Source of the DNA: an uncultured Roseburia sp.
Lineage (GTDB): Bacteria > Bacillota > Clostridia > Lachnospirales > Lachnospiraceae
DNA: 55,690 nucleotides
Reading direction: 5' to 3'
Assembly: GCA_947088675.1 (NCBI GenBank)
Contig: CAMUHN010000014.1
Coordinates: forward strand, 1 to 55,690
Shown: positions 1 to 55,690 of the stretch, piece by piece
Layout: every line of letters starts with the position of its first letter
How positions within the stretch are numbered: the stretch's first letter is position 1
Notes under the pieces: model-generated
The model's input: the letters and a program-made list of their open reading frames with translations, nothing else
The model's database searches: none
What the model was told of the DNA's origin: nothing
Program-made: the position numbers and the translations under genes

Positions 1-2595
1 CGCTCTGCGCGGCGCGCCAAGTGCAAACAGATTTTTCGCAGAAGCATCATAATCCTGGACTTTATACTCGGTCGGATTCTCGTAAAATGACAGCGTAGAT
101 GCCGCCATCCCATAACAGCTGCCCTGCCATCTGCCATTGACTACAAAATAATATGTCCCTTTCACAATACTGTCCAGCACATCTACATAACGCTGCCTTG
201 GAATCTGATAGCCGCCCGGATAGCCAAACGATGCGGCGCTGTTATCAAACGAGTAATGATCCTGCCCCTCGGTGTAGAACCGTTCCAGACCAACGATTGG
301 AATCCCGTTCCAGCCACCGGAGAACACCTCCCATCCCGTATTGACTTTTCGATAGTAAAGCGTCAGATCACTGCTGCAGTTCAGGAAACTGTCATCGGCC
401 CAGACTGCCGGAACGCCTCCGTAAAAATATACTTTCTTAAGGCATTCATCCGATGCAAACGCCCCCGCTCCGATCGACGATATATTGGCAGGAATATTAA
501 TGGAAACAAGACCTTTGCAGCCATAAAAGGCTCTGCTCTCGATTTTTGTAATACTTTCCGGAATCAGAAAATCAGAAAGCGACGTACAGCCGGAAAATAC
601 ATTCTGCTCCAATACGGTAAGATGTGAGCCGGGATATACGGATTTCAGAGACGAACAATCCAAAAACGCCCCTGCTCCGATCGTTTCGACCGTTTCAAGC
701 GTCAATTCCGAAACGGATGTACAATTCAAAAACGCCTCCGCTCCGATCGTTTTCACAGACGCTATGTCAGGCGACCACAATTTCACACAGCCGCGGAATG
801 CACCGTCACCTACCGACTGTAAACTCTCATCTGTCTCCAGAAGAAGCAGCGCCTGCGCATCTGCAAAAGCGTTCGCGCCAATCCTGGTAACACCGTCTGC
901 GTAGATCGTCTGTATCCGGTCCACATAGCCGCCCCAGGGCGCAGGCGACCACTCCTCGCAATCCGGAATCTCACCGGATCCGGTAAACGAAAGCTTTCCG
1001 TTGGACTGTTCGTACACCCAGTCGAGACCCTCAAAACTCCCCGTCAGCGTACCGGCATGATCCGGATCCCACTCCGCAAATTTTCCGGAATTAAATGTCA
1101 TCCAAACGCCATAATCCCATCCCTGTGAACCGCTCGTGCGATAAACAAGCATTTTTTTGTGATTGCTTTCCAGACTGTGCGTATTTTCCAGGATTGGAGC
1201 TTCTCCGGCAAAATAAATTTCACGCAGATTCTCATTATCATAGATTCCATATCCATGAATTCCGTTTATGCTCTCCGGCAGATACAGCTGCTGCAGCGCA
1301 GCGACAAATACGATGGCACAGTAATCAATCCGTTTTGTTTCCGGCAGTACCGTATAGGAGGTATCGGGCTTTGCAGCCGGATAAAGATATAATTTTGATC
1401 TGTCTTTCGCATAGATCACATTGTCTGCTGCCTCCAGATAAGGATTCTCCGGATCAACCGCAACATTTGCCAGATGAGTGCTGAATTCAAAATCAGTACC
1501 TGAAATCTTTTTCAGCCCTTTTCCTATTGTAAGATTAATAAGGCCCGGGCAATAGCTGAATGTATACCCGTTCAGCGACTGCAGACTGTCAGGAAAAACA
1601 ACGCTGGTCAGATATGAAGAGCCGACAAAAGCCGACCGGTCGATCACTTTTGTCCCTTCTGCGATCCGAAGTTCCGATGCCTGACATGCAGATGCGTAAA
1701 AAACAGCGCGCTCGGGAATCCCATCCTGCCCCGTCTGATAGAGGACATGATCGATCGCCCGAAAATTCGTATTTTGCTCCGCCACCTGAATTTCTCTGAC
1801 GCTCGTATAATAATGGCTTCGAAACGCTTCCTCTCCGATCTCTGAAACATTCTGCGGAATCCGCAGAATACCGTTAAGCGTGGTATCGGAAAATGCTTTT
1901 GCTCCGATTGTGCACAGGCTGTCCGGAAAATTTACGGCAGTAAGATTCGTACATCGCTCAAATGCTCCCGCTCCAATCGTCAAAAGACCTTCGTTAAAAT
2001 TTATCTGTTCAATCTGATTGGTATCGCCAAAACCAGGATAAAAAGCACGCTCTCCAATCGTCTCTAATCCCGTTCCAAATGTAATTGTTTTTAATGAAAG
2101 GCAGCGGGCAAATGACATGCTGCCAATCGAAGCAACGCGATCCGGTATTGCAACAGCCGTAATCTGTGTACAGCCCTCAAACGCATTGTCACCGATCGTC
2201 TCAATACTTTCGGGCAGTGAAAGCGTCTTCATGCTGACTAAATCCGAAAACGCATATTGCGAAACATTCGTAATACGCTCACTGATGGACAATGTTGTAA
2301 TATAGGGGCGCCAGGTATGCCACCCGTACAAATCCGGCCCATCCAGTGCCGGCATCTGGCCGCTTCCGCTGAGCGTAAGCTTATACGGTTTTCCCTGTGC
2401 AAGATCCCAATCCACCGTCGTATCCTCTGTCAACTCCCAACGGATGTCAGTTCCCTCAAAAGATCCCGATGTTGGGCCCTGCGGCGTTTCTACCGCATAA
2501 ATAACCTCTGAGTCCCCGAAATACGGTACAGGAATGAATCCGAGCAGCAGCGCTGTGACAAGCAGATAACTAACGGCTTTCTTCCATAGTCTCAT
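1..2595 (-). CDS. Secreted BspA-type leucine-rich repeat protein with possible papain-like domain (C-terminus beyond window)
   Basis: An open frame of 865 codons runs from ATG at 2595, behind a GGGGGAG ribosome site, to base 1 without a stop, so the C-terminus is missing. The N-terminus has a signal peptide (basic MRLWKK, then a hydrophobic stretch to about residue 25). The body is many BspA/Treponema-type leucine-rich repeats of the form I..IG..AF..C..L....P. A non-repeat module starting GSFEGxD occurs twice (about residues 42 and 517) and each copy leads into a repeat block. Near the end, GRWQGSCYGMA places Cys827 in a context resembling the nucleophile of papain-like peptidase domains found in large gut Clostridia surface proteins; this is my inference, and the His/Asn partners would lie outside the window. 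Likely exported and surface-exposed; ligand unknown. Confidence 0.85.
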   Translation of the reverse strand, partial: MRLWKKAVSYLLVTALLLGFIPVPYFGDSEVIYAVETPQGPTSGSFEGTDIRWELTEDTTVDWDLAQGKPYKLTLSGSGQMPALDGPDLYGWHTWRPYITTLSISERITNVSQYAFSDLVSMKTLSLPESIETIGDNAFEGCTQITAVAIPDRVASIGSMSFARCLSLKTITFGTGLETIGERAFYPGFGDTNQIEQINFNEGLLTIGAGAFERCTNLTAVNFPDSLCTIGAKAFSDTTLNGILRIPQNVSEIGEEAFRSHYYTSVREIQVAEQNTNFRAIDHVLYQTGQDGIPERAVFYASACQASELRIAEGTKVIDRSAFVGSSYLTSVVFPDSLQSLNGYTFSYCPGLINLTIGKGLKKISGTDFEFSTHLANVAVDPENPYLEAADNVIYAKDRSKLYLYPAAKPDTSYTVLPETKRIDYCAIVFVAALQQLYLPESINGIHGYGIYDNENLREIYFAGEAPILENTHSLESNHKKMLVYRTSGSQGWDYGVWMTFNSGKFAEWDPDHAGTLTGSFEGLDWVYEQSNGKLSFTGSGEIPDCEEWSPAPWGGYVDRIQTIYADGVTRIGANAFADAQALLLLETDESLQSVGDGAFRGCVKLWSPDIASVKTIGAEAFLNCTSVSELTLETVETIGAGAFLDCSSLKSVYPGSHLTVLEQNVFSGCTSLSDFLIPESITKIESRAFYGCKGLVSINIPANISSIGAGAFASDECLKKVYFYGGVPAVWADDSFLNCSSDLTLYYRKVNTGWEVFSGGWNGIPIVGLERFYTEGQDHYSFDNSAASFGYPGGYQIPRQRYVDVLDSIVKGTYYFVVNGRWQGSCYGMAASTLSFYENPTEYKVQDYDASAKNLFALGAPRRA

Positions 2596-2656
2596 AAGAC
2601 ACTCCCCCTTTCCCTGTTAAAAAACCTGTCCTGTAAATTTCATACAATTATTATAT

Positions 2657-2685
2657 ATTTTATCACTTCCGGATAAAATTAACAA
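2657..2685 (-). promoter_or_regulatory. Sigma-A type promoter of the leucine-rich repeat gene
   Basis: On the minus strand, TTGTTA (2680-2685) and TAAAAT (2657-2662) are separated by exactly 17 bases, about 60 bases upstream of the ATG at 2595. This is a good vegetative promoter by eye; no transcript data. Confidence 0.6.
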
Positions 2686-2757
2686 TATGCGGCAGGCATA
2701 TTTGCTGTCCTTTTTTCCCTCGAAAGAAAAAAAGAAATTTCGCAGCAAAAAATAATC

Positions 2758-2784
2758 ACACATTCCCCCCATGCACATAAGATA
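2758..2784 (+). promoter_or_regulatory. Sigma-K-like promoter of the Cys/Gly-rich gene
   Basis: AC at 2758-2759 is followed after 16 bases by CATAAGATA (2776-2784), which fits the sporulation sigma-K consensus (AC, 16-17 bases, CATAnnnTA). No convincing sigma-A boxes sit at this position. Transcription would start about 20 bases before the GGAGG site at 2803-2807. The motif is short, so chance matches are possible; the match gains weight from the type of gene it precedes. Confidence 0.45.
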
Positions 2785-2813
2785 CAGTGTAAAAAAAATT
2801 TTGGAGGTATGAC

Positions 2814-3071
2814 ATGAGTGATTTAGCTGCAACAAACTGTGGTGGATGCAATTGTAACGAAGGAGGCGGATGCGGATCCATTCTCTGGATCATCCTTCTG
2901 CTCTGCTGCTGCGGCGGTAACGGTTCTTTCCTTGGCAATGGAAACAACTGCGGATGCGGATGCGGTTTCGGCGGCAACAGCGAGTGCTTATGGCTGATCC
3001 TGCTTCTCTTCTGCTGTGGCGGTAACAACGGCGGTTGTGGCTGCGGATGCAACAACGGCAGCTTCTGCTAA
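2814..3071 (+). CDS. Cysteine/glycine-rich small protein (HCB-type), probable spore-layer component
   Basis: This 85-residue protein is built of two tandem units. Each has a Gly/Cys/Asn-rich segment and a short hydrophobic helix (ILWIILLLCCC, LWLILLLFCC) ending in a Cys cluster. It contains 22 or so cysteines and no catalytic motif. It resembles the small proteins annotated in Lachnospiraceae as chorion-class high-cysteine HCB proteins. GGAGG stands 6 bases before the ATG, and a hairpin and a strong terminator follow. High-Cys proteins in Clostridia are often coat or exosporium components, and the sigma-K-like promoter supports that, but the role is inferred. Confidence 0.75.
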   Translation: MSDLAATNCGGCNCNEGGGCGSILWIILLLCCCGGNGSFLGNGNNCGCGCGFGGNSECLWLILLLFCCGGNNGGCGCGCNNGSFC

Positions 3072-3102
3072 GATTACACATCCTGTTTTGAAAAATGAAA
3101 CC

Positions 3103-3126
3103 GGGGTACCGTGAAAGCGGTACCCC
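3103..3126 (+). terminator. Perfect 9-bp hairpin after the Cys-rich gene
   Basis: GGGGTACCG (3103-3111) pairs perfectly with CGGTACCCC (3118-3126) around a 6-base loop. No T-run follows directly, so it may be a 3'-end stabilising structure rather than the terminator itself; the better terminator lies 20 bases on. Confidence 0.5.
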
Positions 3127-3145
3127 AAATCAGATTTTCTATCAT

Positions 3146-3194
3146 AAAAAGAAGCGTTTTGAATCTGTTTCCATATTCAAAACGCTTCTTTTTT
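3146..3194. terminator. Bidirectional intrinsic terminator
   Basis: A long stem pairs 3146-3164 with 3175-3194 (core GAAGCGTTTTGAAT / ATTCAAAACGCTTC) around a 10-base loop. It has A-runs on the left and T-runs on the right, so it works in both directions. It separates the Cys-rich plus-strand gene from the convergent 57-residue minus-strand gene. Confidence 0.85.
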
Positions 3195-3201
3195 AATGCC
3201 G

Positions 3202-3375
3202 CTAACTTACTTTTTCTTTCCTGTCTGCACGCGGATCAGATGCCTTCTTTGTACCGGAAATGAGGTCGGCTCTCCCGGCCAGTTTTTCATAAACGGCGCA
3301 TTCTTTGGAAACGCCCCTTCGTTTTACACAACTTTCATCTATTTCATATACACTGTTTTCTTCTACTACAAGCAT
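3202..3375 (-). CDS. Small conserved-looking protein, 57 residues, function unknown
   Basis: ATG at 3375 has a good ribosome site (AGAAGGGTGG, about 5 bases upstream on the minus strand). The frame ends at TAG (3202-3204), 8 bases before a strong bidirectional terminator. The product begins MLVVEENSVYEIDESCVKRR and ends in a charged tail; it has two cysteines and no signal peptide or membrane segment. The start signal, terminator placement and acidic-then-basic composition argue for a real gene, and the opposing plus-strand frame looks like a shadow. I recall similar short proteins with a VEE.SVYEID start in Lachnospiraceae but know no function. Confidence 0.65.
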   Translation of the reverse strand: MLVVEENSVYEIDESCVKRRGVSKECAVYEKLAGRADLISGTKKASDPRADRKEKVS

Positions 3376-3520
3376 TTGCCACCCTTCTCCCGTTTACGTA
3401 ATAACAGTATTTCTTTTGCTTTCTCTGATTACCCTATATGATATGTATATGTCTGTCATATTGCAGCTTTTCTATTCATAAAATAAGAAAAACAACCCGT
3501 TTTTTATCGGAGGATTCTCT

Positions 3521-3847
3521 ATGGAAGATTCTACACTCACACCATTTGACAACATGACACAGACCCGGGAGCTGCAAATGTTAAAGACAGCCGTCCCCTA
3601 TATGAAAGGAAACAGAAAACGCCAGTTTGCCATTCTGATCAAATATCTGGAACTGCAGAATACGGCTTCGGTATTTGCCCAGGAGGATAAAGTACTCTCC
3701 ATGTGCTCCGTAGATGAAAAAGAAAATAACACGATGGCCATGCTAAACGAACTGCGCAGATTCTGTAACGAAAAAGAACTGGAAATGATTGATACATATG
3801 CAAATGTCATAAACATGATGGAAACTTATGGAACTGTTTTCAGTTAA
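3521..3847 (+). CDS. Hypothetical helical protein, 108 residues
   Basis: GGAGG stands about 9 bases upstream of the ATG. The 108-residue product is predicted by composition to be soluble and mostly helical, with a basic patch (YMKGNRKRQFAILIKYLEL) and a mixed-charge C-terminal half. There is no signal peptide, membrane segment or metal motif. The next gene follows in the same direction after 44 bases, so the two probably form a bicistronic unit ending at the terminator near 4190. I do not recognise the family; it looks like a lineage-restricted Clostridia protein. Confidence 0.7.
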   Translation: MEDSTLTPFDNMTQTRELQMLKTAVPYMKGNRKRQFAILIKYLELQNTASVFAQEDKVLSMCSVDEKENNTMAMLNELRRFCNEKELEMIDTYANVINMMETYGTVFS

Positions 3848-3891
3848 CTGTATAAAATATTAAGAAATCAGAATTTATTGAGGTAACACAA

Positions 3892-4179
3892 ATGGATTTT
3901 AGCATATTTGAAAACAACCCTCTGCTCAAAAGCATGGCTCCTGAAAAACTTCAATTTTTAATGAATTTTGCAAACACGAAAAAACCTTCTTCCATGCAGG
4001 AAATGATGCCTTTTTTACTTTCGTTTGTCAATTCGGCAAAATCAAACAACATTCAGTTTTCAAATCCGGAGACTGAATTGCTGATCAATCTGTTTAAACA
4101 GAATATGACGCCGGATGAAGCGGCAAAAGCCGACAAAATTGTTGCCATGATGAAGCGCCAGAACCCGCAGAAACCATAA
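3892..4179 (+). CDS. Hypothetical helical protein, 95 residues
   Basis: GAGGT lies 7 bases before the ATG. The 95-residue product has leucine/phenylalanine-rich amphipathic helices (PLLKSMAPEKLQFLMNFA, TELLINLFKQNMTPDEAAKA) and a short basic tail (MMKRQNPQKP). No export signal or known domain was seen. It is the second gene of a pair with the 108-residue protein; similar size, composition and tight spacing suggest that they act together, perhaps as a small complex. This is inference. Confidence 0.7.
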   Translation: MDFSIFENNPLLKSMAPEKLQFLMNFANTKKPSSMQEMMPFLLSFVNSAKSNNIQFSNPETELLINLFKQNMTPDEAAKADKIVAMMKRQNPQKP

Positions 4180-4189
4180 TAAGGATCAG

Positions 4190-4226
4190 AAAATGTGCCC
4201 TGTAATCCATACAGAGCACATTTTTT
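4190..4226. terminator. Intrinsic terminator shared by convergent genes
   Basis: AAAATGTGC (4190-4198) and GCACATTTT (4216-4224) form a stem with a second arm CTGT/ACAG and one internal mismatch, followed by T's. It ends the two-gene plus-strand unit. The stop codon of the minus-strand gene (4225-4227) overlaps its T-run, so it probably also ends that transcript. Confidence 0.75.
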
Positions 4227-5520
4227 ACCACAGAGAAACCGTCTTAATTTCCAGCAGCTTGTCAATCGGCGCATCTGACTTTCCGCGCCCGTCTGTCCCC
4301 TCGAAATATTTCTGTCCCGCGGACTCAAACAACACGTAAAGATACCCGTTTTCCGCCACAATCTCCTCGGAACACGGCGGCATCTCCACCTTTATGGCTG
4401 GACGGTCCGGTTTTTTATCCATTGCGCAAAGCGAGTGATATACCTTTAAATAAGATGAATTATTCCTGCCAAACGATGTGCTAAGATACACTTTCCCGTC
4501 TGTGTCAAACGCAATTCCCTGCACTTTGCTTGGAAGGCGGTAGCTCTCCCCGCGCAAAAGCCTGTCCGACCTTTTATCGTAATGATAAGAGACTACCTGC
4601 GAATGAAAACGCCTGTCGTGTGTCGCAACCCAGATCAAACCGTTCTCATATGTGATACACGACGGTTTATTCTCCACGCAGTACTCCTGTTTTGGCACAG
4701 AAAGCTCTATATAACATTTTGGAGCGGCATTGGCGGCTGCAAGAATATCCCGATAGGCAATCCGCTCAATTGTCGCAGAGACAGAATGGCATATCCAGAT
4801 ATTTTCTCCGTCATATGCAATCCCTCCCAGATGACTTTCCGTTTTCATCCCAATCGCCGCAAGATACTCTCCTGATTTGCGGTCAAACGCCAGCAGGGAA
4901 CCGGACAATTCCGTTTCTTCGGTATAAGCCGTCATCAGCACAAGCTCTTCTGTCATTACAAGTCCCTGGAAATACTGCCCGCCGCTGTTAATGTAACGGT
5001 TCTTATAGTCCGTCTCCCTTGTCCCTGGCGTTCCGGGTATGTTTAACTGCTCCAGAAAACGGTAGCTGCAGTCTTTTAATTTTTTCTGGTTTTGATCCAG
5101 TTTGGAGTTTGCGTGGTATGAATACAGTTCTACATTGCGCTGATTATCAATCGGTTCTGTCCACTTCGCAAAAAGAACAAGCCTGCTGTTTTCCACAGAT
5201 GCAATACAGTCCGTTTTTTCACGGCATTCGCTGTCCTTATACCACCCGGCAAAATTATATCCGTCGCGGTGCGGAATTGCCAGTGAAAAAGGAAGATTTT
5301 CCTGTTTCAGCACCACAGGATTCCCGCCGTTGTCCGAGCCGCCATTTAACATATAATCAATATGAATATATTCTGCCTGTGCTGCGGGCAGATAAATCCG
5401 GTCTGAAATACGCGCCGCCTCACTCTGCAGCAGATAAAAGGAATGCATGCGCGGATCATTGAACAACAGGATAGCTGTATAAAAAATTGCAGTCATGATA
5501 TTTTGCAGTTTCAGATACAT
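4225..5520 (-). CDS. Secreted InlB-repeat / beta-propeller protein
   Basis: A 431-residue protein with a hydrophobic N-terminus (about residues 8-30), probably a signal peptide or anchor. Residues about 50-120 carry a Listeria-Bacteroides (InlB B-type) repeat with the hallmark FAGWYKD and the closing LFAKWTEP. The remainder has repeated short hydrophobic-glycine strands such as GIAYDGENIWICH, ITYENGLIWVATH and GIAFDTDGKVYLS, typical of a six- or seven-bladed SMP-30/YVTN-like propeller. It lies 21 bases after the EF-G-like gene and may be cotranscribed. The start is uncertain: the G-run sits right against the ATG at 5520, and ATG at 5496 is an alternative. Likely extracytoplasmic binding or adhesion; substrate unknown. 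Confidence 0.7.
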   Translation of the reverse strand: MYLKLQNIMTAIFYTAILLFNDPRMHSFYLLQSEAARISDRIYLPAAQAEYIHIDYMLNGGSDNGGNPVVLKQENLPFSLAIPHRDGYNFAGWYKDSECREKTDCIASVENSRLVLFAKWTEPIDNQRNVELYSYHANSKLDQNQKKLKDCSYRFLEQLNIPGTPGTRETDYKNRYINSGGQYFQGLVMTEELVLMTAYTEETELSGSLLAFDRKSGEYLAAIGMKTESHLGGIAYDGENIWICHSVSATIERIAYRDILAAANAAPKCYIELSVPKQEYCVENKPSCITYENGLIWVATHDRRFHSQVVSYHYDKRSDRLLRGESYRLPSKVQGIAFDTDGKVYLSTSFGRNNSSYLKVYHSLCAMDKKPDRPAIKVEMPPCSEEIVAENGYLYVLFESAGQKYFEGTDGRGKSDAPIDKLLEIKTVSLW

Positions 5521-5541
5521 CCCCCCTGTCGTTATTTAAAT

Positions 5542-7632
5542 TTATGAGTCGCCGTTTTCTATTTTGGACGCGCGAGCCGCCACTTCCTTTTCCTGAATAT
5601 CGGACGGCGCCTGTTCGTATCTTGCAAATTCATACGAAAATGTGCCGCTTCCGCCTGTCATGGAGCGCAGATCCGTATTGTATCCATAGAGTTCCATATA
5701 TGGAATATCCGCGACAATCTCCTGATATCCGCCGTCAGCCGGATTCATACCAAGGACTCTGCCGCGCCGTTTGTTCAGATCCCCCATAATATCACCTGTA
5801 TATTTGTCCGGTACGACAACTTTAAGAGATGCAATCGGCTCTAACAATACAGGAGATGCTTCCATAAAGCCTTTTTTGAATGCCTGCACTGTAGCTACCT
5901 TAAACGCCATCTCGGAGGAATCTACAGGATGATACGAACCGTCGTATAACACGGCTTTTACGCCGACAACCGGATATGCCGCCATCGGGCCTTTTTCCAC
6001 CGCTTCCGAAACGCCCTTTTCCACCGCCGGAAAATAATTTTTCGGCACTGCTCCGCCCACGACGCACTGATCAAATACATACGGTGTCTCAAGATCGCCG
6101 GACGGCTCAAAAGTCATTTTAACATGACCATACTGCCCATGTCCGCCGGACTGCTTTTTATATTTGTATTCCACATCTGATTTTTTGCGGATTGTCTCAC
6201 GGAAAGCTACTTTTGGCTTTGAGAGCTCAATTTCTACTTTGTAGCGCTCCAGCAGCTTTGCGGCGATAATTTCAAGATGCTGATCCCCCATCCCGTACAA
6301 AAGAGTCTGGCCGTTTTCACTGTCATTTACGGATCTGATCGTAAGATCCTCGGCCATCAGCTTCTGAAGCGCCTGTGAAATCTTATCCTCGTCGCCTTTG
6401 TTTTTGCCCTTATATCGCTTATATGTATAGGGTGTGGAGATTGTCGTCCTGATATACAGAATCGGATTATTTTTTGTGGAAAGCGAATCGGTTGTCGTCA
6501 CAGAAGTCAGCTTTGCCAGCGCGCCGATATCCCCTGCATGCAGTTCTTTTACCTCCACTGGTTTGTTGCCGTTTAAAACATATAATTTGCCAATTTTTTC
6601 TTCCGTATCCTTGTGATGGTTAAACAGAACGTCATCGGGTTTGATGACCCCGGAATTCACTTTGATCAGAGAATATTTTCCAATAAACGGATCTGCAATC
6701 GTCTTCCACACATAAGCCGACTTTGGCTTCGAAAAATCATAGTCTGCATTGTACACTTCGTTTGTCTTGGCATTGATACCGGTACAGCTCCTTTTTTCCG
6801 GGCTTGGCAAATATTTTACAATATCGACCATCAACGTATACATGCCGCGGGCCAGTATGTTGGACCCCATCAGAACAGGAACAATGCTTCCGTCTGCAAC
6901 ATTGACACGCAGCGCCTGACGAATCTCGTCCTCCGAAAACTCGTCGCCGTTAAAATAGCGCTCCATAAACTCTTCGCTCGTCTCTGCAACCGCTTCCATC
7001 AGCGCTTCCCTGCAAAGATTTAAATTCTCAATCGAGTAATCCGGCACTTCTGTCTTCTCGACACTGCCGTCCGGTTTCCATCGTTTTGCTCTCTGCTGCA
7101 GCACATTGACATAACCGACAAATTCGCCGTTCTCACGAATCGGAAGATGAAACGGCGCTATGTGCTTGCCATACATATCCTGCAGATCCTCTACAACCTG
7201 ACGGTAGCTCGCCTCGTCTATATCCATATCCGTCACGAATACCATACGCGGCAGTTTGTATTTCTCACAGATTTCCCATGCTTTTTTTGTCCCTACTTCA
7301 ATGCCGGATTTTCCGGAAACCACTATAATCGCGGCATCCGCAACGCCGACTGCCTCCTCTACCTCGCCTACAAAATCAAAATATCCCGGCGTATCCAGAA
7401 TGTTGATCTTTGTGTCTTCCCATGTGATCGGAACAACCGAGGTGTTAATGGAAAAATGACGTTTGATCTCCTCTTTGTCATAATCGCTGACGGTATTGCC
7501 GTCGGTGACTTTTCCCATACGTGTTGTCATTCCCGAAAGATATGCCATTGCCTCCACAAGGCTTGTCTTGCCGCATCCGCCGTGTCCCAGCAAGACAACA
7601 TTCCGAATTCTGTCCGTCGTATAAATCTTCAT
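5542..7632 (-). CDS. EF-G-like translational GTPase (second EF-G paralogue)
   Basis: The 696-residue product has the full EF-G layout: G domain, domain II, and domains III-V with the EF-G C-terminal fold. ATG at 7632 is preferred because GGAGG lies 5 bases upstream; the upstream ATG at 7644 would bury that site in the coding region. The P-loop is GHGGCGKT. The G3 motif is DTPGYFDF, with Tyr where canonical EF-G has the catalytic His. The G4 motif is TDMD instead of NKMD. These departures place it in the EF-G-like/EF-G2 group (PRK12740 type), not the housekeeping fusA, which normally sits with rpsL/rpsG/tuf. Ribosome binding is plausible; GTP hydrolysis may be slow and base recognition altered. 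Confidence 0.85.
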   Translation of the reverse strand: MKIYTTDRIRNVVLLGHGGCGKTSLVEAMAYLSGMTTRMGKVTDGNTVSDYDKEEIKRHFSINTSVVPITWEDTKINILDTPGYFDFVGEVEEAVGVADAAIIVVSGKSGIEVGTKKAWEICEKYKLPRMVFVTDMDIDEASYRQVVEDLQDMYGKHIAPFHLPIRENGEFVGYVNVLQQRAKRWKPDGSVEKTEVPDYSIENLNLCREALMEAVAETSEEFMERYFNGDEFSEDEIRQALRVNVADGSIVPVLMGSNILARGMYTLMVDIVKYLPSPEKRSCTGINAKTNEVYNADYDFSKPKSAYVWKTIADPFIGKYSLIKVNSGVIKPDDVLFNHHKDTEEKIGKLYVLNGNKPVEVKELHAGDIGALAKLTSVTTTDSLSTKNNPILYIRTTISTPYTYKRYKGKNKGDEDKISQALQKLMAEDLTIRSVNDSENGQTLLYGMGDQHLEIIAAKLLERYKVEIELSKPKVAFRETIRKKSDVEYKYKKQSGGHGQYGHVKMTFEPSGDLETPYVFDQCVVGGAVPKNYFPAVEKGVSEAVEKGPMAAYPVVGVKAVLYDGSYHPVDSSEMAFKVATVQAFKKGFMEASPVLLEPIASLKVVVPDKYTGDIMGDLNKRRGRVLGMNPADGGYQEIVADIPYMELYGYNTDLRSMTGGSGTFSYEFARYEQAPSDIQEKEVAARASKIENGDS

Positions 7633-7681
7633 ATGATCCTCCATTCTGCAACAGCTTTGCTGTTAACCCTAGTATGGATAT

Positions 7682-7710
7682 ATTGTACTAAATAAAAGTA
7701 GTTTTTACAA
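7682..7710 (-). promoter_or_regulatory. Sigma-A promoter of the EF-G-like gene
   Basis: TTGTAA (7705-7710) and TACAAT (7682-7687) lie 17 bases apart on the minus strand. Between promoter and ribosome site, AACAGC and GCTGTT form a 6-bp hairpin with a 3-base loop (about 7651-7665) in the leader, which could affect translation. Confidence 0.65.
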
Positions 7711-7740
7711 CTTATTTATTCATTTTTACCAATTATTTTT

Positions 7741-10700
7741 CTATTTTAAGACCTCCCTGAGCAGTTCCATCAGTTTGGGCGTATCGATAGGTTTTGCCGC
7801 ATGTCCGTTCATCCCTGCGTCAAACGCGGCCTTTTTATCCTCCTCAAACGCATTTGCCGTCATCGCAATAATCGGAATATCGGAAAGCGCGCAGTTTTTC
7901 AGTGCGCGAATCTGTCTTGCAGCCTCATATCCGTCCATTACCGGCATCTGAATATCCATCAGGATAAGATCGTATTGCCCCGGTACGGCGTGTCTGACTT
8001 TCTCCACTGCAATTGCGCCGTTATCAGCGACATCCATCTCAAACCCCGCCTCCTTTAAGATTTCTACCGCAATCTCCTGATTAATTTCATTGTCCTCAAC
8101 AAGAAGGATTTTTCTGCCGGAAAATACAGTGTTATCATCCAAATCCGGTTCTTCTTCCTTAGAAACAGCAAACGGGGATTCTAATATTTCCCGAAGCTCG
8201 GACAGGAAGATCGGTTTGGAACAAAAAGCCGTAACGCCTGCATCTTTTGCCTCTTCCTCTATATCCGACCAGTCATAAGCAGTCAGTATAATAATCGGCT
8301 TATCCTCTCCGATGAAACCACGGATGCGCCGAACAACCTCAATGCCGTTCATATCCGGCATAAGCCAGTCTATGATATAAACAGCATAGTCATCTCCCTG
8401 CTCCGCCGCCAGTTTTGCATGGAGCACAGCCTCCTTGCCGGAAGTCGTCCAGTCGGGCCGCATCCCGATCACAGAAAGCATATTTGTCACACTCGAACAG
8501 GTGTTAAAATCATCATCCGCCACAAGCGCACGCAGCCCCTTTAACTCCGGAACGACATCCTGTCGTACCGTACCGGAGCATGTCTGAAACTGCAGCGCTA
8601 CGAGAAACGTCGTCCCTTTTCCCTCCTCACTGGAAACAGAGATCGTGCCGCCCATCATATCCACAATATTTTTTGTAATCGCCATTCCAAGCCCGGTTCC
8701 CTGTATACCGCTGACCGTACTTGTCTTTTCTCTCTCAAACGGTTCAAACACATGTTCCAGGAATTCTTTGCTCATACCGATCCCGGTGTCTTTTACCTGA
8801 AACTCATAAGAGGCAAATCCCTCGGGCGCATTATTTTTCTGCAGAATACGCACGCTTACAATACCTCCCGGCTTTGTAAATTTCATCGCATTGCTCAGTA
8901 AATTGAGCAAAACCTGATTTAACCTTAACTTGTCGCACAGGATTGTTTCATTGATGACGTCTGCTGTATCAATATAAAACTCAAGCTGTCTGGACGTGAT
9001 ATCCGCCTGTACAATTGTCTTTATGTCATGCATAATCTCTGGCAGGGAAGCTTCTTTCTCCTCTATTTTAACTTTTCCGCTTTCAATACGGCTCATATCC
9101 AATACATCATTGATCAGACTGAGCAGATGGTTGCTGGATGTGGTGATCTTTGACAGATAATCCTGTACCTGTTCCCTGTTGTCAATATGCGCCGCCGCAA
9201 GCGAAGTAAATCCGATGATCGCGTTCATCGGCGTCCTGATGTCATGCGACATATTATTTAAAAATGTCGTCTTTGCCCTGTTGGCATGCTGTGCCGCTGC
9301 AAGCGCATCCTGCAGATCGACTGTCTGTCTCTCAAGACATTCTTCCATTTTCTTCTCGTCGTCGATATCAATAAAAAGACCTACGAAAGTGATCGGAGAA
9401 CCGTCCTCCCGCCTCGACAGACGTCCGGCCGAATGAAACCACCGATATCCGGCTTCCTTTGTCAACAGGCGGTATTCCACATCATATGTTTTATCACCTG
9501 TATAATCGTTAACCGTATCCCAGTATTCGTTAATCACATATTCTTTTTCTTCCGGATGCAGCAGATTCAGCCAGGAATCCAGCTTATTCGGAAATTCCGC
9601 TTCCGTGTCATATCCGATCATTTTCCTGAAAGCCTGCGACCATGTACAGGCGATCATCTTCGCATGCCCGTCAAATTCCATACTCCACAGGCCGGACCCC
9701 AGCGCCGCATGGATATTGTCCATGGCCGCCTGTTCCTTTTCTATCTGAGCAAATGCCGCGCGAATCCGATTTGCGTCCGCCCGCTCCTGCTCCAGCAAAA
9801 CTCGCGCGTTCTTTCTGGACTGGCCTATCAAAACCAGAAACACCGCAAACATTGCGATTACAGTAATAATAATCTGAACAATCCCGCGGCGCATCATACC
9901 GGAACTGATCGAACTGATCTGACTGCTGATTACATTATCACGGATTAATATTGTAAGCATCCAGTTCGTACCTTCCACAGGTATATAACAGAGCGCCTCC
10001 CTGGAACCGTTTAAGTCAAATACCGCCTGTCCCTGTCTTGCGTTCGTAAAGTCCTCTTTCATCCGATTATAACTGTATCCGTCTGCAAAGTCGGCATCCC
10101 GGAGTACCGCAAGAAGATTATAACCTGATTTTATATTTCCAAAATCTTCGTTTGTCAAATCTTCCCCATTCCCATAATACAGACCACAGTAAGTCTCGTT
10201 AACACTGGTCTTTAAGGTCAGCGAACTTATCATTTCATCAATCTCAAACTGTGTAAAGCATACTTTGATGCGCGCCCCCGCAAATTCCAGATCGTCCACC
10301 GGAAGCGCCAATATCACCTGTTTCTTTGCCCCATACAGACTGGTTGTACTGACTGTGGGCCCCTCCAGTTCCCCGGACAGGAAATGATACCTGCTGAGCC
10401 CTGAAGTCGTGCTGTGTTCGGTATATACAATGCCGTTTTCATCTATCATCGCAAATTTGTCAACGCCATACAGCTTTTTTACTTTTCCCAGAAACGCCCG
10501 CAGCGCTTCCTGCGTTTTCAAATCGGAGGGTTCTATGATCTTCAGAGCATTTTCAATATAATCAAAATGATTTTTCAGTTCCTCGGAAACTACCTGCGCC
10601 CTGCGCCCGGCAAGTTCTTCCAGATAAAATTCACTGACTTTGTTTACTGCTTCATTTGTACCGCTGCTTGCCCCGTTTGACACCCAGATTGTCGTAAGCA

Positions 10701-10797
10701 GAAAAACAGCCGCAATCAGAGTTCCGCATACCGCCGCATAGACTGCCGTCTGTTTTTTCTGTTTTCCGTTGATTCTATCCTGACCTGAAATCTTCAT
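7741..10797 (-). CDS. Hybrid sensor histidine kinase with two receiver domains
   Basis: A 1018-residue membrane kinase behind AGGAG. In order: transmembrane helix about 18-40, extracytoplasmic sensor about 41-300 (Cache-like), second transmembrane helix about 305-325, coiled linker, PAS domain about 360-480, coiled coil, HisKA with phospho-acceptor His518 in NNMSHDIRTPMNAIIGF, HATPase (N box NLLSNAMKF, G box DTGIGM), receiver 1 with Asp810 (YIIDWLMPDMNG) and receiver 2 with Asp948 (LILMDIQMPVMDG). No Hpt or DNA-binding domain is present, so the phosphate must leave to a partner encoded elsewhere. It follows the binding lipoprotein gene by 18 bases, and the pair probably forms a ligand-sensing unit. 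Confidence 0.92.
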   Translation of the reverse strand: MKISGQDRINGKQKKQTAVYAAVCGTLIAAVFLLTTIWVSNGASSGTNEAVNKVSEFYLEELAGRRAQVVSEELKNHFDYIENALKIIEPSDLKTQEALRAFLGKVKKLYGVDKFAMIDENGIVYTEHSTTSGLSRYHFLSGELEGPTVSTTSLYGAKKQVILALPVDDLEFAGARIKVCFTQFEIDEMISSLTLKTSVNETYCGLYYGNGEDLTNEDFGNIKSGYNLLAVLRDADFADGYSYNRMKEDFTNARQGQAVFDLNGSREALCYIPVEGTNWMLTILIRDNVISSQISSISSGMMRRGIVQIIITVIAMFAVFLVLIGQSRKNARVLLEQERADANRIRAAFAQIEKEQAAMDNIHAALGSGLWSMEFDGHAKMIACTWSQAFRKMIGYDTEAEFPNKLDSWLNLLHPEEKEYVINEYWDTVNDYTGDKTYDVEYRLLTKEAGYRWFHSAGRLSRREDGSPITFVGLFIDIDDEKKMEECLERQTVDLQDALAAAQHANRAKTTFLNNMSHDIRTPMNAIIGFTSLAAAHIDNREQVQDYLSKITTSSNHLLSLINDVLDMSRIESGKVKIEEKEASLPEIMHDIKTIVQADITSRQLEFYIDTADVINETILCDKLRLNQVLLNLLSNAMKFTKPGGIVSVRILQKNNAPEGFASYEFQVKDTGIGMSKEFLEHVFEPFEREKTSTVSGIQGTGLGMAITKNIVDMMGGTISVSSEEGKGTTFLVALQFQTCSGTVRQDVVPELKGLRALVADDDFNTCSSVTNMLSVIGMRPDWTTSGKEAVLHAKLAAEQGDDYAVYIIDWLMPDMNGIEVVRRIRGFIGEDKPIIILTAYDWSDIEEEAKDAGVTAFCSKPIFLSELREILESPFAVSKEEEPDLDDNTVFSGRKILLVEDNEINQEIAVEILKEAGFEMDVADNGAIAVEKVRHAVPGQYDLILMDIQMPVMDGYEAARQIRALKNCALSDIPIIAMTANAFEEDKKAAFDAGMNGHAAKPIDTPKLMELLREVLK

Positions 10798-10815
10798 TAT
10801 GTACTCCTGTCGCCC

Positions 10816-11961
10816 CTACTCCATTTTCCCATACAAAATCCGAAGCATCCCATCTGCTTCGTCCTGATAAATAATTGTTGTGTTCTCTTCTGTTTTTTCC
10901 GGATAAGCTTCCCCGGGCAAATGCCCGTCTGCGATTTTAACCGCGACCTGCACCGTATCAAAGCCGATCGAATAACAATCCTGCACACCAAGCGCATAAA
11001 TAACACCGTCTTTCAGCCAGGAAAGCGCCTCCTGGTCGTGATCCATGCCGACAATCACAATCTGCTCCTCACGGCCGGCTTCTACCACTGCCCTTGCAGC
11101 ACCGACAGGATTACACATATTACAGCAGATAATCCCTGCCAGATCCGAATGTTTTTCCAAAATCTCTTTTGTCAGATCATACGCTTTCTCCACATTGTCC
11201 TCATCGTATGCAACTTCTGCAATTTCCATTCCCGGATAGCCAGCAATCACGTCTTTCGCACCAAGAGCCCGATCTTCATGACATGGCGCTTCCTTTACGC
11301 CCACCAGAATCGCTACTTTACCGCGATAGGACAGTTTTTTACAAAGCGCCTCTGTCAGATCGGCACCGTCCTCATAGTTATGCGTATTCCCTACATAGGC
11401 AATCCTGTCGCACCCGTCTTCTTTCCCCGCATCGGAACTGGAAAATGTCATTACTTTTTGCCCTTCAGCGATCAGTTCATTGATCACCGGCGTAACTTTT
11501 GCGACATCCGCCACATCTACACCGATCACGTCAAACCCCCTGCCGGCCGCATCGGTAAGACGCCTGATCTGTTCTTCGGCCAAAGCCTCCTCCGGGGCAA
11601 GATACTCGTAATTTATGGTCACGCCTTTCTGCTGGTACTGGTTTGCCGCATCTTCAATTCCAAGCGCCACCGCATCCCACCAGGGATGTACCATTTTATA
11701 GGTAAAATAGAAATTATATTCTCTTTTTAACGGCGCATACTCGTCCAGTTTATGATCAAAATCGACTGCTTTCTGCGCATATGTAGTTCCACGCTCTTCT
11801 GTGCCGACCGCATCTCCCCCGGCCGTGGAAGCCGAATCGGGCGCGCTGCCGGCACATCCAAACACTCCCATGCCGCACATCAATGCGGTCAAAACAACCG
11901 CAAACGCCCGGCGCCGCCTCTTTTTATGGACTCTTTCTTTGCTCATTGTACTCTTCAACAT
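10816..11961 (-). CDS. Sugar-type periplasmic-binding-protein lipoprotein
   Basis: A 381-residue exported binding protein of the ribose/galactose type (Peripla_BP_4 family). ATG at 11961 has GGGAGG about 13 bases upstream; ATG at 11946 is a weaker option and the frame is open to 11997. A basic run (KKRRRR), a hydrophobic core and VFG-Cys36 give a lipoprotein signal; the spacer after the Cys is Ser/Ala/Gly-rich. The two-lobe signature includes FYFTYKMVHPWWDAVALGIEDA, VIGVDVADVAKVTPVI, GKVAILVGVKEAP and VIVGMDHDQEALSWL. No ABC permease or ATPase gene is nearby; the next gene is the hybrid kinase, so I infer that it presents ligand to that sensor, as ChvE does for VirA. Confidence 0.85.
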   Translation of the reverse strand: MLKSTMSKERVHKKRRRRAFAVVLTALMCGMGVFGCAGSAPDSASTAGGDAVGTEERGTTYAQKAVDFDHKLDEYAPLKREYNFYFTYKMVHPWWDAVALGIEDAANQYQQKGVTINYEYLAPEEALAEEQIRRLTDAAGRGFDVIGVDVADVAKVTPVINELIAEGQKVMTFSSSDAGKEDGCDRIAYVGNTHNYEDGADLTEALCKKLSYRGKVAILVGVKEAPCHEDRALGAKDVIAGYPGMEIAEVAYDEDNVEKAYDLTKEILEKHSDLAGIICCNMCNPVGAARAVVEAGREEQIVIVGMDHDQEALSWLKDGVIYALGVQDCYSIGFDTVQVAVKIADGHLPGEAYPEKTEENTTIIYQDEADGMLRILYGKME

Positions 11962-12047
11962 TTCTGTTTCTTTTCCTCCCATACCAAACCACGCCAATCT
12001 CTGATGAGCCTCTCTCAGAAATACTGTCGGATACCCGTCTCTTAGAA

Positions 12048-12056
12048 ATTATAACA
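12048..12056 (-). promoter_or_regulatory. Extended -10 promoter of the binding protein/kinase pair
   Basis: TGTTATAAT on the minus strand is a perfect -10 with the TG extension. The best -35 at 17 bases (TGGAAA) matches only 4 of 6, typical of extended -10 promoters that depend on activators or need none. The leader to the ATG at 11961 is about 80 bases. Confidence 0.6.
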
Positions 12057-12134
12057 TAACTGCATTGTAATTTCCACTGTTTCCATTACTGCCTCACGGC
12101 TGAACCTCCCTGCTGTAAACAGAGTAACGAATTC

Positions 12135-12163
12135 TTGACTTTTTGCGCAGAAATCTTTATTAT
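12135..12163 (+). promoter_or_regulatory. Sigma-A promoter of tyrA
   Basis: TTGACT (12135-12140) and TATTAT (12158-12163) are spaced by 17 bases. The ATG of tyrA follows 36 bases later. There is no room for a riboswitch or attenuator in the leader. Confidence 0.7.
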
Positions 12164-12198
12164 GAAAGAAAATGTGACAGAAAGGTACAGGTTTTTCT

Positions 12199-13299
12199 AT
12201 GTCTCTTTATAAAATTGGATTTATCGGCTTAGGGCTGATAGGCGGCTCCATCGCCAAACGTCTGAAAAAACTCCACCCGGGCCTGAAAATAATTGCCACT
12301 GCCGGCCATCTTAAGACGGTCGCCGATGCATATAAACAGAATCTGATTGAAAACAGCGATTTATGTGAGATCAAAGATTTTTACGACTGCGATTATATTT
12401 TTTTATGTACGCCGGTTCAGAAAAATATGGAATACCTGCGCATGTTAAAAGGGAATATAAAACCGGGCTGTATCATTACTGATGTCGGAAGCGTCAAATC
12501 AGATATCCATCAGGCTGTAATCTCTCTTGATATGGAAGAGCAGTTTATCGGCGGCCATCCGATGGCGGGTTCCGAGAAAACAGGGCTCTCGAATGCCGAT
12601 GCCTGCCTGCTGGAAAACGCTTACTACATTATTACACCGACTACCCGGTCAGACGAAAACGCAATCCGCGCTTTCCGCGATATTGTGAAAGAACTGGGCG
12701 CAATTCCCCTGATCCTGGATTACGAAGCGCATGATTATGCAACCGCGGCGATCAGCCATCTGCCGCATATTATTGCGTACAACCTTGTCAATCTGGTGCG
12801 GGGAAACGATGATGAAAACCAAACAATGAAGACCATCGCAGCAGGCGGTTTTAAAGATATCACCAGAATCGCATCCTCGTCTCCTGTCATGTGGGAAAAT
12901 ATCTGCCTTTCCAATCGGAAACAGCTGTTAAAACTGATTGACATTTATATGGATATGCTTGCAAAAACACGGGAAGATATCGTAAATTCTGACAGTGAAT
13001 CTCTTCTCGCCTCGTTCTCACAGGCGAAAGATTATCGGGATTCGATCACAATACCCGCAAAAGGGGCGCTGAAGAAAGTGTACGAACTGTATCTGGATCT
13101 TCTGGATGAAGCAGGCGGAATCGCAACCGTTGCAACGATCCTTGCAAGCAACAACCTTAACATCAGAAATATCGGTATCATCCATAACAGGGAATTCGAA
13201 TCAGGCGTACTGCGCCTGGAACTGTATGATGAAAAATCATTGAAAGAATCCTGTGCTCTTTTGAAGAAGCATCACTATAAGATCTATGAACAGGAGTAA
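12199..13299 (+). CDS. tyrA: Prephenate dehydrogenase with C-terminal ACT domain
   Basis: A 366-residue enzyme that oxidatively decarboxylates prephenate to 4-hydroxyphenylpyruvate in tyrosine synthesis. Residues 5-30 hold the NAD-binding Rossmann motif GFIGLGLIGGSIA. FLCTPV, DVGSVKSDI and GGHPMAGSEKTG (about residues 118-128) are the family's substrate-loop motifs, with the conserved HPMAG. The all-helical dimer domain contains AISHLPHIIAYNL. From about residue 295 an ACT-like regulatory domain (GGIATVATILASNNLNIRNI) suggests tyrosine feedback. No other shikimate gene is adjacent; it is a single-gene unit with its own promoter, convergent with the AraC gene. Confidence 0.92.
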   Translation: MSLYKIGFIGLGLIGGSIAKRLKKLHPGLKIIATAGHLKTVADAYKQNLIENSDLCEIKDFYDCDYIFLCTPVQKNMEYLRMLKGNIKPGCIITDVGSVKSDIHQAVISLDMEEQFIGGHPMAGSEKTGLSNADACLLENAYYIITPTTRSDENAIRAFRDIVKELGAIPLILDYEAHDYATAAISHLPHIIAYNLVNLVRGNDDENQTMKTIAAGGFKDITRIASSSPVMWENICLSNRKQLLKLIDIYMDMLAKTREDIVNSDSESLLASFSQAKDYRDSITIPAKGALKKVYELYLDLLDEAGGIATVATILASNNLNIRNIGIIHNREFESGVLRLELYDEKSLKESCALLKKHHYKIYEQE

Positions 13300-13340
13300 T
13301 TTTGTTTCCGCATGGATTTAAAATACGCCTGTGTGTTTTC

Positions 13341-14324
13341 TCAGACTGCCCCATCCTGTGACTGCTGTTCCAAAACGCGGTATTTTCTTGGAGTCATCCC
13401 ATATTTCTCCCGGAAAATACGATGAAAATAGCTCATATTTTCATAGCCTACCGACATACCGATCTCCATCACTGACATTGCCGTATGTGACAGGAGGTAT
13501 GCAGCCTGAGACAGACGTCTGCCCTGAATCAGTTCCGTATAGGTCATACCTGTCCGCTTTTTGATCTCACGCGACATCCAGTAGATATCATAATGCATTT
13601 TGGCCGCAAGATCAGACAGCTCCCCGTCACGGTAATGCTCTTCTATGTACCCAAGCACTTTAATCACAAACCTCTGTTCCCCGTCTGCCTGATCCGTCTC
13701 TATCTTGTCCATCTGATTCATCAGCTGCAAAAACAGCAGTCCCATTGTCACCTGATTGATGCTGCGCTTGTTTGGCTGTTTATTCTGGATTGTCCAGATC
13801 AGATTTTCCACAAGATTCTGAATCGGCAGAACATTGGCAACCCTGAAATGAAGATATCCGCTTGTATTTTTCTCTCCGCGCAGCGAATCCACGATAAAAT
13901 CGCGCAGCATATTTTCCCCTGCCTCCATCATGCGCAGAGCGCTGTCAAAGAACTCAGGCAGTATAATAAAATTAACGGCAATGTCATCCTCGCCGGCAGG
14001 ATAAATCTCCTGCAGCGCATTCTGATTTAAAAACAGAAGCTCCCCCTCTTTTAAAATAACATCATTTCCATTGATCAGGTGATGCGTACTGCCGGAACAC
14101 ATATAAATCACTTCCACATAGTTATGTGTATGCTCCGGGAAATGGATAAAGCGCGTATGTGTGCGAATGGATATCAGTTTGCCGTCTTCAAGCAGTTTTT
14201 TTGCGTCGAAGATATTATAATCACTGCTGACATACAGCTCTTTTTCAATCTCGTTCTTTCCATTTAAGATACGCTGCTCTTCCGCAGTGATTTTTTTCAG
14301 TTCTCTTAACAGTTCTTCTCTCAT
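13341..14324 (-). CDS. AraC-family transcriptional regulator with cupin sensor
   Basis: A 327-residue regulator. The N-terminal half is an AraC-type cupin (FIHFPEHTHNYVEVIYMCSG with metal/ligand-type histidines, then GELLFLNQNALQEI), which usually binds a sugar-like effector. The C-terminal ~100 residues carry two helix-turn-helix motifs: LSDLAAKMHYDIYWMSREIK and MEIGMSVGYENMSYFHRIFR, ending in the family signature KYGMTPRKYR. The neighbours do not identify its target: tyrA converges on it and a terminator separates it from the upstream hydrolase gene. It may act on distant carbohydrate genes. Confidence 0.9.
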   Translation of the reverse strand: MREELLRELKKITAEEQRILNGKNEIEKELYVSSDYNIFDAKKLLEDGKLISIRTHTRFIHFPEHTHNYVEVIYMCSGSTHHLINGNDVILKEGELLFLNQNALQEIYPAGEDDIAVNFIILPEFFDSALRMMEAGENMLRDFIVDSLRGEKNTSGYLHFRVANVLPIQNLVENLIWTIQNKQPNKRSINQVTMGLLFLQLMNQMDKIETDQADGEQRFVIKVLGYIEEHYRDGELSDLAAKMHYDIYWMSREIKKRTGMTYTELIQGRRLSQAAYLLSHTAMSVMEIGMSVGYENMSYFHRIFREKYGMTPRKYRVLEQQSQDGAV

Positions 14325-14382
14325 AGCCGATCAGGACCTCATCATTTTTTCTGATATCTTATTTTACAACAGGATCGTACAA

Positions 14383-14418
14383 AAAAACAGCTTTCTTTTA
14401 AAAAAGAAAGCTGTTTTT
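14383..14418. terminator. Strong symmetric terminator after the SleB-like gene
   Basis: AAAAACAGCTTTCTTTT (14383-14399) pairs perfectly with 14402-14418 around a 2-base loop, with an A-run on one side and a T-run on the other. It stands 16 bases past the SleB-like stop codon and about 60 bases before the AraC ATG, insulating the two minus-strand genes. Confidence 0.85.
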
Positions 14419-14434
14419 ACTGTTCCCAACTGCT

Positions 14435-15133
14435 TTAATAACAAAAACTGTGTCCACCGATTCTGATATCGGTATTAGCAGTCAGCGGCTTTGTGGAAAA
14501 ATAAAGTGTATCATTTCTTAATATGCTTGTATTTCCGTCTAACACCTGATGAATGGACTGATATTCTTTGTCCGTGGGCACTGCCCTGTTCCTGTTTTTC
14601 CAGGAACAGAACTGTACCGGATTCTTTTGACTGAGTACATCGTAAAGTGTATTCGGATATAAGTCGGAAGCCATCCGGTTAAAAATAACTTCCACGACGG
14701 CTTGCTGCCCCTGCACAGGTTCGCCGTTTGCTTCCAGCCAGACGATTCTGGCCAAAAGATCAATTTCATCCGCCGTAAGTGTAATATTCCAGCGGTTTTT
14801 GATGACTGGTACTTCTCTTGCCACTTTGGCTCTCACAGGGATTGTATTTTTAAAATCTGTATAACTCTCTATATTCTCTTCCTGTGATGTTACAAGAACG
14901 ACTTCATTTCTTTCAATAGCTGTCTCTTCACCTGATTCTGTCGTAAATGAATGTTCGAAAAGTTCCTCGAAAACACCCGCTACTGCAGTTTCCGGTTTTT
15001 TCATTCGGCATGCTGCAAAAACCTCCAAACTGCCCTGCTCATGGTTCTCTTCCTTTTCCTGAATGTTGGGCGCCATGATCAGGCAGGCACAAAATGCCGC
15101 CGTTATCGCCGCGTCCAATATTTTTTTACTCAT
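14435..15133 (-). CDS. SleB/CwlJ-type cell wall hydrolase
   Basis: A 232-residue exported protein. AAAGGAGC lies close before ATG 15133; residues 1-22 are a signal peptide. A variable acidic linker (about residues 25-115) leads to the Hydrolase_2 domain: LLARIVWLEANGEPVQGQQA supplies the catalytic-type Glu, followed by VIFNRM, VQFCSWKNR and C-terminal GGHSFCY. The family contains spore cortex-lytic enzymes and vegetative peptidoglycan hydrolases. There is no ypeB-type partner gene and no peptidoglycan-binding domain, so I would not call it SleB itself. A sigma-A promoter upstream suggests vegetative expression. Confidence 0.85.
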   Translation of the reverse strand: MSKKILDAAITAAFCACLIMAPNIQEKEENHEQGSLEVFAACRMKKPETAVAGVFEELFEHSFTTESGEETAIERNEVVLVTSQEENIESYTDFKNTIPVRAKVAREVPVIKNRWNITLTADEIDLLARIVWLEANGEPVQGQQAVVEVIFNRMASDLYPNTLYDVLSQKNPVQFCSWKNRNRAVPTDKEYQSIHQVLDGNTSILRNDTLYFSTKPLTANTDIRIGGHSFCY

Positions 15134-15201
15134 TTTGCTCCTTTCCTCAAGAATGATACATAAAAGCCAACCTGTACCAAAACAGGATTTACTTTTTACT
15201 T

Positions 15202-15229
15202 ATCATACTAAATTATATCCAAAAGTCAA
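15202..15229 (-). promoter_or_regulatory. Sigma-A promoter of the SleB-like gene
   Basis: TTGACT (15224-15229) and TATGAT (15202-15207) are spaced by 16 bases, about 70 bases upstream of the ATG at 15133. The rest of the 266-base gap (15134-15399) is AT-rich and holds nothing else that I could identify. Confidence 0.6.
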
Positions 15230-15399
15230 ATTTGCTATGCATGGCCGATACAAATTTTTTTCGATACTTTTGTCCATAAAAATAGTACTTTCGGAGCATT
15301 TTCAATCCATATAATCCACATCAGGACTTTATTGTGTAAAAGTAGAACCAAACATTTTCACAAAAATATTAATTTTTTCTTTCAGTTATTCGGAATTTT

Positions 15400-16410
15400 T
15401 TACATTTTTGCTTCCAAAAATGACGAAATTGTTACAAAATAGGTATCCGGATCTTTATCCTGTGCCTGCGCATGGCCCGCCCCCTCTACAATTAACAGCT
15501 CTTTCTCACCGTTCGCAGCTTCATACAGATCCTTTGACATGTCGACCGAAATCATTGCGTCCTGATCGCCGTGAATAAAAAGAATCGGTATTTTTGCCTT
15601 TTTTACGGCTTCCAGCGCCGACGCATCCATCAGATCATAGCCGCCCCGTATTTTTAAGACAAGACACGCAGAATCCACAAGCGGAAATGCCGGCAGTGAA
15701 AACCACTCCTTTATTTTCTCTCCAAACATCGTATAGGCATCTGTGTACGAACAGTCCGAAATAACGGCCTTTACGTTCGACGAAAGACTTTGATCGCCGG
15801 CCATCATAAGCGCCGTTGCGGCGCCCATAGACTGCCCGTGCAGTACAATCGACGCGGATTCATTCTGCGAAAGGATATAGTCAATCCAGAGCATACAGTC
15901 TGTATGGTCCGTCCAGCCCATTCCTATGTAATCGCCCTCGCTCTCGCCCTGCGCGCGCAGATCAGGCACGATCACATGGTACCCCTGCTCATGATACCAG
16001 TATGCAAACGGATACATCTCTTCCTTGCTGCCGGTATATCCATGCAGCAAAAGCGCCCATCTGCTGCTCTCCTCTGCCGCGTCAAACTCTCTCGCAACAA
16101 GAGTATAGCCGTCTTTTGTGACTGCGGTAATTTTTTTGCTCTTTTTCATCTCTTTTTTTTCGTCGTAAAGCCAGTCTTTTGTCTCTTTTACCGCCTCACT
16201 GTGATTTACTTTGATATCGGCTGACTGAACCTGCCTGGCAAAGCTCTCCTCGGTAATTCGCTCAAAAGATTCCAGTTTTTCCATAAAGGAGGGAACCAGT
16301 GCCGCGCTTACCAGAAAATTGACCAGAAGAAAATATACGGCTGTCAGAATCAGTATGATGCTTACTGCTGTGATTATTACTTTTTTCTTTGTTCTCATTT
16401 TCATCCACAC
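15400..16410 (-). CDS. Membrane-anchored alpha/beta hydrolase
   Basis: A 336-residue protein with an N-terminal membrane anchor (about residues 10-38) that places the catalytic domain outside the cytoplasm. The hydrolase fold shows the oxyanion-side LLLHGYTGSKEEM, the nucleophile elbow HGQSMG with Ser194, acid HGDQDAMI (about residue 276) and His in EGAGHAQ (about 312), a complete triad. It resembles the BEM46/YqkD group of serine hydrolases; substrates are unknown (acyl esters or peptides are possible). The start is not certain: three in-frame ATGs lie within five codons and none has a strong ribosome site. It is a single-gene unit. Confidence 0.85.
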   Translation of the reverse strand: MWMKMRTKKKVIITAVSIILILTAVYFLLVNFLVSAALVPSFMEKLESFERITEESFARQVQSADIKVNHSEAVKETKDWLYDEKKEMKKSKKITAVTKDGYTLVAREFDAAEESSRWALLLHGYTGSKEEMYPFAYWYHEQGYHVIVPDLRAQGESEGDYIGMGWTDHTDCMLWIDYILSQNESASIVLHGQSMGAATALMMAGDQSLSSNVKAVISDCSYTDAYTMFGEKIKEWFSLPAFPLVDSACLVLKIRGGYDLMDASALEAVKKAKIPILFIHGDQDAMISVDMSKDLYEAANGEKELLIVEGAGHAQAQDKDPDTYFVTISSFLEAKM

Positions 16411-16488
16411 ATCGCTTTTTCTTTTATGATAGCATGTTCCGGAAAAAAATGCATTGGTAATTCCTGTAAATCCCTCCGCGTCTGCGCT

Positions 16489-17013
16489 TTATTTCCCCTC
16501 GTAGACAATAACGGAGGCTACATCGTAGGCGGCAAGCCTCTGCCTTCCGTTTAAACCTTTTAATTCCATTAAAAACAGAACTTTTGCGACTTCCCCTCCA
16601 AGCTGCTCAATCAGACGGATCGCCGCTTCCATGGTACCGCCGGTCGCAATCAGGTCATCAATCAAAACTACTCTCTGTTTCGGCAAAATCGCATCTTTAT
16701 GTATCTCAATTTCCGCCGTACCGTATTCCAGCGCATATTCCGCAGAGACAGTCTCACAGGGAAGTTTCCCTTTCTTGCGCACAGGAATAAAAGGCTTGCC
16801 AAGCGCATACGCAATCGGGGCGCCAAACAGAAACCCCCTGGATTCCGCACCGGCAATCACATCGAATTCCAGGCCGTCCAACAGCTGAATCATGGAATCT
16901 ACCGCCAGCTTAAACCCTTCCGCATCCTGCAGAACACTGGTCACATCGCGAAATAAAATTCCCTCCTCCGGAAAATCCGGAATTGTTCTGACGTACTCTT
17001 CAATTTTTTTCAT
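16489..17013 (-). CDS. apt: Adenine phosphoribosyltransferase
   Basis: A 174-residue cytosolic enzyme of purine salvage that makes AMP from adenine and PRPP. The PRPP-binding loop is VVLIDDLIATGGTM (about residues 117-130). FPEEGILFRDVTSVL near the start and AGAESRGFLFGAPIAYALG (about 56-73) are the Apt family signatures, and the length is normal. AGGAG lies about 10 bases before the ATG. In many Clostridia apt sits between recJ and relA; here it stands behind ilvA, so the context is not typical. Confidence 0.95.
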   Translation of the reverse strand: MKKIEEYVRTIPDFPEEGILFRDVTSVLQDAEGFKLAVDSMIQLLDGLEFDVIAGAESRGFLFGAPIAYALGKPFIPVRKKGKLPCETVSAEYALEYGTAEIEIHKDAILPKQRVVLIDDLIATGGTMEAAIRLIEQLGGEVAKVLFLMELKGLNGRQRLAAYDVASVIVYEGK

Positions 17014-17098
17014 TGGATATCTTCTCCTTTTCTTATCTCATAATTTAATATTTTTTGAAATCGTACCTGATGTCGTATATTATGATACCATATTCTGT

Positions 17099-18310
17099 TT
17101 ATAAAATGGTACGTACGACTTTGGGCTTATAGCCTTTTTTCTCCAGCGATTGGATGATCTGTTTTTTATGGGCCGTACCAAAGCTCTCCAGCGTAATCCG
17201 GAGTTCCACGGCTACGCTTCTGTTTGTTGTTACAAACTGATTATGCTCCAGTTTAATTACATTGCCCTGTTCGGCCGCAAGCGCCTGCGATACTTTCGCA
17301 AGTTCACCCGGTTTATCCGGCAGAAGTACCGATACGGTAAAAATACGGTCACGGAAAATGAGTCCCTGCTGTACAACGGACGACATGGTAATCACATCCA
17401 TATTTCCGCCGCTTAAGATCGCAACAATGCGCTTATCCTTTACATTCAGGTGCTTTAATGCCGCCACAGTCAAAAGTCCCGAATTTTCCACTACCATCTT
17501 ATGATTTTCCACCATATCCAAAAATGCGACAATCAACTCGTCGTCCTCTACGGTTATAATATCGTCCAGATTTTCCCGGATATATGGAAAAATCTGTGTT
17601 CCCGGCGTTTTGACCGCCGTTCCGTCTGCAATTGTGTTTACGCTCTCAAGTGTTGTCACTTTTCCTGCTTCAAATGAGGCCTGCATACAGTTTGCACCGG
17701 CTGGCTCCACTCCAATCACTTTTATATTTGGATTTAATAATTTTGCCAGCGTGGAAACACCGGTTGCCAGTCCGCCGCCGCCGATTGGAACAAGAATATA
17801 TTCCACCAGCGGCAGTTCTTTAAAAATCTCCATTGCAATGGTTCCCTGCCCGGTCGCAACCACAGGATCGTCAAACGGATGGATAAATGTGTATCCTTCT
17901 TTGTCGGCCAGCTCACAGGCTTTCTGAGCGGCCTCGTCATAGACGTCGCCATACAGGATCACTTCCGCCCCATACCCTTTCGTACGATTCACTTTGATTA
18001 ACGGCGTCGTTGTCGGCATTACGATCACCGCTTTGCATCCGTAACATTTTGCGGCATAGGCTACGCCCTGCGCATGATTTCCTGCGGATGCTGTGATAAG
18101 TCCTCTTTTGCGCTCTTCCTCCGAGAGCGTACTGATCTTATAATACGCTCCACGCACTTTATATGCCCCGGTAAACTGCATATTTTCCGGCTTTAACCAG
18201 ACTTTATTTCCGGTCTTGTCACTGAAGTAATCGCTGTATACCAGTTTCGTCTCCAGCGTGACTTCTCTTACTTTTTCGCTTGCCTCCTCAAATTGATCCA
18301 ATGTCAGCAT
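17099..18310 (-). CDS. ilvA: Threonine ammonia-lyase (threonine deaminase)
   Basis: A 403-residue PLP enzyme converting threonine to 2-oxobutanoate and ammonia. ATG at 18310 is chosen because GGGAGGAG stands 5 bases upstream; the frame continues open to 18343 inside ftsY. PLP-lysine lies in NMQFTGAYKVRGA, the phosphate loop is SAGNHAQGVAYAA, and IPIGGGGLATG is the glycine loop. The C-terminal ~75 residues form a single ACT domain (VLLPDKPGELAKVSQALA). Length and one ACT domain match the medium form (TIGR01127 type), which can serve isoleucine synthesis or threonine breakdown. It starts 16 bases after the ftsY stop, so it probably shares that transcript. Confidence 0.93.
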   Translation of the reverse strand: MLTLDQFEEASEKVREVTLETKLVYSDYFSDKTGNKVWLKPENMQFTGAYKVRGAYYKISTLSEEERKRGLITASAGNHAQGVAYAAKCYGCKAVIVMPTTTPLIKVNRTKGYGAEVILYGDVYDEAAQKACELADKEGYTFIHPFDDPVVATGQGTIAMEIFKELPLVEYILVPIGGGGLATGVSTLAKLLNPNIKVIGVEPAGANCMQASFEAGKVTTLESVNTIADGTAVKTPGTQIFPYIRENLDDIITVEDDELIVAFLDMVENHKMVVENSGLLTVAALKHLNVKDKRIVAILSGGNMDVITMSSVVQQGLIFRDRIFTVSVLLPDKPGELAKVSQALAAEQGNVIKLEHNQFVTTNRSVAVELRITLESFGTAHKKQIIQSLEKKGYKPKVVRTIL

Positions 18311-18326
18311 GTTACTCCTCCCTTTT

Positions 18327-19286
18327 CTATTCATTCCCGCCATCCTGCGGTTTTGAAAACAGCGCGTTCACAAACTCGTTGGCGTCAAATTTTTGCAGAT
18401 CTTCGATTGTTTCGCCTACACCGATATATTTCACCGGAATGCCAAGTTCGGAGTGGATCGCCACGGCTATGCCTCCTTTCGCCGTTCCGTCCATCTTAGT
18501 CAGGACAATTCCTGTGATATCTGCAACATCCGAAAATTCTTTCGCCTGCATCAGCGCATTCTGTCCTGTTGTTGCATCCAGTACAACAAGCGTTTCACGA
18601 AAAGCGTCCGGGTACTCTTTTTCCAGAATACGGTTAATTTTGCGAAGCTCTTCCATCAGATTTTTTTTGTTGTGGAGACGTCCGGCCGTATCGCATAAGA
18701 GCACATCCGCATTCCTGGCTTTCGCCGCCGCAACCGCATCATAGACAACTGCACCGGGATCCTGCCCCTCCTGGCCGCCGATCATATCAACCCCGGCGCG
18801 GTTTGCCCACTCCTGCAGCTGGTTTCCGGCTGCCGCACGAAAGGTATCGGCAGCCGCAATTACAACACGCTTTCCTTCGTCTTTTAATTTTCCGGCAAGT
18901 TTCCCGACCGAAGTCGTCTTTCCGACCCCGTTTACACCGATCACAAGAACTACTGATTTTTCCTGTTCAAACCGATATGCTGTCTCACCGACATCCATCT
19001 GCTCTTTAATGCTTGCAATCAAAAGCTCCTTGCACTCTGCGGGCTGTTTGATATGGTTTTCTTTCACTTTCTGACGCAGATTCTCTATGATCTCCTCTGT
19101 TGCCGCCACGCCGATATCCCCCATAATCAGCGTTTCCTCGATCTCCTCATAAAACTCCTCGTCAATTTTCGAAAAACCGGAAAATATGGAGTCAATTCCG
19201 GAAACAATATTGTCTCTTGTCTTGCTAAGTCCCGCTACAAGACGGCTGAAAAAACCTTTCTTCTCTTTTTTTTCTTTCTTTTCCAT
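18327..19286 (-). CDS. ftsY: Signal recognition particle receptor FtsY
   Basis: A 319-residue SRP receptor GTPase that docks ribosome-nascent chain complexes at the membrane. ATG at 19286 has AGGGAG 7 bases upstream. A short lysine-rich N-terminus (MEKKEKKEKKGFF) replaces the long acidic A domain of E. coli. The N domain is followed by the G domain with GVNGVGKTTSVGKLA (G1), DTFRAAA (G2), CDTAGRLHNKKNLM (G3), TKMDGTAKGG (G4) and the final GVGETIEDLQKFDANEFV. It overlaps nothing essential of smc and is in the usual smc-ftsY order. Confidence 0.96.
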   Translation of the reverse strand: MEKKEKKEKKGFFSRLVAGLSKTRDNIVSGIDSIFSGFSKIDEEFYEEIEETLIMGDIGVAATEEIIENLRQKVKENHIKQPAECKELLIASIKEQMDVGETAYRFEQEKSVVLVIGVNGVGKTTSVGKLAGKLKDEGKRVVIAAADTFRAAAGNQLQEWANRAGVDMIGGQEGQDPGAVVYDAVAAAKARNADVLLCDTAGRLHNKKNLMEELRKINRILEKEYPDAFRETLVVLDATTGQNALMQAKEFSDVADITGIVLTKMDGTAKGGIAVAIHSELGIPVKYIGVGETIEDLQKFDANEFVNALFSKPQDGGNE

Positions 19287-19300
19287 CGTTATTCTCCCTC

Positions 19301-22300
19301 TCACTGCTCCAGTTCATTTTCTATCAGATTGACTGACACCAGTGTCGAAACTCCTTTTTCCTGCATGGTAATTCCGTAAAGACGGTCTGCCGCTCCCATG
19401 GTACCGCGTCGGTGCGTAATGACAATGATCTGTGTATTCTTTGTCAGTTTCTGCAGATATTTTGCAAATCGGTCTACATTGGAGTCGTCTAACGCAGCCT
19501 CAATTTCATCCAGCAGACAAAACGGAGACGGTTTCAGATTTTGAATGGCAAACAGCAGTGAAATCGCCGTCAGCGCTTTCTCCCCTCCGGACATCTGCAT
19601 CTTATTCTGCAGCCATTTTCCCGGCGGCTGTGCAATGATACGAATCCCGCACTCTAAAATATCCTCGTCTTCCACCAGTTCCAGCGCGCCGCGTCCCCCT
19701 CCGAACAGTTCCTTAAACACTTTGTCAAATTCCCTCTGCATACGGGCAAATTCTTCCAGAAACTGTTTGCGCATTCCCGCGTCAAGTTCTTCTATAATTC
19801 CAAGCAGCGTTTTTTCCGCCTCCACAAGGTCGTCATGCTGCGTTTTCAAAAACTCATAGCGTTCCGATACCTCCTTATAATCCTCGATTGCATTGACGTT
19901 GACGTCGCCAAGCCCGCGTATCTCATCTTTGACCGCAGATACCATTTTTCGAAGCTCGGATAAATTTTTATATTCCCCGCAGCGCAATTCCATCGCCGCA
20001 TGAAGCGTCAGTTCATATTCCTGCCACATGTAGTTCGTCCTGCTCTCGCCCGCCTCCTCCAACTTTTCTTTCTGGCTGTTCAGACGAAAGATTTCCCGAT
20101 CCAGCTGTGCAATATGACCGGAAACCTCCTCGCGCTTCTGAAAAAAACTCCTGTGCCCGGCCTGCAGCTGTTCCCTTTGCTCTGTGGCGTCCTTTAATTC
20201 GGTTGTAAGACGTTCCTGTTCCTCATTGGATGCGGCAATCGCTTTCTGGATTTCCTCAATCTCACTCCTCTTTTTCTCTGCCTCCCCTTTCGCTGTCTCT
20301 GCCTCATTGACAAAATTTTCTTTCTCTCTTTGAAAGTGCGATAATTCGCCCCGGATTCGCGTCAGGTTTGTATCCGCAAACTCTGCTTTCTGCCGCAATC
20401 CGGCTTCTGTGAGCTGCGCAGCAGAGGCTTCTTTCTGTACGGCTTCCTCTTTTTTACCGTATTCCGCCAACATTTTCTCCAGCTCTTCGCTATCACCTGC
20501 AAGCTGCTCTTCCCGCAATTTGGCAGACTCCATCTCCTGTGCGATTTTTTCTTTATTTTCTCTGATCTCTGCCAGCTGCTTTTCAAGATCGCTGCTCTCC
20601 GCCCTTAAGCCTAAACAAAACGCCTCGCTCTCACTTTTTTGTTCCGCCGCCCTGTCTGCGTTCATCTGGGCCGTATTCTGCTCAATATACTGCGCCTGCA
20701 GTTCCTTTCTGTTCTTCTCTGTCAATCCGGCCAGATCCTCAAGCTTTTTTTTGATCCCGCCCAAATCTTTCTGTTTTATGGACACATCTTTTCCCAGGCT
20801 TTTTATGGACGTTTCCAGTTCTTCAATCTCGCGGTTCCTTGCAAGCAGACTGCCCGTATTTTTAAATGCGCCGCCGGTCATGGATCCGCCGGGGCTTAAC
20901 GATTCTCCCTCAAGTGTGACAATGGAGAGCGCATAGCGGTATTTTTTTGCAAGCGCAGTCGCTTTGTCGATATCCGTAACAACAACTGTCCGTCCCAGCA
21001 GATAAGACAACACGCCGCTGTATTTTTCATCCGCAGTCACAAGCGTATTCGCAAGCCCAATAACGCCGTCTTCTTTTAATGCGTCCGGATTGGAAAAAGA
21101 CTGATTTCCTTTTACGCTCGTCAGCGGAAGAAATGTCGCACGGCCATAGCGGTTCTGTTTTAAAAAAGCAATCATCTGCTTTGCTGTCTGTTCGTCTTCT
21201 GTGACAATGTTCTGAATTCTGCCGCCGAGCGCTGTCTCAATCGCCGTCTCATATTTTTGTCCGACCTGAATCAGGTCGGAGACAACGCCTAAAATACCGG
21301 GTGTTTTCGCCCTCTGCTCCATCACGCGCCGTATACTGCTTCCGTAGCCGTCATACCGCTCCGCGATATTTTTTAAAAACTCCAGTCTTGACTGCGCCTT
21401 GTGAAATTTCGCAACTGCCTGTTCTAACTGCTGCTCTGTCTCCTGCGCCTTTTTGCGCAGTTCCCGCTCCTTTTTTTCATTGTCGGCTGCCTCTCCCTTT
21501 AAAGATTCTATTTTCCTGTTTACTTCCTCTAACTTTTTCCTGGAAGCCAGCAGAACGTTTTCAAAATCCGCATCCTGCGTTCTGTGATCAATCAGCTGCT
21601 TTGTCAGCTGCGCTTTTCGAATGTTAATCTGTTCGAGCATGGTGTCGTAATGCTGTTGTCCGGCTTTCACAGATGCTTTCCTGTTTAACAGGCCGATCAT
21701 CTCACTTTTTCCCTGTTCCATCTGTTCACTGCATTTTCTGATCTCTTCCTGCAGTGCTGCAAGTTTTCCGGCACATCGCCTGCTCTCCTCCAGCGACTTT
21801 TCCAGCTCCTGTCCGATTTGTTCACGCTCGCGCTCATATTCAAAAAGCGACCGCTCACGCTCCTCCTTTTCTCTGTCGATGTCGAGGAGACGGCTCTTAA
21901 AATGCTCGTCCGTCAATTTTGCCGAGCGAATCTGCTCGTTTAATACATTGATCTGCCCTTCCAGCTTTCCTTTCAGAAGCGTCGACTCGCTCAACCTGTC
22001 CCGCAGCATATTCTGTTTTTCTTCAAGCGCCGTAAGACTCTGTTCCAGTCTGTCATACTCTGCCTTAATCTGCTCATACAAAGTATTCGCTTCTTTTAAT
22101 TCGCGGTCTGCAATCTCATATTTCTCCGAAACCTCATTCTGTTCTTTTTTTAACTGCTCCGCTTCCAGCAGAAAGGCATTGACATCCAGCGTTTTTAATT
22201 CTTCTTTCTTCTTCAGATAAGTACGCGCTTTCTCAGCCTGCTTTTCCAGCGGGCCGACCTGACGCTCCAGCTCGCTTAAGATATCGTTGACGCGCACAAG

Positions 22301-22861
22301 ATTATCCTGCTCGCTTTCCAGTTTTTTCTGTGCCGCCGCTTTTCTCTTTTTGTATTTGACAATGCCGGCCGCCTCATCAAACAGCTCGCGCCGCTCATCC
22401 GGTTTTCCGTTCAGGATGCGCTCGACCTGGCCCTGGCCGATCAGGGAATACCCCTCTTTTCCGATTCCGGTATCGTAAAACAGCTCTGTCACATCTTTTA
22501 ACCGGCAGGCGCTGCCGTTCATCAGATATTCGCTCTCCCCGGAACGATAGACGCGCCTGGCGACTGTCACTTCTTCATAATCCACGGCAAGTTTATGATC
22601 CGAATTATCCATGGTAATCGCGACATAGGCATAGCTTAAGGGCTTTCTTGTCTCTGTCCCGGAAAAAATAATATCCTGCATACTTGCGCCGCGCAGCTGC
22701 TTTGCGCTCTGCTCGCCAAGCACCCAGCGCACGGCATCGCCGACGTTGCTTTTTCCGCTTCCGTTTGGCCCCACAATCCCGGTGATTCCATTGTGAAATT
22801 CAAATACAATCTTATTTGCAAACGATTTAAAGCCTGCCACTTCAATGCTCTTTAAATACAT
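19301..22861 (-). CDS. smc: Chromosome segregation ATPase SMC
   Basis: A 1186-residue condensin subunit acting with ScpA/ScpB (not in this window). Walker A GPNGSGKSNVGDAVRWVLG is at residues about 32-50. Coiled coils run from about 170 to 500 and 680 to 1000; the hinge lies between (VSDLIQVGQKYETAIETALG to PGGSMTGG). The C-terminal lobe has the signature MSGGEKALTAISLLFAI and Walker B FCLLDEIEAALDD. Length is normal and no interruption is seen. It starts 26 bases after the rnc stop. Confidence 0.97.
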   Translation of the reverse strand: MYLKSIEVAGFKSFANKIVFEFHNGITGIVGPNGSGKSNVGDAVRWVLGEQSAKQLRGASMQDIIFSGTETRKPLSYAYVAITMDNSDHKLAVDYEEVTVARRVYRSGESEYLMNGSACRLKDVTELFYDTGIGKEGYSLIGQGQVERILNGKPDERRELFDEAAGIVKYKKRKAAAQKKLESEQDNLVRVNDILSELERQVGPLEKQAEKARTYLKKKEELKTLDVNAFLLEAEQLKKEQNEVSEKYEIADRELKEANTLYEQIKAEYDRLEQSLTALEEKQNMLRDRLSESTLLKGKLEGQINVLNEQIRSAKLTDEHFKSRLLDIDREKEERERSLFEYEREREQIGQELEKSLEESRRCAGKLAALQEEIRKCSEQMEQGKSEMIGLLNRKASVKAGQQHYDTMLEQINIRKAQLTKQLIDHRTQDADFENVLLASRKKLEEVNRKIESLKGEAADNEKKERELRKKAQETEQQLEQAVAKFHKAQSRLEFLKNIAERYDGYGSSIRRVMEQRAKTPGILGVVSDLIQVGQKYETAIETALGGRIQNIVTEDEQTAKQMIAFLKQNRYGRATFLPLTSVKGNQSFSNPDALKEDGVIGLANTLVTADEKYSGVLSYLLGRTVVVTDIDKATALAKKYRYALSIVTLEGESLSPGGSMTGGAFKNTGSLLARNREIEELETSIKSLGKDVSIKQKDLGGIKKKLEDLAGLTEKNRKELQAQYIEQNTAQMNADRAAEQKSESEAFCLGLRAESSDLEKQLAEIRENKEKIAQEMESAKLREEQLAGDSEELEKMLAEYGKKEEAVQKEASAAQLTEAGLRQKAEFADTNLTRIRGELSHFQREKENFVNEAETAKGEAEKKRSEIEEIQKAIAASNEEQERLTTELKDATEQREQLQAGHRSFFQKREEVSGHIAQLDREIFRLNSQKEKLEEAGESRTNYMWQEYELTLHAAMELRCGEYKNLSELRKMVSAVKDEIRGLGDVNVNAIEDYKEVSERYEFLKTQHDDLVEAEKTLLGIIEELDAGMRKQFLEEFARMQREFDKVFKELFGGGRGALELVEDEDILECGIRIIAQPPGKWLQNKMQMSGGEKALTAISLLFAIQNLKPSPFCLLDEIEAALDDSNVDRFAKYLQKLTKNTQIIVITHRRGTMGAADRLYGITMQEKGVSTLVSVNLIENELEQ

Positions 22862-22887
22862 AAATGATTCTCCAGTTTTCTGATACC

Positions 22888-23583
22888 TTATCCCTGCAGC
22901 GGATTTTTCTTAAGAAACAGAAGCGCCTGATACGCCGCATCCTGTTCCGCCGCTTTTTTGGAATGTCCGTCACCCTTTCCGATCACTTTATCCCCAAGTT
23001 TTACCTCCACATAGAACATTTTATTGTGGTCAGGTCCATCCTCCCCCAGCAGATTATAGTGCAGTGATTTTTCATGATTTCCCTGCACAATCTCCTGCAG
23101 GCTGGATTTACTGTCATAAAACAGCTTTTTATGATCAATATCCGTCAGAATAAACTTTTCGACAAATTTTTTTGCCTCAAAAAATCCGCCGTCCAGATAA
23201 ATGGCGCCGATTAACGCTTCCAGCGCATCCGAATTTACAGACTTGCGTCCTCTCCCTCCTGTGGCATCTTCCCCTTTCCCCAGCAATAAATATTTGCCAA
23301 GATCTATCTCTCCTGCGGAAAACGCGAGCGTCGGCTCACAGACAAGGCTTGCGCGCAGCTTTGTCAGATCTCCCTCCGGCATATTTGGATAGTTCAGGTA
23401 AAGATATTCGCTGGATGTCACTTCCAAAACGGCATCTCCCAAAAATTCCAGTCTCTCGTTATCCGAAAATTTCTTCATAAATTTCTCATTGGCATAAGAA
23501 CTGTGTGTCATTGCCTGGCGAAGCAGCCCTCTCTTTTTAAAATGATAACCAATCCGGTCTTCCAGCTCATCTAAAAACGACAT
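22888..23583 (-). CDS. rnc: Ribonuclease III
   Basis: A 231-residue double-stranded-RNA endonuclease used in rRNA processing. The catalytic signature NERLEFLGDAVLEV and the second acidic cluster SDALEALIGAIYLDGG carry the four metal-binding acidic residues. A double-stranded RNA-binding domain occupies about residues 160-228 (SLQEIVQG through DGHSKKAAEQDAAYQAL). ATG at 23583 follows GGAGGG closely; an in-frame GTG upstream (23598) would include that ribosome site and is less likely. Order acpP-rnc-smc is the canonical Firmicutes block. Confidence 0.96.
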   Translation of the reverse strand: MSFLDELEDRIGYHFKKRGLLRQAMTHSSYANEKFMKKFSDNERLEFLGDAVLEVTSSEYLYLNYPNMPEGDLTKLRASLVCEPTLAFSAGEIDLGKYLLLGKGEDATGGRGRKSVNSDALEALIGAIYLDGGFFEAKKFVEKFILTDIDHKKLFYDSKSSLQEIVQGNHEKSLHYNLLGEDGPDHNKMFYVEVKLGDKVIGKGDGHSKKAAEQDAAYQALLFLKKNPLQG

Positions 23584-23720
23584 AATCCCTCCGTTCACTC
23601 ACATTGCGTTTTTCCTGACAGAAAAGAGGGCTTTTCTTACGCCACACACCCGTATGATTTAAGAAAAACCCCCAGACATCATTCCATATGTGATTCGTCA
23701 AATATTGCGGCAGACAGATC

Positions 23721-23957
23721 TTACTGCACACCAAGCGCATTTTTAATTTCCTCCACGGCATCCGAAACCGTAGTGATGCGCTCCGCATCCTCGTTATTGA
23801 TCTCGATATCAAATTCTTCTTCAATGCCCATGATAATCTGAAAGATATCAAGAGAATCAGCGCCGAGATCGTCAACAAATGTCGTATCCATCGCAATCTC
23901 CGCCTCGTCAACGTTTAACACATCCGCAATGATCTTTTTGAGTTTTTCAATTTCCAT
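23721..23957 (-). CDS. acpP: Acyl carrier protein
   Basis: A 78-residue acidic four-helix carrier for fatty acid synthesis. The phosphopantetheine attachment site is Ser35 in DDLGADSLDIFQ. ATG at 23957 (MEIEKLKKII) is chosen because it gives the normal ACP N-terminus and has GAGG 6 bases upstream; an earlier in-frame start would overlap the plsX stop. The first genes of the plsX operon are thus acyl-phosphate synthesis and its carrier. About 137 bases with no evident structure separate it from rnc. Confidence 0.95.
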   Translation of the reverse strand: MEIEKLKKIIADVLNVDEAEIAMDTTFVDDLGADSLDIFQIIMGIEEEFDIEINNEDAERITTVSDAVEEIKNALGVQ

Positions 23958-23965
23958 GCTTGTCC

Positions 23966-25000
23966 TCATTTCTGTTCTTTGGAAGAACTTATAATATTTT
24001 CTTTTATCTTTCCGTTAATATCCTGCTCTTTGAATGTGATGCACTGGAAGATGGAGTTTGTAATTTCCTGTGCCTTAGAACTCCCATGCGTCTTTACGAC
24101 CAGCCCGTTTAACCCAAGCAACGGCGCTCCTCCGTACTGAGAAGAATCAAATGCTTTTAATGTCGATTTTAAAGACGGAAGCGCAAGGGCCGCCCCGATT
24201 TTGCTGCGGAGTGTGCTCGTCATGCCCTTTTTTATCACATCAATCAATGTGGAACTCAGTCCTTCGTATAATTTTAAGATTACATTGCCCACAAAAGCCT
24301 CGCAGACAATCACATCCGCCTCGCCGCGCGGAATCTCACGCGCCTCGATGCCGCCGACAAAATGAATAGCGGGACACTCCTTGAGCAGCGGAAATGTTTC
24401 TTTGACCAGAGCATTTCCCTTTTCTTCCTCTGCACCTATATTTACGATCGCAACTCTCGGTTTTTTAATTCCGAGTACGTTTTCCATATAAATCGAACCC
24501 ATATTGGCAAACTGCAGAAGATGCACGGCGCGCGCGTCCACATTTGCACCGCAGTCAATCAGCAGCGATACTCCTTTTTCGGTAGGAATCAGCGGCGCTA
24601 ACGGCGGTCGTCCGACCCCCTTGATTCTTCCGACAATCACCTGCCCGCCAACCAGAATGGCGCCGGAACTGCCCGCTGAGACAAATGCATCCGCCTCTTT
24701 TTTACTGACCAGATCCATCCCGATGACAATAGAGGACTGCTTCTTCTTTCGGATCGCATTGACCGGCGGCTCCGCTGTCTCAATCACTTCCTCGGCGTGT
24801 ACAATCTCAATCTGTTCTTTCGGATAGCTGTATTTTGCCAGTTCTTTTTTTATGACATCCTGCTGCCCTACCAGAAATACTTTGATATCGTCTCTTGCCG
24901 AAACTGCGTCGATTGCTCCTTTCACCGGCTCCACCGGGGCATAATCGCCGCCCATCACATCAAGCGCGACTTTTGTCGTTTCATGACCGCCCTGCTGCAT
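23966..25000 (-). CDS. plsX: Phosphate acyltransferase PlsX
   Basis: A 344-residue enzyme that converts acyl-ACP to acyl-phosphate for the PlsY route to lysophosphatidate. The N-terminal VALDVMGGDYAPVEPVKGA and the central SSGAILVGGQVIVGRIKGVGRP and DCGANVDARAVHLLQFANMG are family hallmarks. ATG at 25000 has GGAGG 7 bases upstream. It is the first gene of the operon behind a good promoter; the rpmF/DUF177 genes that often precede it are absent here. Confidence 0.95.
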   Translation of the reverse strand: MQQGGHETTKVALDVMGGDYAPVEPVKGAIDAVSARDDIKVFLVGQQDVIKKELAKYSYPKEQIEIVHAEEVIETAEPPVNAIRKKKQSSIVIGMDLVSKKEADAFVSAGSSGAILVGGQVIVGRIKGVGRPPLAPLIPTEKGVSLLIDCGANVDARAVHLLQFANMGSIYMENVLGIKKPRVAIVNIGAEEEKGNALVKETFPLLKECPAIHFVGGIEAREIPRGEADVIVCEAFVGNVILKLYEGLSSTLIDVIKKGMTSTLRSKIGAALALPSLKSTLKAFDSSQYGGAPLLGLNGLVVKTHGSSKAQEITNSIFQCITFKEQDINGKIKENIISSSKEQK

Positions 25001-25071
25001 ATCAATCCTCCGTTCCCGAAGCGTATCCGCCCCGGTTTTTGTTTACTCCTGCTGCTACTTCAAACAGTTTC

Positions 25072-25100
25072 AATATACTATAAGTCCCTGCATAAATCAA
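25072..25100 (-). promoter_or_regulatory. Sigma-A promoter of the plsX operon
   Basis: TTGATT (25095-25100) and TATATT (25072-25077) with a 17-base spacer on the minus strand, about 70 bases upstream of the plsX ATG. I found no clear FapR-type operator. The same gap holds a small CGGCC/GGCCG hairpin near 25155 without a T-run. Confidence 0.65.
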
Positions 25101-25173
25101 TACAAAAATTTCCTGTCAGACTCCGATGTCTGCTGCCGGCTGCCATTTTCGGCCAAAAGGCCGCTCATACCAA

Positions 25174-25824
25174 TTATTGATATTCTCTGTTCCGCTCTTT
25201 TTCGGCCTCTATATCTTCCTCTGACATATATTTTTGAAAGATGCGCTCCAGTGTCTCGTTCAGGCAGATCATATAGCCCGCCGGTATGATTACGATCAGC
25301 TCCGGAAGCAGATAGACAAGAAAGCAGGCAAACGCAAATAACACAAGAATGACAACTGACCAGATCAAATGCCCGATTGCCATGACTGCGGTGTTGCGGA
25401 AGATTCGCTTCAATCCATCCTCAAATCTTGAAATGTAGGCAAATATGTAATTCGCCCAGATCGCCAACAGCGCAAGCAGTACATAAAACGCAGGATAAAT
25501 GGAACCGACTGTCTCCCCCGACTCGGCAAACTGGCGCATAATATAGATATCCTCCCCGAACAGCGCTGCAATTGCAGCAATAATCAGCCATGCAATCGTA
25601 GCCTGTTTAAAGTTCGCACGGAATCCATGCCAGTATTCTGTCCATACGTAGCTTCTGTTGTGCATAATCACTTTATTGATCGCATAATATAATCCCGACG
25701 TTGCAGCCCCCGCTGTAAACAGGGGAATACAGCTGATTGCCCAGAGGATGCTTAAGGCGCAGCAGTCTACCAGTTTGCTTAAGGTACGGAAAAATTTATT
25801 CTCCAGATTGAATAATCCACTCAT
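25174..25824 (-). CDS. DUF624 (YesL-like) membrane protein
   Basis: A 216-residue integral membrane protein with four to six hydrophobic helices (for example ALSILWAISCIPLFTAGAATSGLYYAI, ATIAWLIIAAIAALFG, LIWSVVILVLFAFACFLVYLLPELIVIIPAGYMI) and a charged cytoplasmic tail (YMSEEDIEAEKERNREYQ). LFTAGAATSGLYYA is the N-terminal DUF624/YesL signature. Relatives often sit beside carbohydrate ABC transporters or two-component systems in Firmicutes; here no such neighbour is visible, and function is unknown. AGGTGG precedes the ATG by about 7 bases. Confidence 0.85.
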   Translation of the reverse strand: MSGLFNLENKFFRTLSKLVDCCALSILWAISCIPLFTAGAATSGLYYAINKVIMHNRSYVWTEYWHGFRANFKQATIAWLIIAAIAALFGEDIYIMRQFAESGETVGSIYPAFYVLLALLAIWANYIFAYISRFEDGLKRIFRNTAVMAIGHLIWSVVILVLFAFACFLVYLLPELIVIIPAGYMICLNETLERIFQKYMSEEDIEAEKERNREYQ

Positions 25825-25954
25825 CCTGTATCCACCTTTCTTCTCATTCCAATAAGCTCTATACTAACATGACAGGAAAGTTTTTTCAAGGGAATTTCCG
25901 TATCTCCTCTGCACTTTCTGTAACAGTTCAGCCTTCGTCTTCACTGTTACCACC

Positions 25955-27460
25955 TTATTTCTGTGAAAGGATACCATCAGCCAGCCAACCGGCATTGAAT
26001 TCTCCTGCTGCAATCACGTCCCATGTTTTTCTGTTTTCCTGCCAATCGGCCGATTCCACCAGATCTTTTAACGCACAAAACGCAGAATTCCCCATAGCGT
26101 ACAAACGACAGTACGGTTTGATCTGCATTTTGCTCTCCCTCGCCAAAGAAAAAAATTCCTCCACCCCGGACCCCGAAAAAAACGCAATCTTATTCAAGCT
26201 GTCCGCCTGCTCAAAACAGGATGCCCGGACGCCTCTTACATCATAGACCGGAACCACTGTATACGGAATTTCAGATGCGGCAAGCGTCCCCGTCAAAGTT
26301 TCACAGCTTCTCATAGCGGCCGGAAATAAAATCTTTCTGGAAGAGCAGGTTTTTGCAAATTCCCGGAGAAAGGAAACCCGGTCGGCATGTTCCGGTATAA
26401 AATCCGCATGTATCCCATGTATGCGCAGCGCCTGCCCTGTCCCTTCCCCGATCACCGCAAACCGAAGACGGGACAGCGTCCTGATATCCAGGCCGCTTTC
26501 CGTAAAAGCTTCAAAAAAAAGCGCAACAGCCGGTCTGCTGGCAAAAAATACCCAGTCATATTCCGCAATTCGGCCCATTTCTTTCATGAGCTGCTGATAT
26601 CCGGGCAGCTTTACGGTCTTAAGCTCGGATAAAGCGATCGCGCTTCCTCCGGCCGATTCAATTGCATTTCCGACTTTTTGATTGGTCTCTGCCGTACCGG
26701 TCAGGCCGACAGGCATCTCACGTTTCTTTTGTGAAACGCCAAAGGAAAAACCAGCCGTCTCCCCGATTACGATTACTGCAGGAGATGTAAGCTTTTCCTC
26801 CTTTGCTTTCGCAGCAATTTCGGAAAGCGTCCCCCGCACCGTGCGCGCCCGCAATGTTGCGCCGTCAGATATAACCGCAGCCGGCGTCTGTTTGCTTTTT
26901 CCGTACAGCATCAGCTGTTCCGCTATGATTTTAAGGTTTGCCATTCCCATCAGAAAAATCAGTGTGCCGTCTAATTTTGCATAGAGATCAAACGGCGCCT
27001 CGCGCAGCTCGCCGTTTTCTCTGCAATGTCCTGCGATCACATGAAAGCTGCTGCTTACCCCTCTGTGCGTCGCCGGAATGCCCGCCAGTTCCGGAACGGC
27101 TATCGCGGATGTTACGCCCGGTATTACCTCCACCGGAATCTGCTGCGCTAAAAGCGATTGTGCCTCCTCGCCGCCGCGGCCAAATACAAATGCGTCGCCG
27201 CCTTTTAAGCGCACCACTTTCTTATACTGTTTCGCATATTCTGCCAGAATACGGTTGATCTCTTCCTGTTTTACCGCATGGCCGGCCGGATCTTTGCCGA
27301 CACAGACAAAACGCGTGCCCGGTTTTGCGAAAGACAACAATTCTTCTGCAATCAGCCTGTCATAGACAATGACGTCGCAGTCTCTGATCTGCTCCAGTCC
27401 TTTTACCGTGATCAGGGATGCGTCCCCCGGCCCGGCGCCGACTAAGATTACTTTCCCCAT
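25955..27460 (-). CDS. cobA-hemD: Fused uroporphyrinogen-III C-methyltransferase / uroporphyrinogen-III synthase
   Basis: A 501-residue bifunctional enzyme. Residues 1-240 are the SAM-dependent methyltransferase (CobA/SUMT): VGAGPGDASLITVKGLE, CDVIVYDRL, VRLKGGDAFVFGRGGEE and PGVTSAIAVPELAGIPATHRG. Residues about 250-500 are a HemD-type synthase (ALSELKTVKLPGYQ, WVFFASRPAVALFFEAF, FAVIGEGTGQAL, IAFFSGSGVEEFFSLA). Together they convert hydroxymethylbilane to precorrin-2, committing the pathway to siroheme, cobalamin or F430-like products rather than protoheme. The start overlaps the hemC stop by 13 bases, indicating coupled translation. Confidence 0.93.
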   Translation of the reverse strand: MGKVILVGAGPGDASLITVKGLEQIRDCDVIVYDRLIAEELLSFAKPGTRFVCVGKDPAGHAVKQEEINRILAEYAKQYKKVVRLKGGDAFVFGRGGEEAQSLLAQQIPVEVIPGVTSAIAVPELAGIPATHRGVSSSFHVIAGHCRENGELREAPFDLYAKLDGTLIFLMGMANLKIIAEQLMLYGKSKQTPAAVISDGATLRARTVRGTLSEIAAKAKEEKLTSPAVIVIGETAGFSFGVSQKKREMPVGLTGTAETNQKVGNAIESAGGSAIALSELKTVKLPGYQQLMKEMGRIAEYDWVFFASRPAVALFFEAFTESGLDIRTLSRLRFAVIGEGTGQALRIHGIHADFIPEHADRVSFLREFAKTCSSRKILFPAAMRSCETLTGTLAASEIPYTVVPVYDVRGVRASCFEQADSLNKIAFFSGSGVEEFFSLARESKMQIKPYCRLYAMGNSAFCALKDLVESADWQENRKTWDVIAAGEFNAGWLADGILSQK

Positions 27461-28413
27461 ACAGCCTCCCTGTCCGCAAGCGGCGCCGTCTTTCTTTTTT
27501 TTATTATCTCGCCGAAAACCTCCTGCATCAGCATCACTTCAATCTGAGATCGTTTCTTTTTCCTGCCCCCTGTGCTTTTTGACATCAGGCAGCCGGGCAT
27601 AGAAAGCCCCGTCTTTGGCATTTTTCCTGTGATATCGGATTCGGAAAACTCTGTTATTTTTGCAAAGACGCCGACCGCTTCATGGCAGCCCGCCGAAAGC
27701 TTCCTTAGAATATTTCGTTCCGTATCCAGTTCCAGCGCCGTTTTTTCGTCTGTAATTTCACACAGAAAACGCTGGTCGTCCTGCGCGCGCCCTTCCACGG
27801 CAATGATTGCCTGTCCGCCGGCCGGCACCATATCCCACAGATCAAAAAAGGTATAACACAGATCTTCCTCCTGCAGCAGGTGAAGGCGGGAGAGTCCCGC
27901 AGCCGCAAGAAGAATGCCGTCATACTGTCCCTCCCTTAATTTATGCAGGCGCGTTGTCACATTTCCGCGCAGGCCGCAAAACGCAGCATTCGGATACAGT
28001 TTTGCGAACTGCGCTACCCGGCGGCTGCTTCCGGAACCGATCACTGCGCTTTTTGCAGATGCCATATCAAATCCCCGTTTTGTCACCAGCACATCCCTGG
28101 CGTCCCCGCGTTCTAATACACTTACAATAGCAAGCCCCCCGCGCAGTTCCATCGGCATATCCTTTGCGGAATGCACGGCATAATCAATTGTCCCGTCCTG
28201 GATCGCCTTCTCTAGTTCCGTGATAAATACGCCTTTGCCGCCAAACTCCGAAAGCGGCCTGTCTAAAATACGGTCTCCTGTCGTCTTTAGAATTACCTTT
28301 TCACATTCTATCGCCGGATATTTTTTCTTCACTGCCGCAATCCACAGATCTGTCTGCGCCTGTGCAAGACGACTCCCCCTCGTGCCAATTCTGATCTTTT
28401 TCGGTATCTGCAA
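27448..28413 (-). CDS. hemC: Hydroxymethylbilane synthase (porphobilinogen deaminase)
   Basis: The enzyme polymerises four porphobilinogens. IRIGTRGSRLAQAQT is the conserved N-terminus, SAKDMPM and IGSGSSRRVAQF follow, LAAAGLSRL is the late core, and LSAGCHEAVGVF holds the cofactor-binding Cys. No ATG stands directly before the conserved start: TTG at 28413 gives a normal N-terminus and is my choice; ATG at 28461 adds 16 basic residues and lacks a clear ribosome site. Either way the gene begins inside the previous gene. The C-terminus has an extra basic tail of about 60 residues beyond the usual end. Confidence 0.88.
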   Translation of the reverse strand: MQIPKKIRIGTRGSRLAQAQTDLWIAAVKKKYPAIECEKVILKTTGDRILDRPLSEFGGKGVFITELEKAIQDGTIDYAVHSAKDMPMELRGGLAIVSVLERGDARDVLVTKRGFDMASAKSAVIGSGSSRRVAQFAKLYPNAAFCGLRGNVTTRLHKLREGQYDGILLAAAGLSRLHLLQEEDLCYTFFDLWDMVPAGGQAIIAVEGRAQDDQRFLCEITDEKTALELDTERNILRKLSAGCHEAVGVFAKITEFSESDITGKMPKTGLSMPGCLMSKSTGGRKKKRSQIEVMLMQEVFGEIIKKRKTAPLADREAVWGK

Positions 28414-29014
28414 AATAATCCGCCACTTCCTTTTCCGTAATCTCTTCCCCTGCAAGGACATCCGTAAGCATTTTATGAAAAATCCGCTTTCTCTGTTCCC
28501 GGTCATCTACACTGCGCAAAACCTCTTCCCGGTACATTCCCATTATCTTAGCTGCTCTCCCATAAGAATCAGGTACTGCCGCTTCCAGTTTTCTCCGGAT
28601 AAAAGCTGCCAGCGCCGGACTGCTGCCGCCTGTTGAGACAGATACCACTACCTCGCCCTTTCGAATCAATGCGGGAAAATAAAATGTACACAGCTCTTTG
28701 TCATCCACAACGTTTACCGGTATCTTTTGCTTTTTACAGAGTTCTGAAACATGCCGGTTTACTTCTCTTTGACTGGACGCCGCTACCACAGCCGCGGCGC
28801 CGTCGATATCATGCTCACAAAATTCCCGCTGAATCAGAGTGATTTTTCCTGCATTTTTCCACTGTGTCATCCGAGTGCAGACTTCGGGGGCAATTACCGT
28901 TATCGCTGCGCCAAATTCCAATAACTGCCCGACTTTTCCGGCAGCAATGCTCCCGCCGCCGACAACAACGCAATGTTTTCTTTCCATATTAATATAAAGT
29001 GGAAAATATGCCAT
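28301..29014 (-). CDS. Precorrin-2 dehydrogenase / siroheme synthase domain protein
   Basis: A 237-residue NAD-dependent enzyme (Met8p/CysG N-terminal type) that makes sirohydrochlorin from precorrin-2 and may insert iron. YFPLYINMERKHCVVVGGGSIAAGKVGQLL is the Rossmann start (bases near 29010-28925) and VSVSTGGSSPALAAFIRRKL is the conserved family motif. ATG at 29014 is preferred: GGGGGAG lies 5 bases upstream. The normal domain seems to end near ADYFADTEKD; the final ~30 residues are read through the conserved start of hemC in another frame, which suggests that an ancestral stop has been lost. The tetrapyrrole operon begins here; hemA and hemB are not in the window. Confidence 0.88.
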   Translation of the reverse strand: MAYFPLYINMERKHCVVVGGGSIAAGKVGQLLEFGAAITVIAPEVCTRMTQWKNAGKITLIQREFCEHDIDGAAAVVAASSQREVNRHVSELCKKQKIPVNVVDDKELCTFYFPALIRKGEVVVSVSTGGSSPALAAFIRRKLEAAVPDSYGRAAKIMGMYREEVLRSVDDREQRKRIFHKMLTDVLAGEEITEKEVADYFADTEKDQNWHEGESSCTGADRSVDCGSEEKISGDRM

Positions 29015-29086
29015 TTTTCTCCCCCGCTCCAAACCCATACCTTTTCTTCTCCAGGCAGGCGTTTATTAAAAATCCCGCGAACAAAT

Positions 29087-30727
29087 TTATTTTATCATTG
29101 GATAGCGGCCGTGTAAAGACAATCCTCCAAACATATTTCCGTCTATATTTCCTTTTCCTCCTGCGCCGTCATTGCCCTGAACGCCCATGGCCTTAAGATC
29201 AACGGAAGAAGCATCCACAAGAAGCGTATTTTCGTCTCTTTCCCCGTCAGAGGGCGGGATTTCACCTTTTAACTGCTTTGCCACACTTTCAGAGCGAAGC
29301 AGTACAAAAGCTTTCAACAGATCAGCCGCAGTTACAAATTCTTCATAACTGTAAAATGCCGTCGCGTCTTTTTTCACATACGGTGCAATCAGCGCTGTTA
29401 TTTTTGACAGCGTCGCTGTAAACTGTCCGCTGTCCACATAGTCCTCCACGATCTGCTTCAGATAATCGTGATAAATCTTCCTGTATTCCCCGTTCTCCAT
29501 CAGCTTTCCAAACAGGGGCCGCTCCTTTAACAATCCCTCTTCCATCGGCGTATCAATGGCGCCATTGACCGCCTCGTCAGCATCCCTGCACTGAAAACCT
29601 CCAAATGCCAGATTTAAATCCCAGGGCAATATCGTAAGCTTCCCGTTATCCTCGTAGAGATAATAGTTGTGTTTTAAATTGCTGTAATAACTGTCCAGAT
29701 TGACAAGAAATGTCTGTGCTGCAAAATAGCGGAGACATGCGTCTACATCAATATATTTTTCCAGTTCCTGTGCATCGGATAACTTTTTTAACGCAGTTAT
29801 GACACGTTTCTTATCCCCGTCGGTCGGATCAAACACGGCGTTGTCGAAAATATCGCGATAGCTGCTGATTGCGTCGTCCGTATACTTAAGATCGGCTCCG
29901 CCGCCAGACGCCCGCTCAAAATCTCTTACACCCCCTCCAAAATTTTGCTCCGGCGGCTGCGTTCTGTTTTCTCTTCCGAGAGGCTTCTCAAACGGCTCCT
30001 CCGCCGGCTCGAAAGCTTTCTGCATTTCTGCTTCTCCCGGCGTCTTAATCATACCGCCGTCAACAGGCGGCATTTTATCCCTCCCGCCGCCTCCAAACGA
30101 TACGCTCTCCGGTTTATACAGCTGCCCGCTTCCGGCATACGCTCTCTGTAAAAAAGAATCCTCCACTGCTTCTAACGCCAGATAACAGCCAAAATCCTCA
30201 CCGTTAATCCGGATATCTGCAAATGCATAGTACGGAACTGTTACCCCGATTGCACGAAAAATATCATATGCCATATACTCTTTGACATAGGTGGCGTCAC
30301 AAAACAGGTTATTAAGTACAAGTTTATCCAGTCCGTTCCATGTCTTATTGCTGTCATAGTGATCAAACTCCAGCTTAAAACTGTACCGGTTCGAATCGCC
30401 GGATGCCACCTGGCTTAAACTTGTATTTCCTTTTGTGCGCACCGCAAGATCTGTATACAGAGTCCCGTTGATCCGCACATCACACGGCTTATATTCCTCG
30501 TCGAGCGGATTTGCAAGCATATCCTCCCAGTCCTCCACGGCCAGTTCAATGTCCACTTGCAAAATTTCAAACTGGTCAAACATTTCCTCATAAGGCAGTT
30601 TTGCCTGATACGACATTGCTTTTACAAACTTCTCATTCCCTGAGAGATAATACAACAGCGACGCAAATAAAACTGCTGCGGCCAGTGTAACCGCAACTAT
30701 CATATTAAAATATTTACTGGTACTCAT
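29087..30727 (-). CDS. CotH-like kinase, membrane-anchored
   Basis: A 546-residue protein with an N-terminal anchor (about residues 9-28) and a large extracytoplasmic domain. CotH features: AVRTKGNTSL (about 97-106), YSFKLEFDHYD, NGLDKLVLNNLFCDATYVKEYMAYDIFRAIGV, and LTILPWDLNLAFGGF, where the metal-binding Asp is kept; many relatives read PWDLD, so the second acidic residue is Asn here. A low-complexity Gly/Pro/Glu insert lies at about 225-290, and the tail is Gly-rich. CotH of Bacillus is an atypical protein kinase acting on spore coat proteins. The ATG overlaps the DUF4956 stop by 4 bases, so translation is coupled. Target unknown. Confidence 0.85.
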   Translation of the reverse strand: MSTSKYFNMIVAVTLAAAVLFASLLYYLSGNEKFVKAMSYQAKLPYEEMFDQFEILQVDIELAVEDWEDMLANPLDEEYKPCDVRINGTLYTDLAVRTKGNTSLSQVASGDSNRYSFKLEFDHYDSNKTWNGLDKLVLNNLFCDATYVKEYMAYDIFRAIGVTVPYYAFADIRINGEDFGCYLALEAVEDSFLQRAYAGSGQLYKPESVSFGGGGRDKMPPVDGGMIKTPGEAEMQKAFEPAEEPFEKPLGRENRTQPPEQNFGGGVRDFERASGGGADLKYTDDAISSYRDIFDNAVFDPTDGDKKRVITALKKLSDAQELEKYIDVDACLRYFAAQTFLVNLDSYYSNLKHNYYLYEDNGKLTILPWDLNLAFGGFQCRDADEAVNGAIDTPMEEGLLKERPLFGKLMENGEYRKIYHDYLKQIVEDYVDSGQFTATLSKITALIAPYVKKDATAFYSYEEFVTAADLLKAFVLLRSESVAKQLKGEIPPSDGERDENTLLVDASSVDLKAMGVQGNDGAGGKGNIDGNMFGGLSLHGRYPMIK

Positions 30728-31395
30728 GACATATAATCTCCGTTGTAGCTGACTAACACGGCGCTCACAACACCGGTAAGATCTGAAATCCGGTTGACAA
30801 AGTCACAATCCCCGTTTTTTAAGCGCACCTCATATGTCATTTCAATGGCGCCTTTGGACACGGTTTTTGATTTCAACACCTGTTTTTTCACATTCTGGCG
30901 AAGCAGATCAGATGATTGCCGCTCACCGTCCGTTCCGCTGCAATGAATAATCATAATATAGGGATGGTCGCTTGTTCTGCGATTGACGAAAATCCATAAA
31001 ATAAGACCGATAAACAGGGATCCAAAGACAGCCAGCGGAATTAATCCGGCTCCAAGTACAATGCCGACGGCAATGGCCCAGAATAAAAAAGATATATCCA
31101 TCGGCTCTTTGATCGCCGTCCGAAAGCGCACGATGGAGAGTGCGCCTACCATACCAAGAGAAAGTACGATATTTGAAGTGACCGCAAGTATTACAAGTGT
31201 CGTAATCATTGACATGCTCATCAGAGAAACACCAAAACCGGCAGAATACATGACGCCGTTATATATTTTCTTATACACAAAAAAGATAAACAAGCCAAGT
31301 ACAAAAGAAAGTGTAAGCGCAATTACAAAGTCCATCACGGCAAAATCTGCCGCTTTTTCCAAAAAAGACGATTTAAAAATATCCTGAAACGTCAT
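30724..31395 (-). CDS. DUF4956 membrane protein
   Basis: A 223-residue protein with about four membrane helices in its first half (FVIALTLSFVLGLFIFFVY, SMSMITTLVILAVTSNIVLSLGMVGALSIVRFRT, LFWAIAVGIVLGAGLIPLAVFGSLFIGLILWIFV) and a soluble ferredoxin-like C-terminal domain (YEVRLKNGDCDFVNRISDLTGVVSAVLVSYNGDY). The segment GALSIVRFRTAIKEP, a polar Arg-containing stretch inside the membrane part, is the DUF4956 hallmark. It lies between a VTC-domain gene (12 bases) and the CotH-like gene (4-base overlap); this trio recurs widely in bacteria to my knowledge. A transport or coupling role is inferred. Confidence 0.85.
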   Translation of the reverse strand: MTFQDIFKSSFLEKAADFAVMDFVIALTLSFVLGLFIFFVYKKIYNGVMYSAGFGVSLMSMSMITTLVILAVTSNIVLSLGMVGALSIVRFRTAIKEPMDISFLFWAIAVGIVLGAGLIPLAVFGSLFIGLILWIFVNRRTSDHPYIMIIHCSGTDGERQSSDLLRQNVKKQVLKSKTVSKGAIEMTYEVRLKNGDCDFVNRISDLTGVVSAVLVSYNGDYMS

Positions 31396-31407
31396 ACATA
31401 TCCTCCT

Positions 31408-32088
31408 CTATCCGTACATCCTGCACGCTGCATATTTGCTGAACGCCGTCGAAGAACGTCCCGGCACACGCACTGCTTTTTCCATAATCTCCGGCAAAAA
31501 TGCGTCATATTTAACCTCCATAATGATCACGCCGCACTCTGTCGGCGCAGTTCCATAATTTTCTGTAAACAGACAGTTATGATACAATCCTGTCCTGATC
31601 TCACTGTCAAATGTAATGCGTACATTTCCGGGCGCATACACATACGGCTCGCGCCGGTACTCAACCAATACTTTCGGTTTTAATAGCTGATAATGCATTT
31701 TTGCATACAGCTCCTGCAAAATCCGGTTATTTTTTAACCGCAAACAGCTTATTTCACCGTTACAGATGGAAGAAACCTCCTCCTTTGTCAAAGGCGCAGC
31801 CTGTTTCTCACAGAGACCATGCCGTTTGCTTTTTTTCTCAAGCCTGATATATTCCGTATTGTCGTTATAATACCGAATCCGGAACTTCTCCCTGTTTTCC
31901 ACTCCGTTTACTTTCTCACAAAGCGCTTTGTCATACAGATTGTCGAAGTACAGGCTATGTACCAGATACGTTCCGTCCGCACCCGCATGCGCGTCAGATT
32001 TCGCCAAAACGCGAAGTCTGCTCCTGATCACCAGATAATCTTCATAATTAATCCGATGCTTGTATTCATGTCTCATATACCATTCCAT
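31408..32088 (-). CDS. VTC-domain (polyphosphate polymerase-like) protein
   Basis: A 226-residue soluble protein of the VTC/triphosphate-tunnel class, the fold of the yeast Vtc4 polyphosphate polymerase. Tunnel-type residues are spread as expected: HEYKHRI near the start, REKFRIRYYN (Arg-x-Arg), IRLEKKSKRHG (Glu-x-Lys), KVLVEYRREPYVY, NVRITFDSEIRTG and the closing IIMEVKYDAFLP (Glu-x-Lys). There is no SPX domain or membrane helix. GGAAGGAGAGG precedes ATG 32088; ATG at 32076 is possible. First gene of the trio. Whether it makes polyphosphate or another product is unknown; the preserved tunnel residues argue that it is catalytic. Confidence 0.85.
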   Translation of the reverse strand: MEWYMRHEYKHRINYEDYLVIRSRLRVLAKSDAHAGADGTYLVHSLYFDNLYDKALCEKVNGVENREKFRIRYYNDNTEYIRLEKKSKRHGLCEKQAAPLTKEEVSSICNGEISCLRLKNNRILQELYAKMHYQLLKPKVLVEYRREPYVYAPGNVRITFDSEIRTGLYHNCLFTENYGTAPTECGVIIMEVKYDAFLPEIMEKAVRVPGRSSTAFSKYAACRMYG

Positions 32089-32274
32089 CCTCTCCTTCCT
32101 ATTTTAACTTTCCCATTGCGGCAACTTAAGTGCGCGCAGGGAATCTTTTACAAGAATAAACAGAATTTGTGACCATATTATGGAAAACCTGTGAGAAAAA
32201 ATTGAAAAACTGACAGAAAATAGAAAAAAATGAGAAAAAAAGCTAAAAATTCGGGTGATTTTTATCCAGATAAA

Positions 32275-32283
32275 TGTTATAAT
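32275..32283 (+). promoter_or_regulatory. Extended -10 promoter of the 83-residue gene
   Basis: TGTTATAAT is a perfect TGn-TATAAT element; no good -35 precedes it. The leader to the ATG at 32355 is about 65 bases and ends in a strong AAGGAGG site. Confidence 0.6.
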
Positions 32284-32354
32284 GTGTCTGTGAAAAAATC
32301 ATAAAATGATCGCTTTTGTAGATGAGGCAATCGAACAAATAAGGAGGATCACAT

Positions 32355-32606
32355 ATGGATCAGGAAAAAACAAAAAAAGCATTGCAGCAGATTGCACAGA
32401 AAGAAAACATAACTGTCGATGAAGTCATCAACAAAATCGGACTTGCGGTAGGAATTGCACTAAAAAGCAACATTCCGGAATTAAAATATTTCTGGAAACA
32501 CATACCGCCCGGGGACGGAGAAGATTCTCCGACAATTACTGACGTCATTGCATTTCTTGCACAGCGCTATGCAAACGATGCGCTTTCAGACAGAGAGGAA
32601 CACTAA
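32355..32606 (+). CDS. Small protein, resembles Spo0A C-terminal-domain annotated family
   Basis: An 83-residue acidic, helical protein behind AAGGAGG. The N-terminal ~40 residues (ALQQIAQKENITVDEVINKI) look like a helix-turn-helix of the 'IA....T..EV...' type; the middle has FWKHIPPGDGEDSPTITDVI. Short Lachnospiraceae proteins with FW..IP......P...VIAF.A are commonly annotated as sporulation initiation factor Spo0A C-terminal domain proteins, but without the response-regulator half. I make this link from memory and only moderately trust it. It stands alone, divergent from the VTC operon and convergent with the palindrome cluster. Confidence 0.65.
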   Translation: MDQEKTKKALQQIAQKENITVDEVINKIGLAVGIALKSNIPELKYFWKHIPPGDGEDSPTITDVIAFLAQRYANDALSDREEH

Positions 32607-32630
32607 ATTTCCATGCATTTCTTATCAAAT

Positions 32631-32980
32631 GCCGCAGCTGCGCTGCGGCTCATACGATGCGAACTTTAGAAGTCGAGAACGTTTACGTTCGAGGAACCGC
32701 AGGAGAAATCTGCAAATGCAGTTTCTCCTGTCGGATCAGGGCTTATTTGTGACGTTCCCGGCACAACATAGCCAACATGAACAAGTTCATGTGTGAAAAA
32801 TCAGCTATCGAGCTGATTTTTCACACTAACCCACATGTCACAGCTTTGCTGTGACTCAAATCCGCGCGGAGAATTCCCTGTTTTTGGGGATTCTCTGGTG
32901 TGAGACTTAGTTGTTCTTAGCGCGCGAACCTGTTTCGCGTTTTGCCCTCTGGCGTGAGCTTTAGAACTTCTTCTCACACT
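32631..32980. repeat. Palindrome mosaic: cluster of at least eight hairpins
   Basis: Consecutive inverted repeats fill this stretch: 32631-32649 (GCCGCAG/CTGCGGC), 32677-32690 (GAACGT/ACGTTC), 32701-32729 (13 pairs, one bulge), 32775-32792 (8 pairs, 2-base loop), 32791-32826 (16 perfect pairs, ATCG loop), 32837-32855 (8 pairs), 32861-32870 (TCCGCGCGGA), 32869-32895 (10 pairs, one wobble), and an outer GTGTGAGA (32898-32905)/TCTCACAC (32972-32979) enclosing smaller ones. TCACACTAA recurs at 32821 and 32974. The density far exceeds that of ordinary terminators. It looks like an inserted repeat element; the left part is intergenic, the right part supplies the end of the GNAT gene. Confidence 0.8.
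32791..32826. terminator. Perfect 16-bp hairpin, probable bidirectional terminator
   Basis: GTGTGAAAAATCAGCT and its exact complement flank ATCG. A/T runs lie within the stem ends rather than after it. It contains the stop codon of the GNAT gene (32801-32803) and lies downstream of the 83-residue gene, so it may end both transcripts. Confidence 0.55.
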
Positions 32981-33502
32981 AAGTTCCAGTTGACAGTCAT
33001 ACGGTTCTTCCTCGACATGCCTCTGGTTATATTCCATAGCCTCCACGCATCCCATTGCCTGATAAAACAGCTGGCTCTCTATTGCGGAATGAGCAGAAAT
33101 ATAGAGCTTTTCGGCGCCCATTTCCCGTGCCCACTCTTTTGCCTGCAAAAAGAGCTCTTTTCCGATTCCGTTCCCCCGCATGTCCTCCGAAACATGCAGG
33201 CTTGACAGATCCAGATAATTTTTCTGACTGCCAGTAAATTCCGCTTCCACAGATACGAATCCTTTTAAACGGTTATCACAAAATGCAGCGGATACAAATC
33301 CGCCGGTGGCCGCCGTATGTCTTAAACAGGAAACCAGCGTCCTGTAATCCTGCTCCGACCAGTCGTCGACAAACGGATCGCTTTTTACGACCCATTTTCC
33401 CTGTTCCTTTCGCACGCAGTCTGTTACAACCTGACGGCGGTTAAAATGCAAAAACAGTTCCCGCTGGATCTCGCTTTCCTGTAATGTTCTGCAGGTAATC
33501 AT
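32801..33502 (-). CDS. GNAT-family N-acetyltransferase with palindrome-derived tail
   Basis: A 233-residue protein. Residues 1-174 form a normal-length GNAT acetyltransferase: acetyl-CoA-binding motif A is LSSLHVSEDMRGNGIGKELFLQAKEWA, and motif B is KLYISAHSAIESQLFYQAMGC. After LEL (base 32981) the last 59 residues (to 32801) are read entirely from the palindrome cluster and are basic and Ser/Arg-rich, with no resemblance to the GNAT fold. I infer that the native 3' end was replaced by the repeat. The gene starts 2 bases after the trpB2 stop, so it is cotranscribed. Substrate unknown. Confidence 0.85.
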   Translation of the reverse strand: MITCRTLQESEIQRELFLHFNRRQVVTDCVRKEQGKWVVKSDPFVDDWSEQDYRTLVSCLRHTAATGGFVSAAFCDNRLKGFVSVEAEFTGSQKNYLDLSSLHVSEDMRGNGIGKELFLQAKEWAREMGAEKLYISAHSAIESQLFYQAMGCVEAMEYNQRHVEEEPYDCQLELSVRRSSKAHARGQNAKQVRALRTTKSHTRESPKTGNSPRGFESQQSCDMWVSVKNQLDS

Positions 33503-33504
33503 TG

Positions 33505-34878
33505 TTACAATGACACGTTCGGAAGCTTTGCAACAGATGCCGCCAGTTCTTCGTCCGTTGGAATAAAATCGCTCATTTCTCCGTCGTTAAATTTCTGATA
33601 TGCCACCATATCAAAATAACCTGTTCCGGTCAGCCCAAATACAATATTTTTCTGTTCCCCGGTCTCTTTGCACTTTAACGCCTCGTCGATTGCCGCCTTG
33701 ATCGCATGGCTGCTCTCGGGCGCCGGCAGAATCCCCTCGACCCGTGCAAATGTCTGCGCCGCTTTAAATACCTCTGTCTGTTCCACACTCCTCGCCTCCA
33801 GAAGACCCTGGTCATATAACTCGGATACTGTAGAACTCATGCCGTGATAGCGAAGCCCTCCCGCATGGTTTGCAGACGGAATGAAACCGCTTCCAAGCGT
33901 ATACATCTTTGCAAGAGGACACACTTTTCCGGTATCGCAGAAGTCATAGGCATATTTACCTCTCGTCAGGCTCGGACAGGAAGCCGGCTCCACTGCAATC
34001 ATCCGATAATCCGCCTCGCCTCTTAACATTTCGCCTGCAAACGGTGAGATCAATCCGCCAAGATTGGAACCGCCCCCGGCGCAACCGATAATCACATCCG
34101 CGCGAATGCCGTATTTATCCAGTGCTGCTTTTGTCTCCAATCCGATAATCGACTGATGCAGCAGCACCTGTGCAAGCACAGAGCCAAGCACATACCGGTA
34201 TCCCTCCTGCGCTGTTGCGGCTTCGACCGCCTCGGAGATCGCACACCCAAGACTGCCTGTCGTACCCGGAAATTCTTCATTGATCTTTCTGCCAACATTT
34301 GTATTCATCGACGGACTCGGCGTCACTTTCGCTCCGTATGTGCGCATCACTTCCCGCCGGAACGGCTTCTGTTCATAAGAACATTTCACCATATAAACCT
34401 GGCAGTCCAGATCAAAATAGGAACATGCCATGGAAAGCGCCGTTCCCCACTGTCCGGCGCCCGTCTCTGTCGTTACGCCTTTTAATCCCTGTTTCTTTGC
34501 ATAATAGGCCTGCGCTATCGCAGAATTTAACTTATGGCTCCCCGACGTATTATTGCCTTCAAATTTGTAATAAATATGCGCCGGCGTATCCAGTTTCTCT
34601 TCCAGACAATAGGCCCGCACAAGCGGCGAAGGACGGTACATTTTATAAAAATCCAGAATTTCCTGCGGAATATCAAAATAAGGCGTAGTATCGTCCAGTT
34701 CCTGTCTCGCAAGCTCTCTGCAGAATACGCCGGAAAGCTCGTCTTCCGTAACCGGCTGTTTCGTACCCGGATTCAAAAGCGGCGCCGGTTTATTTTTCAT
34801 ATCCGCACGCACATTATACCATTGTACGGGCATCTCATTTTCTTCCAGGTAAATTTTGTAAGGTATTGATTTTTCCAT
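33505..34878 (-). CDS. trpB2: Tryptophan synthase beta-like enzyme (TrpB2 type)
   Basis: A 457-residue PLP enzyme of the TrpB2 class (TIGR01415 type), distinct from the TrpA-bound TrpB1 by its longer N-terminus and inserts (WYNVRADMKNKPAPLLNPGT, RPSPLVRAYCLEE). PLP-lysine lies in GNNTSGSHKLNSA; TETGAGQWGTALS follows; CAGGGSNLGG is the phosphate loop. ATG at 34878 has GGAGAG 6 bases upstream. No trpA or other trp gene is adjacent, so it may use free indole (salvage). It forms a two-gene unit with the GNAT gene. Confidence 0.92.
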   Translation of the reverse strand: MEKSIPYKIYLEENEMPVQWYNVRADMKNKPAPLLNPGTKQPVTEDELSGVFCRELARQELDDTTPYFDIPQEILDFYKMYRPSPLVRAYCLEEKLDTPAHIYYKFEGNNTSGSHKLNSAIAQAYYAKKQGLKGVTTETGAGQWGTALSMACSYFDLDCQVYMVKCSYEQKPFRREVMRTYGAKVTPSPSMNTNVGRKINEEFPGTTGSLGCAISEAVEAATAQEGYRYVLGSVLAQVLLHQSIIGLETKAALDKYGIRADVIIGCAGGGSNLGGLISPFAGEMLRGEADYRMIAVEPASCPSLTRGKYAYDFCDTGKVCPLAKMYTLGSGFIPSANHAGGLRYHGMSSTVSELYDQGLLEARSVEQTEVFKAAQTFARVEGILPAPESSHAIKAAIDEALKCKETGEQKNIVFGLTGTGYFDMVAYQKFNDGEMSDFIPTDEELAASVAKLPNVSL

Positions 34879-34932
34879 TTTTCTCTCCATTTCTTTGACC
34901 ATCTTCCATCCGGTCATATGTTATACGCTGAC

Positions 34933-34961
34933 ATTATACTATTCTTTCCCCGACTTTTCAA
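34933..34961 (-). promoter_or_regulatory. Sigma-A promoter of trpB2-GNAT
   Basis: TTGAAA (34956-34961) and a perfect TATAAT (34933-34938), 17-base spacer, in the 91-base gap after the histidine kinase stop. The leader of about 50 bases leaves no space for a tryptophan T-box or TRAP-type leader. Confidence 0.7.
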
Positions 34962-34969
34962 TCCGGTTC

Positions 34970-36121
34970 TTATTTCTCTTTGTAAAGTTCTACCACAGGC
35001 AGCATAACAACCGTCTCAAGACCCTCCCTGCAGTTGGAAAGCTCTATAAAGCCGCCCATCTGCTGCACAATATATTTTACAATATAAAGGCCAAGTCCTG
35101 ATCCCTGCTCGTCTGCACAGTTTTTTCCACGATAGAATTTATCAAAAATAAACGGAATGTCCTCATCCGCGACCCCTCTTCCGTAATCGCGAAAAGAAAT
35201 CGAAACCGTATCCTCCTGGCGCACTACTTTAATATCAATCTTCGTTTTTGCATATTTTCTGGAATTGTTAATCAGATTCTCACAGACCTGCAGCAGTCTG
35301 TTTGGGTCTGCATTCACCGGTATTTCCTCATCCGGCAGTAAAATCCGTACGTCGTCCCGTCCTGCGGATATCTCGGCCACGTCGTTTCTCATAAATGCGC
35401 AGAGTCCAAACTGTTTCGTCTGAATTTTTAATTTGTCCAAATCCGAAACAGAATGCAAAAACAAATCGTCTGTCAGTCTGGCTACCTCATCACATTTCTT
35501 CAGAATCACGGCGATATAGCGCTGCCTGCGCCCGGCAGTGCAGTCCAGATTTGCCTCAAGTCCTTCCGCATAAGCGCGGATTGAGGCAATCGGCGTCTTA
35601 ATATCATGCGAGAGCGTCGCAATAACCGTTTTATTGTTTTCAATCGCTTCCCTCTCGCCGGAGCGCGCTTTCGTGATTTCCTGTCTCATACTGTCAAATG
35701 CCCAGGTAAATTCTCCAAAATAATTGGAGCGCTCATAGGTAAGAGCAATATCAAAATTTCCCTGCGCGATCTGGTTCACATACGATTTCATCCGTTCAAA
35801 CGGGCCAAAGATCGCATGATCAACATAACAAAGAACAACGATCATATAAACGACGCAGATCACGGAAATCAAAATATAATGCGCATCAAAACTTTCCGCT
35901 TCTGAAAAAGACCGCAGGCTCTCCTGCAGTCTTTCGGATTTTAATTGCATTGTCTTCATATCGCCGCTTCTGGCAAGCTGTTCCAGTTCATTGACAGCTA
36001 AAATCTGTTTCTCCGTGATGTCCTGCGTATTTTTTCCGACTCTCAACAGCCCGCACAATACGGCTGTCATCAGAATGACAAAAGAAAACAATACAGAAAC
36101 TTTCAACAGCCTTTTTCTCAT
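34970..36121 (-). CDS. Two-component sensor histidine kinase
   Basis: A 383-residue membrane kinase. Helices at about 7-27 and 82-102 flank a short extracytoplasmic loop of about 55 residues. HAMP-like linker about 103-155 (GPFERMKSYVNQIAQGNFD), HisKA with His172 in ATLSHDIKTPIASIRAYAE, N box NLINNSRKYA, and G boxes FRDYGRGV and GSGLGLYIVKYI. The small sensor loop suits intramembrane or envelope-stress sensing. Its ATG overlaps the regulator stop by 4 bases (coupled translation). Cognate partner is the OmpR-type regulator directly upstream. Confidence 0.93.
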   Translation of the reverse strand: MRKRLLKVSVLFSFVILMTAVLCGLLRVGKNTQDITEKQILAVNELEQLARSGDMKTMQLKSERLQESLRSFSEAESFDAHYILISVICVVYMIVVLCYVDHAIFGPFERMKSYVNQIAQGNFDIALTYERSNYFGEFTWAFDSMRQEITKARSGEREAIENNKTVIATLSHDIKTPIASIRAYAEGLEANLDCTAGRRQRYIAVILKKCDEVARLTDDLFLHSVSDLDKLKIQTKQFGLCAFMRNDVAEISAGRDDVRILLPDEEIPVNADPNRLLQVCENLINNSRKYAKTKIDIKVVRQEDTVSISFRDYGRGVADEDIPFIFDKFYRGKNCADEQGSGLGLYIVKYIVQQMGGFIELSNCREGLETVVMLPVVELYKEK

Positions 36122-36804
36122 TGCGGCGCCTCCAACATATATCCCACTTTAAAAACGGTTTTGATAAACTGCGGGCTGGCCGGATTATCCTCCAGCTTTT
36201 CCCGCAGCCATCTGATATGTACGGTCAGCGTCGACGGTTCCACCAGAGAAAAAGCCCCCCATACTTCCGCCAGAAGTTTCTCTTTTGCAACTGCCGTATT
36301 TCGATACCGGCACAGACAGGCGAGCAGATCAAATTCACGCAGAGAAAGCGATATAACCTGACCGCCTTTCTCTGCCGTTCTTGCCGTAATATTTACTCTG
36401 ACATCTCCAAATGCAACGATCTGCTCCTCCCCGCCAAATCCATAAGTACGGCGCAGCAGCGCATTGACCCGGGAAAGCAGCTCTTTCATGGAATAAGGTT
36501 TCGGCAGATAATCGTCCCCGCCCAGATCAAATCCTGTGATACGGTCATTTTCTCCTGATCTTGCGCTTGCAAAAATCACCGGCACCGTCGATACTTTCCT
36601 CAACTCCCGACACAGTTCAAATCCGGTACCGTCCGGCAGATTGATGTCCAGTAAAATCAAATGAAACGTCTTTTCCGACAAAAGCAGGAAAGCTCCTGCA
36701 CTGTCTGCCACACATTCGACATGATAGCCGTAACTCTCCAGCAGATCCGACAGAATCAGCGACAGATCTGCATCATCATCAATGATTAATATATTTTTTT
36801 GCAT
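36118..36804 (-). CDS. OmpR/PhoB-family response regulator
   Basis: A 228-residue regulator. The receiver domain has acidic pocket DDD (9-11), phospho-acceptor Asp53 in LILLDINLPDGTG, Ser/Thr switch in FASARSGENDR and Lys in YLPKPYS. The C-terminal winged helix (about 130-225) has LREFDLLACLCRYRNTAVAKEKLL, VEPSTLTVHIRWLREKLE and the wing FIKTVFKVGYML. Partner of the adjacent kinase; target genes unknown, though the lipoprotein 22 bases upstream is a natural candidate. Confidence 0.94.
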   Translation of the reverse strand: MQKNILIIDDDADLSLILSDLLESYGYHVECVADSAGAFLLLSEKTFHLILLDINLPDGTGFELCRELRKVSTVPVIFASARSGENDRITGFDLGGDDYLPKPYSMKELLSRVNALLRRTYGFGGEEQIVAFGDVRVNITARTAEKGGQVISLSLREFDLLACLCRYRNTAVAKEKLLAEVWGAFSLVEPSTLTVHIRWLREKLEDNPASPQFIKTVFKVGYMLEAPQ

Positions 36805-36826
36805 ATTCCTTTACTATCTGACGCTT

Positions 36827-37816
36827 TTACTCTGTTTCCTTTTCGTTCTCCATTGTTTTAAAATATTCCGTCACACATTCTGCGCCGTCGCTTTCAAAAC
36901 CTTTGACGGTGCTGTCCAGACTGAGCCATCCCATGCTGCCCGCTGTAATACGGTCACTGATGATCCCCATCCTCTCTAATGCGGCCGTGCTGGCATTGGC
37001 CATATCCACGCCGTACGACGCTGTCAGAACCCCGTCCTGTACGCTGGCATTAGCGGTAACGCCGTCCAGACTCGAATAGTCCTCCACATAGACCGGCGCA
37101 TAGGCCTCCAGTTCTTCGACCGAATACTCCCCGCCGGACTCGAGTGTATCCAAATTGATCATGGCGACAATTTCATCTCCCTGCGCCGCAATCTCCCATA
37201 CATATCCGTTCGGAAACGTACAGGTCGTCATGCTTGCATCAAGATACGGCTCCAGACCGCCGCAGAGCATCTCAAAAAAGTCGCGGTTTGTATTGGTATC
37301 CATCACTTCGGCGCCGTCCCTGTTCCCCACATAAATTTTCATTGTCTCCTGGCTGGCTGATTTCTCATTCTGTACGGCAGTCAACACCCAGGACGGCATA
37401 TCGTGAAACGCAGTGGAATGATTCTCTACCTGATCAATAAGCGCCTCTGCCATCGCTTCATGCAGTTCTTCCGAAAAATCCGGTACGGAAAGCGTGACGT
37501 TGACTGCGCCCCATGTCTCCTCTCCCTCCACTGCTTCCGCGGTAAAAGTAACTGTCTTTAGTTTTTCATACAGCGTCTGGTATGCAGCCGACAAATCGCC
37601 GCCCTTTGTCTCATCAAGCCCCGCAAAAAACAGATGCAGCGGATTGTCCGCACTGATATATGGTTTCATTCCCTCATAATTTCCCTGTTGAAAGGCCTCC
37701 ATAAACGCATTGACAACCTCAACAGGAGACATTTTTTTTGAAGTCGTTACTGCCTGACAGGACGTAAGTCCAAGACATAAAACAATTGCAGTGAACACTG
37801 CAGTAAACTTTTTCAT
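36827..37816 (-). CDS. Lipoprotein, DUF5105/DUF4878-like
   Basis: A 329-residue exported lipoprotein: lysine-starting signal and lipobox LTSC (Cys about 20). Residues about 30-60 (MSPVEVVNAFMEAFQQGNYEGMKPYISA) have the NTF2-like pattern of DUF4878/DUF5105 lipoproteins common in Firmicutes. The second half is a separate beta-rich domain (VWEIAAQGDEIVAMINLDTL, VTANASVQDGVLTASYGVD). No catalytic motif. It lies between the PAS protein and the two-component genes in one direction with gaps near 22 bases, so it may be the envelope-side component of that signalling unit. Confidence 0.8.
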   Translation of the reverse strand: MKKFTAVFTAIVLCLGLTSCQAVTTSKKMSPVEVVNAFMEAFQQGNYEGMKPYISADNPLHLFFAGLDETKGGDLSAAYQTLYEKLKTVTFTAEAVEGEETWGAVNVTLSVPDFSEELHEAMAEALIDQVENHSTAFHDMPSWVLTAVQNEKSASQETMKIYVGNRDGAEVMDTNTNRDFFEMLCGGLEPYLDASMTTCTFPNGYVWEIAAQGDEIVAMINLDTLESGGEYSVEELEAYAPVYVEDYSSLDGVTANASVQDGVLTASYGVDMANASTAALERMGIISDRITAGSMGWLSLDSTVKGFESDGAECVTEYFKTMENEKETE

Positions 37817-37838
37817 AACAAATCATCCTCTCTTTTTT

Positions 37839-38225
37839 TCAGTACACATCTGCACAAAAACGATATTTCTCCCGTGTCTCCCGGTTTCGGTACTCATGTT
37901 TTTCATAATATCCGATCAGCGCCCCGTCTGCGTCACGCAGCGCAATCATATAAACGTCCTTATTTTCCTTTTCATTGTAAGAAGTATAAACCCTGTTATT
38001 CTTCCTGTCCTCCCCAAACCATTGAACCACCTTTTCAATCTGGCCGGCGGACCGGGCATGATGACACTGCATCAGACTTTTTCCCAACAGCTCTGCGCCG
38101 CCGCTTTTTGCATAACGTCTGACAGCGGCCGGATTCATATAGATAATCTTATGCTCCAGATTGCAAACCACAACGGCGCAGATATCCTGATCAATAATAC
38201 TTTTCAGGAAATCAGATAATTCCAT
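37839..38225 (-). CDS. Stand-alone PAS domain protein
   Basis: A 128-residue cytosolic protein that is one PAS domain and little more. LKSIIDQDICAVVVCNLEHKIIYMNPAAVRRY is the PAS N-terminal strand-helix core. LLGKSLMQCHHARSAGQIEKVVQWF resembles the PAS of DUF438/NifL-like proteins, where CH-P contacts a ligand; ALRDADGALIGYYE is the last strand. No output domain. It sits 34 bases after the chemotaxis receptor gene, so it may supply a ligand or redox input to receptor or kinase by protein contact. Confidence 0.85.
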   Translation of the reverse strand: MELSDFLKSIIDQDICAVVVCNLEHKIIYMNPAAVRRYAKSGGAELLGKSLMQCHHARSAGQIEKVVQWFGEDRKNNRVYTSYNEKENKDVYMIALRDADGALIGYYEKHEYRNRETREKYRFCADVY

Positions 38226-38259
38226 CTCTGCCTCTGCTTCCTTTCTTTTTCATCCCGAT

Positions 38260-39912
38260 TTATCGTTTTAACCGGAACATATCGGTCATTGCCTTGAGCA
38301 GCCCCGCCTGCGAACTTAACTCCTCGCTGGTCGCCGCACTCTGCTGCGCAGTCGCGGAGTTTGTCTGAACAACGCAGGAGATCTGTCCGATCTGTTCCTG
38401 TATATGAGAGACAGATTCCGCCTGAACGCTCGATGCCTTTGCAATCCAGTCGGTTTTTTCCACAATTTCCTGCGCGCCGTTAACGACAGCCTGCAATTGC
38501 TCCGCCGTCTCGTTTGCAATCTGTGTCCCGTGTTTGACTGACTGTATGGAGCGGCCGATCAGTTCCGCTGTGGATCTGGACGCCTCGGAACTCTGCTCCG
38601 CCAGACTGCGCACTTCGGAAGCCACAACAGCAAAACCTTTTCCTGCCTCTCCGGCCCTGGTTGCCTCAACCGCGGCATTTAATGCAAGGATATTTGTCTG
38701 GAAAGCAATGTTTTCTATTGTCTTGATGATTTTTTCAATCTCATTTGAGTTTGTGTCAATCTCACGCATTGCATCTATCATCTCATGCATCTTGCGGTTG
38801 CTCTCCATAATCTGACCGCTTACCAGATCAATCTGTTCGTTTGCCTGCGCTACTTTTCCTGCAGTCTCCTCCACCTGTCCGGCAATATCACCAATTACTT
38901 TTTCAAAATTCTCTATCGTGCTGGCCTGCTCCACGGCGCCCTGGCTCAGACTCTGCGCGCCGATTGCCATCTGCTCAGACCCGTTTGAAACAAATGACGC
39001 GCTTTCCACAATCTGTTCCATTGTCGAATTTAATTTATCAAGAATACTGTCTAAGGATTCCTTGATTGATAAAAAATCCCCGACATACTGCTGCTTTGTC
39101 TCCACACCGAGATTCCCCTCAGAAATGGCTGCCAGAATATGAGAAATCTCACCGATATAACTTTTCAGGCGGGAGATCGTAGCGCCAAATATCTCTGCAA
39201 GATATCCGACCTCGTCATTGGAACGCACATCAATCTGCAGATTTGTTCCCTCTTTCAGGCCAAGCTCTCCGTTCTCCATTGTCTGTGCAAGAACCGTCAG
39301 TTTTTTAAGCGGTCTGGAAACTGCATTGCTGATAAAAAGCGACAGCAGAATCGTACTGATCAGCACCATAACAGCGCCTGCCGCACAGGAAACAACGATG
39401 GTAGTATAAATCTGCTCATGCGCAGATTCCATTGAGATTCCGGCAAAAATCAAACCGTTCACCTGACCGTTTTCGTCCAGAGTCGGAACATACGAGCAAA
39501 GATGATCTACTCCCAGAATATGAGCCTCTCCGACATAGGACTCTCCCCGTTCTATAATAATCTCTGTCAGCCTGTCTGAGAGTTTCGTCCCGACAACGCG
39601 TTCCCCATTCTGAATAATCGTCGTATAGACGCGTTCATTTCCTTTAAAAATCGTAAACTCACAGTTCATCTTTAGTTTCAGTTCGTCCAGTAACTGCGTC
39701 TTATCCTCCGGCCCGGTATCATTGGCAAGTTCATATTCAAGCACTTTGGTTCCGTTTACACACTCTTCCTGAAGCAGTTTCATTGTCAGACGATAAAACA
39801 TTGTAACACAGACAACGACTACCATTGCCATACTGACAGCCAGCAGCGCAATTACAAGCATATTGACTTTTCTTCCAAGATGCCTTATTTTTCTGTTCTT
39901 TGACTGATTCAT
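38260..39912 (-). CDS. Methyl-accepting chemotaxis protein
   Basis: A 550-residue receptor. Transmembrane helices at about 15-40 and 175-200 enclose a single-Cache-type sensor ([54 protein letters not shown]). HAMP follows ([24 protein letters not shown]), then the coiled-coil signalling domain with tip [20 protein letters not shown] and [17 protein letters not shown]. The C-terminus ends in MFRLKR with no CheR-binding pentapeptide. The small-molecule sensor fold suggests organic-acid ligands. No che or flagellar genes in the window. Confidence 0.94.
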
Positions 39913-39953
39913 TTCTCACCTCTGTAACATTAAAAAATTTATTATTTTACCTG

Positions 39954-41735
39954 TCACTCTGCCACAGTAATTCCAAGTTCTTTAAGCTGTATGTCGTCCA
40001 CAGTTCCCGGCGCCTGCGTCATCAGGCACGATGCGTCTTTTACTTTCGGGAATGCTATGACATCGCGAATCGAATCGGCATGCACCATATGCATCACAAG
40101 CCGGTCCAACCCGTATGCAAGCCCTGCGTGCGGCGGCACTCCGTAGCGGAACGCATCCAGAAGAAAGCCAAACTGCTCCTGCGCCCTCTCTTTTGTAAAT
40201 CCGAGCACCTCAAACATTTTTTCCTGAATATCGTTCTGGTGAATACGTACTGATCCGCCGCCCAGTTCGGTCCCGTTCAACACGATGTCGTATGCTTTTG
40301 CGCGAACCGAACCCGGATCGCTGTCAACATGCTCCCAGTCCTCTTCCATCGGCATTGTAAACGGATGATGCATCGCCAGAAAGCGATTCTCTTCGTCCGA
40401 CCACTCCAGCAGTGGAAATTCCGTGATCCAGAGAAAATTGTACTGATTTTCATCGTACAGCTTCAGTTCCCTGGCAAGCTCCAGGCGCAGCGCGCCAAGA
40501 ACATTCCAGACAATTTTATTTTTATCGGCCGCAAATAACAACAGGTCGCCGTTTTCTCCTTCCATTGTACTGACAAGCGCTTTTAATTCTTCTTCCGTCA
40601 TAAATTTCGAAAACGATGATTTATATGTGCCGTCCTCATTGACCGCAAGGTATGCAAGGCCTTTTGCGCCATAACCCTTTGCAAATTCTACCAGCTTGTC
40701 AATTTTCTTACGCGGCATTTTTGCCTGGCCTTTGACATTGATTCCGCGGACGGAGCCTCCTTCGCAAAGCGCGCCGGTAAAGACAGAAAAACCGCAGTTT
40801 TTCACTGCCTCTGACACATTTTTTAATTCCATGCCAAATCGTGTGTCCGGCTTATCGGACCCGAAACGATCCATTGCCTCCTGCCACGGCATCCTTGGAA
40901 GCGGCAGCGAAATCGAAACGCCGACCGCCTCCTGGAATACATATTTAAGCAGGCGTTCATTGACATCAATGACATCGTCAACATCCACAAATGCCAGCTC
41001 CATATCCGCCTGCGTAAATTCCGGCTGACGGTCCGCGCGCAGATCCTCATCACGGAAACACCGCGCAATCTGAAAATATCTGTCATAGCCGGAACACATT
41101 AAAAGCTGTTTATACAGCTGGGGCGACTGCGGAAGCGCGTAAAAATGCCCGGTATGCACACGGCTTGGCACCAGATAATCTCTGGCGCCCTCCGGCGTGG
41201 ATTTGCAGAGCATCGGCGTCTCAATTTCCAAAAATCCCTCCCGCATCATAAAATCGCGCATCAGATATGCAACTTTGCTGCGCAGCATCAGGTTCTTTTG
41301 GATATCCGGTCTTCTTAAATCCAGATAACGGTATTTTAACCGTACCTCATCTTTTGTCTGGCTGTTTTCCTCTATCTGAAACGGCGGCGTCTCAGATTCG
41401 GAAAGAATGCGCAGATCCTGCGCAATCACTTCGATATCGCCGGTCTTTAAATTTTCATTGATGGCCGCCGACCGCTTCTGCACGGTTCCGGTGACGGCAA
41501 TTACAAATTCACTGCGAAGGCGCTCAGCTTTCCGGTAGCCCTCCTCCCCCGCACTCTCCTCGCAGAACACAAGCTGCAGAATGCCGGAGCGGTCCCTTAA
41601 GTCTATGAAGATCAGACTACCCAGGTTCCTCCTCTTTTGTACCCATCCCATCACCGTCACAGTCCTGCCAATCTGTTCGGCCGAAACCTCCGTACATCGG
41701 TGGCTTCGGTGCAGGCCTCTCATTGATTCTGCCAT
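39954..41735 (-). CDS. aspS: Aspartyl-tRNA synthetase
   Basis: A 593-residue class II synthetase. ATG at 41735 (MAESMRGLHRSH) follows GGAGGGATTT; an in-frame start 4 codons earlier would include the ribosome site. N-terminal anticodon-binding OB fold (VTVMGWVQKRRNLGSLIFIDLRDRSGILQLV), motif 2 QIARCFRDEDLRADRQPEFTQ, the bacterial GAD insert about 310-420 and motif 3 GLAYGLDRLVMHM. Bacterial-type length. I cannot tell discriminating from non-discriminating type with certainty. It is 33 bases after hisS, forming the usual hisS-aspS pair. Confidence 0.97.
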   Translation of the reverse strand: MAESMRGLHRSHRCTEVSAEQIGRTVTVMGWVQKRRNLGSLIFIDLRDRSGILQLVFCEESAGEEGYRKAERLRSEFVIAVTGTVQKRSAAINENLKTGDIEVIAQDLRILSESETPPFQIEENSQTKDEVRLKYRYLDLRRPDIQKNLMLRSKVAYLMRDFMMREGFLEIETPMLCKSTPEGARDYLVPSRVHTGHFYALPQSPQLYKQLLMCSGYDRYFQIARCFRDEDLRADRQPEFTQADMELAFVDVDDVIDVNERLLKYVFQEAVGVSISLPLPRMPWQEAMDRFGSDKPDTRFGMELKNVSEAVKNCGFSVFTGALCEGGSVRGINVKGQAKMPRKKIDKLVEFAKGYGAKGLAYLAVNEDGTYKSSFSKFMTEEELKALVSTMEGENGDLLLFAADKNKIVWNVLGALRLELARELKLYDENQYNFLWITEFPLLEWSDEENRFLAMHHPFTMPMEEDWEHVDSDPGSVRAKAYDIVLNGTELGGGSVRIHQNDIQEKMFEVLGFTKERAQEQFGFLLDAFRYGVPPHAGLAYGLDRLVMHMVHADSIRDVIAFPKVKDASCLMTQAPGTVDDIQLKELGITVAE

Positions 41736-41768
41736 AAATCCCTCCATGTTTTTCTTTCATCAGAACGC

Positions 41769-43025
41769 TTACGCCCTGTCGGTAAAAAATTCTGTAATTT
41801 CTTCATATCCTTCGGATGCAAGCTTCTCTTTCTGAAATTTTTTATTTTTATTCATTCTGACTACAAGCACCTGTTTTCCGGCAGCGCGCTCCCTCTTTGC
41901 TTCAGCGACTACGGCAGACAGCTTTTCTGCGGGATAGCCTTTCTCGATCAGGTACGCCGCTTTTGGCCTCTGGTTTGGAATCTGATATCCATTCTCCATA
42001 AGAAGTAAAATAATGCGCTCAAAACCAATCGAAAATCCGCACGCAGGCACATCGGTTCCGGTAAACCTGCCCACCATGCTGTCATAACGGCCGCCTCCGC
42101 CGCAGGCTGCGCCAAACTCCGGCATAGCGATCTCAAAAATCGTGCCCGTGTAATAGCTCATCCCGCGCACCAGAGTCGGGTCGAACACGATTGTAAATTC
42201 TGCTGCCTTTGCGGCTTCGACACTCTCTATGATTTCCGTAAGGTTTTGTTTTACCTCCGGATCCAGAAAGCCGTCCAATATTCCGGCGAGATAGGAAAGC
42301 CCGTTTTCCGCTTCCTTTATGCCCTGAAACAGAGACAGGTATTTTTCCACAACCTCTTCTGGAAAGCCCTCCTGTCTTAGTTCGTCCGAAACGCCGTCTG
42401 CACCGATCTTGTCCATCTTATCTAATATAATAAAGACTGCCTCGCAGGATTCCTCCGCAAATCCGCTGTACAATGCCATAGCTTTCAAAATGCGCCTCTC
42501 ATTGATGCGTATCTCAAAATTACGGAACCCGAGTTTTCCGATTGTCTCTGTCGTCGCAAGAATCAGCTCAATTTCCGCAAGGTTGCCGGCTTCTCCGATA
42601 ATGTCGATATCACACTGCATAAACTGGCGGTAACGTCCTTTCTGCGGCCGTTCGGCCCTCCACACATTTCCTGTCTGCAGCGCTTTAAACGGATTCGGCA
42701 GGTCGTTCGCATGGTTTGCATAATAGCGCACGAGCGGCACGGTCAGATCATAACGCATTCCAAAATCCACCAGATCCGCTTCCTCTTTTGCTTCTTTCAG
42801 TTTTAATTTCTCTCCGCGTTTTAATATTTTAAAGATCAGTTTTTCGTTTTCACCGCCCTGTCTGCTGGTCAGATTCGCTATATTTTCCATACAGGGCGTC
42901 TCAATCGGGGTAAAACCATAACTGCGGTATGTATCCTTAATCACCTGCTGTACATAATCACGTATCTGCATCTCGTCCGGCAGAATATCTTTCATGCCGT
43001 TGACCGGTTTCTTGCCAAGTGCCAT
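41769..43025 (-). CDS. hisS: Histidyl-tRNA synthetase
   Basis: A 418-residue class II synthetase: motif 1 region TPIETPCMENIANLTSR, motif 2 RAERPQKGRYRQFMQCDIDIIG, histidine-specific loops LVRGMSYYTGTIFEI and GGGGRYDSMVG, motif 3 ACGFSIGFERI, and a C-terminal anticodon-binding domain from about 330. GGAGG precedes the ATG. First gene of the hisS-aspS unit with its own promoter. Confidence 0.97.
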   Translation of the reverse strand: MALGKKPVNGMKDILPDEMQIRDYVQQVIKDTYRSYGFTPIETPCMENIANLTSRQGGENEKLIFKILKRGEKLKLKEAKEEADLVDFGMRYDLTVPLVRYYANHANDLPNPFKALQTGNVWRAERPQKGRYRQFMQCDIDIIGEAGNLAEIELILATTETIGKLGFRNFEIRINERRILKAMALYSGFAEESCEAVFIILDKMDKIGADGVSDELRQEGFPEEVVEKYLSLFQGIKEAENGLSYLAGILDGFLDPEVKQNLTEIIESVEAAKAAEFTIVFDPTLVRGMSYYTGTIFEIAMPEFGAACGGGGRYDSMVGRFTGTDVPACGFSIGFERIILLLMENGYQIPNQRPKAAYLIEKGYPAEKLSAVVAEAKRERAAGKQVLVVRMNKNKKFQKEKLASEGYEEITEFFTDRA

Positions 43026-43072
43026 TTTTACTTCCTCCGTCGATTCATTTTACATCATCACTCATAAAACGT

Positions 43073-43101
43073 ATTTTATACGTAACGGACAAATTAGTCA
43101 A
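43073..43101 (-). promoter_or_regulatory. Sigma-A promoter of hisS-aspS
   Basis: TTGACT (43096-43101) and TAAAAT (43073-43078), 17-base spacer, inside the 118-base gap after addA. The leader is too short for a T-box and none of the T-box sequence marks is seen. Confidence 0.65.
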
Positions 43102-43143
43102 CCTTGGGGCGTCAGAATTTTCTTTGACTCCTCCCGCTTTCTG

Positions 43144-46100
43144 TTATCGAACCGTTTCTCCCAGCCGAAACGAGTACAAAAGACATTCTTTCACGCGCAG
43201 AGGCTGTTCGCCGTCTTTTGCAAAGATACGGTTCAGCGCCTCCCCGTAGAGCATGAGCTGGGCATTGTATCTGTCTTTTAACTGTTTTGCACAATCTACA
43301 TGATCTGTCTTGTAATCCAGCAGAACAATCCCGTCCTCCTCCACCCAGAATACGTCGATAATCCCCTGAATCAGCGTCAGATCGCCGCACTTTCGATCCG
43401 TGTCGTCGCCAAAACCGAACTTCGCCATTTCCTCCCCGCTAAGTCCCATCACAAAGGGCTTCTCGCGATAAAGTCTTCCTGCCGCCTCGGCGGCGCCCAT
43501 ACGCCTGGCAAGATCGGACCGCAAAAATTTTTCAATCTGTCCGGGAATGACAAGCTCTTTTATCTCCTCTGTAATCATGCCCGCCTTCAGCATAGCTTCC
43601 ATCTGTTCGTCCGGAGAATCCGGCAAATCAAACCGATAACATTCCATCACGCGGTGCATCGCCGTACCGCGCAATGCTCCCATATTTCCCGCCTCCTCCA
43701 CACCCTCTTTCAATCGGGCAAACGCCGGGATATACGGAATGATTTCCTCTTCGGGAAATACCGGATACAGTTCCTCCTCTTCCTGCTGCGCCAGCCGGCG
43801 CATAGAGCGGCGTTTTAACTCGGAGACGGAATATTTGTTTTTTTTGCCGATCTGCGCTTCATTGGGATAGCGAAACGAAAACAGATCGTCATATTTTTTC
43901 ATGTCCTCCTGGTCTGCACTGGAAATAGCGCAAAGGCAGCTCTCTTTCCGAAACGCCTCATTTGCCTGGATGCCGATTTCCCCGGTCACAAGTTCTGCAA
44001 CCGGCACAACGCGAATCTGATATTTTTCGCCGTAAGAACAGACTGCAGGGATAATCCAGTCCAGATACCCGGCGGCGCCCGCACGGGCAAGATACGAGAG
44101 CGCCCCCCTCCTGCCGGTCAGAATCATCCGCTCCCTTTCTTTTTCCAGAAATGACTGCGCGTCTTTTCTGTCCGCCGTTACAATCAGCTTTTCTTTTGCG
44201 CGTGTGAAAGCGACATAGAGCACGCGCAGTTCCTCCCCGGCGTTTTCCAGTTCAATCTGCCTGGCAAGCGCTTTCTTCACAATGGTCGGCGTTCTTAAAC
44301 GGCGCACGCCGTCGATACAGTCAAGTCCTATTCCAAGATCCGGATGAAGAATCAGACGGCTTTTTGTATCCTGTCTGTTAAATTGTTTTCCCATCCCGGA
44401 TACAAATACAATCGGAAATTCCAGTCCCTTGCTCTTATGAATGCTCATAATACGCACAACATCCTCATTTTCACCGGTCAGATCGGCCTCCCCAAAATCA
44501 ATTTGATATTTCTGCAGTTCGTCAATATAGCGCACAAAATGGAACAGGCCTTTATAACTTGTATTTTCATATGCACTCGCTTTCTCGATCAGCATAAAGA
44601 GATTTGCCTGACGCCGTTTTCCCGCAGGCATTGCAGCCGCGTAACAGCCGTATCCTGTCTCTCTTAGCAAAATCTCAATCAATTCATGTACCGGCGTATC
44701 CGGCACAATCTTACGGATATTCTGATATATGCCAAAAAAGCGAAAAAGTTTCTGTTCATAAGGCTCCATATCGCCGGCCTGTTTCAAAAGCATTTCGCAT
44801 TTTTTCAGAACACATTCATGAAAACTGCACTCCTGGTCAGTCAGACGCACCCTTGCCAGCTCCTCGTCGCTCATACCAGCGATCGGCGAGCGCAGGACTG
44901 CGGCAAGCGGGATGTCCTGCCTGGGATTATCCAGGATGCGGAGCATCGAGAGCACAGTCTGTACCTCGACGGAGGAAAAATAACCGGTTGAAGAAACCGA
45001 ATGCGCCGGGATTCCATCCGCATTTAAGACAGACGCAATCACATCAGCCCATCCGCCCGGGCTGCGCAAAAGAATTACAATGTCCGAATATCGGACAGGA
45101 CGCAATTTCCCTGTCTCTTTGTCAGTGACATGATGTTCGTCTTTTAAGCGCCGGATCCGCTGTGAAATCATTTTGGCCTCAAGCATACGTTTATCTTCAA
45201 AACCGCTTTCCGCAAATAACTCCTCGCAGGAGTCCGTAAGCAGCACTTCCGTTGACGCCATATTGTCTGTAAGATCCAAAAATTCTGCGCCGGGATAAAG
45301 CGCCGCCTGATCGTCATAAGCCACATTTCCCAGGTCTTTTTGCATGATTCTGTAAAAGACATCATTTGTAAATTCCAGCACTTCGCTGCGGCTTCGAAAG
45401 TTTTTGTGCAGATCTATGCGCTGCCTCTCACTCTCTTTTATCGTGTAAGTATCGTATTTCTCCATAAACAGCTCCGGCCTTGCAAGTCGAAACCGATAGA
45501 TACTCTGCTTGACGTCTCCCACCATAAAAATATTATTGCTGCCGCGCGCTTCGCGCGATACGGCGCGCAGCAGTGTTTCCTGCACATAATTGCTGTCCTG
45601 ATACTCGTCGATCATAATCTCTTCGTATGTATCTCGAAATACTTCCGCCGCTTTTTTCGGTTCTTTTGTCTTTTTGTCTACAAGAATATCAAGTGCAAAA
45701 TGTTCCAGATCATGAAAATCAACCAGATTCTTCCGCCGCTTTTTTTCGGCAAACTGTTCCGAAAAAGATGAGGCAAGGCGCACCAGCTCTTTCGCCATCG
45801 GCTCCGTCCTGCCGATATTTTCTATCATCTGTTCGATCGGACTGTAAAAATACTGCGCTTTTATTTTTTTTACAGTATCTTTTGCCGTATTGCGCAGCGA
45901 TTTCACCAGATCCAGTTTCACAGCATCCCCGTCAAACCCGCGGCTTGACGGCATTCTTGCGTACTGAAGCGCATAAATCGACTCGTAGAGCCCCCCAAAC
46001 GTCTTCTGTTCTGCAATATGCTGATACTGCCCCAGATCGTCGCGTATCGTTTTTTCATACATCGACGGCCCGTCGCCCTCGCACAGCAGCAGCGCCTGCT

Positions 46101-46794
46101 CCATCATTGAAACCAGGTCTGCGGCGCAGGCTCTTATTGTTTCCACAAGCGGTCCAAGAAAAGGAGCGCCGGAAAACGCTTCCTCTGTTGTAATATGGTA
46201 TCCGCCCGCACAGAAAGAAAGCCATTCATCCGGCCACGGATAGCTTCTGGAAAATTCGTACAGCGAGAGTATCATACCGCCAAGCGCCTCGTCGTTTCGC
46301 CCAAATGCATAGTTTTCTACAAACGAAAGAAATGCGCTTTGGCCCTCCTCATAATTTTGCTCCAACAGCTCCTTTAACACATCTTCTTTTAATAATTTTA
46401 ACTCGCCCTCGTCTGCAATCCGAAAATTCGGTTCCAGGCCAATCTCATAAAAATAATTGCGTATCACAAACAGGCAGAAGCTGTCGATCGTTGTAATCTG
46501 CGCATTGTGAATCAGCGTCAGCTGGCGCATCAGATGCTCATTCTGCGGGTTTTCTTCCAGCGCGCGCTCAATCGCCGCGCCGATCCGCCCGCGCATCTCT
46601 GCAGCGGCCGCATTGGTAAACGTCACAATCAAAAGCCGGTCGATGTCAACCGGTTTTTCCCGATCCGTAATGATATTTATAATACGCTGCACCAATACCG
46701 CGGTCTTGCCGGAACCGGCTGCCGCCGATACCAAAATATTGCGCCCGCGAAGTTCAATAACCTGTTTTTGTTCCGGCGTCCATGACATCCCCAT
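43144..46794 (-). CDS. addA: ATP-dependent helicase/nuclease subunit A
   Basis: A 1216-residue UvrD-like helicase with C-terminal RecB-type nuclease, one half of the AddAB break-resection machine. Walker A ILVSAAAGSGKTAVLVQRI near residue 25, motif II VDFHDLEH / MIDEYQDSN, motif VI LYVAFTRAKEKLIVTA, and nuclease motifs GIIDVFW and IVLLDYKTDHV close to the end. ATG at 46794 lies 8 bases after GGGGAGG and about 40 bases inside the end of addB, so the two are translationally coupled. Confidence 0.96.
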   Translation of the reverse strand: MGMSWTPEQKQVIELRGRNILVSAAAGSGKTAVLVQRIINIITDREKPVDIDRLLIVTFTNAAAAEMRGRIGAAIERALEENPQNEHLMRQLTLIHNAQITTIDSFCLFVIRNYFYEIGLEPNFRIADEGELKLLKEDVLKELLEQNYEEGQSAFLSFVENYAFGRNDEALGGMILSLYEFSRSYPWPDEWLSFCAGGYHITTEEAFSGAPFLGPLVETIRACAADLVSMMEQALLLCEGDGPSMYEKTIRDDLGQYQHIAEQKTFGGLYESIYALQYARMPSSRGFDGDAVKLDLVKSLRNTAKDTVKKIKAQYFYSPIEQMIENIGRTEPMAKELVRLASSFSEQFAEKKRRKNLVDFHDLEHFALDILVDKKTKEPKKAAEVFRDTYEEIMIDEYQDSNYVQETLLRAVSREARGSNNIFMVGDVKQSIYRFRLARPELFMEKYDTYTIKESERQRIDLHKNFRSRSEVLEFTNDVFYRIMQKDLGNVAYDDQAALYPGAEFLDLTDNMASTEVLLTDSCEELFAESGFEDKRMLEAKMISQRIRRLKDEHHVTDKETGKLRPVRYSDIVILLRSPGGWADVIASVLNADGIPAHSVSSTGYFSSVEVQTVLSMLRILDNPRQDIPLAAVLRSPIAGMSDEELARVRLTDQECSFHECVLKKCEMLLKQAGDMEPYEQKLFRFFGIYQNIRKIVPDTPVHELIEILLRETGYGCYAAAMPAGKRRQANLFMLIEKASAYENTSYKGLFHFVRYIDELQKYQIDFGEADLTGENEDVVRIMSIHKSKGLEFPIVFVSGMGKQFNRQDTKSRLILHPDLGIGLDCIDGVRRLRTPTIVKKALARQIELENAGEELRVLYVAFTRAKEKLIVTADRKDAQSFLEKERERMILTGRRGALSYLARAGAAGYLDWIIPAVCSYGEKYQIRVVPVAELVTGEIGIQANEAFRKESCLCAISSADQEDMKKYDDLFSFRYPNEAQIGKKNKYSVSELKRRSMRRLAQQEEEELYPVFPEEEIIPYIPAFARLKEGVEEAGNMGALRGTAMHRVMECYRFDLPDSPDEQMEAMLKAGMITEEIKELVIPGQIEKFLRSDLARRMGAAEAAGRLYREKPFVMGLSGEEMAKFGFGDDTDRKCGDLTLIQGIIDVFWVEEDGIVLLDYKTDHVDCAKQLKDRYNAQLMLYGEALNRIFAKDGEQPLRVKECLLYSFRLGETVR

Positions 46795-49700
46795 CCGACG
46801 CACCTCCCCGCATGGATTCTAATATTTCTTCGTTTCCGAACTGCTTCAGACGATTGTATTCATAGCCCGGCAGACGCGAGTCAAACCCGCAGACTGTATG
46901 ATACGGACAGTAATCGCACCCGCTCTTTTCGTCCAGCAGATAAGGATGCGCAGACGAGTCGCCCCGAAAAATCTGCTGCCCCGTCTTTTTGATCACTTCG
47001 CTGACATAAGCGGAAACCATTTGAAATTCCTCTGCATTCAAGGTTTTTGAAGTCGCTTTCAGAGAACCGTCCGTTTTCTCTGCAACGGGAATTACCGAAG
47101 AACTTCCCGAAAATGATTCGTCCATCGCGCGATAAACCGATTCGTCCTCGTTTACCATTCCGTTTAATTTTAATTGTTCGAGCACTGCCTGCCGTATCTC
47201 CTCCTCCGATTCCGTGCCGTTTCCGTCAATCATCGGATTGGCGATGTGATAGTAAAAAATGCCTGCCGGTTTTGCGCTTTTATCCGGATGCTGCTCTGCC
47301 ACCAGTTCAAGCGCTGCATTCAGATAAACCACAAGCTGTAACTGCAGCCCGTAATAGAGATTTAACAGGGAGAACGAGGTGCTGCCCGATTTATAGTCAA
47401 TAATCTTAACATAGACCGCATCGTCCGTTTCATAAGTGTCAATTCGGTCAATTCTGCCGCGCAGATGCATCTTTTCCTCCTCGCTCAGCTGAAAATGAAT
47501 CGCCGAGAGCTTATTTTCTCTGGAAAACGCGATCTCAAAATTACTCGGCACAAACCTGCCTTTCTGTATCTGCGCAATGAGCGCCCAGACCGTCTGCTTT
47601 AATGTTTCTTTCATGCGCCCCAGAAGATACCGGTTTCTCGCCTCCTCGAATGCGCCCGTATTTTCTTCCGACAATATGGATTCTTCCATGCATTCCTCTA
47701 CCCAGCGCTCCTGGAGCTCTTTTGGCAGGTCAAACCAGGTATATTCTGATTCCCGTATACGGTTTGCAAAACGCTCCAGCACATCGTGATAGATATTTCC
47801 CATATCGACGCCTGCAAATGACAAAAGCTGACGCTCTTTCAGCCGAAGCCCATAGGCAAGGTAGTGGGAAAACGCACACGCCGCAAATCGTTCCAGACGC
47901 GTCACACTGTTTTCCAGAACCGTACCGTAAAGCGCCCTTGTGACTGCCCGCCCGATCGGCTCGCCCTTATAAACCGTACAGGCGGCGTCAATCAGCCCGC
48001 CCGCCTTCTTTGCATATTCTTCCGAAGAAAAATACCAGCCCGCCAGTGCGGCCCATGCACCGTTAAACTCTTTCTTCTGCAGTCCTTCGATAAAAAACTG
48101 CAGCGCATTTTCCGGCGTCAGAATATCCTCCGCCTGTTCCCCCTCCTCAATCTGCGCGATGCGCAACCCGGGGAACAATTTTGTCAGCGACGAGATCAGA
48201 TAGGACGGCCGCAGCGCCTTTCCGTCTGCATCGGTTCCGGCGTATGTCACATAAAGCGCGTTCGACGGCTTTGTCAGGTTCAGATAGAGATAAAATTTCT
48301 GAATAAAGACTTTTTCCCGCGCCCCCGGCGCAAGCTCCAGCTGCTGCTCTTTGATTTTTTCACGTTCAAACTGGGAAATTATCCCTCCCGCGCCTCCCGC
48401 TTTGGGGACAATACCGTCGTTTACGCCTGCAAAAAACAGCACTTTGATATGATTTAATCTTGTGCGCTCAATATCTCCAATCGTCACCCGGTCGTTGCCC
48501 GGCGGAATAATCCCGACTTTTGCCGCTTCTAACCCCGCATCTAAAATATCGCCAAACTCCCGCATCGGGATGATTTCATCGCCCAGCAGATTTGTTATTT
48601 TATCCAATAGATCCATAACAATCCGGTATATCTGTGCATATTCTTTTGCTTTTGCCGGATTGCCGGCTTCCTCAAATGCCAGCTCTTTTTTTTTCAGATT
48701 TTGCTGTGCATGAAGAGAGCACAAAAACTGATACAGCGCGTAAGTCTGTTGTGCGACAGTTTTTTGTTCTCCCCTCCCGGACGGAACAAATGCTTTCACA
48801 AGCGGTTCAAATGTCAGAACGACTGCCTTTCGTATTCGATTCAGGCAGAGCATTTTTTCGGCGTCCGCGTCCTTTGTTACCGGCGTAAAGACACGGTTCC
48901 AGCGTTTTCTGCCCCGGATCCCTTTTGCAAGCACATAATTTTCGAGACAGTCAATATCGTTTTCATCTAACATTGCCTCCCCCGTCTCCGCTGCAACGGA
49001 GATGGAAGCCATCCCGCAGCGCAAAAACCGAAAGACGCTTTCATACGAAAAGTCATATTCAATCACTTCAAGCGCGGACCTGATCAGCTCGATAAACGGA
49101 TGAAATAAAATATTTCTTGTCTGATCTATAAAATAGGGGATACCGTACTGCCCGAAAATTTCCGGCACATAATTTGCATACTGCGGCACATCCCCGGTCA
49201 CAACTGCGATATCGCGGTAGAGATAACCGTTTTGCCGGACCAGACGCGTAATCTCTTTTGCCACGAATGTCAGTTCCGCCCTTGGATTTTTTGCTGCAAA
49301 CAATCTGATCTGTTTTGTTTCTTCTTTCCAGGTACGTTTTGTGACGCGAAAAAGGTTCTGTTCCATAAAAAAAAGTTCCGGCGCTCCCTGAAATCGCAGT
49401 TCGCCGGAGGGTTTTAAAATAATCGGATCCCTGACTTCCACCGATGTTTCCCGTGCCATCTCCATTAATGTATGCACTGTTTTTTTACTCAGCGCAAACA
49501 GCTCATGGATTCCTCTGCTGCGGTAAAAATCTTCTCTTACATCGATTGTCACCGAGACAATCACTTCTTTTGCAAGAAGAAAGAGCTCCTGCAGCAGACG
49601 GTTTTGCAGAGGCGTAAAACCGGTAAATTCGTCGCATACGATCACGCTGTCTTTTATAAGCCTGGACCCTGCCGCCACATCGACAAGCAGCGAGAGCACT

Positions 49701-50236
49701 TCCTCCGACGGAATATATTTTCCCTGCAGATATTCGCGAAACCCCCGGTATATCACAAGGATATCTTTCATTTTCAGCAAAAGCGCTTCTCCGACGGAAT
49801 TGCTCTCTAAAAAATCCTCCAGCACATCCGGCGAAATATTATATTGGGTCAGCTCGGAAATCAGAGATTTCAGCTCGCTGATATACCCCATTTTGTTTAA
49901 ACTGCCGCGCAGAACGGTAAGTTCGTTCTTTTTTTGCTCCGCTACTTTTCGCAGCACCAGGTTCTTGCCCGTCTCCTCCAATACAACAAGCCCCTGTTTT
50001 CCAAGCTCATCAAAAACGCGGTAAGCCAGGCGCGCAAAACTTAATACATCCACATTCATAATCGCGTGGTTCTTCTGTCTCTCCACCAGTTCCCGCTGTG
50101 TCTGCATTGTAAACTGTTCGGGCACCAGAATAATAAAATTCTGATCGGGATGTTCGCCTGCACGGCGCAGGATAGATTCATATAATTTTCCTGATTTTCC
50201 GCTTCCGGAATTTCCAAAAACAAATTGCAGCGACAT
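46754..50236 (-). CDS. addB: ATP-dependent helicase/nuclease subunit B
   Basis: A 1160-residue partner of AddA. N-terminal Walker A FGNSGSGKSGKLYESI (residues 7-22) is retained, as in the Bacillus protein. C-terminal nuclease motif AVYVKIIDYKSG. The four iron-sulfur cysteines are present: one in LERFAACAFSHYLAYGL and three in SGCDYCPYHTVCGFD. AGGAGAGG lies close to the ATG. Both nuclease domains of the complex are therefore intact. Confidence 0.96.
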   Translation of the reverse strand: MSLQFVFGNSGSGKSGKLYESILRRAGEHPDQNFIILVPEQFTMQTQRELVERQKNHAIMNVDVLSFARLAYRVFDELGKQGLVVLEETGKNLVLRKVAEQKKNELTVLRGSLNKMGYISELKSLISELTQYNISPDVLEDFLESNSVGEALLLKMKDILVIYRGFREYLQGKYIPSEEVLSLLVDVAAGSRLIKDSVIVCDEFTGFTPLQNRLLQELFLLAKEVIVSVTIDVREDFYRSRGIHELFALSKKTVHTLMEMARETSVEVRDPIILKPSGELRFQGAPELFFMEQNLFRVTKRTWKEETKQIRLFAAKNPRAELTFVAKEITRLVRQNGYLYRDIAVVTGDVPQYANYVPEIFGQYGIPYFIDQTRNILFHPFIELIRSALEVIEYDFSYESVFRFLRCGMASISVAAETGEAMLDENDIDCLENYVLAKGIRGRKRWNRVFTPVTKDADAEKMLCLNRIRKAVVLTFEPLVKAFVPSGRGEQKTVAQQTYALYQFLCSLHAQQNLKKKELAFEEAGNPAKAKEYAQIYRIVMDLLDKITNLLGDEIIPMREFGDILDAGLEAAKVGIIPPGNDRVTIGDIERTRLNHIKVLFFAGVNDGIVPKAGGAGGIISQFEREKIKEQQLELAPGAREKVFIQKFYLYLNLTKPSNALYVTYAGTDADGKALRPSYLISSLTKLFPGLRIAQIEEGEQAEDILTPENALQFFIEGLQKKEFNGAWAALAGWYFSSEEYAKKAGGLIDAACTVYKGEPIGRAVTRALYGTVLENSVTRLERFAACAFSHYLAYGLRLKERQLLSFAGVDMGNIYHDVLERFANRIRESEYTWFDLPKELQERWVEECMEESILSEENTGAFEEARNRYLLGRMKETLKQTVWALIAQIQKGRFVPSNFEIAFSRENKLSAIHFQLSEEEKMHLRGRIDRIDTYETDDAVYVKIIDYKSGSTSFSLLNLYYGLQLQLVVYLNAALELVAEQHPDKSAKPAGIFYYHIANPMIDGNGTESEEEIRQAVLEQLKLNGMVNEDESVYRAMDESFSGSSSVIPVAEKTDGSLKATSKTLNAEEFQMVSAYVSEVIKKTGQQIFRGDSSAHPYLLDEKSGCDYCPYHTVCGFDSRLPGYEYNRLKQFGNEEILESMRGGASDGDVMDAGTKTGY

Positions 50237-50268
50237 GGGCCTCTCCTGTTCTTAAATTCAATACACTT

Positions 50269-50297
50269 ATTTTAACAGACAATCCGACGGATTACAA
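50269..50297 (-). promoter_or_regulatory. Sigma-A promoter of addBA
   Basis: TTGTAA (50292-50297) and TAAAAT (50269-50274), with TG one base before the -10 and a 17-base spacer, about 35 bases from the addB ATG. No LexA-like palindrome was seen. Confidence 0.65.
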
Positions 50298-50310
50298 CCG
50301 TTCCGAAACA

Positions 50311-50892
50311 TTATAAATTGATCGCATAAAAAATGAGCGTCATCTGCATCAGAAGAATCAACGGGATGCCAAACGCAAAATAATCTTTTTTTGTCTTATG
50401 ATGAAATGCATACATTCCGACAAGCCCGCCTGCAGACCCGCCAAGAACGGAAAGTCCAAGAAGCGTGACGATACGTATTCTGCGCCGGCGCCTGACTGCA
50501 AGAAATTTATCAATTCCAAACGCAAGAAACGTAATCACATTTACTGCCGCAAGATAAACGCACAATATCTGATTGTCGTAAAAAAGCTGCCAAACCGCAA
50601 AATGAATCTCATCCCGATGATAACCTTTGACAAACAATACTGCGACGGTCTGCATCACAAAGACGCAGAGAACAAATACACGCTGCATCATATTGTCTTT
50701 ATCCGCCTTTCGATCAAACAACAAAATTGCAGCCAGCAGACCCAACGAACCGCCCAGCAGCGCTGTAAACAGGAAAACAGGATCTCTGCGCCTGCCGGAC
50801 GTATGAGCGCGCAGCCGGTGATTCAGTGTAAAAAATAAAAAACCTGTCAGATTAACCGCAATCAGGTAATAATCCAGATAACCCAAATTCAT
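50311..50892 (-). CDS. Duplicated DUF1294 membrane protein
   Basis: A 193-residue protein with six or so membrane helices arranged as two DUF1294 units. Unit 1: FLFTALLGGSLGLLAAILLFDRKADKDNM. Unit 2: VTLLGLSVLGGSAGGLVGMYAFHHKTKKDYF, the better match to the family's GGS.G...GM..F.HKT pattern. Single-unit proteins of about 90-120 residues are the norm, so this is a tandem duplication in which unit 1 has drifted. ATG at 50892 with GGGGAG 9 bases upstream is preferred; in-frame upstream ATGs overlap the glyS terminator. Function unknown. Confidence 0.8.
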   Translation of the reverse strand: MNLGYLDYYLIAVNLTGFLFFTLNHRLRAHTSGRRRDPVFLFTALLGGSLGLLAAILLFDRKADKDNMMQRVFVLCVFVMQTVAVLFVKGYHRDEIHFAVWQLFYDNQILCVYLAAVNVITFLAFGIDKFLAVRRRRRIRIVTLLGLSVLGGSAGGLVGMYAFHHKTKKDYFAFGIPLILLMQMTLIFYAINL

Positions 50893-50923
50893 TTGCTCAT
50901 GCTCCCCTTTTTTCATACACAAA

Positions 50924-50945
50924 CGCCGGTGGTCTCCCACCGGCG
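50924..50945 (-). terminator. Terminator hairpin after glyS
   Basis: CGCCGGTGG (50924-50932) and CCACCGGCG (50937-50945) form a perfect GC-rich 9-bp stem with a TCTC loop, 29 bases past the glyS stop, followed on the minus strand by TTTGTGT. The T-run is broken, so termination may be partial and let transcription continue into the DUF1294 gene. Confidence 0.6.
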
Positions 50946-50973
50946 CTTCTTTCCGCTATTTCCCGCAATGTGC

Positions 50974-52371
50974 CTAAAACTCCATCTTCTTTGCAAAATA
51001 TGTTTCCAGATCGCTGATCTGAATACGCTCCTGCTCCATCGTATCGCGGTCGCGCACCGTCACTGCGCCGTCTGTCTCCGACTCAAAGTCATAGGTAACG
51101 CAAAACGGCGTTCCGATTTCATCCTGTCTTCTGTACCGCTTTCCGATATTTCCCCTGTCGTCATACTCACAATTATATTTTTTGGAAAGGCGCGTAAATA
51201 TCTTCTCCGCCCCGTCAGCCAGCTTTTTGGAGAGCGGGAGCACACCGATTTTTACCGGAGCAAGCGCCGGGTGAAAATGCAGCACGGTGCGCATATCCGG
51301 CTTTTCCTCCGTTCCGATATTTTCCTCATCGTAAGCAGCGCAGAGAAATGCCAGTACAACGCGGTCGGCTCCCAGCGACGGCTCAATGACATACGGAATG
51401 TAACGCTCATTCTTTTCATCGTCAAAATATGTAAGATCCTCTTTGGATGTATTCTGATGCTGCGAAAGGTCGTAATCGGTGCGGTCGGCAATCCCCCACA
51501 ATTCACCCCAGCCAAACGGGAATAAAAATTCAATATCGGTCGTTCCCTTACTGTAAAAGCTTAGTTCCTCCGGCGAATGGTCACGAAGCCGCATTTCCTC
51601 CTCTTTCATCCCAAGGGACAGCAGCCAGTCACGGCAGAACCCTCTCCAGTACTGGAACCACTCAAGATCCGTTCCCGGCTCACAGAAAAATTCAAGTTCC
51701 ATCTGCTCAAACTCACGCGTGCGGAACGTAAAATTACCCGGCGTAATTTCATTTCGAAATGATTTTCCGATCTGCCCGATTCCAAACGGAATCTTTTTGC
51801 GTGAAGTGCGCTGCACATTCTTAAAGTTTACAAAGATACCCTGCGCCGTCTCCGGGCGAAGGTAAACCGTATTCTTCGCATCCTCCGTCACACCCTGAAA
51901 GGTCTTAAACATCAGGTTAAACTGCCTGATATCGGTAAAATTATGTTTTCCGCAGGTCGGGCACGGCACGTTGTGATCCTCAATAAACCGAACCATCTCC
52001 TCCTGGCTCATCGCATCCGCCGATCCCTGCATCGCAATATCATGTTCCGCGGCAAAATCCTCAATAATTTTGTCCGCCCGAAAACGCTCATGACATTCTT
52101 TACAGTCCATCAGCGGATCGGAAAATCCGCCCAGATGGCCGGATGCGACCCAGGTCTGGGGATTCATTAAAATGGCACAGTCTACGCCGACATTATAGGG
52201 ATTCTCCTGAATAAATTTCTGCCACCATGCCCTCTTTACATTATTTTTAAGCTCCACGCCAAGATTTCCGTAATCCCATGTATTCGCCAGACCGCCGTAA
52301 ATTTCGGAACCCGGATAGATAAATCCTCTCGACTTTGCCAGTGCCACAATCTTATCCATTGATTTTTCCAT
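50974..52371 (-). CDS. glyS: Glycyl-tRNA synthetase, homodimeric type
   Basis: A 465-residue class II enzyme of the alpha-2 (eukaryote/Firmicutes) type, not the alpha2-beta2 GlyQ/GlyS form. N-terminal [26 protein letters not shown], motif 2 [25 protein letters not shown], late motif [12 protein letters not shown] and an anticodon-binding domain from about 360. A CxxC..CxxC-like insert (CKECHERF and CPTCGKHNF) may bind zinc. GAGG lies 8 bases before the ATG. Confidence 0.96.
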
Positions 52372-52442
52372 TCCTTTTTCCTCGCCTTTCTTAAGATTTG
52401 TACAGATACTTTCGGCCTATGATATATGCCGTAAGTATTACA

Positions 52443-53060
52443 TCATTTATATACAATATAAGTGTATATCTCTGTCTCCAGGGAGTCACTGTCGGCGCCG
52501 ATCGTCACGCTGTCCGTTCCTGTCACCTCGACATGATCCGTTGAGACATAGCAGATTTCTCCCTCCACTTTCACATTTGTATTTGCCTTTATAATCACGG
52601 TTTTTAAATCGCCCTCGCCGTAAAAATCTGTTTTCTGCGCGCTGCCTGTTACTTTGCCGTCTTCTACCGCCGAAAATTCCACATCAAATCCATATCCTTC
52701 GGCCAGTGCATTGACAACTTTTCCCTGATACATCTCAATTCCGATCGTGTTGCGGTAATCCTCAGCCGTCTGATATTTCATCTGAAGTCTGACTTTCTGG
52801 TCTTCCACAGAAAAATCCTCCACTTTCACCGCATTTTTCCCGTGTTCTTCGTTGTAGGACGAGACAAAGTCCTCCATATCTTTTTTAAATTCCTCTTCCG
52901 AATAATATCCCTGATCAAACACATCAACATCCAGCGTTGTAATCGCGCCTTTCTTATCCACATAGACAACGCTCTCATCGCCCGAAAGCTTCGTGCCGCA
53001 GCCGGACAAAATCCCCGCGCCAAATAAAATACAGATTGCAATACAAAGTCTTCTCTTCAT
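52443..53060 (-). CDS. Lipoprotein of unknown function
   Basis: A 205-residue lipoprotein: signal MKRRLCIAICILFGAGI and lipobox LSGC (Cys21). The mature part is acidic and beta-rich: VVYVDKKGAITTLDVDVFD, EEFKKDMEDFVSSYNEEHGKNAV, then a duplicated strand pattern ending IYTYIVYK. Similar proteins with a KDG.I....E.FD..YY...E start are frequent in Lachnospiraceae next to housekeeping genes; I know no function. It lies between recO and glyS in the same direction. Confidence 0.8.
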   Translation of the reverse strand: MKRRLCIAICILFGAGILSGCGTKLSGDESVVYVDKKGAITTLDVDVFDQGYYSEEEFKKDMEDFVSSYNEEHGKNAVKVEDFSVEDQKVRLQMKYQTAEDYRNTIGIEMYQGKVVNALAEGYGFDVEFSAVEDGKVTGSAQKTDFYGEGDLKTVIIKANTNVKVEGEICYVSTDHVEVTGTDSVTIGADSDSLETEIYTYIVYK

Positions 53061-53131
53061 AGCTATTCCCCCTTGATCTAAATCAGCCTTTGCTATTATA
53101 CTATTTTAAGTCCCCGATGTAAAGCAGACAA

Positions 53132-53941
53132 TCACATGTTCTTCCCCTGAATTTCTGTTCCGGTACCACAGTCCACACCGGATTCCAGGCTTTCGCGCTC
53201 CATCTCCTCCAGGATCTTTAACGATTGAAACGGATGCGGGTGATAAATCATGCGGTATTCCCTTAATATTTTCTTAAGCGCCGCCAACACAGAAGGACTT
53301 ACTGCAAACGTATATAGTTTTTCAATTGCTGCGGAAATTATGTACTGCATTGTGTAAATTACGGAATCTTCCAGATTATTTTTTGCATCCGGTTCGGCTT
53401 TTGCACATTCGGCACAGAGCATTCCCCCACGCCTGACTGCAAACGCATAAAGCGCGTCTTTTCTGCCGCATCCGACGCAGGCAAACACATTCGGCGCTTC
53501 CCCGTTGACCGCCATCGTCTTTAACTCAAAACAGACACGTACCAGCCGATTATCCAGCGTCTCTTTTGTCAATGCGCGAAGGGACTGATACAAAAGCCGT
53601 AACATTTCGCGTTCGTCATTATTTTCCTGACAGTAATAATCGGCTGTCTCAAGAAAATAAAAACCGTAGCATGCCGCCAGATAGTCCGCGGAAAGTTCCC
53701 GAAAATAATTGGATATAGAAGCTTTGATCACCGTGTAGGAATTTCTTCCCTCGTACATCTCAAATACTCCGAAAGAAAAGGGATTTGTCGCAGCTAAAAG
53801 CGGACTGTTCGGACGCCTGGCCCCTTTCGCAAACGCTGTAACTTTCCCCTGCTCTCTCGTAAGCAATGTAATTCTTTTGTCATTCTCGCCAACTGGCATT
53901 ACATTTAAAACAATTGCCGTCATTTCTACATTCTGTCCCAT
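53132..53941 (-). CDS. recO: DNA repair protein RecO
   Basis: A 269-residue recombination mediator that loads RecA with RecF/RecR. N-terminal OB fold: TAIVLNVMPVGENDKRITLLT, GKVTAFAKGARRP. Helical core with NYFRELSADYLAACYGFYFLE. Zinc finger CVGCGR...GMLCAECAK. ATG at 53941 has AGGA about 11 bases upstream; ATG at 53926 is an alternative that starts nearer the OB fold. Either start lies inside the 51-residue gene upstream. era-(small gene)-recO is the usual order in Firmicutes. Confidence 0.94.
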   Translation of the reverse strand: MGQNVEMTAIVLNVMPVGENDKRITLLTREQGKVTAFAKGARRPNSPLLAATNPFSFGVFEMYEGRNSYTVIKASISNYFRELSADYLAACYGFYFLETADYYCQENNDEREMLRLLYQSLRALTKETLDNRLVRVCFELKTMAVNGEAPNVFACVGCGRKDALYAFAVRRGGMLCAECAKAEPDAKNNLEDSVIYTMQYIISAAIEKLYTFAVSPSVLAALKKILREYRMIYHPHPFQSLKILEEMERESLESGVDCGTGTEIQGKNM

Positions 53942-54035
53942 CGGGCTTATCTTCCTGCTCTTTCCTGACTGCACAAAAATGCAGATAATCTGTTACTCTT
54001 CCTGAAACTTCAAATTCTTCCCAGGCTTCCTCCAT
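53880..54035 (-). CDS. YqzL-like small protein, 51 residues
   Basis: ATG at 54035 has a strong ribosome site (GGGAGG, 8 bases upstream). The frame ends at TGA 53880-53882 and overlaps the start of recO by about 60 bases in another frame. The product begins MEEAWEEFEVSGRVTDYL and is acidic, with four cysteines in its second half. Bacillus yqzL, a tiny protein of unknown role, sits in exactly this era-recO interval and shares the W..F..TG....YL start pattern. The link is by position and a short pattern only, but the start signal is too good to ignore. Confidence 0.65.
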   Translation of the reverse strand: MEEAWEEFEVSGRVTDYLHFCAVRKEQEDKPDGTECRNDGNCFKCNASWRE

Positions 54036-54161
54036 ATATGCACCCTCCCTGTCGATAAACCTCCAAGTTGTTTACAGTTAGGATGCGCCTGTATCATTTT
54101 TTTATACTGGAAAAAATCTGGGAGTCTCATCCAATACCGGAAGATGCACTGCAACAGGAAC

Positions 54162-55070
54162 TTAAATATTCTTCTTATCGTAACCAAAATTTTTCATCAT
54201 GGAATCGCTGTCCCGCCAGTCTTTTCTGACTTTCACCCAAAGCTTTAAGTTCACTTTCGTTTCAAGAAGCTGTTCCATTTCATAGCGGGCGTTCGTGCCG
54301 ATCTTTTTTAACATTGCCCCCCCTTTTCCGATTACGATCCCCTTATGCGAATCCCTCTCGCAGACAATTGTGGCCTCAATATCTGTAATCGCCGCGTCTC
54401 TTCGCTCTTTCATCCGGTCTATATGAACCGCAATTCCATGAGGCACCTCATCGTCAAGCGCATGCAGCGCTTTCTCCCGGATAATCTCCGCAGCGATTGC
54501 GCGCTGCGGCTGATCTGTGACGGTATCCTCGTCATAAAACATCGGCCCGTACGGCAGATATTTAAAAATCATATCCAGTACGGTATCAAGGTTCTCGCCG
54601 CGCAGCGCGGATGCCGGAATGATCTCCGCAAAATCATAGATTCTGCGGTAGGTATCTATAAATTCCAGAATCTTATCGCGTTCTGCCGTATCGACTTTAT
54701 TGATAATTAAAATTACGGGTGTACTGACTTTCTGCAGTTTCTCAACAATATGCTTTTCCCCGGCTCCAACAAAATTCGACGGCTCCACCAGCCAGAGAAT
54801 CACATCGACTTCCGACAATGTGCGTTCCGCAACATTTACCATATATTCTCCAAGTTTATTTTTCGCCTTATGGATTCCCGGCGTATCCAAAAATACGATC
54901 TGCCCGCGCGCGCGATCCGTATACACTGTCTGAATACGGTTTCTTGTCGTCTGCGGTTTTTTGGATGTGATTGCAATCTTCTGTCCGATCAAATGATTCA
55001 TCAATGTGGATTTTCCGACATTCGGCCTTCCGATAATCGTTGCAAATCCGGATTTTATCGCCTCGTTCAT
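54162..55070 (-). CDS. era: GTPase Era
   Basis: A 302-residue ribosome-assembly GTPase that binds the 3' end of 16S rRNA. G1 GRPNVGKSTLMN, G2 SKKPQTTRN, G3 FLDTPGIHK, G4 IINKVD, then a C-terminal KH domain with GIVIGKGGAMLKKIG. ATG at 55070 has AGAGG 8 bases upstream; ATG at 55076 would be only 2 bases from it. It starts 14 bases after the peptidase gene's stop. Confidence 0.97.
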   Translation of the reverse strand: MNEAIKSGFATIIGRPNVGKSTLMNHLIGQKIAITSKKPQTTRNRIQTVYTDRARGQIVFLDTPGIHKAKNKLGEYMVNVAERTLSEVDVILWLVEPSNFVGAGEKHIVEKLQKVSTPVILIINKVDTAERDKILEFIDTYRRIYDFAEIIPASALRGENLDTVLDMIFKYLPYGPMFYDEDTVTDQPQRAIAAEIIREKALHALDDEVPHGIAVHIDRMKERRDAAITDIEATIVCERDSHKGIVIGKGGAMLKKIGTNARYEMEQLLETKVNLKLWVKVRKDWRDSDSMMKNFGYDKKNI

Positions 55071-55084
55071 TTTCATAACCTCTT

Positions 55085-55690
55085 TTATAATTCTTTTAAT
55101 TCCAGAAACATTTCTTTTTCACGCTTTAATATATCCTCATTTCCGATCACACAAAGATTGTTTTCCTCAAGTACGCTATACAGCAGCGGTTTTAATTCGC
55201 GTATTTTTTCCGGCGACGCACCGATGACTTCGTCTCTCTCTCTCTGCAAATCCTCAGACGTAATTCCGGAAAGATAAGCGCTTAACGAGCGGATTCCCTT
55301 TGTCGCAGGCGTCAGAGGCGCGTCCAGATCGCTTATCGTCCCGATGATATATTTTGTCATCTCACGCTCATCTGCATCAAATTGTCCCACATATTCCGGT
55401 ATTTTGTCAAACACCTGATTGGTCTTTGAGAGGTTCGGGTCGCGGTAAGAGACAAAATAGGTGTCCCCGTTTCTCATATATCCGTTCATACATCCATATG
55501 CGCCGCCTTTCACACGTACATTGTTCCAGAGATAATCATAGCCGAGTATTACCTTTAATATCTTTAATGTTCCCGTATACGGATGGCCGTGCGCAATAAA
55601 GTTACCGGTACGCGCGACATACTGTACCTGCGAAGCATCCATAAATCCCTCGTTTTTCCGGACGAACGCAATCTTTGGCAGACTTTTCTC
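55085..55690 (-). CDS. M16C-type insulinase-family peptidase, C-terminal part only
   Basis: The frame is open at the right edge of the window and ends at TAA 55085, so about 201 C-terminal residues are seen. NNVRVKGGAYGCMNGYMRNGDTYFVSYRDPNL is the C-terminal half-barrel of PreP/Cym1-like M16C peptidases, with the Arg and Tyr that contact substrate in the family (key residues at bases about 55520-55490). The zinc motif HxxEH lies in the missing N-terminal half. Whole proteins are about 970 residues. Upstream of era in the same operon direction. Confidence 0.85.
   Translation of the reverse strand, partial: EKSLPKIAFVRKNEGFMDASQVQYVARTGNFIAHGHPYTGTLKILKVILGYDYLWNNVRVKGGAYGCMNGYMRNGDTYFVSYRDPNLSKTNQVFDKIPEYVGQFDADEREMTKYIIGTISDLDAPLTPATKGIRSLSAYLSGITSEDLQRERDEVIGASPEKIRELKPLLYSVLEENNLCVIGNEDILKREKEMFLELKEL

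Follow-up and report, generated by a model that had tools for sequence, protein, structure and literature searches.

The window analysed here is a whole contig (C14, 55,690 bases) of a draft assembly of 122 contigs. On its minus strand lie three closely packed genes assigned by Pfam: a VTC gene (31408..32088) encoding a predicted polyphosphate polymerase of 226 aa, a DUF4956 gene (30724..31395) encoding a membrane protein of 223 aa, and a CotH gene (29087..30727) encoding a kinase-like protein of 546 aa with an N-terminal hydrophobic export or anchor segment. They follow one another in that order, with a gap of 12 bases between the first two and an overlap of 4 bases between the last two, so that coordinates and Pfam matches bear out the packing described in an earlier sequence-only reading of this DNA. 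A purine-rich, ribosome-binding-like stretch lies upstream of the VTC start. Promoter-like sites (7, with 8.2 expected) are at the level of shuffled sequence, and terminator-like sites number 8 with 3.9 expected (sd 2.4), none of the eight being at the end of CotH. A siroheme-type gene (PF13241) starts 48 bases past CotH on the same strand, and further same-strand genes come after it. The same genome also encodes PPK1; the module is thus not the cell's sole candidate polyphosphate maker, and two such enzymes in one cell would be expected to differ in location or task.

The proteins of the locus

The VTC protein matches PF09359 over residues 6-222 (E 2.2e-37; 129.3 bits, curated cut-off 23), and a profile of 44 VTC relatives matches yeast Vtc4 (3g3q) at E 3.7e-21. 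By sequence, the profile alignment gives identity at all ten mapped tunnel residues of Vtc4, as the sequence-only reading had supposed for the tunnel Arg, Lys and Glu residues, and each is kept in 140 or 141 of the 141 VTC relatives of at least 200 aa. The Vtc4 tunnel set K200, R264, R266, K281, R361, R373, E426 and K458 is identical throughout; K200, K281, R361, R373 and K458 are presumably functional tunnel residues. Among the others, R264, R266 and E426 are described as inactivating sites (PMC9911596). Pfam gives the VTC domain alone in the 226 aa, neither an SPX nor a membrane domain being matched (E ≤0.1), and the protein differs in this from eukaryote-type VTC, in which the polymerase chain carries an SPX domain and membrane helices of its own. 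It is predicted to be a polyphosphate polymerase.

The structure model of the DUF4956 protein begins with an amphipathic-looking helix (residues 4-15), continues with helices at 20-44, 52-71, 74-93, 98-115 and 119-137, and ends in a ferredoxin-like tail (145-216), which a VIA-align comparison covering mainly this tail found to be ferredoxin/ACT-like. A signature, LGMVGALSIVRFR (31120..31158, minus strand), spans residues 80-92 and brings R90 and R92 to the end of membrane helix 74-93. The model agrees with the sequence-only reading, which had proposed an Arg-bearing membrane segment and a ferredoxin-like tail. Among 146 DUF4956 relatives, a set that includes one MgtC-type protein (L112:11304-12002), G84 is present in all and R90 and R92 in 145 each; in a diverse alignment (A2), G84, R90, R92 and G111 are invariant, and the most conserved positions belong to the membrane part and not to the tail.

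Judged by sequence matches, DUF4956 is a remote relative of MgtC/SapB. The MgtC/SapB match has an E value of 8.1e-6 with 25.6 bits, below the NCBIfam cut-off of 214, and the Pfam MgtC model gives 11.8 bits, below its cut-off of 31.4. MgtC matches at E ≤10 recur in 57 of the 69 members of the alignment used for the structure model (A4), which itself contains L112:11304-12002, evidently an MgtC-type protein (E 2.1e-36). The MgtC/SapB layout of membrane helices followed by a C-terminal ferredoxin/ACT-like domain is found in DUF4956 as well. A Foldseek comparison with viral structures returned two matches (E ≤0.001) whose TM-scores to the model were 0.24-0.29, and these were set aside.

The CotH protein matches PF08757 strongly (E 2.8e-63; 214.8 bits, cut-off 23.8) and resembles the spore-coat kinase structure 5jd9 (E 6.8e-16). 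D345 is kept in 97 of 97 CotH relatives and D370 in 95, the remaining two being gapped there; D345 may correspond to the residue described as catalytic in Bacillus subtilis CotH, D228 (PMC7821199). Every one of the 87 linked CotH proteins has an N-terminal hydrophobic segment, and 51 of them also end in a membrane helix followed by a basic tail, a C-terminal anchor absent from the protein in the window. From hydropathy, we infer that the latter is exported, in keeping with the exported CotH-fold kinase of the sequence-only reading. The sample also contains ten CotH frames of smaller size (364-427 aa), each more than 30 kb away from any DUF4956 gene or on a different contig or genome.

A constant pair with an interchangeable third gene

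The distribution of the families was surveyed in 398 genomes of the phylum, from 267 genera, and in 14 control genomes beside them, with presence called at E ≤0.001. DUF4956 was found in 64 of the 398 genomes and VTC in 64, and these are the same 64 genomes; counted by genus, each occurs in 48 of 267, kinship between genomes being uncorrected. The VTC gene lies within 1.5 kb of DUF4956, always on the same strand, at 72 of 74 places. CotH is present in 56 genomes, 50 of them pair-bearing, and Cthe_2159 (PF14262) in 46, of which 38 are pair-bearing. All 64 pair-bearing genomes have at least one of these two families (CotH alone in 26, Cthe_2159 alone in 14, both in 24), and only 14 of the other 334 genomes have either (CotH in 6, Cthe_2159 in 8). 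Most of these calls stand above curated cut-offs (DUF4956, 62 of 64; VTC, 64 of 64; CotH, 55 of 56; Cthe_2159, 44 of 46). The exact co-occurrence of DUF4956 and VTC in 64 of 398 genomes, each with CotH or Cthe_2159, is new, and it points to one core served by either of two exported proteins that are unrelated to each other. The literature on DUF4956 itself is scant, and the constant company of VTC offers a role for it that experiments can address.

The association is also seen outside the phylum. Both DUF4956 and VTC occur in three of the 14 controls, accompanied by Cthe_2159 in Bacteroides ihuae and by CotH in Corynebacterium glutamicum and Methanosarcina acetivorans; among the 11 controls that have no pair, CotH occurs in one (B. 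subtilis). In a sample of eight plasmid records, the full trio was found in Planococcus and Pseudobutyrivibrio and, with DUF4956 detected by tblastn, in the actinomycetote Nonomuraea. A Paenibacillus plasmid has VTC-DUF4956-Cthe_2159, in an Enterococcus faecalis plasmid CotH comes two genes after the pair, and in an Acetoanaerobium plasmid the pair is followed by a phospholipase-D-like gene. In Hymenobacter and Sinorhizobium, DUF4956 is present with no VTC match in the region fetched, so DUF4956 is not solely a VTC partner.

Within 5 kb at the 74 places, CotH occurs at 41 and Cthe_2159 at 24, with both at one and neither at 10. A larger set of 149 loci with a labelled pair member was drawn from the 74 phylum loci and the best 80 of 552 related loci, the latter biased to close relatives. 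Here the gene immediately after DUF4956 in the operon run (131 cases, the best 80 of 552 included) is CotH in 83, Cthe_2159 in 35, VTC in 7 and something else in 6, and the commonest orders, again with the best 80 of 552, are VTC-DUF4956-CotH (73) and VTC-DUF4956-Cthe_2159 (33). A Pfam scan of 10 of the 25 unlabelled genes that follow DUF4956 returned nine Cthe_2159 proteins and one S41 peptidase. On a quick DUF4956 tree of 144 rows (128 scored), the CotH and Cthe_2159 states need eight changes, from which it follows that the swap probably happened several times; long branches were flagged in this tree, and its supported branches alone force four changes for the Cthe_2159 label. Clustering had linked CotH to Cthe_2159 by just one edge, 123 columns long; this was taken as spurious, and the idea of one family for both was rejected. 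Of the 34 linked Cthe_2159 proteins, 27 have a hydrophobic segment at the N-terminus, and 11 have a membrane helix and basic tail at the C-terminus.

The sequence-only reading, whose interpretation is supported in part, had taken the trio as the unit, recurring across distant bacteria. The three genes are indeed linked beyond close relatives, and the catalytic basic residues of the tunnel are present by sequence; the constant part of the module, that said, is the VTC-DUF4956 pair, with a third slot held by CotH or Cthe_2159, and the module is wider than a trio. In a search of the open-access literature, the excerpts obtained were not found to name VTC-DUF4956 as a unit or to tie it to Cthe_2159.

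Pel loci and other gene contexts

The sequence-only reading saw no known precedent in Clostridia, a point that the literature corrects. CotH, a poly-phosphate polymerase and DUF4956 adjoin pel genes in streptococci, clostridia and bifidobacteria, where they form an accessory set of Gram-positive Pel loci (CotH-PPP-DUF4956-DUF4832; PMC7112168). Each of the three genes has been deleted in Streptococcus intermedius, and a role in phosphate metabolism was proposed for SIR_1592-1594 (PMC12345266). Deletion of SIR_1592, a gene for four membrane segments and an ACT domain that is taken here as the DUF4956 gene, or of the CotH gene SIR_1594 brought aggregation down to less than half when cells were in artificial sputum medium; Pel output rose in the former mutant and fell in the latter, and the VTC-type deletion (SIR_1593) retained both aggregation and Pel (PMC12345266). 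The same paper states that no such three-gene arrangement was found outside the Pel locus, in a passage that leaves the scope of its survey unstated, and this statement is qualified by the present survey.

Genes of the pel type are in reach at 2 of the 74 phylum loci and at none of the 80 related loci (the best 80 of 552), figures that are lower bounds given the limits set by contig ends. With only 2 of 74 loci near pel, the module is not tied to Pel. In this genome a pel cluster lies on contig C5, apart from the trio on C14, which is thus not contiguous with pelDEADAFG; in the cluster, an epimerase-type protein occupies the position of PelD, and the other members are DUF2194, PelF, PelG and two DUF4832 proteins. 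PelG and the pair show no significant association (4 of 13 PelG genomes, p 0.14), where the 13 are genomes above the cut-off, four below it having been dropped (one of them, G352, with the pair), and where the p value, like all those for co-occurrence, ignores kinship between genomes. The linkage and association counts do not support Pel as an obligate partner.

Glycosyltransferase genes adjoin the trio or pair in the Pseudobutyrivibrio and Planococcus plasmids and at loci L061, L103 and L047. Operon runs with the pair and a third gene hold no further gene in 43 of 115 cases (loci that include the best 80 of 552), and the remaining runs hold additional genes, of which a minority were identified. 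Genes of response-regulator or histidine-kinase type, as grouped by BLAST, lie directly upstream of VTC at 43 of the 126 loci with two upstream ORFs (21 of 65, 20 of 55 and 2 of 6 by sample). This is not so in the window, where other genes intervene between the two-component genes (34970-36804) and VTC, and the two-component pair is not supported as a partner at this locus. Its kinase, the one member checked by Pfam, averages 63.8 bits to VTC-adjacent kinases and 69.5 to others, and its regulator 115.9 bits to VTC-adjacent regulators and 111.1 to others, so that neither is clearly closer to the VTC-adjacent kind.

A possible split VTC and its relation to known systems

The reading put forward here, at a probability of about 0.45, is that VTC and DUF4956 are a bacterial VTC split in two, in which polyphosphate synthesis would be coupled to export and would serve an exported partner. 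The cytoplasmic VTC protein would polymerise polyphosphate from nucleoside triphosphate, and the MgtC-like DUF4956 protein would dock it at the membrane and pass the chain outward, like the membrane part of yeast VTC. The third gene would supply an exported user of the product, here a CotH-type kinase modifying surface or matrix material and elsewhere a beta-helix protein of the Cthe_2159 family, for which binding of celluloses and polygalacturonic acid is reported (PMC6712302). Strict pairing, a VTC protein that has no membrane part and an Arg-bearing membrane partner all fit a split VTC, and the yeast complex is described as coupling a TTM polymerase to a channel lined with Arg and Lys (PMC9911596). 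The source of ATP for spore CotH has been called unanswered (PMC7821199). Several observations pull the other way. One shared pathway would predict that the SIR_1593 deletion match those of SIR_1592 and SIR_1594, and the mismatch counts against a split VTC; the resemblance of DUF4956 to MgtC/SapB, a family described as regulators of ATP synthase and of phosphate uptake (PMC12345266) and not as pores, counts against an export role. The Arg pair at a helix end in the model, the places with neither third gene nearby, and the genomes with CotH or Cthe_2159 and no pair are further points on that side. If the core does export polyphosphate, it would provide a second, outward bacterial polyphosphate route and might power kinases that act on the far side of the membrane. 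A bolder version, in which this polyphosphate is the donor for the extracellular CotH kinase and Cthe_2159 instead binds the chain into the surface matrix, appears unlikely; such a donor would account for kinase activity where extracellular ATP is lacking, but the SIR_1593 deletion without a phenotype weighs against this version or, at a minimum, against its being essential in S. intermedius.

Other readings give the same proteins different tasks. The VTC protein might be a tripolyphosphatase or another TTM enzyme and not a polymerase: ExExK motifs are the mark of TTM hydrolases, and the bacterial proteins have Glu8 in place of Thr198 of yeast Vtc4. That reading is very improbable, however, given that the first motif position is Arg in both (R6 corresponding to R196), that the K200, E426 and K458 positions are kept and that the VTC model alone matches in Pfam. 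A doubtful reading, which still deserves some weight, makes DUF4956 an MgtC-like regulator, and no channel, that would tether VTC to the membrane and sense phosphate, ATP or another ligand through its ACT-like tail, with a local cytoplasmic signal made by VTC controlling the exported protein or the envelope. The remote MgtC/SapB match, its recurrence across A4 and the tail itself argue for such a role; the regulator and kinase genes upstream of VTC suggest signal control, and the S. intermedius phenotypes, with none for VTC, fit a partly independent function. Yet conservation peaks in the membrane part and not in the tail, and a regulator would not obviously need strict pairing with one enzyme.

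It is also rather unlikely that the module is an exopolysaccharide accessory, in which CotH would phosphorylate matrix polysaccharide or its machinery, VTC-DUF4956 would supply or regulate phosphate, and the trio here would serve the unlinked pel cluster. The adjacency to pel genes and the mutant phenotypes in print (PMC7112168, PMC12345266) point in this direction, as do this genome's own pel cluster with its DUF4832 genes, the glycosyltransferase neighbours and the binding properties of the Cthe_2159 family; the scarcity of pel genes in reach, the PelG result and the many operon runs with nothing but the pair and a third gene tell against it.

Several known systems resemble the module in part. 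The trio CotH shares with the spore-coat kinase (5jd9) a common kinase core and both conserved Asp positions, but is longer and has the N-terminal hydrophobic segment. DUF4956 and the MgtC/SapB family have in common their membrane helices, a C-terminal ferredoxin/ACT-like domain and a remote sequence match, yet DUF4956 falls far under the family cut-offs and in this phylum is constantly linked to VTC. The Pel accessory genes (PMC7112168) and SIR_1592-1594 (PMC12345266) place the identical three families side by side; here, in contrast, the trio lies apart from the pel cluster, pel genes are absent from the stretch covered at 72 of 74 loci, and Cthe_2159 frequently takes the third place. In Clostridium perfringens, NELoc-2 (PMC2879425) brings together VTC, a membrane protein of 222-226 aa and CotH with genes for a 685-aa protein, HEAT and GT2, an arrangement also seen in L061 and the Planococcus plasmid; its membrane protein is annotated there as tubulin/FtsZ, and our guess from size and place is that it is DUF4956. 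The yeast VTC complex shares with the bacterial module a homologous TTM domain that bears identical tunnel residues, and in both the polymerase, a predicted one in bacteria, is associated with a membrane component whose basic residues are conserved. The bacterial VTC differs in having no SPX or membrane domain matched and in having a separate, MgtC-like protein as its membrane partner, with a putative product and putative transport.

Genes on either side of the trio

Directly upstream of the VTC gene, 43 of 126 related loci carry a gene pair of the response-regulator and histidine-kinase type, divergently oriented in 25 cases and co-directional in 18 (L060, L145 and L194 are examples). At the other end of the trio, the window's CotH protein is without a C-terminal membrane anchor (29087-29160), a feature present in 51 of its 87 linked relatives. 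Siroheme/haem-type genes lie directly downstream on the same strand (25955-29038), and 48 bases separate the end of CotH from the first of them. Within this stretch the Pfam test covered 28301-29038 only; the names HemC-like and uroporphyrinogen methylase/synthase-like were assigned by reading the sequence.

Polyphosphate and pel-type genes elsewhere in the genome

The genome that holds the VTC module also contains PPK1 (contig C4, 87884-88450; PF02503, E 4.2e-69), a separate candidate polyphosphate maker. A Gram-positive pel-type cluster (L035, 1728-17302) lies on contig C5, a different contig from that of the trio. An epimerase-domain protein occupies the PelD position in this cluster, which further comprises DUF2194, PelF (DUF3492) and PelG, along with two glycosyltransferases and two DUF4874/DUF4832 proteins.

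DUF4956 on plasmids and in phage-labelled records

No VTC match was found within the regions retrieved from two plasmids. On that of Sinorhizobium meliloti (L195, 4272-6642), a DUF4956-like protein is preceded by a caspase-domain protein; on that of Hymenobacter (L192, 4745-8000), DUF4956 is flanked by a TolC-family protein and a 364-aa protein with no Pfam match. DUF4956 is also matched by five gut records of a phage collection, all without annotation and bearing the label Bacteriophage sp.; three of them, MT838813, MT837266 and MT836222, match it at 35-43% identity.
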